NCBI RefSeq assembly: GCF_964204865.1
Contig: NC_135259.1
Coordinates: 7,884,974 to 7,948,973, forward strand
Direction: 5' to 3'
DNA length: 64,000 nt
DNA from: Styela clava
Taxonomy: Eukaryota > Chordata > Ascidiacea > Stolidobranchia > Styelidae
Below the pieces are notes generated by a model. The model was not told the DNA's origin and made no database searches. It saw only the letters and a program-made list of their open reading frames with translations. The number at the start of each line of letters is the position of its first letter. The first letter of the stretch is position 1. A program made the position numbers and the translations under genes. Below, one piece after another: positions 1 to 64,000 of the stretch.

Positions 1-575
1 GCAATATGATATATACCACCAGCAACCATCTTTTTATATAGTTTTGGCGTTCAAATTTCTTCATTATGTTCTGATCAGGAAATGAATGATTAAATAAAAG
101 CTTCCAGACGTGCATGCATGTTATTTATTTATCTTCCTGTTCGTGCGATCACATATTTATTGAAGGAAACGTATGTAAACAATTTGGAATACAGGCGTAC
201 CAAACATTCTATTCGCCAAGTTTCAGATAAGTTTAAACGGTATATCAACGTCATACTTACCCATGATTTAGATCTGTAATTAATCTTCCATGGTTAACAT
301 CTTGACGTTTCCGAGTTCTATAATAGTTTTAATTTATATTGATAACTTCCAATGACAATCATTTCAAAGAAGATGTAAGAAATTGAGTGAGGAATACGAA
401 CTGATAAGTTGAGGCCTTTTTCAATCATAACATACGTATGTGTTTTATTCTTTGACAAATTGATATATACCGAATGAACAATTTTTTTTACGAGAACATA
501 AATCCCCTTCTGTATTCACGAGTTTTTTCTTTTCTGTTCCAGTGGATCGCCAAAAGAAAAGTGAACTTGAAATAG
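1..575 (-). repeat. Inverted copy of the peptide-gene promoter unit; third family member runs off the window
   Basis: Read on the minus strand, this segment matches about 955-1846 read on the plus strand, including the TATA region (about 35-41 here, against 1805-1813 there) and the stretch just upstream of the first non-coding exon. About 310 bp present in the plus-strand copy (roughly 1250-1560) is missing here. The copy therefore points a promoter leftwards, off the window, divergently from the copy at 1.8-3.0 kb. I infer that another member of the small-peptide family lies just outside position 1; its coding exons are not visible. Confidence 0.7.
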
Positions 576-954
576 ATGAAAATGTGTGTATTTTGTTGGG
601 TGGCTGGTAAAGTGTGTCGGATTTTGGGGGTCATTGGTCTCCTGTTGAGAGTTGTCTTCGGTTTCGGGAGCCGTCTTTAATTTTTAGTGTTTTTATTGTA
701 TATATTGTTTTCTTACATTTTACTTACTTAATAACATATTTGTTATTTTCTTGTATGCTTTCTCTTTCTTTGGAGTATTTAGTTGTATTAAGATTGATAA
801 TTAATAAATATAGTATAAAATAGCATATATTGAAGTGAATATTGAGAGGATACTTGGCGTCAGATCATATTGGAAGATATTCTGAACTTGGATATTTATT
901 TTATAGACTGCCAGTACGCTACAAAGATTGAACAAAATACAAAATTTTCAATTA
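576..954. other. Spacer between divergent promoter copies
   Basis: AT-rich unique sequence that forms the centre of the inverted duplication. Short open frames occur but none has codon conservation, a homologue or splice context that I can support. Confidence 0.5.
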
Positions 955-1867
955 TTTCAAGTTCACTTTTCTTTTGGCGATCCACTAAAGCTGATAAGAA
1001 AAAACTCATGAATACAGAAGGAGATTTATGTTATCGTAAAAAAAAAATTATTCATTCGCTATAAATCAATTTGCCAGAGTAAAAAACACATACGTATGTT
1101 ATGATTGAAAAAGGCCTCAACTTATCAGTTCGTATTCCTCACTCAATTTCTTACATCTTCTCTGAAATGATGGTCTTTGGAAATTTTCAATATAAATTGA
1201 AATCTATTATAGAACTCGGAAACGTCAAGCTGTTAACCATGGAAGATTTCTGTATCCAACCAAATGTTTTCTGTTCTGTTTATCGCTCAATGATTTCAGT
1301 TGCGATTTTATCACATCAGGAAACAGCTCATCTGTGTAATTGTTTCAACTATAACAACAAAATACTTAATCGAGTGAGAGCTTTATTAAAAATTGCATCA
1401 TTTATTACGCCTGTGACTAGAAAAACAAAATTCAATGAGAATTCACCAACAACTTTTGCATTGTAGTAACAAATATATGAAGACGTATATGAATCAATAT
1501 CATGGATTCATAAAATACGACAATCGTGTAGTAATATATATCAGTATTTCTTTGGATGCCAGATAATTACAGATCTAAACCATAGGTAAGTATGACGTTG
1601 ATAAACCGTTTAAACTTATCTGAAACTTGGCGAAAATAATCTTTGGTACGCCTGCATTTCAAATTGCTTGCATACGTTTCCTCCAATAAATATGTGATCG
1701 CATGAACAAGAAGATAAATAAATAACATGTATGCACGGCTGGAAGCATTTATTTAATCATTCATTTCCTGATCAAAACATAATGAAGAAATTTGAACACC
1801 AAAACTATATAAAAACATGGTTGCTGGTCGTATATATCATATTGCTTCTTCAAATTATTCTACAAAG
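955..1867 (+). promoter_or_regulatory. Duplicated upstream region, TATA box and non-coding exon 1 of the decayed peptide gene
   Basis: The unit is shared with 1-575 (inverted), about 3990-4920 and about 5325-5764. A TATA box (CTATATAAA, about 1804-1812) is followed by a short non-coding first exon ending AAAG at 1867 and a GTCAG donor. The intact copy has the same layout (TATA 5703-5710, donor after 5764). Open frames inside the unit (for example 1101-1466 and 4250-4486) are not conserved in a coding manner: differences between copies fall at all codon positions and the second copy stops early, so I treat them as shadows. Confidence 0.6.
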
Positions 1868-2242
1868 GTCAGTTTTTTAAAGAGTATTTCTGATGTGCTT
1901 TGTCTAAGAAAACAAAAACGCATGGAGTAATCAATACTTGTAAACATAATATTGGAATATATAAAGGTTTTAAGTTGTAATGAATTCGATAACAAATATG
2001 AGTTCTTCATACAAATGATGAATGTCAACTTAAAAAAAAAAGTATGACTAACTATTTCAGTAATATAAAAATGAAATATCAAGTTTTTGGAGTGACACTG
2101 AAGTCTATGAGTTGTTACGTCACGTAGGTATTTTAGGCATAATAGACATCAAGCACATCTAGATTTGAAAGACACAAATTTATTGTTTCATTACTTTTGA
2201 ATTTTAATATTTTTACATTTTGCTTTTAGTTTGCTTTATCAG

Positions 2243-3032
2243 ATAGAAAGTTTATTGCAATTGCGACAAAAAATGGGACCTATCTTAAGGAAAATTGTCG
2301 TTTTCGTCGTGCTGGTACTGTGAATTGCATCTATTGAAGGTAGGAAATTATGGCGAATGAATAGAGAATATATTTATAGTGCTTTGTAGAATTTGCTTGT
2401 GCAGGACACCTATCTATACGCAAATTATTTAAAGGTCATAAAACATTACACTTTATAAAATTTTACGCTTTAAAATTTTAGTCTACTAATCCCAAGTCAT
2501 ATTCTTTTTGTATCAGCCTATTAATGACTGGGAAAAAATTTTCGAGTAATTTATTTTTAGTAATCTAAAAAAATAAATTTTATTCACTTTTTTTGTCATC
2601 ATTTAACGACCAAGATATTGAGAGAAAGTTTGAAAAATGGCAATAATAAAGTGATGTATAGCTGAAAGCTGACTATTACAGTATTACCCCATTCATTCTG
2701 CTTTTGTACGAGTCTATGTAGCCTACATGCATTGATTGAAAAAGTAGTCGACTATTTCGAGTGGTTTCAACAGCCCTTCATACAATTTCGAATACTGCAA
2801 CGTTTCGTCTAACCAGAGCGGGCAACAATATTTATTGGTATCTGAATTTGAGCAGAAGAAACGTTACACACTATTGTTTATGTAAATACGCTTCATAGGT
2901 TATGAACCACTGGAAATGTTAATATTTTTTTGTTCTTCTTCACAGGCCGAAGAGGAAGTTTTCAGATGTTTTCGCGTCGCAGACGTCGCTTTTGACTCAG
3001 ATGAACTTATCAAAAATACTATTTTAAATAAA
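2243..3032 (+). pseudogene. Decayed copy of small cationic secreted-peptide gene
   Basis: Paralogue of the intact gene at 5.7-6.7 kb, with the same exon layout. Exon 2 runs 2243-2339 with ATG at 2273; exon 3 starts at 2946 and reads to TGA at 2993-2995; poly(A) signal AATAAA at 3027-3032. In this copy the codon that is TGG (Trp) in the intact gene is TGA at 2321-2323, cutting the frame inside the hydrophobic core of the signal peptide after 16 codons. Exon 3 remains open and very basic (RRGSFQMFSRRRRRF), sharing the F-Q-x-x-S core and Arg clusters with its sister. The stop makes a functional product unlikely unless it is an assembly error, a segregating allele or read through. Confidence 0.7.
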
Positions 3033-3989
3033 ATACAGCCTTCAACAATTGACAACAAAATTTGTAAAGTTGTTTGTACGATTTTTATATAAAAATGCGC
3101 ATGAAGGTCAGCCGGTCGATGTTTATAGTTTGGTATGGTCCGAATCCTGATTATAGTAAAATATTGCTCGTAGATTACAGAATAGTCTTAGAAATAAAGT
3201 ATAGAGTAGAACTCATTATACGATTCGTTCAGAATAGAACTAGTTATTTATAGAATTGGGTTCAGAATTGGATATCATGAACAAAGGACTTCAACATAAA
3301 TCCTGTTTAATCCTGAAACTTGTTTATGACAGTTTTGAGTCTCGCCTACACGAAACTGCATTTGGGCTGATGTAGAATTGGTAACGCCCATTGGCTCAGA
3401 CAGGGAGGGGGAAGGGTCAACACAGAAAAAATAAGGAAGTATATCCACAACTAAAATTTCGTCGATTGAAAAGTGGAAATATAAAATGCAAAAAATAAAA
3501 CAAAAAACACAATAAATGTTTTTTCTTGGTCGGCCCGTGACAGAAAAAGCTTTTTTATGACATTGGGAATAGATAAAATAAGTGTGCCTATGGCACGCAT
3601 TATGATTGATTAACTTTGGTAGCCATACCATCACTCAAATAGAAACAGGATCAATTGTGCGCGCGGTGTAGCTTTTTATCCACTGAGAACTGCGCGTGGT
3701 GCACCTTTTTATCCATGGTAAACTGACATTATGACCCAATGCCGCTTCCTACCAGATTATGATGAAATACAAGATAATTTTTGTTAAGGGTATTTAATTT
3801 TATTGTTCTAAAAAGAAAATTTTACCCTGCGGGTTATAAAGGTGGGGATTTTTCTAATCGTGATATCCTAACAAAATAAAAAATCACCATTGCGATAAAG
3901 CGGTATTCCAAGAACAGCTCAGATTTGTCTGGTTCGCAAAATATGAATTAAAATAAGATATAATCTAGCTATGTAGAACAAATTTTTAT
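3033..3989. other. Intergenic spacer in the peptide cluster
   Basis: No gene supported. The start of the spacer is still part of the duplication: a stretch around 3270-3290 matches one around 6896-6916. The minus-strand open frame at 3275-3634 has no recognisable feature and looks random. Confidence 0.5.
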
Positions 3990-4920
3990 ATCTACGGATT
4001 GCAATGTTGTCGGAAGAAGTTGCTTCTAATTTGAATATTTGTTCAAATATCATGAGGAATATGAAGGTACAAAAGTAGAACCTATTGTACACATTGACAA
4101 CTATTTTCGGTTCATTTTTCTTGTGTAGATTTAAGAAAACTAAAAATAAAACACTCGTGAATACAGTAGGAGATTTATGTTATCGTAAAAGAAAATTGTT
4201 CCTTCGGTAAAAATCAATTTGTCAGAGAAAAAAAACACATAAGTATGTTATGATTGAAAAAGGCCTCAACTCATCAGTTCGTATTCCTCACTCAATTTCT
4301 TACATCTTGTTTGAAATGATGGTCATTGGAAATTATCAATACAAATCAAAATCTAGTATAGAACTCGGAAACGTCAAGATGTTATTCATGGAAGAATTCT
4401 GTATCCAACCAAATGTTTTCTGTTTTGTTTATCGCTCATTGATTTTAGTTGGTATTTTATCACATCAGGAGACAGCGCATCTGTGACCCTGTTCCAACTG
4501 TAAGAAAAAAATTACTTAATCGAGTGAAAGCTTCATTAAAATTTGTATCATTCATCACGCCTGTCACTAGAAAAACAAAATTCAAAGAGAATTCAACAAT
4601 TACTTTTGCAATGTAGTAACAGATATATGAAGACGTAACTAAATCCATTTATTAATATCATACTTTCATAAAATACGACAATCGCATAATAATATATATC
4701 AGTAGTTCTTTGGATGCTAGTTAACAGATCTAAATTATAGGTAAGTATGACATTGATATAACATTGAAAGTTAGCGAAAATAAATATATGCTACGCCAAA
4801 TTTCGAAGTTGTTTGCATACGTAATAATGTGAAATCGCATGAACAGGAAGGTAAGTCCATAACGTGTATGCACAGCCGGAAGCTTTTATTTGATCATTCA
4901 TTTCCCGATCTAAACCTATC
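3990..4920 (+). repeat. Promoter-unit duplicate lacking the coding exons
   Basis: Matches 955-1790 over most of its length, but the match breaks near 4915, before the TATA box and first exon. What follows is unrelated sequence. It is thus an orphan upstream fragment, probably left from an unequal exchange that also made the copy at 5.3 kb. Confidence 0.6.
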
Positions 4921-5324
4921 CTTCGCAGTTCGTTAGAAATGTTACGGATCGGTGCAAAAACAATACGTATAGATTTATAGAAGTACGAAAATTGATCCCT
5001 TTTTCTGCGCCTTTCTCTGCGACCAAGGCTGGAGAGCCGGAGCTGGAGTCAAGCTTACCATATCAGATGGAGCTACAAGAAATGGGTTCAACACCCCGCC
5101 GCCCTCGTTTTTCAAATTTTTTAAAAGATTATAAAGTTGTTGATAACGCGTGCGATTGCATTTCGTCATGTTTTTGTGTCGGGCGACATGTTTAAGTAAT
5201 TTGAACATTATTTGAATTAGCTATAAACGCCAGTAGTTGCATTTCATATTTATTTAACCTCAAATAAATTATTACAACTACAACTCATCCTGATTCCTTC
5301 CCATTAATAAAATAGGACCCAGGT
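4921..5324. other. Unrelated insert between duplicate units, partly GC-richer
   Basis: About 5000-5100 is noticeably GC-richer than its surroundings and resembles a small dispersed element, but I cannot define its ends. Overlapping open frames on both strands here show no recognisable domain. Confidence 0.35.
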
Positions 5325-5702
5325 TAAAACAATGTTGTCGGATGACGTTTCTCTCAATTTAATTATTTGTTTGAATATCGTGAGTAATATGAAGAAACAA
5401 TAGGAACTCTTAATATACACTTCGGCAACAATTTCCAGTTCAATGTTCTTGTGTAGTTCAGAGAAATCTGATACTTTCATAAAACACGACAATCTCAAAG
5501 CAATATCAGTATTTCTTTTGAAGCTAGTTAATTGCAAATCTAAATCATGGATAAGTATGACCTTAATATAACGTTCGAATTCATCTGGAACTCGGTAATC
5601 GCTTGAACAGGCGGGTAAATCAATAGCATGTCTGAACGCAAGGAAGTGGTGATTAAATCCTTCATTTCCTGATCTAAACATAATAAAATAGAACATTAAA
5701 AG

Positions 5703-5764
5703 TATATAAATAAATGGTTGTTGATGACTTATACTATATTGCCACTTTATAGGATTCTATAAAG
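5703..5764 (+). promoter_or_regulatory. TATA box and non-coding exon 1 of the intact cationic-peptide gene
   Basis: TATATAAA at 5703-5710 lies about 25-30 bp before the inferred transcript start. A short untranslated exon ends CTATAAAG at 5764, followed by a GTGAG donor. The arrangement is conserved at 1804-1867. Confidence 0.6.
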
Positions 5765-6203
5765 GTGAGTTTTGTGGATTATCTCTAATCTGCTATGTCA
5801 AAGAAAACCAAAGATGTATGTCGTCAGCAATTCTTGTATACAAAATATTTGAAAATATAGTGGTTAAGTTTTTTTGTAATGAATTCGTTATAAAAAATAA
5901 GTTTTTCATGCATATGATGGATGGTAATTTAAAGAAAGAGTATGACACCTTATTTCGGTAAATTAATGATGAAATTTTTTTTGAAATGACAAGAAAGCCG
6001 ATGCGCTGTTACATCATAGAGATACTTAAGGATGGAATACTAATGAACACCACATCTAGACTGAGATTTGGAATGCATACACTTATTGTGCATATATTAA
6101 TGATTGCGTGTTTCATTACTTTTAAATTTTAATATTTTTTTTTTACATTTTGCTTTTTGTTTTCTATATCAGTTACAAAGTTCATTGCAGTTGCGACAAA
6201 GAA

Positions 6204-6634
6204 ATGGGACCCATCTTAAGAAAAATTGTCGTTTTCATCGTGTTGGCACTGTGGATTGTATCTATTGAAGGTAGGAAATTATAAGAAAATGAATAAAAAA
6301 AAATATTTTTGGTGACACCAATCTATACGTGTTTGAATTGGACTTAATATAACATTATATTCCGATCGTTCTGAAAATTTAGTTCACTAAACATAAATCG
6401 GATTTAATTTGAATCAGCCTAATATTGACTGGGAATAATGACCTTGATACACTTTCGAATTCTGCAATGCCTGACTTTGGACAGACGAAAGATTACAGAA
6501 TATTTTTCATGGGGATACGATAAATAAGTTTTGAACCAATGAAAATTATAATATCTATTTTTTGTGTTTTCTCTACAGGCCGAAGGAAAAGATTTCAGAT
6601 CCTTTCAAGCTACAGACGACGTCACTATGGATGA
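6204..6634 (+). CDS. Small Arg-rich secreted peptide (40 aa), two coding exons
   Basis: Coding exons are 6204-6270 and 6579-6634 (phase-1 intron, donor GTAGG, acceptor CTACAG); exon 2 begins at 6173 after a TATATCAG acceptor and has 31 nt of leader before the ATG. The product is 40 residues. Residues 1-23 are a signal peptide (basic n-region, core VVFIVLALWIVSI, small residue G23). The rest, RRKRFQILSSYRRRHYG, has six Arg, one Lys, one His and no acidic residue. It ends in Gly, the donor for C-terminal amidation, and FQILSSY is bracketed by RRKR and RRR convertase-type sites. It could be an antimicrobial peptide or a neuropeptide-like factor; I recognise no named family. Poly(A) signal AATAAA at 6658-6663. 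Support for it being a gene comes from the matching exon layout of the paralogue at 2.2-3.0 kb. Confidence 0.72.
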
Positions 6635-6657
6635 ACTTATCAAGAATACCATTTTTT

Positions 6658-6663
6658 AATAAA
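6658..6663 (+). terminator. Poly(A) signal of the cationic-peptide gene
   Basis: AATAAA 23 nt after the stop codon; the paralogue has the same signal at 3027-3032. Confidence 0.6.
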
Positions 6664-7061
6664 ATACAGCTTTCAACGTGATACAATAAAATTTGCAAAG
6701 TTACTTGTACGATTTTTGATATAAAAATGCGCATGAGGGACAGCCGATCAATATTTAGAGTTCGATGTGATGCAAATACTGTTTCTAGACAATATTGCTC
6801 CCGGATTACAAAATAGTCTTCGAACTACAGTGAAAATCTTTATAAAAGTTATTCAGAAAAGAATTAGTCTTTTTTAGAATCAGATTCAGAATTGAAGACT
6901 ATGAACAAAGGACTTAAACCTACCCGCGTTTTTCAAAATTTTTAAAACATATTATGACGTCATACCCATTATATCGGGGTTGTCTTCAGCAGACATCGCT
7001 GCCGTTAGGTTGTGCGCCGTTATTAGATGTTGGTGTGTCTTGTCATTATATAGCGATTAAA

Positions 7062-9264
7062 ATGAGTGCTTCACTTCTGGAAAACCTTAATGCGAATGAA
7101 GTTATTATGAGGATAGAAAATGAAGATTCAGGTGTAGGTCTATATTTAATTTTTGCAAAATTTCGTTAGTCTACGGTACCAACTAAAAATGAGTTTAGTA
7201 AAAGTATTTTATTCTTATAGATGACATGCTTGAAACCCAAAGTGTGTCATATTCAGACCCAGACTTTGTTTTTATTCAAGAGTGTGATGAGGATGAAGAA
7301 AATTGGCAAGGTGTTAAATCTAAAAAATTAGCCAACTACGCTCAACGCAGTTCCACAGTGGCTAGTCAGTCCTGTTTTTGTTTTCAATTTATTTAATATC
7401 ATCATTGCTGCTAACGTTACACTTTAAATCATGTTTTCATTATCTGTTTTAGACGTTGGGTAAAAGGAAACGCGTAAAACAGGCGCGCCCCTTTGGATGG
7501 AAAAATAATATTTGCAAAAGGAATCGTCTAGCTGGATTAAATTATAAAAGCCGAAAAGGAAAGCAAAATATAGCAAGAAAAATGGGGATGCCGTGCAAAT
7601 CCACTAATTGTCGAAAATCCAGCTTACGGCAATGTGCGAGTCTGACAGAAGATGAGAGACAGTGGGTTTTCAAAAATTTTCGGAAAATGGAATCGTGGTC
7701 TGAAAGACGATCATATGTCAGGGCTTCAGTATCGAAGGTAAACGATACTTAGAAACACTGATTTTATGTCACGATTTCCGCATCTCATTTAATTTTTACT
7801 GTTTCCTAGGTTACCACCAAGCAAAGGAAAATTGCTGAAAATACGTCAAGAAGAAAGTCATCTTTTGAATACCATTTACAATTACAAAAATGGAACATGC
7901 ATTCTGGTGTGCAAAAAACTACAATTGGCATTAGCCAACAAACTTTGCTCTCGTGACTGGAAGGGCCCGCACCATTCATAAAGTTTTTGGACCCGCATCG
8001 TCCAAGAAAAGGTATGTAGCAAAGAGAGCAATTAATGCACAATGTAATATTCATTGAATAATGACTAAAACATTTTTTAAGGTAAAACTGTTTTCTTTTA
8101 TCCAAAGGCAAGATATGGATTTCATTATAAAATGGTTACATGCACTACCTACATTGCCATCTCACTATTGCCGTTCTAGAGGTACCTATAAGAATAAAAA
8201 GTATCTATATCCCGGAACGACTGTTTCAAACCTTCATCGTTTATATTCTGAAGAGGCAACAAATTCTGAAAGACGGGTTATTAGCATCGCAAAGTTCAGG
8301 GACATATTCAACAAAGAAAATTTTTCAACATTTCGGCCTAGAAAGCCCCAATGTGATATTTGTGTGGAATTTTCGCATGGAAATATTGACGACGGGGAGT
8401 ATAGAGCCCATGTAATATCAAAAGATGTGGCGACAGCTGAAAAAATTGCCGACAAAGAATCAGCTGATGGGAGCATATCCGTTTGGACTATAGACTTACA
8501 GACAGTCCTGATTCTCCCCAAAACTCACGCCAGTTCGATGTATTATAAAACCAAACTTCAGATGCATAATTTTACTCTTTATAATTTGCAAACAAAAGAA
8601 GGATTCTGCTATCCATGGGAAGAGCACGAAGGCGATTTAAGTAGTGAAGTGTTTGCCTCGCTACAGTTCTCTCATTTCAATCAATATGTTACAGATCATC
8701 CTTCAATAAAAGAACTAGTGATATGGAGTGACGGTTGTGGGTATCAAAACCGTAATGTAATCGTCGCAAATGCATATTTAGATTTGGCACGGAAACATAA
8801 AATTAAAATAACGCTGAAATTTTTAACAACTGGACCCACTCAGATGGAAGTGGATTCAATGCATTCCATGATTGAGAAAAAAGTTGTGGCTGACGTTATT
8901 ACGTCACGTGATTACACGTAATCATTCAGTGTGCAAGGTCTCAGCCATTTCTATACCAGGTCAAGCCAGTACAACATCAGGATTTTAAGAAAATGACGGG
9001 GAAATACTTTGCCAGTATATGCCCTGGAAATACAGCAGGTGATCCAAAGGTGCATCATCTCCGAGCAATACAGTATACTTCCACTATTCACTGGGGAATT
9101 ACTTCCACGCAGAATGCATAAACCTGAAAAACCATTCCAATGGATAAATTTGTTTCCAGGTCAACTTAAGATAAGCTGTAGAAAATTTTGTGACTTACAA
9201 GAAATGAAGAGTGCTGCCAACATACGCACATTGCTTTTATGACAAAATTCCACACCATTCATAA
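7062..9264 (+). pseudogene. Decayed DDE/RNase H-like transposase-type gene (DUF7869-like family)
   Basis: Inferred exons: 7062-7131, 7221-7357, 7453-7737, 7810-8011, 8108-9264. The exon at 7453 is basic (GKRKRVKQARPFGW) with a CKSTNCRKSSLRQC cysteine cluster. The large last exon has a CDIC motif, an acidic WTIDLQ strand, a WSDGCGYQNRN motif and a TQMEVDSMHS motif, which together resemble the D, D and E positions of an RNase H-like transposase core. I recall similar proteins, many intron-containing, across insects and other invertebrates (labelled DUF7869 in recent databases; from memory). The frame is broken at least four times: near 7954, near 8915, between 9085 and 9120, and near 9212. Family-like residues continue in the shifted frames (for example CPGNTAGDPKVHHLRA after 9020 and LPTYAHCFYDKIPHH at the end), so it is a pseudogene, not an intron-rich live gene. 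Confidence 0.7.
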
Positions 9265-11022
9265 TAAATAACTACCATATTTTCATTAAACAGAAATGCA
9301 AAGTTATGTTAGTTTTCGCTGAGTAGTTAATTTTACAAAAGTTTTTTTTTTCTTCTGTTTATTAATGAATCCCCCATTGTTTGTTGAATGGCATTGTATG
9401 GTTGTGTTGACAAGATTAAAGTTATGATCGAATCGTATTTTGAATGTCGTACACACCTGCAATTCAGCGCTCTTTTTTATTTTTTTATACTTTATAATCA
9501 ATATCTATGGAAAGTCTCATTTTTGGTGCGTGTTTAGAGCGCATTAATTGTTAAAATATATATTTCAAAAATGAAAAAAATAATGTTATTAAAACAGATA
9601 AGCTGTTTTGGGGTTTGGACATTGTAGAGACTGTAAATTACATTCGTTTTTTGAATGTTTGCTTTCAAGGAATGATAGTTCCAACAAAGTTGCGAAATTG
9701 CGTATGTCACCAAGTCATAGGCGCATTTCTGCGTAAGTCACAGTGCACTATTATGACGTCACATGGCTGCGTCATACAAATTAATTTAAATCCGGCTACG
9801 ACTAAAATAATGAATCACGGGAAATTATTTACTCTACATGGCAAAACAATACCAATAGGAAGTTTTTTACGTTTTTCTCGAAACTGATAAAAATGACTTA
9901 CGCAATTCGGTTATTAGCGTGACGATATGTAAACAGCGCCATATAAAACAAAGATTCGAACAAACACACTTGATCCTTATTTATCTTTAATCAATATTTT
10001 TATATCATTATTTAGTATTAGATTTCAGTCTATTCATAAACGGAGAAAGTGCTTTTACAAATGTGAGTGCTGTCGAACAGCGATGAGCTTTCAAAATGTT
10101 ATTGGACACGTGAGTGGACCAATGAATCGTTTTAATATTATGTTGTAGTTTTTCTTCTTCGTCGTCATGATAAAATTGCTTTTTTTTCGAATACTGGACC
10201 AATCGCTTTAAAATTTTCAGTGTTTGAAGATTGATTTTTTTACTTTTATTTATTCCTAATTTGAGATTCCGATGTTGATGCGATTTTACTACCCCGACTT
10301 ATTGGCAGGTTATATGCAAAAACCCATTTTTTCAGGCTCAAAAACGGGCCTTGTCTTATTGACCGGGTAGACTTATTCACTGGAAAATACGGTAATTTTT
10401 ATTTATGGGAACACAGTTTTCAATCAGCCAAGCGTGACTGCTGATTCTAAAAATCTTGATTCTGGAAACTCGGAAGTTTTTTGGGGGTACCGATGGCGTC
10501 AAAGGTAAGGACTGCTTCGCTCTGGTCTACGTGTTTATATATTTGAGCATTGTTCTCTCGTTTTGGATTGCATTTATTTAGTACTGACATAACTTTCAGA
10601 CATTTCAAGCATTGTGGTATTTTCCCTCCCATATCCTGTTAAAAATCTGTTTGAATGTGTCAGGTTTCTTTATAAAATCATGTTTACAAAACAAGAGAGC
10701 AATACTTACGTGTATACATGGGCACGAAACCCAAAACAATGTAGTGGGATATCTAATATTTTACAGTAGACTACCGGTACTACTGTCTCCATGACTTTGC
10801 CTGACACCTCAGATAGCAACAATCGCGATCGAAGAACCACAAGGTTCGCAATTTTTTATTTTGATAACCACTGGAAATTTCAAAGTAATTAGCCTATTCC
10901 GTTCATCACTAGCTTTTAGCTTTCTATGAAGCCTATTACGATATTGCTAGCGGATTTTCCACACGGAAAAAATAGGAAGCTGTTCAACACACTATTCAAC
11001 TTCGCTGGCTGTCACAGGCAAA
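9265..11022. other. Intergenic; contains a copy of a dispersed repeat
   Basis: No gene supported. About 10,098-10,230 closely matches about 53,518-53,655, and about 10,500-10,760 holds inverted copies of a motif around 'tatatttgagca' that recurs at 15.4, 23.4, 48.7 and 53.75 kb. The open frame at 9615-9887 has no recognisable feature. Confidence 0.5.
10098..10560 (+). repeat. Dispersed repeat family R1, copy 1
   Basis: Starts TTGGACACGTGAGTGGACC, contains an ACTGGACCAATCGCTTTAAA block and ends near a TATATTTGAGCAT block. The same blocks in the same order are at about 53,518-53,790, and partly at 48,450-48,770. Minus-strand relatives of the first block lie at about 15,745-15,835, 16,130-16,180 and 32,100-32,180. 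Class is unknown. Confidence 0.5.
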
Positions 11023-11139
11023 TTCGTCATAAAAATACCCAGCAAACACATATTGTTACATCACTAATGTCATTGAATTTACTAGTTTCATGACATTAAT
11101 GATGTAACAATATGTGCTGACTGGTTATTTTATGACGAA
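11023..11139. repeat. 117-bp near-perfect hairpin
   Basis: Inverted arms 11,023-11,073 and 11,090-11,139 around a 16-nt loop. The inner 27 bp of each arm pair with one mismatch; the outer part has a few small bulges but pairs to the ends (TTCGTCAT/ATGACGAA). It may be a palindromic MITE or a pri-miRNA-like hairpin; no obvious target duplication is present. Confidence 0.6.
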
Positions 11140-11503
11140 ACAACCCCAAATGCAATTTTTGACTAACTTACCCTCCAATAAATGTGACGCGGGCCCAAGA
11201 TAATGATGCTGTGAGCCACAATTACAACGCATCTCATAACAAACCAAACACAAACTAATGCCCAATTTATATTTTTCAAATAATTTCGTAATTTAAACGA
11301 CACCTGGCTTAAATGGCCAAAAGCAATATATAAATATCATCTTTTGTGGTGATGAATTATTTTCAGACAAAAAAATACCTGAAAGAGCACATTGATAACA
11401 AGAATCTCATAGTTTATTCATTTGAGTAAATATATTTACAGAAACTATAACTGCTATATAACTATAATATATTTATATCCACAAAATAGTAGTCTGTATA
11501 GAT

Positions 11504-11731
11504 GGCTCCCGTAGAAGAATCAAGAGAGCGGATACCGGAACATAGTATGTGTACCAGATTAGGGTTAGGCCATAATTTTATTCCAATTTTCTATATTTTA
11601 GTTTTATCACGAGTTCGGGGACTAGCCGAGTGACTCCCGTAGTATTTATACCTGATATCATGGCCTACCCTAACCTGGTACACATACTACGTTCCGGTGT
11701 CGGCCATATTGGTTCACATAATACGGGAGTA
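11504..11731. mobile_element. MITE-like element with about 70-bp inverted arms
   Basis: Arms 11,504-11,573 and 11,660-11,731 are imperfect reverse complements containing GGTACACATACTACG and CTCCCGTA blocks. Related blocks occur at about 17,760-17,800 and in the small palindrome at 40,694-40,769, so this is a dispersed family. No coding capacity. Confidence 0.55.
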
Positions 11732-12150
11732 CCGACATATGTATAGAGTAAAAATGTAAAAACATTTACAAAACTTTTATTCATCTCTACCGTTAACAAA
11801 AATTAACACAGCAGCAAAAAATATATACCCGTTAGAATTCAAGAAACAAACACGTTTTGTCAGTTATCTGATGCGCGTATAAGTGTCATAGTACTTTGAA
11901 CAACTGTTTATTTTTTAAAACGTTCTGCGCATTCTTTTATGGGTGAGCCGTATGATGGAAATCTGCAAAGCTATTTAACAGAACTCTAAAACGATATACT
12001 TATGAACACAACTCTGTATTTATCGTTGAATAGAATTTAAATAAATAAACATTGATTTATGACAAACAACTAGAAATCATTTAATAACAAATTACATATC
12101 TACAAGCGCAATATTATGTTCCAACAACAAAGAAATATGCCAGTGATCTA
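11732..12150. other. Intergenic spacer downstream of the TPR gene
   Basis: AT-rich; probably holds the 3' UTR of the minus-strand gene ending at 12,151. Nothing else is supported. Confidence 0.4.
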
Positions 12151-13427
12151 TCAAATGTCCTTTATAATACTTCGTACAGTCTTCAAGTCTGATCTAGTTA
12201 CCTTAATACTATCTCTTTGCTCATCCTCGCTGGTAAAATCTAAGGCATTTTGTTTTGCTTCAAGTGCTTGCTCAAGTAAAGATTTTGCTTCCGAATAGTT
12301 ATGCAAGTCTGCGTTTGCCAGTCCGGAATTTGCCATCAGAAAGCCAAGGATTCGATGTTTCGAAGCATCAGTTTTGAAATGTCGTTTCATGCTGTCGATA
12401 CCTTTGCTATAGTATTCTACAGACTTCTTTATCCTACCCAATATGCGATAAGCTAAGCCAGCATAATTATTGCATTTTGCTTCTTCTATGATTTTGACAT
12501 CCGGGCTTGGATTTTCAATACCACGAAAAATATCTAGCATGGCCTCCATCATTTCCAATCCGAAATCTTTTGCGACCAATTTTAATCTATCGCCGGCTTT
12601 TACCATTTCATGAATCACGCATTTACTTTTTGCAACATTCTGTTTAAGGCATCGTATCGCTTCGTCAGAATCCGATTCTTTCTTACAAATTTCGGCATTA
12701 CAACGCAGTAAAAGGAGCGCTCTAGCGAAATTTTCTTGTGCGTAATAACCTTCAACTAACTCCATGACGTCATCAAATTTGGGGCCATTTTCTGACGTCA
12801 TGCTTTTGATTACTTCTGAGATATCCTGTTTAGAACGTTTCTCCCTTCCAATTAGCATGTTGCACTCAGCAACCATGACTTGGAGTTTTAGTCTGTTTGA
12901 CTGTTCGTTTCTCTCTTCAAGGAGATTTTCCAATATTTCGACTGCTTTTGGGTATTTAGCGTCGATCATAAGAATGGCTGCAAGTTCTAAATACAATGTT
13001 ACAAGAAAACATTTCTCAATTTTTGTTATGGAAATTTATGAAGTACAACGATGATGCATTGACAATTGCTCTAAAAAGAATGAATTGTGATGTATCCACG
13101 CAATGACTATACTGTTTCAATTATAGTTTTAGGTATATATATAAATAGCCATTCATAGCTTAACGCCAGCATAAAATTATGTGACATTTCATAGCTAACA
13201 ACATTTCTGAATTTTTTTACTGAAAGCCCATACTAACCTTCCTTTAAGAAAAGATTAGGGTCCGCTTCCGTTTGCCCTATTCGTAATGAACCTTTTTTCT
13301 GGCGCGTGTTCTCAGAATCTGAAAATAACAGCGATTCGTAAATAACATTAGCACTACACTCCAAACCAAATAATATGCCTTTTTTGTAATATTTTCTAAC
13401 GAAATCTTTTTTATAAAAAAGGTCCAT
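12151..13427 (-). CDS. TPR-like helical-repeat protein, 341 aa, two exons
   Basis: Minus-strand exons 13,427-13,238 and 12,986-12,151, joined by a phase-1 intron (donor GTTAGTATGG, acceptor TGTATTTAG). The start is the first ATG (MDLFYKKDF) after an in-frame stop; a further upstream exon cannot be excluded. The product is helical, with TPR-type pairs: LAAILMIDAKYPKAVEILE (residues about 65-83), a Tyr/Ala-rich pair at about 137-165, NNYAGLAYRILGRIKKSVEY (about 236-255) and an ANSGLANADLHNYSEAKSLL block at about 282-301. Such repeats usually form protein-binding scaffolds. No catalytic motif, signal peptide or membrane segment is seen. I cannot assign an orthologue. Confidence 0.75.
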
Positions 13428-16187
13428 TTTAGATAAATAATTATTCAGTAGAAATTGTTCATAATTGTGTAGCCAATTTCTCAACTTTCTTTACATGACC
13501 TGTTAAATTGAGCAATCAAAAACGATTAGTTCCAAGATTTTTTTCAAAACTGTTTTCTTAGAGCAGAATTAGAAAGATTTTTGAGTGGATAATATTAAGA
13601 ATTTAAACACTTTTTCACGCAAATTTGCTTGACCGCTATGCTAAAGTTTTATTGCTGTTTTTGAGAAAAAAAAAATCTTTTCTATGAACTTTTGTTCTAA
13701 TTGTTTGCAAATTGTCAGTATTTGAAAATACTAGAATCTGTTATAGTTTATTTATTTTTTTCAAATTTTATTTCAGTCTTAGGGTGCCCGATATTTCACC
13801 AAAAATTCTGTTTAAGCAGCAATTGACCTGCTGTCTATTTTATGCAAATTATGTTCTTCCATTAATCTATCTCTGCCCTTTCATTTTTCATTCATGACTC
13901 TTCATTACTAATATATATTTCACTTTTGTTTACTTTTGGAGTCTTATACTAATGACTAATATTTGGCAACACAATCGCCATCTACGGTGAGAGCATTAAA
14001 ATGGTGATTGGGACAATATATTCATCCCCATTTCTAACTTCATTAACCATAAAAGTCGAAATAATCTCAAGATTGTACCTTTTGGGGTATTTTTTACCAA
14101 TCTAAGTCCACAATCTTCATACAAACATTCTTTTAATGTATTGTCGACCGCATTACCTAAAAAGATACAACGAATAAACTATAAACTTATATAGAATATA
14201 TATCCAAAACCTATACCCAATATCTTGAAAAAAGTAAGATAAAAATTATTGATTAGTGATTGGTAATAAGAGAGATACTCAGGAATATGTGCAGTGTCTT
14301 TATCATATCATGCAATGTTTGATATTTTCTGTATAGAAATTCGAAACGTCGGCAAATCATATTGTTTTGCTATAATATCAGCAAGAATCTTGAATCAACT
14401 ATAGAATAGTTATCTTCAATCATGCTAAAGCATTCTTGCATTATATTCAATTCAAAGGCATAGAGGAAGGATACGTTGGGCGGACAGAAACCCAATCGAT
14501 AGCACAGATGTTTGTTGCGACTTGAAAATGACAGCCGAAAAAAAGAAAACACGAACCATGATTTTTAGACCGAACTGCAGCAGTTGTTCGACGAGATATT
14601 ACCTATACCTAAAACCAATCAAAACTGTGCGCAAAACGAGCGCATAGGATAAATAAGTTTCTCAACTTCGACATAGTCGATCCGACATTGCTGATGGTTA
14701 GTGAGCCCTGAGCTAATATCTTAAATGGTGTAATTATGTCCTAAAACCCTATACAATGTGAGGTATCGAAACATGTCAATTTATACAGAACGAACTTTCT
14801 TTTCCGAGTTTTTGACTCAGTTTCCGCGTCATTCGGGGTTGTTCATCTTCGTAAGCTCTCGGGCGTACCTTTACTGCAAGAAATTTTTTTAATAGAGTTA
14901 TGAAGGATTCAGTGGAAGATCTAATAATTAATATAAAATGTATTACACAACAAATCATAACTAATATAATAGCCTATATAAAATGCGCTACAATACATGT
15001 TATTGATGACTTGTCATTAATTACTGTTTTTTTTAATTAATGACGAAAATGGCACGAAGGGATGAGGGGCTACTGTGCCATTGCACAAATCATAATCAGG
15101 ATAGATGTTTCAAACATTAGACATTTTGCACCCAAATCAATTTACATACCCGATGCAGCAGCGCTCTGTACATGCTTAGAATCTGTCGTTTCAATGAAAC
15201 TAAAAATATATTATTCATTGTTAATTCAAACTTTCAATATTTAAATATTTTACTTTCCCATTAGTAAGGTCAAATATTAAGAAATGTCAGATTGGCGAAT
15301 ACTTCAGCCTCGGTGTTTTTCTTTAAATGTTGAATTATTTGTGCAAACATTCCCATACAGCTTGAAGCCCGTAAGACTAATTCGCGCATACTGCTGTGGC
15401 TTTGGTAGCATTGTTGCGTGCTTATTCAAACCAGAGAACGATGCTCGAATATATATGAACACGAAATCCAAACGCCGTAGTACGGGTATTCAATCTGTCA
15501 CAGGAGACTGACTAGCGGTACCAGCCTTGATACGATGTCATACAAAAGTGAAAAACAGTCATCGCGATGTCATAAAAACATGTTCCCATAATTAAAAATT
15601 ATACATCGTATTTTAGATGAAATATCAGATCTAACAGAAAAATCAAGAGCGAATGGAAGTAATAGCCTTCTAGCGAAAAATATGGTCTTTACCCACTGAA
15701 AATTCAAAACAATTTGTCCGGTAGTTAAAGAGGAATTCGATTTATGTATAACGATAAGTAGAAAATTACCAACAAGAAGAATTAGAACAACAACGTAATA
15801 ACAAAACGATCCATAGGTCCATTTCGTGTCCAATAATCGGTAATTTTGAAATCGATAGGAGTCCGGAGCTGTCCATCGAGTTTGCTGAGGATATCGACAG
15901 ACAAGCACGATAAGGGAATTTCACCATGAGGAAATAAAAGTTTGTTCCCAGTTTTCAAATAAAACAGCAAAATTTAGGATGAAACATTGGGTTCCATAAA
16001 ATCTTGAGAAATTTGAAAAAAAAGCAATCACGTTCTACGACTCCTACCGTTTTGGAATACTATACATTGGAATCGACTGGTCCATTACTTGTGAGAGAAA
16101 CGAATTTTTTTCGAAACACAACAACAACAACATTAACAACACACATTTAACATAAAAAGACACATATGCATTTCGTGTCCAGAAAAG
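13428..16187. other. Intergenic region without supported genes
   Basis: AT-rich. The minus-strand open frame at 15,570-15,908 overlaps repeat R1-like sequence (a block near 15,745-15,835 recurs at 16.15 and 32.1 kb), so I do not call it a gene. A motif at about 15,440-15,480 belongs to the dispersed 'atatatgaacacgaaatcc' set. Confidence 0.5.
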
Positions 16188-16702
16188 TCATTTTTCGTAC
16201 CCTTTTGCGTTCAAGTCAGCAGCATTGGGTGCTCCTTTTTCAGTTCCTTGAATTGAAACCGGATCAGTATCTTTATATCCGCCCGTTCTTTTTACTTCTG
16301 GTTCACAGGTAGAATCTACAAATTGTCACGTAGAGAATTTATCAATATCGCTAACATAATTGAAGTTGACGATGGGCTAAATGAATTAATTGATAAGCAT
16401 ACCTGAGGCAGTAATCTGTCCGATATTTGATCCCAAAATTTCAGTATTGTTCCTGCAAATAAAATACAAAGATAGTTTCTTAATCAAACTTTGTATTGGA
16501 AAATATACCACTCATTCTTTGGCAACAAAATAAAATATTTTTTAAAAATCATTAAAAAAATTACACGCAATTTCATTACTTGTATTAGGTAAATAGAAAC
16601 TTTTACTTACTCTATGTTATCACTGTTAATTTTGACTTGATCTCCTTCTTGGATAAAATTTACAGTGACATGTATGGGCGGTTTACCTGGTTGATGTGCC
16701 AT
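16188..16702 (-). CDS. Uncharacterised 89-aa protein, three exons
   Basis: Minus-strand exons 16,702-16,611, 16,452-16,403 and 16,315-16,188 with clean junctions (donors GTAAGTAA and GTATGCTT; acceptors TTTGCAG and TTTGTAG); phases match and total 90 codons with the stop. An in-frame TAA just upstream of the ATG supports the start. The product opens MAHQPGKPPIHVTVNF, then a GDQVKINSDNIENNTEILGS stretch followed by NIGQITAS, and a hydrophilic tail ending KGYEK. There is no signal peptide or membrane segment. Short Asn/Gly/Ile beta-like stretches of this kind occur as linkers in invertebrate NLR and death-fold proteins, but that is only a resemblance. None of its exons exceeds 43 codons. Confidence 0.62.
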
Positions 16703-19216
16703 ATTTTAAAAATTTATTATGCTTTAAAAAATAGCTGAAAAAACAAATCGAAAAATTGATCCCATGATATTGAAAATGTTTTCACTTCAAAAAAGGCAAT
16801 AATTCTAAGTTTGTAATCGCGAATTAATAATGTTTCTATTATTCAACATTAGATAACGTATAGATTGCATCATCTTTTTATCTGTAGAATAAAATGCAGC
16901 ACTCGGCCTCGGCTACTCAATTTAGGTGAGCAACTTAACTTAACAAGACTAAGTTACAGAGTAATTTAATTCAATCCGTCGCCTATAAACTGTTCATTAA
17001 ACCAACATAGCATTGGCATGACTTTGACATAAAATGAAGTTTATTCCAATATTGTCGAATGGTGTGTAGCATTTCAAAATTTGACTCAATCAAAAAATAG
17101 AAGTATTCGTATACAAGTTTCCCATAAGACTTTTGCAACTAAGAGAGCCTACAAACGAACATTACATATGAATGAAATAGCCTTTTCGCTACATTCTACA
17201 TTTACATCCTGTTTAAAAAGACATATACACTCGCTGTATACATAATGTGTTTGATAAACATATACGCACTTCTCATTCATATACATTTGTATGAATCTAT
17301 TGAATAAGCAAAGTTACAATAATACAGCAACTCGTATTGTATTTTTGAAAAGCGTATCGCTAAAATCTGATTCAGCCGGTTTCTGCTCACTAAGGCAATC
17401 GATTGACTTCGGGAATTTTGTCACTTCCTGGTACAAAGTGCTCTAGTCATTTAACGTCCATCGATACCGCGTTCAAATACCCACGCTTAGCTGAGTTCAT
17501 ATAGTAAACCAAACAAGACTTGAATATTATAAATTGCTAAGCGATAAAAGATTGTTGCTAACGCTAATTAGGCCCGAGTAACTCATAGTTTCATGCAAAA
17601 TAGTTACTTATGATTTGGCGCTTCAGAAGTGTGCCTACTTCACATCAATTTGTGGAAAGGCACTGAAACCTGTGGACAGGGGGTATATTCACTTGGCTAA
17701 CACATACAGTCCACAAACTCGTAATGAAATTGAAAGAAGGAAAATCGGAATAAAATTTAAGGCCTAACTCTAACCTTTTACACATACTACGGAAGTTCCA
17801 ATAATTTTGTAAGCAAAAATCATTTAAGTGTTATCTTAATTCCAACAAAGTAATAAATATGATTGTACAAACTTACGATTGTAACATTGTAAATTGAAGC
17901 TGCATTCATGATAAGTAAAAAAGATAAATATCCAATGTAAACAAACGGAACTCTGACAATTTGTTTTAATAAGTTGCATATTCGGAAGTTGTATGTATGT
18001 ATTGTATTATATGTACGTATGTAGGTGCTTTGATAAGACTTCAGCGTCATAAAATTGCCCACGTTATCTCGCTTGCTTAAACGTATTAATTATATCGAGT
18101 AATTACTAAATTACTGATAGAATTATCTATATGAACAGAAATACTGCAATAGATTTTATATTCAAAAAGTTACCATATTTATAGCCCCCAATCTGATAGA
18201 ATTAGGTTATCAATATTATTTGCTGTGCGCGATTGCTGCAGACAACTTTGACGTTGAGAGCTTAACTACAAAAAAAGACGCGAATATAAATATTTTGAAG
18301 TCTGGTAAACAAAGTGACGTTAATTGATATATAACAATAATAATTGGTACATCGTATGTTCAATTTATTATCCTTGAACATGTGCATATTTTTTTTTACT
18401 GCTTCCGATTAAGTAGATTTCAGAGTCGCTATCAATAAATAGTTATTTATCAATTTACAATATTGGAATCTCAATTAAAAATAGAACTTGAGGTCATTTA
18501 ATGTAATGTCGCTATGTATATGAACTATACATATTTCAAAATTGAAATTTTATGGTGTCACCCAAAATAGAACGCTGTTTGAAAAAAGATGATCCCCGTT
18601 TACAAAAATAGTCTCATTGAAGAGAGCCTGTTCATTCATTTAACGTTTATTTCTCACTGCATTGAAAAAAACGAATAATTTCAATACAACCCTAGAAAAC
18701 ACGTTTAGAAATTCCACTTGCATTTGGCATTAATTGTGTAAACCGTGTAATTTCCTGGTCACACGATTGTCATCATGAAATATACAAACACAAGATGGCA
18801 ATATTGCAATAAGAAATGTTAGTCAGAAGTAACGGTCAGGTTTCTGGTTTAGCCTAATATCTGTCAATTTTATATTATATAAATACGGTATACTTATGAC
18901 ATAGAAAAGACAAGGACCACTGACTCGTTATGTGGGCCAACTGGGAATATGACGTAGTCAGAAACATCTTCAAGTCCACCATCATGGCAAAACTCTGATG
19001 AAAGGAAATAATCAAATATTATATGCACTCTATCAAAAGTGGAAAATATAAAGGGATGTTATGAATTGAAATTTAAAATATCAATAAGAACAAAACAAGG
19101 AAGTACAAAATCTTTCATTCGAATCGGGCAGCTACTATTGAGTGCAATGAATAGAATCTATAAAAATGAAAAAAATGTCATTGAAGTGCAGTGAATTAAA
19201 AATTGAAATGATTATA
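16703..19216. other. Intergenic or intronic region, one coding-like exon candidate
   Basis: Mostly AT-rich with no gene. The stretch 18,894-18,994 (minus) could be a terminal exon (see findings). A CTAACTCTAACC...CACATACTACG block at about 17,765-17,795 is a fragment of the MITE family at 11.5 kb. Confidence 0.4.
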
Positions 19217-20115
19217 TTCTATAGCAGTGCTTCTTAAAGTATGGGTCGCAACCCAAACATTGGTCGCGGAAGGTTTAAAAGTGGGTCGCGACAAGGTCGT
19301 CAAGGCAAGGACAATCTAAGAGGAGAAGGACGAATTTTCAGCTTTCCCAATGATTCAATTTAGCTTCTAACTAAACTCTGGTATTTAAAAATAATGGAAT
19401 ATAAAGTTTCATTCACGGAAACAACTGTCTTGAGCTCATTGTTACATCACAATTTTGATATGCAAGTCACGTGTATTATTTTATGGCATCGGTAACCATG
19501 CACGTCGATTGTCGCTGTGTTGACCTCGCGGAATGTCGTCTTAGTGGATTAAAATAACCAAAAATGGGTGTCTTTTTGGTAATGTAAATTGTAATTGACA
19601 ATGCAATGAAAAAGTCGCTTCTCAACATTAAATTATTCAATATCTAGAAAAAATGTGACTTCATCTTGAGGCACCATTTACCGCGAACGAAGCAGTGTGT
19701 GCACATTTGATGAGTAAAAAGTTGTATATTGCGAGAGATACCTAAGTCCAGCTAGAATGTCGTGTTTGCGACCGACAGCGGACGAGGTTTCTGCTACAAT
19801 TCGCGACAAGGCACCTGTGCGAGCGAGAATATTTGGCACTGACTGATATTAAAACTAAGCTCGCAATCGCCTCGATTCCCATGACAACTTGCGTATAGCG
19901 CTCAGTAAAATAAAGCTGTGTATTGAAGATATAATGAAAAGAAAATTTCAGTTTCATCAATCTCACTGAGTCAATGGACTGTTTCTAATAAATAGTTGTC
20001 TGTATTTGTACGAACATTAAAAACACATTTTGCGTTATTTAGGATTGGGTCGCGAGTATTCATAAATTCAGATTTGGGTCGCGCTCGAAAAAGTTTAAGA
20101 ACCACTGTTCTATAG
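19217..20115. mobile_element. Non-autonomous hAT element with 8-bp target duplication
   Basis: Element 19,225-20,107 (883 bp) is flanked by the perfect duplication TTCTATAG (19,217-19,224 and 20,108-20,115). Ends are CAGTGCTTCTTAAAGTATGG and the complement of CAGTGGTTCTTAAACTTTTT, both followed by GGGTCGC-type sequence; CAGxG termini with 8-bp duplications are diagnostic of hAT. The interior has no intact transposase; the minus-strand frame at 19,742-19,966 is not convincing. Confidence 0.85.
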
Positions 20116-23100
20116 GATCGAAAATAGGACCTATAACATAGCTGTCAAATTGGGCAGCTACTGTTGGGTATAATGTACGGAATCTTTAAAATATTTGGTC
20201 ATTGAAGTGGTATGGATTAAAATATACAAATATATATCTATAGTATATATCGAAACAAGAAAGTACGTAACTTTGCTTCAAACTGGGAGGCTACTGTTGC
20301 ATCAAAATATGATATTTTTATAATGAGATGGGGGAGAGCGCATTTGGCCACTGACAATAACATCAGGTTCGGAAAAGAATTTAGATATGATTGATGAAAA
20401 TTCGATATTCAATTTTTTGGTGACCTGTAGGCTTAATTGATGACATATTTTTGCGGGTCTTTAAAAGTTTAATTTTTTTTTCAAATATTTTTCAATATCT
20501 ATTTCTAATAAAAATCAATACTATGAACAATCCAGCCATGTCTCGTCCTTAGGGATTTGTTCAAAAAGAATTGTTTTAAAACAATTGTTTAAAATCAAGT
20601 TTTTTTTGCCTGTTTTGTTCAAAATGGCTGTACTATTTGATTATTTTGTATTAAATAGTTTGAAGAAAAATGAATGTAAAAGCTTGCCAAGCGCTCCTTA
20701 TTTCCAATACATCTTTCAAAACGCCACAAATATCGATAGAGGCTCATGCACACCATCTCAAGCTGTAGTTCAGTGGTTGGCGCAGTAAAATGCGAGCGAT
20801 AAGCCATTACGTGAACGACCCAGCTGCGATGAAACCACCTTGCGAAAATTGGAATGCGATCGAATAAATGAGTTTGTATAACCGTGAAAAACTCACTTCA
20901 ACCCTAAAAAACAAAGTATGCTGAGCATAAAATAACCAAACAGTATTAATCGTAACAATGATTTCATTTTATGAGAAAAAAAGTCAATACATGACCTCGA
21001 AATCCATATTATGGCGTCATAACAGATTAGTTGTGGCGTCTTTGCATCAGAGGACTCTCACAATTAACATTGGCTATAGCCATAGGTCAGGGTGTCTCAT
21101 TGTTCATATCCGTAGATTACCGCCGATATAAGCATATTCTTCATTATTGCAACCCACTCGTTTTGCCGAAGGGCTGCACTTGATCAACCGCTTTTGTAGT
21201 AGGCTCGTGAGCTAATTTTCATGGTTTTTCTTACTCAAAACGTCTCTCTGATATCTCGGCTAAACATTCCGGGTGAAATCTTATGACTTTGGTGGAGATA
21301 TAAAGTGGCGATAAATGTACGCAATAGTGGTAAAAGTCAAAATACAAAAATTTTACTTACATTTTCGAAATTTTAATTCCGGCTGCGTGCGCAGCTGCCA
21401 GAATGCAACGTTTTGGCGTAGTTTCGCGGCGATGCAAGGGGTATTTCAATAAAAAATACAAAAAAAAATGATTTCAAACAAGCCTTTGTTTTAAAACACG
21501 ATGTTTTTTTGGAATTGATAAAAAACAAAACCCTGCTCGTCGTGCTAGAACAGCTTAAAGTGCTAAATATGCACGTGCTTTTGCTTCTGGTATAAGGTAC
21601 AGGGCTGTCATTTGCTAATATTGACATAGACTACCGCAAATCAAAATGTTAGTCCAGTGAGCTAAGCAACTTTCACGGCTTGACAATGAAGTCATTTTGT
21701 GAAGCTTGTGTTTTATTTCACCATCATGTTTACAAGATGATTTCAATCCGATTAGTACACTCGTGTTCATAACCCTGTTTTCGCCATGATAATGTAGCTG
21801 ACAAAGCACAAAATAAAATACGATGAACTGAATATTGGCCTTTGGCCATGTGTATCATAATAGCATTCATGTTTATTACGATTTACAGCAAAATCTGGAA
21901 GTTGTTTTCAATCTATTTCAAGTGGGTGACTTGTAACAATCTAAAAATTGGTAGTATTATTTGAGATATAATCTGACAAACTGAAATAATACTGTAGGTC
22001 AAAGCATTAAAAGTAAACATTGGTAATTTAACGTGAAGTGGTTAAGCTGCTGACAATGTAAATAAATGCGACTGTACATAGCATTCATTGATTCAAATTT
22101 AATTTCCGATGAAGCTCATTGTGCCCATTCTCTGATGTGTTGATAAAATAAACGATGCTGAGCAGGTTTTGCTTAAAAAGATCGCAAGGTTGTTTATCGG
22201 AGCCCCGAAATCACTCAGTTGATGAGTAGCCATGAAACTGTTGTGCTTGGTTTAACGCTTAATTTCAGGTAGTTGTCAGTGGCTAGAAAAGAACTCATTA
22301 TGAGAGAAAGGCGTGTCCTAAGTTTATCTAAAAGTTGTCATTAGTTGAGATTTTAAATGCGCCATTTACACTATTGACATAGTGTCGGATCGAGTTCACG
22401 CGCGCGAGTGTGTAGAAACCGATTACATTGCAAGCTAAGCTATATGTGACTTCGGAACTTGAAGCGAAAGAACTGAAGTTTCATAAGGTGCGTCGACATA
22501 TGTTGTTTCAAAACGTAAAACTTTGAAACTGTGAGTACAGTTCATATGTCTAACCAACATAATATATCAGAATGAATATAGCATGAAATTAGCATTTGGC
22601 TTAAAACAGATCAACTAGGTTTAAGTCTGTAGGATAAAATGTATTTCGATAACGTCCCCAGCCTCCAGCAGTGTATGTTAATATATCCTCTTCACTTCAC
22701 TCCTCCCTGCCCACTGCCACAATCGCGTACGACTTATATAGAAGTTCGACGCTATCGTAAACAGATTCACAGTGATTCAAAGGCATACTTTTGCTAAAGG
22801 GACAATTTGAGTTTTGGTCTAATTAGTATGAGCGTGTGAATATTTACAGCGATCTGTTAGATAAGCGATTTTTTCAAAATAGTACAATTTTTTTGACTAG
22901 TTACTTATAGATCTTAATCGGTAAGTATGTTGATAGGTATTTGTCTGTCTGTATGTCTGTGTGTTGGATGCACGCGATATCTCACGAAAGTGAGATTGGA
23001 TCTGCTGCAGATTTTGCATGTGCATTCATCATAGCTCGGATCAGAAGCCTATTGATTTTGGATGGATTATGTTGTATAATTAGCGAGTTATTAAATAATT

Positions 23101-23625
23101 AGTGATGGGACACACGGTGTCACTATGGAGTAAGACCACTGTTTTGGGGGATCCCCTAACCTTCAATCGATAAATCTTCGGTTTCCAACCGAATTCTAGT
23201 TTAGATCTTTCTGAATCGTCATTTTGTTCAAATTACTAATATTCCCCAAGTCCTATTTGAAATTGCGAAAGTTTCTCAAGTTGGTCGTGAACCTGTACTA
23301 TAAACATCAATAGACCTACTCGATGAATGCAGTCTCACCAAACATTTCGTTAACTCGTATTATTTATTATAAAATTCAACTATGATGATTGTAGCGTGAA
23401 ATGAAACAAGAGATCGATGCTTAAATATATGGACACGAAATCCAAAGCAAAGTACTCTTCGTACCGTACCTACCGGTATCAATTAATCCCCGAGTTACGC
23501 GTAGCGTCGCGTCGAATCGGAAACAGAAAAATATAGCAAAACATCGGAATATATATCAGATCTCATAGGACAACGATTTTTTCATAACATATTTTAGCTA
23601 GCTATTGTTATTTTTAAAGTAATTT
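20116..23625. other. Intergenic region upstream of the SLC19 gene
   Basis: No supported gene. It includes a CTGTCTG-rich repeat at about 22,940-23,100 and a fragment of the 'atatatggacacgaaatcc' repeat at about 23,424-23,445. A palindromic GCGTGCGCAGCTGCC region near 21,385 precedes a plausible minus-strand donor, but its open frames look like repeat sequence. Confidence 0.45.
22940..23100. repeat. Candidate dispersed element beginning with a TGTCTGTCTG tract
   Basis: A TTTGTCTGTCTGTATGTCTG tract followed by a GATATCTCACGAAAGTGAGA palindrome. From memory, sequences of this layout are common dispersed repeats in marine invertebrates. Ends are not defined and no second copy was seen in this window. 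Confidence 0.35.
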
Positions 23626-26600
23626 ATGAGCATGGACGAATCAGAAAGTGGATACAAATGGTTGCGACACACTATTTTGTTGTGTAGTTTTGGATTTTTC
23701 ACCCACCTAGTACCGTCGGAAGCATTTATAACCCCATACCTGAAAGTGAGTAAACGCATTTGGGAATTCTAACACTTAACTGCTTTGATGAATTATCAAC
23801 AAGCCCGCTGAGGGAACTATTGCCACTGGGGTCGAACTCATTTAAACCCAAAATCAAGAGAAGGCTCAGGCTAGGACTTCAATCTTATGATAATAATTTT
23901 GCCGGTATGATGCACTTTAGATTTTCATCTATTACGCCAGTTGAATTCATATACAAAAAAATCGTTTTATTTTGTGCGGTCCATTTGTTTGAAACGGATC
24001 CATATTTTTAATTTCATATTTGAGAGCATATCAATTAATACGATTTAAACTCCTAGTGCACGTATTACACCAATCATTCAGAATTCATTTTAAAACCATG
24101 TTGCGCAGCCTCAAAACAAGACAGGAACGCCCAGCTGACAGTATGTATATAGATAATTTGATGCGGTATATGATCTGCTAATCAAATTTCATGATTGCTA
24201 GAATTAAGATTACCAAATTCATCACAATCAAACATAATCTCACGCTATTTTTAACCTATCAAGGGTCCTCACAAAAATTTGACAGATCAAGAGCTTGTGA
24301 ATCAGATTTTTCCGGTTTGGTCATATTCGTACACCGCTTTTCTTATTCCAGTATTCTTACTGACTGACTATCTACGATACAAACCTATAGTAATACTGCA
24401 GGGATTGGGGTAAGTATTTGATTTATCATAAATATTTTTGTTGTCAAGAGCTAATAATTTTGGAATTTAAACTTCCTATTTGAATCGGGTTATTGAGTGC
24501 TATTAGGTTTTCAATTTTCAAATCAAGAATACAATGTTGGAAAAATTTGCCGTTTGAATCCGTATATTTTTGCTTTGAATCATTAATAGGTTCATCGGAT
24601 CCTGCACCTTACTGGTGTTTGCAAAAGGAGTTCCAATGATGCAATTAATGCAAGTTTCTTACGGACTCGCAACTGCGTGTTCTATAGGGTACTACTCTTA
24701 CATATACAGGTTGGTAAAGAGTAAAGACGTAATACGTTTTGAAAGTTACCAATCAACTTCAATATGTTAACAGTAGAGTTTTTATCCCTGAGGGAGTGGG
24801 TTTAAAAATGTGGCCGGTAATCTGCATTTAGCTTCGAACTTTTAAATAAGACCAATCGAGCGGGAAAAGATAATTTTGTCGCAGAAGCAAGTTGTGGTTG
24901 TCAGGGGCGTAGCCAGAACTTTTCAGATTTCTAATTCTATAGTCTTGAGGATCAAAAATACGTTTCAAGCTACGTATCATTTAAATTGTTGTGTATGGTG
25001 ACGAGAAATGCCTTTTTTACATTTTAAAAGGGAGTGGAAGGTTCTGAACCACAATCCCCACGAGTACGGCCCTGATGGCAAGTTAGATTTCGTCACGTAC
25101 ATTCTATTTTACATTTTGCACTGGTATTCATTTTATCAATATTACGAACACTAATACAAGCATTATTATTTTTGATATATTTTATCATTAATTGAGCTTA
25201 CTATCGACTTGTTTGTGTACAGTGTTATTGAACCTGAATATTACCAGAAAGCTACATCATATGTGCGAACTTCAACTAAAGTTGGACTCTTCATTTCGGC
25301 CTTGCTGTCTCAATTACTAGTATCTTTGGCTCGCCTGGATTATTACTACCTGAACGTGATTTCATTGATCAACGTTTCAATTGGCTTTGTGATATCTTTG
25401 TTTTTGCCTTTCCCAAGTAGAAGTTTGTATTTTTACGGCCAGAATGAAGCTGTCAATAGCAAAATTTCAACGGAGGGTGGAAACAGCTTACTGGCAATCA
25501 CAGATCCTGGAGAAGAGCACGTACGATATAAAAATAGGAAAATATGGAAAGTAATTTTTTGCGAAGCACTCAGATTTTATGTTAAAGTTAGACATAAACC
25601 TATTTATTGCTTTCTGCAAACTATAATTCGCAATGGAAATCGAATTTTTTCGAATGAACTCAAAAATTTTTATCAATATTATTGCATTTTTTCTTGTTTC
25701 AAAGCTTGAAAAGGAAACGCAAGGAGGTAAAAGAAGTCAACAGTCCGTATTTTCCAAATGGAAAACAGTTTTGCAGCAGCTATTGGGGGACATACGACAA
25801 TGTTATTCAAATTCCAATCTCCTACGATGGTCAATATGGTGGGCATTGTCAACTTGTGGCTACAGTTTCGTAGTAAACTATATTCAGAACTTATGGGAAA
25901 TAATAGCACCTAGCCAGGGAAAAGAATCGGGTGTGTACAATGGTGCAGTAGAAGGCGCTGCACAAATTCTAGGTGAGTACGTATACGTCAAAAATGAGTC
26001 TCTTTACTAACTTCAAACTATATTCCCCACGAAGTCGGCGATGTTATAAGTGAATTGTACTTGTAAGAAATCTATAAAGTGATGAAACATATAAATCCAT
26101 TGGCAAACTGTAACCAGAAAAACCCAGTTGAGCCAATATAAAGATGATGTAACACATAAAGCATAATAGTTCAAATCGATTGATAGCGCTTATAGCAGGC
26201 ATGGGCGAACTGCGGCCCGCTGGCCAAATCTGGCCCGTTTGGTAATTCAATCTGGCCCACCTGATGCTGCCACAACTAAACTAAAACCAAATTTTGCTGT
26301 TTTAGCAAAAAATAGCAAAGGAATTTGTTGGGATTGCGATTAAATTTAGTTTTGGCAAGAGGCTCATCGTTTTCTACTTTTGCTTTTGTAACATTCTAAA
26401 GATTGTTCATAAAATGTAACCCTCACGTCATACTTACATGGACCGCCAGTCTAGATGGGCACAATTTTTGGCCCCGGGTCCGAAAACCTTGCTCATCCCT
26501 TGCTGCCTATAGTGTAATTGCTGACATGTCAATGAATTTCTGTATAAAAAAAATGTTCAGGCGCTGCAGCTGCATTCTCGGTTGGATACATCAAAGTGGA

Positions 26601-28599
26601 TTGGAAAAAATGGGGTGAAATGTTTTTGGGGTTTGGTTCAGTTATAAATGCGGGACTTCTTTTTGTAATGTATATGACAAGTGAAATACTGATTTGCTAC
26701 GTTGCATACGCTATGTTTATAGGGCTCTACAACTTCGTCATAACCATTGCACAGTAAGTACATATATATATTTATATACGAGCAGGGGTTTCCATACACC
26801 TCACTATAGGGGTGAACACCCCCCTTCCCCTCTAAAATTACAAACACTCCTCCACCTAATTTTCAGGTGTGACACCAATACTTTAATTCTTAACGTAAAT
26901 AAAATTGTATTCAAATATTCAGAAAATGGCTCATATGCCAGTGAAGATGATCAAATACGTAACACATTTTTATAAGTTACAAATAGTTTTATCACTAATA
27001 CCAAAATATCTACCACTTCCTATATTTGGAAACATGCGTAATATAATATATATAGTAATATTTACATGCGTAAGAAAGGTGACCTAATTACAATATTGTT
27101 CCCTTCTATAAACCAGATCATTTTAAACAATGATGTGAATATTAGCTTAATAAGCGCTAAATATAGATTTTGCTATATGTCATGTTTCATACTACGCTTG
27201 AGTGCTACGTTTATATAATATCATCTTAAAGCGGTTGTTCAAATATGTTGTGTTTAATTTTCTGTCTACGTGTTTTATGTTTTCATGCTCACTTGCAAGT
27301 AGAGCAATATTTAATTACTTATGATGGAACCTATGCTATGCTCGTTTAAGACATAAACATAAACGAAATGGTAGTATTGAATGTGGTGGTTGTTCTCAAT
27401 CCAGTACAAGGTAGAAAACTCTCGAGTATAATTTGTTGTAGAAGCCGATTGATGACATAGCAAAATGCCCTCGTCTGCATTTTAGTACCGTAGGACTGGT
27501 TCGATAAGTTACGAATACAATAGTGCCATATTTCTAGTCAAATTGGATAACGGTAATTTGGCCTGGAGTCTGATACTTTATTTATGAAACACTCTTTGAC
27601 AAAATGTTTTAAGCACTGTAACGAGAAATCAAATATTGGTGATGTCATTCAACAGTTCAATCGGCAGGAATAATTTTATTTGTTATTTTACGTTCAAATA
27701 TTGGCGTTTTTATAATATTATGCATTCTTAGCACTCCTCACTTTTTAAGATTTCAAATTGCCATCGGACTGTCCACGGAACGTTTTGCTCTTGTGTTTGG
27801 GATAAATACATTTGCTGCAGTTGTTTTGAATTCAATATTAACGTTGATAATTGTAGATGATGCTGTACTGGGTTTGGACGCCAAAACACAGTTTTTATTT
27901 TATAGGTAAGTATGATGTTACTATACAGTCACGTTTAAAACTTCTATAAAAAAAAATCAAGTGACATTCACAGGCTAAGGACGCCAACAGAATTGATAAT
28001 TGTTTTGAGGTGACGAAATATCGTATTCCCCTGGAATATCGCTTGCGCCAGGACAGGAACTTCTCGCACATTTCCAAATACATTTATATGTTCCCAGTGA
28101 AAACATTGAACTATACAATCGTCGACTGTAGCAACGCTGGGAAATCCTGTATCAACGGCTAATATGCTATATCTAAACTGTTGGTGTTTTCAGTAGGGAC
28201 TCGCGAGCCGAACAATGTATCAAATAAAAAATCACCACGGTCCATGACGCAAAAAACTACTCTGTTATGGAAGACATGTTAACTTGATGGTTCGACGTAT
28301 CTACTCAATCCCCCCGTCCCCCAAAATTGTATAGCCTATACTTGCATTGGTTATAATATAGAAAAGCATATAATAGCATATATTTAAATATTATATATAT
28401 ATATATATCACCAGCATCGCGCTACTCTTATATTAAAGTACACTTGAATATTGATATTGTTAACAGTGTCTATTTCGCTATCATTGCTGCTGCATATCTG
28501 TGTCATGGCGGATATATTTTGCGCAAACAATGCCATATTCAAAGAAACAGAAATCTAGATGTCGCGGAAGAACCAACAATTGATGACGAAAAGTTGTGA
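23626..28599 (+). CDS. SLC19-family vitamin transporter (reduced folate carrier/thiamine transporter type), 477 aa
   Basis: Eight exons: 23,626-23,745; 24,264-24,409; 24,590-24,709; 25,223-25,520 (or to 25,550); 25,705-25,972; 26,561-26,753; 27,750-27,905; 28,467-28,599. Phases join throughout and give 477 residues, close to the roughly 500 of vertebrate SLC19A1-3. SLC19 proteins are twelve-helix plasma-membrane carriers for folate or thiamine. Family signatures are [17 protein letters not shown] (near residue 24), [49 protein letters not shown], a central hydrophilic loop (about 205-250), [20 protein letters not shown] and a hydrophilic C-tail. Overall similarity suggests the thiamine-transporter subgroup, but substrate cannot be read from sequence. 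The start is MSMDESES; a second ATG is two codons later. The exon 4 donor is uncertain: GTACGA at 25,521 or GTAATT at 25,551, both in phase. Introns 3 and 5 carry hAT-type MITEs. Confidence 0.93.
24902..25074. mobile_element. Candidate hAT-type MITE in SLC19 intron 3
   Basis: Starts CAGGGGCGTAGCC and ends with a complementary GTACGGCCCTG. The flanking 8-mers (gtggttgt, atggcaag) do not match well, so the ends are tentative. Confidence 0.4.
26188..26512. mobile_element. hAT-type MITE in SLC19 intron 5
   Basis: Element 26,196-26,504 begins CAGGCATGGGCGAACTGCGG; the right end read in reverse begins AGCAAGGGATGAGCAAGG and both arms then share a GGCC...TGGCCC-like block. Flanking 8-mers GCTTATAG and GCCTATAG differ at one base, consistent with an older insertion. 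No coding capacity. Confidence 0.65.
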
Positions 28600-28673
28600 A
28601 TTTGCCGGCGCTGTTAAATGTATTTGTTTTTATTAATTTTTATTCAAATGTGCTTTAAATTGTGAAAGTTTTC

Positions 28674-28679
28674 AATAAA
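28674..28679 (+). terminator. Poly(A) signal of the SLC19 gene
   Basis: AATAAA 75 nt after the stop codon, in AT-rich sequence. Confidence 0.6.
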
Positions 28680-29822
28680 TGCTACATATATTATTTCAGA
28701 GTTGTCCGAAGCGCAAAAATTATCTCAGTCAGCAGTATATATTTATTGATGACAGTGGAAAGCTGACCGCTATGTCTGTCAACTATACCGTTTAGACATT
28801 CTTATGCCTTTGGACAGAGTTGTAAGCAGACCCACTTTCAAAATATAAGGCCTGGCCAAACAAGTATCATCTAATCCGATCTAATCATTTTGATTTTATT
28901 TAAGCTTTAAAGTCGTACTAAAGGACTGCTCTAATATTATCTTACTGTCATCCGATAGCACAAAATTTAATGACGTTGATTTAAAACAAATTTACTGCAT
29001 ATATACAAAAACATTTTGAATTTGAAAAGTTGAGCAAAAAATTCATCATCATCCTTTTCATTGCGATGCATAATTCATCCATTCAACCATTAATCAAATT
29101 CAAACAGTTCCATCTCGACTGTAAAAAAGAAATAGATGATCAAAATACTGCATGTTACCTGATTTAAAAATAGTCAAATACAATATATCTGTATATATAC
29201 TTTGAATTTAATTTTGAATTTTTGAATAATCTGGCTCTTTCTATGCATGTGACCAGTGGTGGGATTCAGTCGGTTCGCACCGGTTCTATAGAACCGTCTC
29301 ACGGAATTTTATGAGATCAGCGAACCGGTTAGCAATACTGGTTACTGTCAATGACTTTTTGTAACAGAACCGCGTGAAAAATACGACTTTTGTGATGGAA
29401 CCGGCTGACAAATAAATTGAATCCCACCACTGCATGAGGCCCTTTCTTGCCAAACGATCGCCAATTCGCAGTTAAATTAAAGACTACTAATATTGTTTTT
29501 ACCCTTTACAAGTCTATCCTAATTTTTTTATGATATATATATTCAGCTGCCAAGGACCAGCTGGAAGAATCACTAAAAATTGAGTCCGCGCACAAGCTGG
29601 TGTTATATTCGAGCTCAAAATTCAATTTATTTGAATGGAACTTCAAATCAGATATAAATGCTATATTCTAGGTAGTCATTTTGAAACGCTTAATTCCTTA
29701 AAGGCAGGAAAATGTTCTATTTGGTAACAATTAGAACAATAAAGTATTTTAAAAGTGACTGAATAGTTATGTCATTTTACGAATGCATATGGATAATAGT
29801 GGATATATGATAAAAAAAAAAC
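28680..29822. other. Spacer between convergent genes
   Basis: Contains the MITE at 29,254 and otherwise nothing supported. The neighbouring genes converge here (SLC19 plus, amidated peptide minus). Confidence 0.5.
29254..29432. mobile_element. 179-bp hAT-type MITE
   Basis: Perfect 15-bp inverted ends CAGTGGTGGGATTCA / TGAATCCCACCACTG. Flanking 8-mers CATGTGAC and CATGAGGC match at six of eight bases, suggesting an aged 8-bp duplication. Internally it is rich in GAACCGGTT-like words. Confidence 0.75.
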
Positions 29823-30978
29823 TCAACGGATTTCATCGTCGCACGAGTGAACACTTCTTTTCTTCTTTCCGGGAGGAGGCCACGTAGGTCCTGGAATCCA
29901 TCTTCTGCGAAACACAAAATAATTAAATAATTTTATTAAACAAAATGGTAAGCCCAATTCTAATTGTCAGCAAATGTAACAAGTGCATATACAAACAACA
30001 ATTGCATGTGAGATCTTATTACATGCGCGATCACGACCTGAGACCTGAACTTCAAGAAACACTTGTTCTTATATGTGGCTGTGATTGGACATCAAATTTA
30101 AAAAATAGAGGAAGCTACTAAAAATATGACAATTTAGAAAAAACATCATGTGACTTGGATTATACAAAACTAATATAAGATAAGTATGAAATATATTATA
30201 GATTTATATATAGCTTATAATATATGACCTATTCAGTCCAACTATAAGGCGTACTTGTGACTTGTGAGTACATCCCAAATAATTGAGCGATGATACTTAA
30301 TTAAACCGCATACGGCAGTCGCAAACTGCCGTACACGAACAACTTTTTGAGGAACGAACGATCTCAGTTTTATTTGATAACAACAATAAGTCAATAATGC
30401 TCGAAAATTTAGTATTATTTGCGTATGGGTGTATATTCTAATAATGGCTGTTGTGAGGCACTTGTTTTGTACTAGCCTAAGCAGCGAAAGCAAAAGTTGT
30501 CACTGGTGTGACTGTCGTTTACTTGCCGAACGTCTCCACCATTAGTTGTAATTAACTCAGGAATAGAAGTTACAGGTGCGCCGTAAAGTATAATGCGGAT
30601 ATCTAGGAGAAAATTAATGTAGCCTACACACTACCGGAAATGCAGATATTTGGCCCAGTAGTACAAGAATTTTGGTGATCACCGACATGAGTAATATGCC
30701 TAACTGCTCACCAAACGTTCGATAATAATGCATTTTTCGCTCAGGTGTATCATTACAAAATTGACTGTTCTAAAGCAAAATTATTGTAACAGAATAGACG
30801 ATTCATTTCGAAGTTTAGGAAGAAATATTGATACATCATCGACCAAATACAATTTAGAAATACAATAAAAAAATTACCTTGTTTTTGTCGCTACTTGTCC
30901 TTCGGTTAGTTGATTTTCCAATATTACAGCAATCACAAGGAAAAATACGAGGTAAGCAGATATTAATTTAGACATCAT
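29823..30978 (-). CDS. Secreted amidated-peptide precursor (60 aa), two exons
   Basis: Minus-strand exons 30,978-30,878 and 29,904-29,823, joined by a phase-2 intron of 973 bp (donor GTAATTTTTT, acceptor TTTCGCAG). The precursor is 60 residues. Residues 1 to about 28 are a signal peptide with core LISAYLVFFLVIAVIL and a polar c-region ending TEGQ. Then comes VATKT-RR, the peptide WIPGPTWPPP, G-KKKR, and a tail SVHSCDDEIR. RR and KKKR are prohormone-convertase sites and the Gly before KKKR is the amide donor, so the predicted product is WIPGPTWPPP-amide, with a Cys-containing acidic tail peptide. This is the classic layout of a neuropeptide or peptide-hormone precursor, acting outside the cell, presumably via a GPCR. 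I recognise no named family. Two adjacent ATGs start the frame. An AT-repeat/TATA-like tract at about 31,021-31,040 lies 45-60 bp upstream. Confidence 0.75.
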
Positions 30979-33646
30979 AACGGTAAATAATAGTTTCTTT
31001 GATTTTATGAACCTTAAACAATATATATATATATATATAGTTAGTTATTTTGGAAGTTTATCACGTCAAAGCAACTTTGAAATTTCGTTTTATATAGACT
31101 CAAGCATCCCCAGTTTATAATCTACTTCTAGTAGACGCATCAATAACGTTTTATAAAACTTAGCCAAAACAACAAATTTTTCATGTAGTCATGTTGATAC
31201 ATTGTACATAAATTTAAGGATAAATCTTCAGTGCCAAATGAGCAAAACCACCGCAGTTTCTCACCAAAAATCGAAAGAAAATGTTTACAAAGAGATAGGT
31301 CGTGAAAACTTATAGGTGACGCAAAGCAGTTAAAATATGATTGCGTGAAATTACTTATAATTCATATCGATAACTACATTAGTCATACTCAAACTACCTT
31401 TTCCGAAACACTCTATCAAATAATTATTTTATACAAAATAGTTCAGGGTTGAGTTTAATCAACCTAAATTATTTATTTATGTGTCGATCCTTATCGCCAT
31501 TTGGAATTCTAATTATTGATAGATATGATACGAATTGCAAAGTTGATATAATTTTCGAAGAAGCTATATTGTGCCACAAAACGAGATGCAAAATGATCGA
31601 AAATTGCTTGATTAGCGTGACTAAGCATAGAGGTATTCATAATTTTCCAAATAGGTTAGCGAAATATAGGTTTATTCTCGATTTTTTTATCGTTGTATAA
31701 TAACAAAAAAAAGGTCTCTTCATTTGATACAAGTCCACTTGGAACTTAGCTAAAGTGTAGACCCCTCTATTATAAATGATTTTCAGCCTTACGGTTTATC
31801 CCAGATCCCTCCACCGTGTATAATTTGCTAAGTCTGTTTATATATCATATTATCAATGCTTTTCCGGAGCGTTTTTGTAAACCAAATAACATAAAGCGTA
31901 TTTGGTGCCATGCAACCACGCACGATATACCTTTAAAGGTGAACTATTTTGAGAATTCTACTTTAATTAAAATCAAACGGAGAAAATTTAGAGTGAAGTA
32001 GTAACTCAGAGTAAGTTTTAAAAAATAAATAGGCCCAATAGCCTTCATCAGACTTCTCTCAGTCTAAATATGAGTTGCGTAGAAAAAGCAATTTTTCAAA
32101 CAACAACAATCAGTCCTACAGCACCGTCAACAACAATAAGAATATCGCATAACGATCCATAAGTAAATTTCGTGTCAAATTAACTGGATATATCCGTTTA
32201 TTTCTCTGATGTTTTCGCCAAACCCACAGCGTTTTCCTTATCTTGATAACTATCGAACAACATCCACACACTCCTACGAAATAACCGACAATCATCTAAA
32301 TTAGGAAAAGTAACATATTCGACATTTGCGAATAGCTACGTCAACAACTTTTTTTCGATATTTCCCTCGTCTAATAATTCAAAACGATTTCCGGCATTAT
32401 CTATCATTTTGGGCCTTTTTTGTATTAACCATTTTTAGCTTTATTTTATACAAAACGTCATTTTAATATGCATTATGTAACGTTGAAGTCAGCTTCTATC
32501 AGTTGTATTTGAACATAATATAAGTCTTAAGATAGTAGCAATCTCAATTTTTTTAAAACTGATGTGTGTGTTATCTTTCAATATTAACTTTATACCTTCC
32601 AGTTTCACACTTCTACTTATTTTAAAGCTTTTTGTAGCATTTCTACTGATTTTTAATTTTTTTTTATATAAAAATTTCCCTCTTTTTGCGTGATGTAATG
32701 TTTTATTGTTATAAATAAAACTTTTGTCCCATTTTCAATCGAATTTTCTTCCCCTTACACAAACGTTAGTGCAAGAACAATTTTTTTCGTTAAAATGAAT
32801 GTTAATGTAATATTTTTTTACCTTGTAAATTCCTGAATCAATTGTTCGCATTAACTTAAATGCTTTCTCCTTTGGAAATATCTTTCCCCATCCATTCTAA
32901 CAGTTATGTCGATATTGGATTCATCGAACATTTTAAAAGTTTTCTATTGGCATGAAACGTTAGGAGCCTACAGTTATCAAGCGACAATCGTGCCACGGTA
33001 ATAAATCTATAAATGTGCCTTTGTCACTGAATAAATACACAGACTATACGAACTAAGAATATCTGGAGCATGACTCTCAAAACATACAATTCCTTGAGGA
33101 TTACCAAACTGAGGCAATTGAAATTACCTGTAAATTTCCATCGCCGTCCAAGTTCGTCTCAGCATTACATCAGTAAAAAAGTAAAGAAAATATAAGATTT
33201 ATATTGAGTTTAAAACATTTACATTAAATGGATTCAATGCTATCATAAAAGCATTACAAATAAAAAAAAATTGATTCCAGTCTACAAAATGAAAGAAGTT
33301 ATTGATAATCTAAGATGAAATCAAATAATACAGAAATTATAAAGCGATTTCTGAGGTTGGATATACCAGTTACCAGAATTTTTTAATATTTCAGAATATT
33401 GAGCTCAGTTCCATCTATTCCAATTTACCTTGAGTATTTAAGAGAATGACATTTTCAAACAACAAAATACAGATAAGACTTTAAATTTTAAGAAGTTATC
33501 TAAGTTACATATTAGAAAAAAATAAATCAATATCATCTGATAGTTAGAATTGTCGCAAATGAAGCGATTCATGGCAAAAATATTAGTTCATACAAAATCA
33601 ACAAATATTCTGCATCTTAGAGAAACACATAAACATGGGATTCGAT
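30979..33646. other. Intergenic region between peptide gene and TBC1D31
   Basis: Starts with an (AT)n tract at about 31,021-31,038 that may serve as TATA for the peptide gene. A repeat R1-like block lies at about 32,100-32,180. The 3' UTR of the TBC1D31 gene lies at its right end. Other open frames (31,449-31,700; 31,816-32,001) show nothing recognisable. Confidence 0.5.
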
Positions 33647-36600
33647 TTACTTATATTTGAATGTGGGTGGAGGATCCCGTCTTACATGTTGAGATACTAA
33701 ACGTTGACGGAGTTCTCTAACTTCATTCATGAGTTGTTTTTCTCGTTCCTCGAATGTCATTCGACCTCGATCTGTTGTAAAAAGTGAAGATGATGATTCT
33801 TCTGTTTCAGTGGATAGGCTATTCAAGCACCGGCTATTAGGAAATGACATCATTGTTTGCTCACAATCACCTTCTTTATTTGTGTCATTAATAATTCTCT
33901 CGTATTGGCTAACATTTCTTTTTTCGCGACCTATTGCTTGTATTCTCTCTTCTTTTGCATCGAGAAGTTCTTTTTCCAGTGTGACAAGTTCTTCTCTCGC
34001 TTTATGAAGCTCACTGTCTTTGGCATCCAACAATTCACGTAGTTTTTCATTAATGAAACCATGTTGTTTTCTATGTTCTGCATTCCCTGCTAAGACTCTT
34101 TCTAGATCACGTTCTCTTTGTTTTGTATCAAGTATATGCTGCTGAATGACTTCTGCTTGATGTTTGGTGGCATCCCTCTGAAGCTCTTTCTTGGCAATTC
34201 TCTCTTCCCATTTTCGAACAGATTTTAATTCAGCATCCGTCTGTTTTTGTTGAAGTCGGCTAAAAGTATGTGCTTCCGAATTTTGTTGATGGCGATATTC
34301 CTGAACTTTGTCTTGGTTTTTGTGAGTGAGATCAGCTTCATGTTGAGCCATTTGTTGCTCAAGTTTTATTCTCTGTCCTTCTAGTTCCAGACCTTCAATC
34401 TCAACATCTTCTATTGCTGCTGCAGTCTCTTGTTCTCTAAGGCGAGCAGTTCTTTGTATTTCATCTTCTAATCGTTGTATATCGGTCTCCTTTTTCATTT
34501 GCTGATGTTGCACAAATCTCAATCTTGCGGCATCCAGAAGTTGAAGTTCACGAACTCTCAGTTCCCGTTTCATAGCAGCAAGACGCATTCTCTGTGATCC
34601 AAGTTTTTGATCTTCATCCATGAGAATCTTTCTTCTTTTTTCCTCAGCTTCTGAGAGCATTTCTTGTTTCTGATACCAAGCTTCATCTTCTAACTTCCTA
34701 TTAGATATCTCCTGAGCGAGTTCCTCAGCTACCTTTCTCTCTCTTAAATACTCAATTTCATCTTTCTTTATTCTTTCACGTTCACGAGCTTGGTAATCAA
34801 CAATAAATTTGGGATATTTGTTGAAGACAGGATATGCCGTTCCATTCGGTAGAGGTTTAAACGGCTCAATAAGTGACTGAATTTCAATATCCTTCGGTGT
34901 GGATTCCATGAGATGATATGTTTCACGTATGACAGCATTGAGATCCAATGAATTTCTGTTATGAAAGAAAAACTTGATGTCATCACCATTATCAGTTCGT
35001 AGCAAAGCCGCTCTGCATGAAGTACAATAAGCAACAACACCATAAAGAATAAACGAGGGGTCATTTGAAAGTATGTGATCAAAAAATCTCAACCATTCCG
35101 CCCTTGTAAATACTTCGGTAAAAAGCGTTTGAAGCAGAGGCCAAGCATAATGCTGAGTTGTAACTTTGAATTTAATAAAATGATGAAGTAACTTTTTATC
35201 ATGATGTGCTAGAACATTTTCAACAGCACTGAGAATACCAAGTGGAGGATTAGGAAAGAATTCGAACCAATGTTGACACCAGTTGATCAAAAATGTGGCA
35301 ACCATCTCAAAGCAAATCAAGTGATTATTTTGAAAAAGTTTTACAAAAGGAAACACAGTTGATGGTAGGCTGTCTAATTCCGCAAATATAACAGACCAAT
35401 GAGCGAGAGCTGACAGAATCTTCTGTAATATTCTCTGAAGTCTTCCACTTTTAATGGGATATTGCTCTTGTAATGCTGCATAAGACAGATGTGTTCCTTT
35501 TTTGACCAAAGCTGAAAATGCAGATGTGTTTTCTGGTAATTGCAACATACTTCTCCAAATAAACATCCTGTACTGCTCTGGATATTCACCATGACCTTTT
35601 AATACTTTCAAAAGTCTAGATTTTGACAAACCGTTTGGTAGATCATCTTCTGTACGAACGGTTTCATCTTCAACATATTTATTGTATCGTATTCTACCTG
35701 TCGTTACAGTGTTGTTTAGAGGCCTTCTTGCAGTTTGCTGCAATGTGCTGTCAGGAAATTTAGACACATCGAATGAAGTCCCAGTGTCAACAGAAACTTT
35801 GTGCTTCCATATGTCGCCAACAACTTTAACGAGAGGACCAGGGGGTTTATTCAAATCAGCACAAAGTGACGGCACATCATAGAAAACAAGTGATCCACCA
35901 AGGGTTATAGCAGCAATGTGTTCACCTACAGAACTGATGGATATGCTCGTGATTCTGTCGTCATCTCTTGGTGATACAATTTCAAAAACGAGACGACAAG
36001 TCTCCAAATCAATGAACTGTACAATACCATCTTGGCTTATAACTCCCAAAATTTTATTCGCACCATTGTCAAATTTATCTGGTAAAAACAAAATATCTTT
36101 AACGGAAGTTACATGTGGCGGCATCTGCACAATACGAATTATTCGTAATGTTTCAAGAGAGTACACATGAAGTAGATTTGATTTACCAGCTGCTACAAGA
36201 GTTTTTCCGTTTCTTGTAACAGCGTAAGATCGGTAGTCAATGGGATCAGCTTGAGAATTGCATTTCAACTGATATTTCCATTCTAAGGTTTCCGCGTCCC
36301 ATGCAAAAATTGTGTTGTCTTTGAAACAGGTCATAATCAAGTTCGTTTGTGGTATAAAAAATACTTTTCGAATTCCAACGGAAGTCATGACATTTAGTTT
36401 TCTTTTCCGCTCAAATGTTTCAATATCCCAAAGTTGAGCAGTATCTTGTGATGTAGTTATAGCAACATTGCCATCGCCGTTAATAGAAATAGTATGAACT
36501 GCGGTATCATGTCCTCTCATCCAACTTATAAGCTCTTTAGTCTCGGTAGAACAGCATTTTAGTGAAGTATCTGCCAATGCAATTAGGTATTCTGATTGAT

Positions 36601-36886
36601 TCTGCAGACCAGTGGCAATGCAGGTACATGCTTGACCAGTGTTTTGTATGATAGAAAATCGATTTTCTACGAGGTCAAACAAGTACACAATTCCAAGATG
36701 ATCTCCGACAATCAATCTTTCGTGTCCAGCGACGAAGGATGACTTTAAAATTCGATGACGTTTACCAGATTTCACTCCAATCCCAGAATGAGAAATGCTG
36801 CACATAACTCCGTTATTTGCATATGGATTTGGTTTACGGAACCATATTCTTCCACTGGTTTTTCCAGTCAAATCCAACTCCAACAT
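33647..36886 (-). CDS. TBC1D31: TBC1D31-like WD40/TBC/coiled-coil protein, 1079 aa, single coding exon
   Basis: One uninterrupted frame of 1079 residues, near the roughly 1066 of human TBC1D31, collinear end to end. Residues about 40-350 are WD40 repeats (GRIWFRKPNPYANN, LIVGDHLGIVYLFDL, TKELISWMRGHDTAVHTISI, TTSQDTAQLWDIETFERKRK). About 415-640 is the TBC (Rab-GAP-like) domain: GHGEYPEQYRMFIWRSMLQL, LSALAHWSVIF, LINWCQHWFEFFPNPPLGIL. About 660-700 has YPVFNKYPKFIVDYQARERE, then a charged coiled coil to about 990, and a C-terminal VRELRQRL motif. TBC1D31 is a centrosome/centriolar-satellite protein linked to cilia formation; GAP activity is doubtful because canonical Arg/Gln fingers are not evident. 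The vertebrate gene has many introns, so an intronless frame is unusual. A CTCAG acceptor just upstream of the ATG suggests a 5' UTR intron. Confidence 0.95.
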   Translation of the reverse strand: MLELDLTGKTSGRIWFRKPNPYANNGVMCSISHSGIGVKSGKRHRILKSSFVAGHERLIVGDHLGIVYLFDLVENRFSIIQNTGQACTCIATGLQNQSEYLIALADTSLKCCSTETKELISWMRGHDTAVHTISINGDGNVAITTSQDTAQLWDIETFERKRKLNVMTSVGIRKVFFIPQTNLIMTCFKDNTIFAWDAETLEWKYQLKCNSQADPIDYRSYAVTRNGKTLVAAGKSNLLHVYSLETLRIIRIVQMPPHVTSVKDILFLPDKFDNGANKILGVISQDGIVQFIDLETCRLVFEIVSPRDDDRITSISISSVGEHIAAITLGGSLVFYDVPSLCADLNKPPGPLVKVVGDIWKHKVSVDTGTSFDVSKFPDSTLQQTARRPLNNTVTTGRIRYNKYVEDETVRTEDDLPNGLSKSRLLKVLKGHGEYPEQYRMFIWRSMLQLPENTSAFSALVKKGTHLSYAALQEQYPIKSGRLQRILQKILSALAHWSVIFAELDSLPSTVFPFVKLFQNNHLICFEMVATFLINWCQHWFEFFPNPPLGILSAVENVLAHHDKKLLHHFIKFKVTTQHYAWPLLQTLFTEVFTRAEWLRFFDHILSNDPSFILYGVVAYCTSCRAALLRTDNGDDIKFFFHNRNSLDLNAVIRETYHLMESTPKDIEIQSLIEPFKPLPNGTAYPVFNKYPKFIVDYQARERERIKKDEIEYLRERKVAEELAQEISNRKLEDEAWYQKQEMLSEAEEKRRKILMDEDQKLGSQRMRLAAMKRELRVRELQLLDAARLRFVQHQQMKKETDIQRLEDEIQRTARLREQETAAAIEDVEIEGLELEGQRIKLEQQMAQHEADLTHKNQDKVQEYRHQQNSEAHTFSRLQQKQTDAELKSVRKWEERIAKKELQRDATKHQAEVIQQHILDTKQRERDLERVLAGNAEHRKQHGFINEKLRELLDAKDSELHKAREELVTLEKELLDAKEERIQAIGREKRNVSQYERIINDTNKEGDCEQTMMSFPNSRCLNSLSTETEESSSSLFTTDRGRMTFEEREKQLMNEVRELRQRLVSQHVRRDPPPTFKYK

Positions 36887-37413
36887 GATTGAAAACGCTG
36901 AGATTTTTATAATGTATTGCTATGTTTCAATTGAAAAAATTGAATTATTTAATTGAGAATCTATCATAATTTAACAGATATTGATAGAACCATATTGGGA
37001 CTGCATGAAATTTAGATGTCAAATTAATTATGAATTAAGTATTCATGACTTGAATTAACATATTTTATGTCATAAATTCATGATTTTGTAATATGCTTTT
37101 AAATCAATTCGAAAATCTGACAATCTATTTTTTTTAAATCAATTCCAAGTGGAATCCTCATTTCTGTATTTAGTGCATAACAAATATCGATTTGGACAAA
37201 TAGATATAAAGATTTTATTGAGATAGTTGGTTATCCAAAAATTGTCAATATTAGAACTCAGCTGCATTGAGCTAGTAAAATACTGAATACCTGAGAAGCA
37301 GAGGCATTGCACTATTAACTTTTTCCATAATGAAAATAGAACATACCTTATTTCATAAATAATACAACAGTCTGACAGTATGTAAATATATTATAAACAT
37401 CTATGGACAGAAG
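36887..37413. other. 5' flank of TBC1D31
   Basis: AT-rich; likely holds the 5' UTR intron and promoter of the minus-strand TBC1D31 gene. No further gene seen. Confidence 0.4.
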
Positions 37414-37872
37414 CATTTATCGGGTATAGTATAGTTTACTTCCAGTGGGCGTAGCATAACGATTTTTGCATATGTTATTCCTAACTCTCACCTGACTATG
37501 CCATCCAAAAATTAAGTCACTACGACGACACCATCACGTCATAGGGATTGCCAAAGTATAATTACGATCGCCCGAAATGGCATCTGCGCCGCCGATAAGA
37601 ACTTGCTAAAGCCGGCGATCTCTCTCTTATCGTGATCGTTGCGACGAGAAAACGAGAGAAATAGCTTGCTCGATTTCGGGTTATCGTCTGCGCGTTTTGG
37701 ACGACCATCCGCATACTTCGGTGGGCCTTATTACGCCACTGTGACGTCGGAATGACGTAATTTTTTTCGGTGACGTAGTCAGGTGGGGGTTAGGATTAAC
37801 ATATGCAAAAATTGTTGAGCCAGGCCAACTAGAAGTGGATGTGGTACTAAACTATACCAGACCCCATTTATC
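37414..37872. mobile_element. MITE with 8-bp target duplication and GGG ends
   Basis: Element 37,422-37,864 (443 bp) lies between copies of CATTTATC (37,414-37,421 and 37,865-37,872). Its ends are inverted: GGGTATAGTATAGTTTA on the left, and GGGTCTGGTATAGTTTAG in reverse on the right; subterminal blocks around CATATGCAAAAA and CTCACCTGACTA/TAGTCAGGTGGG also pair. The centre (about 37,560-37,760) is unusually GC-rich for this window. No open frame of note. The superfamily is uncertain, as 8-bp duplications fit hAT or P. Confidence 0.75.
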
Positions 37873-38460
37873 ATTATTATGATCAAGTTTCCAAAAAAAA
37901 AATAACTGGCTACCGTACGTAACTAATCCCATACCGGTACCCTGATATGGACTGGTGTCCGGACAAGATTTTTTTTTCATCGAATTTCATATAGGCTATA
38001 CAAATTAGCCTATCTACATTTTTATCCGCTTTCTAAGGAGAGCAATACCAGGTACGGTATTTTATATTTAAATATACTGATATACCAATGGAATTTCTCA
38101 CGATTCAAATTTTATATCGCGCTATTGATAACAGTAGAATAACTGCACAGTAAAATTAAATAGCCTAGTATGCAAAAGTCAAAATTTATATTAAAATGTA
38201 TTCTGATTAATTCTAATATCATTGAATAAACAAAAAAAAAAGACCTGCTCTGTAAACTGGAAAAGCGAAACAGTCAAATCAATTAAAATCGAACTTTTTG
38301 AAACAACCGGCAAACCGAAATTAGGATTTCTGACAACTAGCGGTATACGAACCCTTAAAATTATGTCGCAAGATGGCAATATTAAGTCAGCACTAAAATG
38401 AATTGAAATTGTTATTTAACAGAATTGCCAAAACAGTCATCTGAAGAGAAGGGAATGTAA
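37873..38460. other. Spacer between two transposons
   Basis: No gene seen. Short open frames on the minus strand have no recognisable feature. Confidence 0.4.
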
Positions 38461-38699
38461 AAAAGGGAGGGGTCTCCCTAAAACCAGGCACTCGCGAATT
38501 CAGGCACTTTTTCAGGCACCATTTCAGGCACTTTGATATTTTTTTATTTTTACAGTACGTCATTGGGATTTCCAATTTACCTGACAAGATAATTAGACTT
38601 TAAATAATTTTTGCATCCCTATATTGCAATAAAACAATATTATTTCCGATTTATTAGGGTATAAATAATTTTTCAATAGTAAAATGTGGCAACATTGAT

Positions 38700-40250
38700 T
38701 ACAAAATATAGAAAACAGGCACTTGTGAAATTTCAGGCACTTGGTCAAAACCTATTTTACAATGTATCTGATTACTCTAAAGCAGAAAATTGAATATAAA
38801 CACTTTGTATGGTTGAATTTACAACCTTTTGGTAAAATACAATACCGTTTGTGACTGACGGAGGCGTGTCATATTTCGCAAGTGCCTGATTTTTCATTTT
38901 TCTCGGTGACAGTTGCCATATTTTTTCGCAATTATTTTCCTAAATTATTTGGGTCAGCACTTCCATTCTTTGCTTTCTAACGCAAATTCACTGTTCCACA
39001 ACAATTTGAGCGTTTTTAGTATTGCAATGAGCAATACCATTTGACAACATATAGTCAACCATCGTACTTTCTGGATTTATTTGAAATTGAATATGAATAA
39101 TAAAATCTGGCAACCTCAAGCACAAAATACTAAAACCAGGCACTTGTGAAATTTCAGGCACTTTGTAACAACCTATTTCTCGATGTTTTTACTTACTTTG
39201 AAGCAGAAAACTAAAATATACACTCTTTTGTATGATTGAAATGACGTCTTTTTGGTAAAAAACAAGAACGATTGGGACTGGTCATGAGGGGTCAAATTTC
39301 GCAAGTGCCTGATTTTTCATTTTTATCGACAACCGTTGCCATATATTTTCGCAACAATTTTTCTAGATTATTTGCGTCAGCACTTACTATTATTTGCTTT
39401 CTAACGCAAATTCATTGTTCGACAACAATTTGAGCATTTTTAATATTGCAATGAGCAATGCCATTTGACAACATATGATCAACCATCGTACTTTCTGGAT
39501 TTATTTGAAAATTGAATATGAATAATAAAATCTGGCAACCTCAAGCACAAAATACTAAAACCAGGCACTTGTGAAATTTCAGGCACTTCGTAAAAACCTA
39601 TTTCTCGGTGTTTTTACTTACTTTGAAGCAGAAAACTAGAATATACACTCTTTTGTATGATTGAAATGACGTCTTTTTGGTAAAAAACAAGAATGATTGG
39701 GACTGGTCATCAGGGGTCAAATTTCGCAAGTGCCTGATTTTTCATTTTATCCGACAACCGTTGCCATATATTTTCGCAACAATTTTTCTAGATTATTTGC
39801 GTCAGCACTTACTATTCTTTGCTTTCTAACGCAAATTCATTGTTCGACAACAATTTGAGCATTTTTAATATTGCAATGAGCAATACCATTTGACAACATA
39901 TGATCAACCATCGTACTTTCTGAATTTATTTGAAAATTGAATATGAATAATAAAATCTGGCAACCTCAAGCACAAAATACTAAAACCAGGCACTCGTGAA
40001 ATTTCAGGCACTTCGTAAAAACCTATTTCTCGATGTTTATACTTACTTTGAAGCAGAAAACTAAAATATACACTCTTTTGTATGATTGAAATGACGTCTT
40101 TTTTGGTAAAAAAGAAAAACGATTGGGACTTGTGATGAGGGGTCAAATTTCGCAAGTGCCTGATTTTTCATTTTTTTCGATTACAGTTGCCATATATTTT
40201 TGCAATATATTTCATAAAATCATTTTCGTCAGAACTTAGTACTTACTATA
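38700..40250. repeat. Left-arm tandem repeats, period about 420 bp
   Basis: The block around AGGCACTTGTGAAATTTCAG recurs at about 38,718, 39,138, 39,558 and 39,980, and the CGCAAGTGCCTGATTTTTCA block at about 38,878, 39,300, 39,726 and 40,152. The second and third units are nearly identical; the outer one is more diverged. Confidence 0.8.
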
Positions 40251-40259
40251 CTTTGCTTT

Positions 40260-42240
40260 CTCGGTAAAATGTTTATTTAGACAATCCGATGTATATTGAG
40301 TGCTATTCTTATCGCTAATTTCAATTCGACGTCTGCCCGAAGGTGGTACAAGTAATTATATTTGAAGTGAGTACATACCTCTTCAAAACGCCCAGATGGA
40401 ATATTGAACAAGTCGGAGTCAACAAAAATTCAATCACATTTGGAACGTTGTCGCACTGCATCGTCGCCACTCATATACTCTGACATTCCGATGCATGAAT
40501 TTTGCTTTCTGGAAAATAATAATTGGAGTGTCTGTTAAAGTGCGATATGTATACGGGAGCACGTACAATATCAATGCTTCGTTTGCAAGCGTTGGTATCA
40601 TTATACATGTGAGAAAGTATCGAAAGCGAAATTGTGGAAGTGTAAAATTTGTATTCGGTAAGTCGGTGTTGCCAATGTGGGTATTTTCAGGGCGCTCCCG
40701 TAGTAGCCTATGTGCTCCAAGATACTATGTTCGGGTTGTGTGCCAACTTTGTGCACATACTACGGGAGCACTATTTTCTGCACAACCTATTCTGATGCTC
40801 ATTCGCGACATGAAGAAACTATACGCCCGACATATAAAAGTAGCAAAATATACACAAAACCTTTTCATGTTTAATTTCAGAACTGACATTTAGAATTTTC
40901 AATTCTTAGATCTGTGGTTTTACCTAATTGCAAGATACGTAAATCATATCATGTCAAAATAGAAAAAATAGTAAGGATTTTCATTGGATACTCAATATTT
41001 CTAATAATTTTCAAACTGAAAGCTTCGATTAGTGTTCACTCATACACTTCCCTTGTGAAGTTGTGTTTTTAATGTTTTATCTCCTTAATAAATTCAAATT
41101 CAAATTTATATCCCCAATTACTGATGAAGAAAGATCTATAATCGAGAGTTTAATACGGCTTCTGTGACATTAAAAACAATTACTGTTTTACGTTTTTATA
41201 TATTTGTAACTTTTTGAATAACGCAAAAACCTTTGTTGACTGACTACTGGCGTGTTGAATATTGAAGGATTTTTATTGTAACATTCGTTTAACGATGCTT
41301 TTAAGCCTAACTTTGGGCATATCAGCTACCTGATGTCATTCGCGGAGCGAATTTTGTTTAGGTGACATTGCCATCTCGTGTTTACCATCCTGTAGTCATT
41401 CTTCTTATTTAGGAACTACGTGTTTTACAGTTGGCTGTTACAGCATGAAATATTGTACAAATAATTCTACGTAAACTATCCATGAAATCCATTCCATAAA
41501 CTATCCATGAAAAAATATTACAGTCAGATCTTCAGGTTGTAAAGAATATTATACAACAGCAACAGCAAGTGATTGAATATCTTTATTGTAGCCGTAGTTG
41601 AACACCGCTGGTTGTCAATATAGATTTTGCACAGGCTTTTATACATTTTGTGAACGGTAAATTATGTTCTATTAGGGGATAATGTGACTTGGATACGTTT
41701 TATAAAAAATTCTATACGACATAAGTCAATTGTTTCTGTTATGTAGTTTATATGAAGTCATAGGCCAAATTACATTATTAAAATCGTCGTCCGATAACAA
41801 TAATTAAAACTGGAATTTCGAACTAATATTGCCAGAAGACAAATTAGGTTCTTTATAACAATGCGATTGTTGCTACCTGGGTAATATATTACGTCGAAAT
41901 GTTTAGAAGAAGTTTTGAACCAATTTCAAGGGTTCCGAACATTACTATAAAGATGTCGTCTGAATAACTAATATTCTTTACAGATCTGTCAAATTTAAAC
42001 CCGTATTTAAATAATACATATGTCATACTTTTCAATTAATAAAAATAAACAACACAATGTCATTCAAACTTTACAATATTCAAATAGTTTTGCAAAAGCG
42101 TGATTGCTTTAATTAAATACCGATTTCCGGATGTAGATACTGATGTTAAAAGTTTAATTCCATTTATGCTAAGTGAAGCTCTCATACAAACATTGACTTT
42201 TATAAAATAATGCAATAGGGAAACAACATATAAAAAAAAA
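40260..42240. other. Internal region of the foldback element
   Basis: Unique AT-rich filler between the arms. The plus-strand open frame at 40,495-40,893 is partly made of a nested MITE-like palindrome and has no transposase motif. I see no gene here. Confidence 0.6.
40694..40769. mobile_element. Small palindromic MITE nested in the foldback element
   Basis: Inverted ends GCTCCCGTAGTA (40,694-40,705) and TACTACGGGAGC (40,758-40,769). The same words occur in the element at 11,504-11,731, so it is a short relative that inserted into the foldback core. Confidence 0.5.
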
Positions 42241-42244
42241 GACA

Positions 42245-43981
42245 AAAATTATAGAGATATGGCAACGACCATTGACAAAACCAAAAAATCAGGCACTTGC
42301 TAAATTTGCCACATTCCTACCAGTGACAGTTCTTCTTGTTTTGAACAATAAAAATACCAAATTCAGTCATACAAAATATGTATATTTGGATTTTCGGCTT
42401 TAAAGTAATCAAAAACATCGGGAAATGGTTTTTTACAAAGTGCCTGAAATTTCACAAGTGCCTGATTTTAGTATTTTGTGCTTGCGGTTGCCAGATTTTA
42501 TCATTCCTATTCAATTTCAAATAAATCCAAAAAGAACGATGGTTAGCTATATGTTGTCAAATGATATTGCTCATTGCATTATTAAAAACGCTGAAATTGT
42601 TGTATAAATAGGAATTTCCTTTAAAAAGCAATGATTAGTAAGTTCTGACGAAAAAGATTTTATGAAAAGTATTGCAAAAATATATGGCAACTGTAATCGG
42701 AAAAAAGGAAAATTCAGGCACTTGCGAAATTTGACCCCTCATCACAAGTCCCAATCGTTTTTCTTTTTTATCAAAAAAGACGTCATTTCAATCATACAAA
42801 AGAGTGTATATTTTAGTTTTCTGCTTCAAAGTAAATATAAACATCGAGAAATAGGTTTTTACGAAGTGCCTGAAATTTCACAAGTGCCTGGTTTTAGTAT
42901 TTTGTGCTTGAGGTTGCCAGATTTTATTATTCATATTCAATTTCAAATAAATCCAGAAAGTACGATGGTTGACCATATGTTGTCAAATGGTATTGCTCAT
43001 TGCAATATTAAAAACGCTCAAATTGTTGTGGAACAATGAATTTGCGTTAGAAAGCAAAGAATAGTAAGTGCTGACGCAAATAATCTAGAAAAATTGTTGC
43101 GAAAATATATGGCAACTGTTATCGAAAAAAATGAAAAATCAGGCACTTGCGAAATTTGACCCCTCATGACCAGTCCTAATCGTTCTTGTTTTTTACCAAA
43201 AAGACGTCATTTCAATCATACAAAAGAGTGTATATTTTAGTTTTCTGCTTCAAAGTAAGTAAAAACATCGAGGAATAGGTTTTTACGAAGTGCCTGAAAT
43301 TTCACAAGTGCCTGGTTTTAGTATTTTGTGCTTGAGGTTGCCAGATTTTATTATTCATATTCAATTTCAAATAAATCCAGAAAGTACGATGGTTGACCAT
43401 ATGTTGTCAAATGGTATTGCTCATTGCAATATTAAAAACGCTCAAATTGTTGTGAAACAATGAATTTGCGTTAGAAAGCAAAGAATAGCAAGTGCTGACG
43501 CAAATAATTCAAGGAAATAATTGCGAAAAAATATGGCAATTGTCACCGAGAAAAATGAAAAATCAGGCACTTGCGAAATATGACACGTCTCCATCAGTCA
43601 CAAACGGTATTGTATTTTACCAAAGTGTTGCAAATTCAACCATACAAAGTGTATATATTTAATTTTCTGTTTTAGAGTAATCAGATACATTGTAAAATAG
43701 GTTTTGACCAAGTGCCTGAAATTTCACAAGTGCCTGATTTCTATATTTTGTAATTAATGTTGCCACATTATACTATTGGAAAATTATTTATACCCTAATA
43801 AATTGAAAATAATATTGTTTTATTGCAATATAGGGATGCAAAAAATTGTTTAAAGTCTAATTATCTTGTCAGGTAAATTGGAAATCCCAATGACGACGGT
43901 AAAAATAAAAAATATCAAAGTGCCTGAAATGGTGCCTGAAAAAGTGCCTGAATTCGCAAGTGCCTGGTTTTAGGGAGACCC
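42245..43981. repeat. Right-arm tandem repeats, inverted relative to the left arm
   Basis: CAGGCACTTGC-type blocks recur at about 42,292, 42,717, 43,140 and 43,564, and AAGTGCCTGAAATTTCACAA blocks at about 42,438, 42,863, 43,289 and 43,713, the same ~420 bp period as the left arm. The open frames here (42,425-42,607; 42,662-43,039) are repeat translations, not genes. Confidence 0.8.
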
Positions 43982-43990
43982 AAAAGGGAG

Positions 43991-45642
43991 AAGATTGGCA
44001 ACCCACAACAAGTTTATTAATCTTTATTCGGTTTTTATCGTATCGTTAGAGATCTGTTGTCAAAACCCAATGGAAAAATGATTCAATTCCACAAGAAACA
44101 GGCTACAGTATGAAGTAAAAGTGTACGGTACCGGTACCGGTACCGGTACAGACTTGAGGAGCTTGGGTAGTTTCTGAAGTTAGATGAGTCTGTGAGTGGA
44201 TCAAGACTTCTGTTTTTTAGTTGGCAGAACCGGTACCGTTCAGCCGTTAGTGACAGTACCGGTACCGGTATGTCGGCAATACCTGTACAGAACCGTTTTA
44301 ATCTGTAGAGCCCAGCTTGCTGGTTAGGATTAGAGGGCTGAAGGTTGGATCTCATATTTTAGTTATCACGGATAACTACTGAACTATGAGATACCGTAGG
44401 GTACCTATGGTAAATACAGAAATATGTAAAATCATACCGGTATCCTAACTTCTGAACTTAGGGCTCTGTGGGGAGTGGAAAACAGCATATGGACACAGGG
44501 AACTAATTTTGATTATGTTGTATTAATGACTCTTGCCTGCTTCCAGGTATGGCCTACGATACCGTACCGGTACAGCGGCATGACAGTATGATGTAAATGT
44601 GACAATCTGTTATCTAGTTCTGTAGTTCAGTAGTTAGATGGCTCAATGCCAATCATGGAATCATCTAAAGCCAAGCATCAGTTGCTTCACATTCCGACAT
44701 TTTCATTCTGAGATTCCTGGAACAGTGTGGAAATCAAATTACAAAGAGAATTACAACAATGAAGATAGGTATTTGAAACTAGAATCGTGTTCAATATTTT
44801 TCAGACTTTTGTTGCAAGATGGTACCGGTACCCATCACAATGCTTTGAATTGAGAAAGACATATTGAATAATGGAATGGTTATATATGTAGAGGAAAATA
44901 TCTCTATTTTGAAAATTATTTTTACCAATATTCCAGTAGCTATTTATGTCTATTGGTAAATTGAATAATATTCACCATACAAAAACAGGCTGATATACTA
45001 GAATTGAAAGCAAATACCACAGCTAGGAAGACAGTACAGACAGGTCAATTTAAAATCTAAATGCTTAAAATGTCTTCTACGTTTACATGCACTCTGCGAG
45101 GAGTAACATCAAAGAAGAAATTAAGCTAGCCAAGAAACTTTTTATTTAATAAGAGGTTGAAGTATTTAGTCTAAAATTAGCTTAATGATAGCGAGTGTTA
45201 TCTATCATTTTAGAAAATGATCATTTTTCTTGATGTTACGATTATCTGATAATAAAAAATATTTATTCCATCTTCCATGCAAACCCTATGATTGCTATTT
45301 AAGTATATTGAGATATTAGATTCTTCATGTATTTGATATATGAAGGATTATGATATGTTCAGTGTGTTGTGTGATTTTGCGTTCATTTGGTTGTTTGCAT
45401 TAAACAATTGCACACAATTTGTATTTGTACTCATTGAGCATTTACGACCTGTTAATAATTTAATGTTATAGTGAGGGTGTGTTTGCAGATATTCCGTGAA
45501 ATGTTTGTTTTTTGCTACTTTTTTACCCGCGAGTATTTATGAGAGCTTATATTTACTGTCAGGCAGGTATTATTACTAATTTTACTGCTTCTCCTAAAAC
45601 AGACAACTATGGTAGACAAATTTTAAAATCTGGTGACTTGTT
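43991..45642. other. Intergenic, with a cluster of GGTACC/ACCGGT palindromes
   Basis: No gene seen. The hexanucleotide GGTACC and overlapping ACCGGT recur many times between 44,120 and 44,830, including a run at 44,127-44,149. Confidence 0.5.
44127..44149. repeat. (GGTACC)n microsatellite
   Basis: Nearly four tandem copies of the self-complementary hexamer; shorter runs at about 44,230, 44,257-44,270 and 44,820. Confidence 0.7.
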
Positions 45643-45989
45643 CTCTAATGCAGAGCATTTTCAAACTGGGGGTCCCGACCCTGAGGTGGGTCATGAAAGG
45701 GTCCGAATGGGGTCGCAGTAAAATCTTTTCTTCACTCACTTATGTTAAAACAAAATATCGATCAAATTTGAAAAATTTAAAACCAGTACTGAGATCCACT
45801 ATCACTAAAATATAGCCTAGATTCAATCTTTTGTGCCAGAATATGCAAGCACATCGGTCTCAAAAAAGATATTGTCCATTCTGTTATTTTCTGTATTATC
45901 ATATTTTAGTTCCTGGGGGGAGGGGGTCGCAAAACTATTTTTCTGTGCCAAGTAGGATAAAAAAAAGTTTGAAGAACACTGCTCTAATG
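45643..45989. mobile_element. 331-bp hAT-type MITE with perfect 8-bp duplication
   Basis: Element 45,651-45,981 lies between two CTCTAATG copies (45,643-45,650; 45,982-45,989). Ends CAGAGCATTTTCAAACTGG and, in reverse, CAGTGTTCTTCAAACTTTT; GGGGTCGCA blocks follow on both sides. The open frames that overlap it are therefore not genes. Confidence 0.85.
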
Positions 45990-47198
45990 AACGACTACAA
46001 AACTTAATTATCTGAAATTTCTTATTCGAATATCATAGTATGATTGTGTATTTGTGATGTCCAAAATTGTGGTTTTTACCAAGTTTCTCCTCAACATTAA
46101 TTATATATTTGAGAATAAGATTTACATCAATGAAAATTTCATTGAAAATAGAAAACCCAATCTACTTGTTAATAGTAATTATTGGATTCATGTCAACATT
46201 TAAACCATATTCCCATATCCCCTTTCTTGTTTCAGAAAGTGCTGCCAACTATTGGTTATATATTTTCAATTTGGGCATAATATATATCGTTTTCTTTCAC
46301 ATATATATATATATATATTGATACATTACATGGTGTCACAATCCTCAAATTCTTATGAACTTACAAGTTTGAATCATATATGGCCCATATCCGGGCATCC
46401 CATCCTTGTAATGCCTTGCTTTTTCAAGCGTCAATGCGTCCTGGAGACGATTAACTGGGTTCAGGTTACCTCAGGTCGATTTTTATAATTACCGACCCCG
46501 GACTGAAGCGTTCTCTTCTTTCACGCAACTTTTGAAAATAAACACCGACACACTCAATGCGTAAGGTCGCTGTTTGTAATCACCACATTCTTTGCTATTG
46601 TACCGCCTCGCTGTAATTTCCCATTGTGCAAACGTTGGGGCGGTCTTTCCATGCCGATTAGCGTGGCTTGAAATTGTATACTTACGACTGCTGTTTAATC
46701 CACTATCTACTTCCACCCCAGATGCCTGTCTTGTATTAACAGACTTTCCAATACATTTAACTTGATAATATTGATAAATGTTAATTTTATACTTGTGGAA
46801 ATTCTCAATACTGTATTCCCTTCCCTGACTGTTTCGCAAATTGAATCAATTATGCTAAAGTAAGGATAGGCCATCATGAACGTTTTCTTCAGGTTGTAGA
46901 TGGATTGTACTGTAATAATAACAGATGTCATAAAAGTGACGGATTGCTTAAAAACGGTATAAATCAGGAAATAGTTTATATCCGAACGTGGAAATGTTAT
47001 ACGCTATCAATTCGTTAATAGTTTCCGAACTCGCTAGAAGCGAAATGTAGTGTGTTACGTAATCGTAACTTGGCAACATCGCTCGATTTTTGCTATCATT
47101 TCAGATATCTAACGCAGTAACGCAACTCAATTTTTAGTAGATTTCCCAACACTAAGCTAGTTTTTGTCTGCGTAATGTAAATTTTAATCAATAGTTAA
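45990..47198. other. Intergenic region
   Basis: Contains an (AT)n tract at about 46,300-46,320. No gene supported; the minus-strand frame at 46,489-46,839 shows no domain or splice context. Confidence 0.45.
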
Positions 47199-47480
47199 GA
47201 TCTAGGGCAGGGCAATTACTTTCTGAGTGGGCCAGTTACTGGGTGGAGGCACAAAACTCGATATGAATAAAAAACTTTTCATTTACATCAGCTAGTACCA
47301 AAGCTAGGCTAACGTTCATATAATAATAAGAAGCATCAATGCCGTTAGTTTCATCGATATTTTCAACGGAAATATATATTCATGAAAATTATAGTCCTAA
47401 TTTTAGCAGACCCAAGTGGGCCATATGAAACACTTCGGTGGGCCGGATGAGGGCCGTAATTTGCCCACCTCTGATCTAGG
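47199..47480. mobile_element. 266-bp hAT-type MITE with perfect 8-bp duplication
   Basis: Element 47,207-47,472 is flanked by GATCTAGG (47,199-47,206; 47,473-47,480). Ends pair imperfectly: GCAGGGCAATTACTTT against AGAGGTGGGCAAATTACGGC in reverse, with internal GTGGGCC blocks. Confidence 0.78.
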
Positions 47481-50400
47481 TCTCCTTCGATAATGATTGT
47501 TATATTTCTCTATAAAACGATCGCTTCGGCTTTTTCGTGATCTTTTAGTGTATTAAAAAATAGTTCATACAGCGTCCAAATTTTATTCTCTGTGTGGTCG
47601 TTGAGATGTTACAATTCATTTTAACAATACAATTGAAAAATAGATAATAATAACAATTGTAGAACACCCCACTGTGTGAATATGGGCATAGATAGGAAAT
47701 TTTAGTTGTCAGTAATATGACTGAACATATACCCGCTTCCGTCCGCCTGATTTGTTTACGAATTATTTCTTGATTCTACATATCCGGTCGACGGAGAGCG
47801 CCGGCGAGTCACGATTGCACGAAAACAATTTCTTGTCGCTGTTGGACACCGATTAAAGCTATTTTGCAACATTGAATATTTTCTCATGTAGTAATTTAAT
47901 TCCATTTGACGGCAGTCGTGTGGATACATGCCCCGGAGTGTTGTCCAATATCATTATCCAAATACTTTAACGAGTAATTTTTTTCCTAATTTTTGTTATT
48001 GATTCACTAACGGATTTGTCTAATGTATAAGTGTTAATATTTCGCTGCGGATTAAATCGAGAGGATTCATAGTTGACAATTAGTTTTTTTTTTTTGTAAC
48101 TGGCCATACAAAATGGACTCAGCTGAAGAGGCAATATCGGGTTAGGCACAGTTGTAGGTTAGTTCAAAGTAGCCACAAACGTATATAATATACGTATAGT
48201 TATTTGAATCCTTCAAAATAGTTTCAACATACATAGAACGCTCCAATGTAAGCACACTATTCGACGTTATTAGGTGTAACTGTAACGACAGAAGTTCGAA
48301 ATCCTCCCTTTCATCAAACACAGACATTCAATTCAAGTACAGTTTAAGTCGGCCCACCCACAGAGAAATATGTTCTTGGTGGAAAATTATTGTCTTTGGA
48401 CAGGAAGTAGAATTTTTTACAATATGAAAAAAATCTCTTTTTCATTACCGTAATTTTTGAATTAATTGCTTTAAAAATTTTCAATGTTTAAAGTTGTATT
48501 GTTCGCTAGAATGCTATAACTTTTATTTATTTCTGATGGCTCTATTTATATTTGTTGGCTTAATGTTATTCGCTCTTCACTTCGAATTTTTTTGTGAATA
48601 ACCTCTAGAAAATTATTTGTAGCGGTTCTTCGACCTCTTTCCTGTTACGCGAAAGTCGAAAGTTTTTTGACTGTACTGTGTGTAAGATAGACTACTGTGT
48701 CTAAAGGAGACTACTGCTTCGCTTTTGTCTTTGTGTCCATATATTTGGGAATTGATCTCTTGTTTATTGTCTGAGGGAAAAACCTAGAAAAATGTGTATA
48801 TACGATTTTTTGCACACGACCGAAAACACTTCCGACTGTAAAGTATCTTTTAATTTCAATGGCACTGCGTTGAACAGTGTAAATAAAAACCTTTGAAATC
48901 TAGTACAACTATACGCGTACAACTATACACTGTGTAGTGTAGACTTTTGCTACCGTATTAGCTATTCATGTTATTCTTACAATATAATCGTATTCATTTT
49001 GTTCTATGAAATATATATACTGTGTAATTTATCATTTCACAAAAATTTTCGACTAGCCTAATTAAACTAACTTAATTGGCACGGTTGCTATTAAATTAAG
49101 GAGTTGCACTAGTCGAAGATAATTCTCCCTGACGTAAGACGACCTTTGTGCAGCAACCATGTAATTTTAAAATCCGCTTCCCTTGATTTGAAAAGTTTTT
49201 AGTTAGTTTTGTGTAAACTTGAAGCAGGGTCGCCTACATAGACCTCCCGTATTAGTATTCTAGAATGATTGATTTTTTAAGTAATATAAAATATTATAGC
49301 AACAAATAAACAGAATCATATTCTGTTGAGTAGTACACATTTTAATCAAGCTTTCAGTAGAGCGTAGTCAAGATTCATTCTAATGCCAAAGCAATTGACT
49401 TCGCAGCATTCAGGCATCTATGTGGCACAGGCCACAAATGGAGTACGACTTGAAACATTAAAAAAAAGATGGTCACTTTGGACCTTATGTATATAATATA
49501 AATATATATAAGTTAAGATAACGTTTTTTCGCTGTTTTAAGTACATATATTATATATATAATAATCAGCTGTTTTTTGAACTCGGAAGGAATTGTCAACG
49601 CTCGATTATTATACCATTTTGGATTTTTATTTGTACCTGAAACCTGTTGATTTTTATTTAATATTATGTTGACGATCGCTAACGACGTGCACACTGGTAT
49701 TTTATATCATTGCTAGTTAAAAAAAATTGAAATACGGGTGAGTAGTGTGTATGGAAATTTGCGATGGTCTCCTCTGAAGACGCGACCTCAAACATCCTTG
49801 CATAAGCAAAGTTTTTTACGGTTCCTCCATGTGAATCTATATGCTAAGAACAGTTTTTTTGTGACATACTGTCTGTTATTTATGCATGTGTTGTCGGTTT
49901 TTGACAAATGCATCCCTAGTTATATATATCTTTGCTATTTTTGAGTCAATTTTTTACAATTAATTTTGACCCGTTATTGGTTGGGTATTCAAAAAGCTAA
50001 CCATTAGAGATTTGTTTTGGATTAAGACATCCGAACGACGCATATTAATTTTTGCGTTGCTATAAATGGATGCTTTTGCGTTGCTTTTGTATGGATTTTG
50101 ATTATATATATAGATTATATACTATATATCATTGTGCTTCATATATGTTCGTATCCTGATAAATCTTCATTAAAATTCCGGTAGGCATATGTCAGTACTG
50201 TGACGTCATGTCGAATGAATAATTGCTGTATAATTGTATGTTCACTCTTGATTCACTTATTTCGAACTAAATTTTAGCTTCTTCTAAAATTATCGTGTTC
50301 TGTGAAGATAGTACATTAATTGAGAGTCTTTAGACTGTTTTGAATCTTAAGTGGATTTCATGGAATCCCGCGGATCACATAAATATAGCCAATAAGCCAA

Positions 50401-53400
50401 CTATTTTACGAGATATTTTTAAACCACTGAAAAACAAAACTTAGCCTCAAGACCACATGAGTATCATTAACTTTTTAATGTTTCTTATATTGAAAATACA
50501 ATTTAGCGGCTTTACAGCATGAAATAACACTATATATTTCATTATATCTTTGCGTATATAAATGTATTATTTTCTTGGTTCACTGGAACGATGGAAAATT
50601 ATTCAAATAAATATAATTAAATTTCTATATCTTTTGCGGTAAACTTCCGTGCCCTATTAAATCGAGGACCGTAAAAATTAAATTTTGTTTCCGAAAATAA
50701 AGTATTCAAAAATTTCAGTAACCATGGCAAAAATGATCGTGGCACATTCCTGAGCGTATCAGGCTGCGCCAAACACGGCCATCGCAATTTCTTATATTTT
50801 TGTAAAATCATGTATAGTTTTCATTTAACGATAACGCACAGAGGCGCTGGACCGAATATTTGCCAAATATATAAACTATTTTAATTCATAAAATCCTAAA
50901 TTGTAATAGGTACTGAATTAAGACACATGGTTTATTGAACTTGGTGTGTAAAATTGAAGCTCCCAATTTCTCTGGCCCGTGTTTTTACTGGCTAACCGAA
51001 AGCGTGATTGGCTGTTTAGGAATTTGAATGTCAACAATGCGAGTACAAGATGGCGAGGTGAAGCGCACTTGACGTTTCGAGTGAGATGTAAACAGTTACG
51101 CCCGGTAGAGCGGAACTGTCCTGTCAATTGAGCTTGACCCTGGAGAGTGATAAATCGAGCATAGAATTATGTTTATCGTAAAAGTATTCACAGGTTTAGG
51201 ACGCCCTTTTTGTAACTTTGTGGCGAACAGCTAAGATCAAACAATGTTATTATTATTATAATATATATTTGTGAGATAAGTTTAGACTCGTCGACTGTCT
51301 GGCATATTGACCACACAAGTATTGAGTTTCAGTGGGAGAAAGAAGCATCTAGAAGCATTAAGAACGTATTTATATGTATATATATTATAGATTGAAATAT
51401 GGAAATGAAATATTGGTGGGAACGTGTAGACCGGCGATAGAAGCATGGACTACATATGTGTGATGTGTCTTACCTCTGAAATGCTTTACATTCAGGAACC
51501 TTTCTTGGATTGTTCATGTGTTTCAAAATATGAAAAGCACAAAATTCAATAACATGTGATAGTGATATCATTTTTCGTAGCTTTTATTTTGATTAGCGGA
51601 ATATACCACCATGGGATTTGTGGAATGGCGACTGACTGAAATATCTCTGCAGATAAAGATAAACATACCAGGTTATAACAGCTTAACCGTAAAGTCGACA
51701 TTTCCGTTGACATGTCGCCGTTTTTTTTTAAAAAAAACACAGCATCGTCCACAAGATGTCTGTCGTGTAAAACCTCTATAAAATATAAATGGCCAGGCGT
51801 GGAAGTTCTTAATTTAAGACAGTCCTTTCTCCAAATTTGACTAATTGTTCGTTTGGTAGAGGATTATGGTGAACTGCGAGCTCGATAATTGCCGCGTTAA
51901 TAAGAATTGATTGGAAGGTTGTGTAGATTTCAACTTGACTTGTCTCGAATTACCTTTTAATGTACATATATCTGTCTGGTAGTTAGTAGTGCGACGAGTA
52001 ATTGCTTAACGAACTAATTTTGCTTTTGTCATACTTGCTGGTGTTAGTTCAATATTATGATATGATATATTCAGTCGGACATATATTTACAGAGAATGTG
52101 GATTTGTCGTATATAAAGATTATGAAGTGTGTATGTCGTAATTATATGAAATGGTTCATATGGACTAAAATAGATTTAATTATATTTAGATCACAGGTTA
52201 TAGAAATTCATGTTTTAGAAGAATTTCTGAATAGCAGGCTACAAATCCTATTTTGGCATAGACAAGGCGACTTCAAGTTTATCTACCTTGCGACTGTTAC
52301 TGTACAACGCAATTTTATATTAATACGCTCTGAAGATTGATCGTTTCTCATTCCCCTAAATCAGAATGTGGATGTACACATTCTCACTGCGGAATTTGTT
52401 CAGGATTCGCAAGGAAAGCCAGAAAAATCAGTGCGGCTTTGTCAAATGTTTTCTTCAGAAATTATTACGAAACGATCAAATTTTAACAAATAATTCTGAC
52501 ATAATTAGTTCTGTCTGGACCACGTTGACTGAATACAAGCAGGTGTATTCTCTAGCAAAGATATTAATTACCATCTGCTCACTTTCCATTATTCTTTGTA
52601 ATGACTAAGAATCAACCGATTATACAACATCACTATCGATCGACAAAAATGCAAATCAAATAGGCGACGAGTAGACACGATGGCTCTATGGGTTGGATTT
52701 ATAATAATATCGAACGAATGTACTTAATGTTCTGAAATTCATTACTGCATTAGGGTCAGCATTTGAATTTCACAAAATGATTGTATATATATTAAATTAC
52801 CATTTACTCGATTACAAAATGCTTCATCGAATTATCGTCCGTTTTGTTAGGCCAATGCTTTGCAACATAGCTCTTATCTCGTATTCCGCGCTTGCTGCTT
52901 GCATATTGGACGGACGATTATTGGACGACGTTCATTAGCAAATTATTTATAGACATTTGAAATTTACGTTTCAAAAAATTTGCCTCCTTCGTTTGTACTC
53001 GCTTTAGAATATCGACTTCGTAAACTCGTCATATTTTCGATTTTTTTCCCTTTTACCAGACGTTTCCATTAATGGTGACATGTCTCCGTGTAAAGTTACT
53101 CAAACAGCATATGCACAAGCCATCGGCGATGAAATACACAAGATGTCCATTATTTGTAAACTCGTCATGGATACGAATTTAGCCTCGTGTAAATAAATAA
53201 TTAATATACTGCGTCATCTTTTCAAGATCTTCGTCTGGCACACGCATAGATCGTATAATGGATTCGCATGATTGAAAATGTAAGTATATGCATATATAAA
53301 TAGATTTTAAATTCCTCTGTTATACATGATTGTTTAACGGAAAAAATTTAGCGATAAATGAAAGTGTACCCATGGGACCGAATATGAACAATGGTTTGGA

Positions 53401-54594
53401 TTTGTCGCTATGATGCTATACTATTCAGGTCGGTTTCCATTTCTCTTACCGTTCCTCAACTGGATTTATTTCTTCCCACGGGATACATTGTCGCTAATGT
53501 AAAAAGCAATGCTTTTATTGGACACGTGAGTGGACCTATGGGTCGTTTTCATATTTTTGGTAATTTTGTTCTTGTTGGTCTTCTTCGTATCGTTTTGAAA
53601 AAAATCGCTTTTCTACATGATTACTGGACCAATTGCTTTGAAATTTTCAGTGAGTAAAGATTATATTTCCCTCTAGAAGGCTACTACTTTCATTTATCGT
53701 TTTTTTGTGTGCTATGACGCTATCAAAATTTGCCACTATGTGGCGCTACGTGTCCATATATTTGAGCATAGATCTCATGTCTAAAATTATAATATAAGTA
53801 GGGGGCGCTGTCGAGTCGTAATATTTCTTCGAGATCAACGTCGATGCGCGTGATTTTATATAACGTTTTTGTATGGCACAAATAATGAAAACATTAAATA
53901 ATATGTTTTCATTTGCATTATAATTCAAATACCTATTGCTTAATTCAAGTTCCTGTGTCCAATCCCATGATGAGCAAATAATAACAATTCATATATTCTT
54001 TATAATTGGCTTAAAACTAGGTTTCTCACGCTAACATTCCCACGGAAAATATAATTTGTTGGCGATGTCCCAAAACACTCATTTTGCCGATTGTCTTAAT
54101 TTTACATGTAAATATAGATATTTCTCGTTATTATGTGGTCATTTTCTAATTAGAGGTAGTTAATTGTATTACAACTATATTACCAATTCGTTTTCCACTT
54201 TAAATTTTTATCTTAGGTAATTATTCTCGCGGCGTCGTAGTTGTTGATGAAGTAGGCTTATTGTAATTAACATACCATTTGTGTTTGACAGATTCTATTA
54301 TTATTACTATTTGCCTAAATTAGTTCTGTTCAGTATCACGCACCACTCCATTTCATTGTTACCTATCGGACTCAATTTAGTACACTATTGTTTCTGAACT
54401 CTCGTTGGGAAAATTGAACCTCGTCCAGGTTTTAAGTGTTGCGTAAAGCTATTCTTCAAGAAGGTACCGAGGAATAAATCCCCATTGACGCAACAAAGTA
54501 TTCTGGTGTCGTCTTCAATTAGGTAAATAACCAGTAGTAACTTGTAAGGAATCGGAAATTATGTGATCAGAAGTTTCGTTACCTGAAAAATTGG
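47481..54594. other. Long intergenic/5' region upstream of PAR-3
   Basis: No complete gene supported in 7.1 kb. It holds two copies of repeat R1 (about 48,450-48,770 and 53,518-53,790). A coding-like stretch at 53,083-53,196 is discussed in the findings. The last few hundred bases probably contain the PAR-3 promoter and 5' UTR. Confidence 0.45.
53518..53790 (+). repeat. Dispersed repeat family R1, copy 2
   Basis: Matches about 10,098-10,230 in its first 140 bp (GGACACGTGAGTGGACC ... ACTGGACCAATTGCTTTGAA) and the 48.7 kb copy at its right end (GTGTCCATATATTTGAGCAT). The open frame at 53,391-53,657 is largely repeat sequence. Confidence 0.6.
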
Positions 54595-54603
54595 ATGAAA
54601 AAT

Positions 54604-57600
54604 ATGAGGGTGACAGTATGTTTCGGGCAAACTCGTGTTATCGTGCCATGCAAAGGAGGAGCCACTGTTGCCGAACTCGTAAAGGAAGCTTGCGCTCGTT
54701 ATAAGAAGGCTATAGGAAAAGTAAGTGGGCTTATTTTAATTAGTCTATATTGGATTTTGGAATATTATATATCTTATGGACTATTCAGAGTGCACAATGA
54801 TATACAATAGGAAGAACTTTTTTTGTGAAATTGGATTATGCTATTTTTATTATATATTTTTTTATTTTCTTATTTAAATATATATTGACTGTATTCTATC
54901 TTCATCCATGAGAAATGTAAAGTAAACACAAAAAATACGATTGGAACAACATTTGTTGTAAAATTTGAATATACTGTTTTTATTTGTATTTTTTAGGATC
55001 TTTTGTACAAAGCCCCACATTTTTAATTCGTAATGTATAAACATTGTTAGTTAAACAAATACTTCATTTGTGTATTTTGTGATACATGCTGTTTTGATAC
55101 CAAATTTATTTGGCTCTTTACATAATTTCAGACACCAAAATACAGAGTGAAAATTCGTCAGTTGGAAAATGCTGTTGATGGTGGTATATTAGATACAGAT
55201 GATTATGTTTTTGATGTTGCTGAAGACAGAGATCAAGTGAGTTAACAAACAAGACTAAATATAACAATTCTAAATATAAAAAAATTGGAACAAAAGTTGG
55301 ATTTTTGGACATGGATATCCTAAAATTTGTTTGTCATTTTGTGCTGTGCGATTTCAGCATTGAATTTTTGTCTGAATATTATTATATTTTTTTTGTGATC
55401 AAACTAAATGATATTTTAATTTGGCCTCGAATTATTTCACTCTAATAGTATTGATAGTGTGGAATAATGTCATGGCATTGTATATGAACAGTTCTTATCA
55501 CCCACATATTTTGGGAATATGTGTAGATTACTGTTCTTATTTATGGACTCAAAATAGCTGATGCATACAAATTGACTAGCCTATTCTACTTCTTTCAAAA
55601 TTAACTTTATTTTCATTTAATAATAGGTAGTATTATTTTTTCTTATTGAAGCCATTCATTATTGTGATCAATGACACATTTAAAATTTTCTATCCAGCCC
55701 ACTGAAATAGATGTTACTTCCTCTTGATCTATATGACTTATTACTAAAATATTTCATGCATACCACGAAATGCATTCTGTACTCAGTGCCATATTCTCTA
55801 TGCTTCCTTGTTGCTGCGCTAAGATAGGATAATGCAGATATTATAATTTATTGAGGCACTATCTGAACTTTCGTAAAATGTGGCTTTTCAGAACATTACG
55901 AACTAAGGTACAGTACAGTAGGTGTTTACAATATTCGAAGTTTAGAAGTTGGAGTATCTTATATGTATCATGCTTGTATGATCAGCAATTATAAATGAAG
56001 TGTATATTTGAATACTTGTATATGTTTCATAGTTTGGATTACTTTTCTATAATTATAATTGACAAATTACATAGTGAAAGTGTTTTTTGGTAATACTTCA
56101 AATAGGTATTCATTGCGCAAGAAACAATTTTTTTATACTTTTTTTTCTCATAAATTGTACATATTTTGTATTGTTTTAATTAGAGCACTCTCCATTGTAT
56201 CAAGTATTGTAATTGCAAAATTTATCAAAGAAAATTATATTGACACATTTTTCCATGGCTGCCTGATTTTTGATGACCTAACCTATGGCTAACATTTTCT
56301 GTTTCAGCTTATTGCAATATTTGAAGAAGAAGATAATCAAACATATCATTATAATGGATGGGACAGACACAGTGGATCAGGATCTGATGGTCATCGAAGT
56401 CCGTTGTCATTTCAACACCATTCTTCTGTCCTAAACAGCAGATTTGGCAATGATAATACCTCCTCATGTATGAATACCCTGTTATTTTCGCATTGTGTTT
56501 TTTTACTATTTGACTATTCAAAGCGGCTAATATTAAAGGTTGTACAATAATTGATCATGGTAAAACCTATCCTCATTTTTATTGGTTCTAAGTACATTTG
56601 AAAGTATCATTGTCATTGCTATTTATCATAATATGAGTTCTGTTTTCTTACATGAGTTCTGGCTGGCATATTTGAATTCGTGATTCAGAACATAGTTTTA
56701 TGTATGTCTATTCTGATAGATATTATTTGATGAATCATACAATTTTAATGCTTATTTTAACTGTTGACATTTTATAACAGCAAGTAGAAATCGACCTCTA
56801 GCACCCACTGGTAATGCAACTGTGATAAAACATAACAGCAAAAGAGAACAAAACCTCGAAGTTAATGTTGGCGTGGATGCATTGAAAGCAGGTGAGTGTA
56901 TTGTTCATACTCTCTCTGCTACTCTCTCTGGTCAAAAAAAAATCTTGAAATTGTGGATATTTTATGGATTATAAACATAATTTGTCAATGAAGATTTATT
57001 CCTGTAAGACTGAATCTAATACACAAACTAAATTGATTGCCGACTTTTGGTTTTCCAACCATGTATGTGTAGATTCAATATTGAACCTGAAACAACAAGA
57101 TTACTTCATATTTCCAATATTTTATTTTTCCATATATAGCCTATATAGTTTATTTTATAGTGATAAGAAAAGATGAGGTCATAAGTTATAACTCAAATGT
57201 TATTTGGTTTTATATACTCACTAATGCTTGATGGAATGCGGCATTACAGGACCATGACGCCACCAAGTTTCTGATAAGTGGTTTTGATTTTCAAAATATA
57301 TAAACAAAGTTAAGCATCAATGACTGTAGTATATTATTACTGATAACAAAGCTATTTTTAGCTGTCTGATATTGTGTGGCATTTAGTTTCAACTTGCGAG
57401 TGAAAGCTATCATTACGCTGCAAATAAGGACTAGAATGGGTTACAGTAACAATTAGGGTTTATATACATCAGAATGTCAAAGGTTATTGTGTCTTGTGTA
57501 TGCCCAATTGTTTAATTTCAGTTCATTCCAAGAGTTGAGATACCTACTCTTCAATGAGTGATATTTATACTCTTTTAATCTGGATTATAGCATAAACAAC

Positions 57601-60600
57601 TAATTATTGTAGTTGTAGGTATGGCTGTTAAATTTACAATGAGAAGCCAGAATTTTGACACAAACAAATTACCCCTTTCAATCAATTTGGCTAATTTTGA
57701 TATTAACCAAGATTTGTTGTGTTTTTGAAGGATATGAATAAAGCTCACTGTTTTAGGGCCACTTGTAATTTGCCGCCACTATAATAACTAGTTAAACCAC
57801 TCTTCTCAAAAAAATAAAAATAAATTATCAAAGCCCAGTGACATGAAAAGGTAAAATATTGTCACAAGAATGTGCTGATGGCACTTCAGGCATGATACAT
57901 TGGAATTTGGCATAATCTTCTGATTCCGGTAGATAGGACCAACCCATTGAAGTATCTTTTTTATGGTATACTTTAAAATTGACATTTAGGCAACAGGATA
58001 GCGTGTTTGGCAAAGGCAGCGTGCTTTGAAGTAGGCTTGAAAAACTCATCCCAAATCAATTATTAGCTGTTTCAAGGAGTACACTCACTAATATTGAAAG
58101 CTATCATGGTCAGCAATGTAATTACAAAGCTGTGGTAAAGGCTTCGTTGAATATACCGGTAGGAATTCCAGAATTGAGAATTGACTATTATTTCAGCGTT
58201 TTGGCAGAAAATAAAGACAGCGCCCCTTTTTTGTTTAAATACTAAATTGTATTATGTAAGGGCCAAACTTGCCTTTACCTCACAATATGACTAGTGGGCC
58301 TTCTGGTATTTGATATTTTAATTTTGGAACATTTCCAATTGGGTTACCGGCATGTGTTTTTGAAAATCAACCGCAGAGAGTAGCTTTATGCACAGATTAC
58401 TTGTGTTACTTACGGTACTCCCTTATTAATTGTCTCGTCTAATTATTTGGCTTTGGGAACATAGCTGGAGGTAACACCATAATCGGCTTCTGATTTGAAT
58501 GCTACTGCGTCTATTAATATCGCAAGCTTACGCTTTGAAATTTGCACAATTTGTTATCAAACAACAACACAAAGGCGCGAATTTACTCCCCGTTCTTCGA
58601 GGTCGCGGTATTAATCGCATTGCAAATACAGGATTAGGAAAGCGTCAAGTAAAGCCAAATCAAATTTGATTTTCTGCTCTGTTGCCTACTATATCGAGAT
58701 AGATTCATTCATTCATAATAGGAATAGTTAGTGGGAAAGTAGAGTCATATTTGTTGGCGCTTCGTTTCTACCAATTTTACTATTGAAATATTTAGGCTTT
58801 TACCTAATAAATAGTCTTCATTCGCTTGTGTATTTATTGTGTATGCCGAGAATTTATATTTTTGCCGTTTCTAATATTTGGTAGGGTTTAATTGCAGAAA
58901 CATGTCTTCAAATTATAGGCAGGAGGCGCCTCATTATAGAGCTTTTTTTTAAATGTAGTCGATATATTTTTCTTCGCATATGCACAGCACAATATTATTT
59001 GTAAATATTCGAGTAAAATTGTTGAGATATATTGCATCAAATTTTCGATTAATTTATTTGTAAAAAACTGACAGATTCATTAGCGGCATCAGGTTCAATT
59101 TATGGACTTTTCGTCGAAGCAATCTTATTTATCGCACACTTACGATAGGTTAAATTTCTGATTTGTTAGACATACAAAATTGGTCCAGAAAGCATAAATG
59201 TAAAGTAGGTAACATTATCCACTAAAACACCCGATTCGCCTTCCAACAACACGAACTCTGCAGTATCACGTTATGCCGAAGACGAATCATTGTCCATTTT
59301 AATTTCGCCCAAACTTGCCCGGAGATGAATCATTATATGCAGTGATGCATGTCTTCTCAGGTATGCGCGGTATTAGTTCCCTTTAGTTAGTACAATGGAA
59401 TTCAACCCCCAACTAGATAGAGATAATGCGATCTGCCGTTTTACTTCCTGCGTTACCTTTTAGTATGTAACCGTGGATTACGGTCGTCGTCTCTCGCTAA
59501 TTTATCGCTGCTTATGTATTATGAGTTGTCTGTCGCCTGCAGCGGATGTTATCCGTCAAAATATTTACAATTGCAAAACGCGTAATCGTCAGACTGATTA
59601 ACTGGTTGCAAGAAGTAAGGGCAGATTTTGAGTTGAGTTTACAGTATATGCTTAGGTTTTCTTATATATTAGATTATCGGCGCTCCAGAAGTATGTCTAC
59701 CAATATGGAGGTAACTAATGTTGTTCGCCTATTTTACATCAAGTTGTGGATTTGTTACTAATTGCAGAAGAACAGTAGTACTATGTCGAAACGTCAATTT
59801 AGCTTGTCGGATGCCGGTCGGTCAATTATATTTTTAATCCAGTCGTTTTGACTGATTTGTAAGTCAATTTATTTTGCTTTCTCAATTATCTCGATTTTTG
59901 AAATGGTAATTATAGTTGCGTCTTAATTCTGCACTAATCCAGGCAAAAATATATTATTATAGATGCTATATATATACCCATCGATATTCAGAATATATTA
60001 TTCTAGGAGGATATTATCATGTGATGTGAGATATGTTTCTAGTCTATGTCTATGGGGGTTGAATCATATAGTTATGTAAAAGTAGGCACTGAGAATGCCG
60101 GAACAATGTCAGCGGGAGGTTTTCGGTTTTTCGCGGAAGTTATGTTCTTTCAACTGCATATCGTCAGCGTTCGTTACCCGTGGTTACCAATCGATATATT
60201 CAAATAAGAATTTTCTTAGTCCATCAACATTTGTTCAGTGTAGTCATTAATAGCACTCCCTAGTTTAGCAAAATTTACCAAGTGCCAAGCTTGGTATCAG
60301 AAACTGCGCAACAGCATGCTATACAACGAATAAATAAGAAATCGGCGCAACTGTTTTAGTATATTGTAACATATTTACGATTTGCCACTTATAGAAGTAT
60401 TAGGTACACTTTTCCGCGAACCGGTACCTGTATTTCCTATTTATTTATTTGCTCAAGTATATTCTGAACGACAATAATAGTACAGACCTAAATTTTGCGG
60501 CCCTTTACAGATTATCGCAACTCCAAGGAAGTTAGCTTGCACGAAATATTGACGGAATGGATGACTCGTTAAAATCACATTTTATTACGCTTTCAATAAC

Positions 60601-63600
60601 GCACTTCCACTACGACTTTAAACTCAATGACGCAAAGCACAGGTGACGCTCGCTATGGACGAAGTCATCAATTTTATGACACAGTTATGAATAAAACTTG
60701 TGTGTTTCCGTGTGTGTTTAATTAACCGGCAAGTATATGACTTGAAATAGAAAAAAAACATGATTTTCGCGGCCGTTCTTTCGTTCAATTAACGTCTTCC
60801 CCTGCCGTTTGTCGGCAACTCGTGATCATTGTTTATTATCACTGTCGGCAGAGTGGGTCTGACATCAGATGCGTTTCACCCATATTTTAGAATTAGAACT
60901 CGGTATAACCCCAGTTAGGAATGTTTTGTTCATCACTATGGCGTCATATTTAGGCATAGTAAAGAGGATTTATTTTAATTTTGATAATGCCATATTCCAT
61001 TAAAACCAACTGAATTGAGTGTATGTAGGTTGTCGTTTTTTTTTGATGTCATTCATCACAGCTGTACAACTGTGTGTACCTATTATACTGGTCATCACAC
61101 AGGATTCCTTTCATGTATAGGGGTGTGGCATCATGTGTTTTCATACTTGTGTTTGTAAGAATTTACAGCTAGCCTATTAAGCTGGAAGATCTAATGCTAA
61201 TATGAGTGTTATATGTAAACACTGAAACGGATTTGCCTGTGTGCAAAACATGCGTTTGTATGTTAAGCTGCTTATTAGAGAGGATTTTTGAGCATTAACT
61301 AACAAAAATGGTGTAATATCAAACATGGTCCAAAGATGTACTCGTGTGTTTAATCAACAAACCAAGGCACTTTTCTTCAATGCTAAATGCTAATTTATTA
61401 GATCGAGTTCATCTTCAGAGATATTTAGTGATTTGAAGGGACATTGGAATATTTTGAAGTTTATATTTGCCACCATTGTGGATGGAGAAATGATTTAGCA
61501 TAAATGGAATATAAAATTGATATTATTTGTAGATTCGGTAGGTGTGAATTCTAACAAAATGTAATCAATAGCATATGTATATTGCTCCTAAGATGCATAG
61601 AAAAGTTAACAGAAAGCTTTATAGATGGATAATTCTAAGGTATATTAGCTATAGCTATTTTAAAGGATCAAGTGCCGTATCAAGTAATTAATTCTAATTA
61701 ATCATTTATGCATTATTGCCACAAAAATCTTAAAATTCTCAGCCTAAGTCGAAATTCAATTACTGGGTACTTTACTATGAAAATCTTTTCTATGATCATT
61801 CATTAGATTGTTGTCTATAAATAAGCTTTTTATTGTGCCATATTGTCATATTACACAGTCTTCTAGTACGGCAGTTGATTTCTTACGTAGTTGATGTGAT
61901 TCACATTATGGTTTCATTGTGACTAATTCACACTGTTACGTATTGGAATATCTTCATACAATGTAACAGACGAGTGGGCGGTTTATTCAGTAACCATATG
62001 TAGTAAAGAAAAAATTACTCAGCTTGCTAAGTAGTGAGAAAGAATGTCAATAAGAAAAGGCCTATTTCAAATGCAAGATTATAGTAATAGAGTTTTTGAA
62101 AATATTTTTTGTCAGAGAGAGGACCAACTTAAATTTGATCTTTCTTGCCAGAAATTCATATTTAATGATAATTGTTAATAATTGTTCTTGTATAAAGTTT
62201 GTGTTTAACTAGTGTTAGATGATAACTTTATATTTGATGGGTGAGGTAAAAAAGAATTAAACTATTAGCACATATAGAAATCTAATTCTCATATTCACTA
62301 GCTACAGTTATGTTGAATATAACTGATTGCCTTAGTCTCACAAAAATTCTTTCCTTGAATTAACAGGGTGTATATATAGTTCTGTATTAAAATAGGTTAA
62401 AGAATTTTGATGGGCTTCGCGCAACGGCCAACGAGGGTGTATTGAATGAGTAAAAAAATTTAATGGAGAAGGGACTGATTTAAATAAAACAGATAAATAA
62501 AGGTATAGCTGACTTCACAATTAAATTGAAATTGTCACACGTCTTTATGAACATGCCATATATAAACCAAAATAGTGAAGTGATCTTTGTTGCTATGTAG
62601 AATAATATTTTACTTGGGAGTTTATCAACTCACGCTTCCAGAATGTTGTTAAAATATGACTCAAATCAATTAACATAACTCACAAATGATGTATTTTTGT
62701 ATCGCAGGAGTGTTTATTCACGTTCTTCTTCAGTCATTGTTACGACATGCCCGATTGTCAATCTGTTTCCGATTAAACTAAATAAACTTTTGCTATTTAT
62801 ATAAGTTGAACTCATTGGATGCCAAAATGATGATAAATTGAAAGATTAACACATCCGTTTAAAATTGTTTTGATTCAAATGGAGAAAAGTTTACCTAATG
62901 AATATTAAATATTTGTCAGCATCAATTCTGTTACCATGTACCAACTTTTGAAACTTTTGTTGAAATGAAAATTGATTTAACAAGTGATTCTGACAGCTGA
63001 TTCATACCAGAATCTACTTTTTGATTTAATCGGTCTTTGTAAAAATTGAATCATTTCATCGTGCCTTGTATTTCTGACATATATAATTGATAATTTAAAT
63101 GTTTTTTACTATTGTTTGTTATACAAAGCTTCCAATAATTTCATATTTTCATTTCCCTCAGGTCCTAATTCTCATATAACTGTACGTAGAGAGAGTGAAC
63201 AAATGTTGGATAGAAATGAAGAAAACATCAAGAATATTGGAACACACAAATCACCTGTAAGTAAGGTATATACAAATGTTTTGGCTTATTTTATGCTCAA
63301 GGCCTCATATTAGTCATATACTCATATGCCATTTCATATTTACTGCATAAATCAAAAAAACATAACACGTGAGAAAAATCATATAAGTTATGTATGTCCC
63401 TTTCTAAAAATATAATTTTTAATTTGTTACTGCATTTACTAAATATATATAATTGGAGCTTTATAAAATGCCTTATTAAGCAAGAAGTATCCCATGTAAT
63501 ATTTTTACTTCTCCATTTTTTATTACGGTAATACTATGATACACCCTCTGTCTGTAATTAGATGCAAATAGTTTACGGAATTGGCTATATTTAGACTTCT

Positions 63601-64000
63601 CTATATTTTCAAGTAAAACTCTCATTCGATTCCGTTAAATTTGTTGGCAAGTGTCTAATATATGATCTCAAAACAAAGAAGTTTGAGGAAATATTATAAC
63701 TGGCTATTGACCTTTATTTACTTAATAACTTACCTAATTACTTAAATTATTGTTATTTTCAGAATTTGAACCATTATTATGAGAGGCAAGTCTCAGGTGG
63801 TAATCATTTAAATGAAGAAAACCTGAATCCATCAGAATATCATAAGCAAATTATGATTACAACAGCGAACAGCTCTCCAGATCAGAATGTTAGTGTTGTG
63901 ACTGCCAGCAGTGACACTAATAATAGTATTGACAGTGGTCATCATAGTATAAAAGCAAAAATAATGTCACAAGACGCAAAAAATTATGGAAATTTTACAC
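54604..64000 (+). CDS. PARD3: PAR-3 polarity scaffold, 5' part (partial)
   Basis: Six exons: 54,604-54,720; 55,132-55,236; 56,308-56,467; 56,781-56,891; 63,162-63,256; 63,763 to the window edge. Phases join throughout (0, 0, 1, 1, 0). The first three exons encode the N-terminal self-association domain: RVTVCFGQTRVIVPCKGGAT, ARYKKAIGK, YRVKIRQLENAVDGGILDTD, DYVFDVAEDRDQ, LIAIFEEE, matching the start of vertebrate PARD3 (MKVTVCFG...). The rest in view is Ser/Asn-rich linker; PDZ domains must lie to the right. PAR-3 assembles with PAR-6 and aPKC at the apical cortex and junctions. I prefer the ATG at 54,604 (MRVTVCFG) because it aligns with the family start; an in-frame ATG at 54,595 adds three residues. 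Intron 4 is about 6.3 kb. Confidence 0.93.
56892..63161 (+). other. Large PAR-3 intron 4
   Basis: 6.27 kb with no exon that fits the PAR-3 frame. It is less uniformly AT-rich around 59.2-60.9 kb, which could hold an internal promoter or enhancers; this is a guess from composition. A minus-strand frame at 57,828-58,049 looks somewhat coding-like. Confidence 0.5.

Follow-up and report, generated by a model that had tools for sequence, protein, structure and literature searches.

A putative two-exon precursor of an amidated Trp/Pro-rich decapeptide in Styela clava

Do two short exons on the minus strand of a 64,000-nucleotide stretch of the Styela clava genome (hereafter the window) encode the precursor of an amidated peptide, or do they resemble one by coincidence? 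The initial annotation had proposed that the exons, neither longer than 34 codons, join in phase to a 60-residue precursor which carries, in this order, a signal peptide, an RR site, the decapeptide WIPGPTWPPP, a Gly amide donor, a KKKR site and a Cys-containing acidic tail, and that the splice signals match. Reading of the joined frame confirmed the exon sizes, the phase and the GT-AG intron, and all elements are present in the claimed order. With a little more doubt than belief, we incline to read the locus, from its sequence, as a lineage-restricted prepropeptide from which a Trp/Pro-rich decapeptide would be released in amidated form; this may be a neuropeptide or peptide hormone.

Structure of the candidate gene

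The 60-residue frame was read from the sequence; it consists of exon 1 and exon 2 joined in phase and ends in TGA. Its parts are:

30878..30978, minus strand: exon 1, 101 nt; carries the start codon and signal peptide, then QVATKT and bases 1 and 2 of a split Arg codon
29905..30877, minus strand: predicted intron, 973 nt, GT...AG
29823..29904, minus strand: exon 2, 82 nt; last base of the Arg codon, then R-WIPGPTWPPP-G-KKKR-SVHSCDDEIR-stop
29871..29900, minus strand: codons of WIPGPTWPPP, read from the sequence and confirmed in position by a pattern match

The joined translation is MMSKLISAYLVFFLVIAVILENQLTEGQVATKTRRWIPGPTWPPPGKKKRSVHSCDDEIR-stop. Within the RR site, the intron splits the codon of the leading Arg (AG/A, the stroke marking the junction), and the codons of the decapeptide are followed by GGA for the amide-donating Gly and by AAGAAGAAAAGA for KKKR. 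The predicted donor, AAG/GTAATT, agrees with the consensus at eight of nine positions and lacks the G at +5; the same GTAATTTTTT form is probably also used in the neighbouring folate-carrier gene at about 25551, as read by eye. The acceptor is TTTCGCAG/A and is preceded by a T-rich stretch. Two further elements in suitable places were spotted by eye, with no statistics attached:

31088..31096, minus strand: TATA-box-like TATATAAAA, some 110 nt before the start codon
29626..29631, minus strand: AATAAA, some 190 nt past the stop codon

Membership of the exons in the TBC1D31-like gene on the same strand (33647-36919) was ruled out because the TBC1D31 frame has its own stop.

Codon usage was trained on 1,492 codons from three neighbouring stretches and ranked against a background of overlapping stop-free stretches outside the masked genes. 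The joined frame fell within the top 2.0% among stop-free non-coding stretches of 60 codons, while exon 1 and exon 2 taken singly ranked in the top 5.4% and 7.1% of stop-free stretches. The score per codon was 0.07 for the candidate versus 0.17-0.19 for the two main training genes, which were scored on themselves. The GC content of exon 2 is 0.50 versus 0.337 for the intron, placing it in the top 1.5% of the 82-nt segments of the window, and that of exon 1 is 0.337, the background level. Overall, codon usage lends the model modest support.

Processing signals and predicted products

The initial annotation had suggested signal-peptide prediction as a check. Under a crude hydrophobicity measure and the -3/-1 rule, a signal peptide was recognized, with the hydrophobic core LISAYLVFFLVIAVIL following Lys4 and a plausible cleavage after LTEG, before Gln28. 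The peptide in the joined frame is flanked on both sides by basic sites and followed by the Gly amide donor (RR ... G-KKKR), and the precursor holds a single copy of it.

From this arrangement a maturation route can be proposed. Removal of about 27 residues by signal peptidase would leave an N-terminal Gln able to cyclise. RR and KKKR would serve as cutting sites for a PC2/furin-class convertase, the basic residues would be taken off by a carboxypeptidase, and the exposed Gly would be converted to the amide by a PHM-type monooxygenase. The result would be WIPGPTWPPP-NH2, and the released peptide might act on a G-protein-coupled receptor. The Cys-containing acidic tail could dimerise the precursor. 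Domains of the copper monooxygenase family (PHM/DBH) are encoded in the genome, with 46 exon-level matches at E values up to 0.001, a count in which PHM and its relatives are taken together. The calculated [M+H]+ of WIPGPTWPPP-NH2 is m/z 1146.609 and that of a longer pyroglutamyl form is m/z 2070.140. The released decapeptide has a calculated charge of only +1, and the uncut stretch RRWIPGPTWPPPGKKKR contains 6 basic residues among 17.

Expectation by chance

The reading that competes most seriously with a prepropeptide, and which could well be correct, is that there is no gene at all, and that the in-phase junction of a short hydrophobic open reading frame with an unconnected GC-rich stretch is fortuitous. 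The scan of both strands required a start codon with a crude signal peptide, then a donor with an acceptor at most 2 kb away; the product had to be in phase, 40-150 residues long and equipped with a motif reaching into exon 2 that consists of a dibasic site, 5 to 20 residues and a Gly-dibasic site; these criteria were fixed only after the candidate had been seen. Under every setting tried, the real window yielded one model, this candidate, and none other in the window has the full motif set. Dinucleotide shuffles produced the full motif set in 0 of 2400 cases with strict splice settings and in 21 of 2400 with relaxed ones, a number that fell to 3 of 2400 when a tri- or tetrabasic site was demanded in addition. 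An earlier run of 200 shuffles had given 0, 0 and 1 at three settings. The strict and the longer-site counts argue against coincidence, as do the codon-usage signal and the GC content of exon 2; the 21 relaxed successes argue for it.

The shuffles understate chance, because real DNA is richer in combinations of a signal-like exon with an acceptor: 18 in the window versus a shuffle mean of 0.82 under strict settings, and 128 versus 22.2 under relaxed ones. When the relaxed shuffle rate per combination is scaled to the real number, about 0.06 models per window are expected for dibasic sites and about 0.01 for tri/tetrabasic sites. The genome of 376.6 Mb corresponds to about 5,900 windows of equal size, so that relaxed look-alikes should number in the tens to hundreds across the genome, with fewer at strict settings. 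As a control, real DNA of this genome, 131,249 bases in all and partly rich in signal-peptide exons, gave one model by the dibasic rule at strict as well as relaxed settings and none by the tri/tetrabasic rule. We judge the dibasic model spurious since its motif falls within a tandem-family signal exon (see below) whose frame was continued into the intron. It nevertheless speaks for coincidence, and the absence of a longer-site model from the same DNA speaks against it. The initial annotation had called the ordered set of signals unlikely by chance; this holds for one window, where strict shuffles gave none, and is weaker across some 5,900 windows in a genome that yields a spurious model in 131 kb.

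Relatives and known peptide systems

Genome searches, in which only the best first-look candidates are scored, revealed no second copy; with the 60-residue query, nothing but its own two exons came up at E values up to 10. The DNA query gave 18 genome matches, namely itself and 17 diverged ones, all of the latter inside the intron, where they mark the following feature:

30393..30693, no strand assigned: old interspersed repeat within the intron, with 17 other diverged genome matches of 65-89% identity, 7 of the 17 re-aligned

A looser version of the peptide pattern had ten matches.

In Pfam nothing exceeded the cut-off, the best hit being DUF6724 on the hydrophobic core (E 0.045, 14 bits against a cut-off of 27), and the part after the signal peptide had no match. 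Neither NCBIfam, a prokaryote library, nor the PDB held a relative of the candidate, and neither Rfam nor tRNA scanning of the window returned anything for the peptide. Viral contigs and prokaryote genomes contained no relative of the peptide; a TBC1D31 query against the viral contigs was likewise without match. The peptide was not matched in the papers searched, apart from single letter matches in papers judged irrelevant by their titles. The motif WPP does not occur in the main texts of PMC4237046, PMC7596734, PMC6585902, PMC7179676, PMC12604039, PMC10148640, PMC13078634 and PMC11678341, and PPPG is missing from the main texts of all but one of these, that one having been searched for WPP only. 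The supposition that the peptide stands outside known families is borne out in Pfam, NCBIfam, the PDB and the papers searched. Little tunicate DNA is to be expected in any of these collections, the viral and prokaryote ones included, so that a missing match carries little weight. The lack of a homologue in the collections searched is at the same time a point for coincidence.

Several described systems resemble the candidate in part. Insect SIFamide and AKH are made as single-peptide amidated prepropeptides, and precursors of this type are likewise short, with a signal peptide, one peptide with a Gly-basic site and a Cys-containing tail; they share no peptide motif with the candidate, and the host here is a tunicate. 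Tunicate GnRH follows the motif pQHWSxxxxPG-amide. It agrees with the candidate in its ten residues, its Trp, Pro and Gly, its amidation and its basic cleavage site, whereas the candidate has neither the QHWS start nor the C-terminal PG-amide of that motif. The C-terminal endings of Ci-LF and Ci-YFV/L are LF and YFV/L and differ from that of the candidate. Both are Ciona-specific neuropeptides named in PMC7002689 and a precedent for tunicate neuropeptides that are restricted to one lineage, as the candidate would be.

Neighbouring genes and genome context

At the left end of the window lies a tandem family of small two-exon genes, in which a signal exon (MGPILRKIVVFIVLALWIVSIE) is followed by a short Arg-rich exon. 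Two of the copies are:

6204-6270 and 6579-6634, plus strand: tandem-family copy with Arg-rich exon GRRKRFQILSSYRRRHYG
2273-2339 and 2946-2995, plus strand: tandem-family copy with a TGA within the signal exon

Between position 7820001 of chromosome C13, on which the window lies, and window position 9000, a distance of 74 kb, there are 14 signal exons. By a simple joining rule 10 of the 14 could be paired with an Arg-rich exon; 9 of these 10 are free of stops, and 7 joined copies end in FAG, with a possible amide donor. Five further relatives lie near 10.30-10.31 and 13.47-13.48 Mb of C13, four of which were re-seen in the sequence. Two adjacent members of the array, at C13:7822053 and 7826850, recur 13,461 bases further on at 7835514 and 7840311 with identical translated exons, which reflects either a recent duplication or an assembly duplicate. 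One member of the family gave no match in Pfam or NCBIfam, and three pieces gave none in the papers searched. The family looks like an array of defence or signalling peptides. The repeated signal exon at 2.3 and 6.2 kb had been taken for a remnant of an odorant-binding protein, an idea that was withdrawn together with that of an insect origin.

The other features of the window are:

24579 onward, plus strand: folate carrier
33647-36919, minus strand: TBC1D31-like gene, one uninterrupted frame of 1090 codons from stop to stop
about 54,600 onward, plus strand: N-terminus of Par-3
38675-40205 and 42362-43777, opposite orientation: two arrays of a 424-425-nt tandem repeat, about 2.2 kb apart

The uninterrupted TBC1D31-like frame is striking in an intron-bearing genome and could reflect intron loss or a retrocopy. 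The arms of the 424-425-nt repeat are up to 97% complementary, and the paired arrays are a large palindromic repeat element. Elsewhere in the genome, 33 of the 46 exon-level matches to the copper type II monooxygenase domain lie on C13 (10.37-10.76 Mb) and C5, which suggests that the PHM/DBH-like family is expanded.

The ten ends of chromosomes C13, C17, C2, C9 and C10 carry TTAGGG in three cases, a satellite built of roughly 51-nt units in five and neither in two. C13, C17 and C10 have the telomere repeat at one end and the satellite at the other and may be acrocentric. On C9, one exon matches cellulose synthase (PF03552, E 5.3e-7) and a family-2 glycosyltransferase (PF13632, E 8.9e-17), and about 2 kb away on the same strand lies a GH6 exon (PF01341, E 9.9e-11); we infer that both belong to one gene. 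To our knowledge, the combination of cellulose synthase and GH6 occurs among animals in tunicates only. The insect origin was withdrawn in view of TTAGGG at three chromosome ends and of the cellulose-synthase-like exon lying about 2 kb from the GH6 exon. COX1 was not found in the assembly.

Discussion

In favour of a prepropeptide are the in-phase model, which contains the processing signals in full and in order, is single in the window and was reached by none of the strict shuffles and by three under the relaxed rule with a longer basic site, as well as the codon usage, the copper monooxygenase domains and the TATA-like and AATAAA elements that are well placed by eye. Against it stand the lack of a homologue or paralogue in the collections searched, the donor without G at +5, the codon score below that of the training genes and the unraised GC content of exon 1. 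The post hoc criteria, the genome-wide multiplicity, the spurious dibasic model in 131 kb, the single peptide copy and the greater frequency of signal-like exons in real DNA than in shuffles also count against it.

If the locus is a gene, its product could be of another kind. It is rather improbable that RRWIPGPTWPPPGKKKR is little cut and acts on microbes as a Trp/Pro-rich defence peptide, which the acidic tail would neutralise in the precursor. The composition resembles that of the Trp-rich antimicrobial peptides indolicidin and tritrpticin, in which Trp and Pro are prominent and basic residues flank them (PMC6017362), and an array of genes for small Arg-rich secreted peptides is found some 23-93 kb off on the same chromosome. 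However, indolicidin and tritrpticin are mammalian, the basic residues of the candidate are placed exactly as convertase and amidation sites, the freed decapeptide is nearly uncharged at +1, and no second copy was found. A reproductive or glandular peptide, or a longer pGlu-VATKTRRWIPGPTWPPP-amide with RR left uncut, is very improbable: predicted cleavage before Gln28, by the crude rule, permits a pyroglutamyl N-terminus, but nothing specific favours such a product over the decapeptide.

We therefore return to the amidated decapeptide. The interpretation first proposed has stood as regards gene model, processing signals and absence of a known family; the preference for a neuropeptide, rather than a defence peptide or some other secreted peptide, is our inference from architecture alone. 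It is possible, though on balance doubtful, that the locus represents a tunicate-restricted neuropeptide system with the ligand WIPGPTWPPP-amide, which would end in an unusual Pro-Pro-Pro-amide and lie outside the described families; ORF-based annotation would miss exons as short as those of its gene. An ion of m/z 1146.609 is the single exact prediction of the model and is cheaply checked. Were the model true, it would show how readily small split precursors escape notice, and a triple-proline amide with two Trp residues would be a new ligand.
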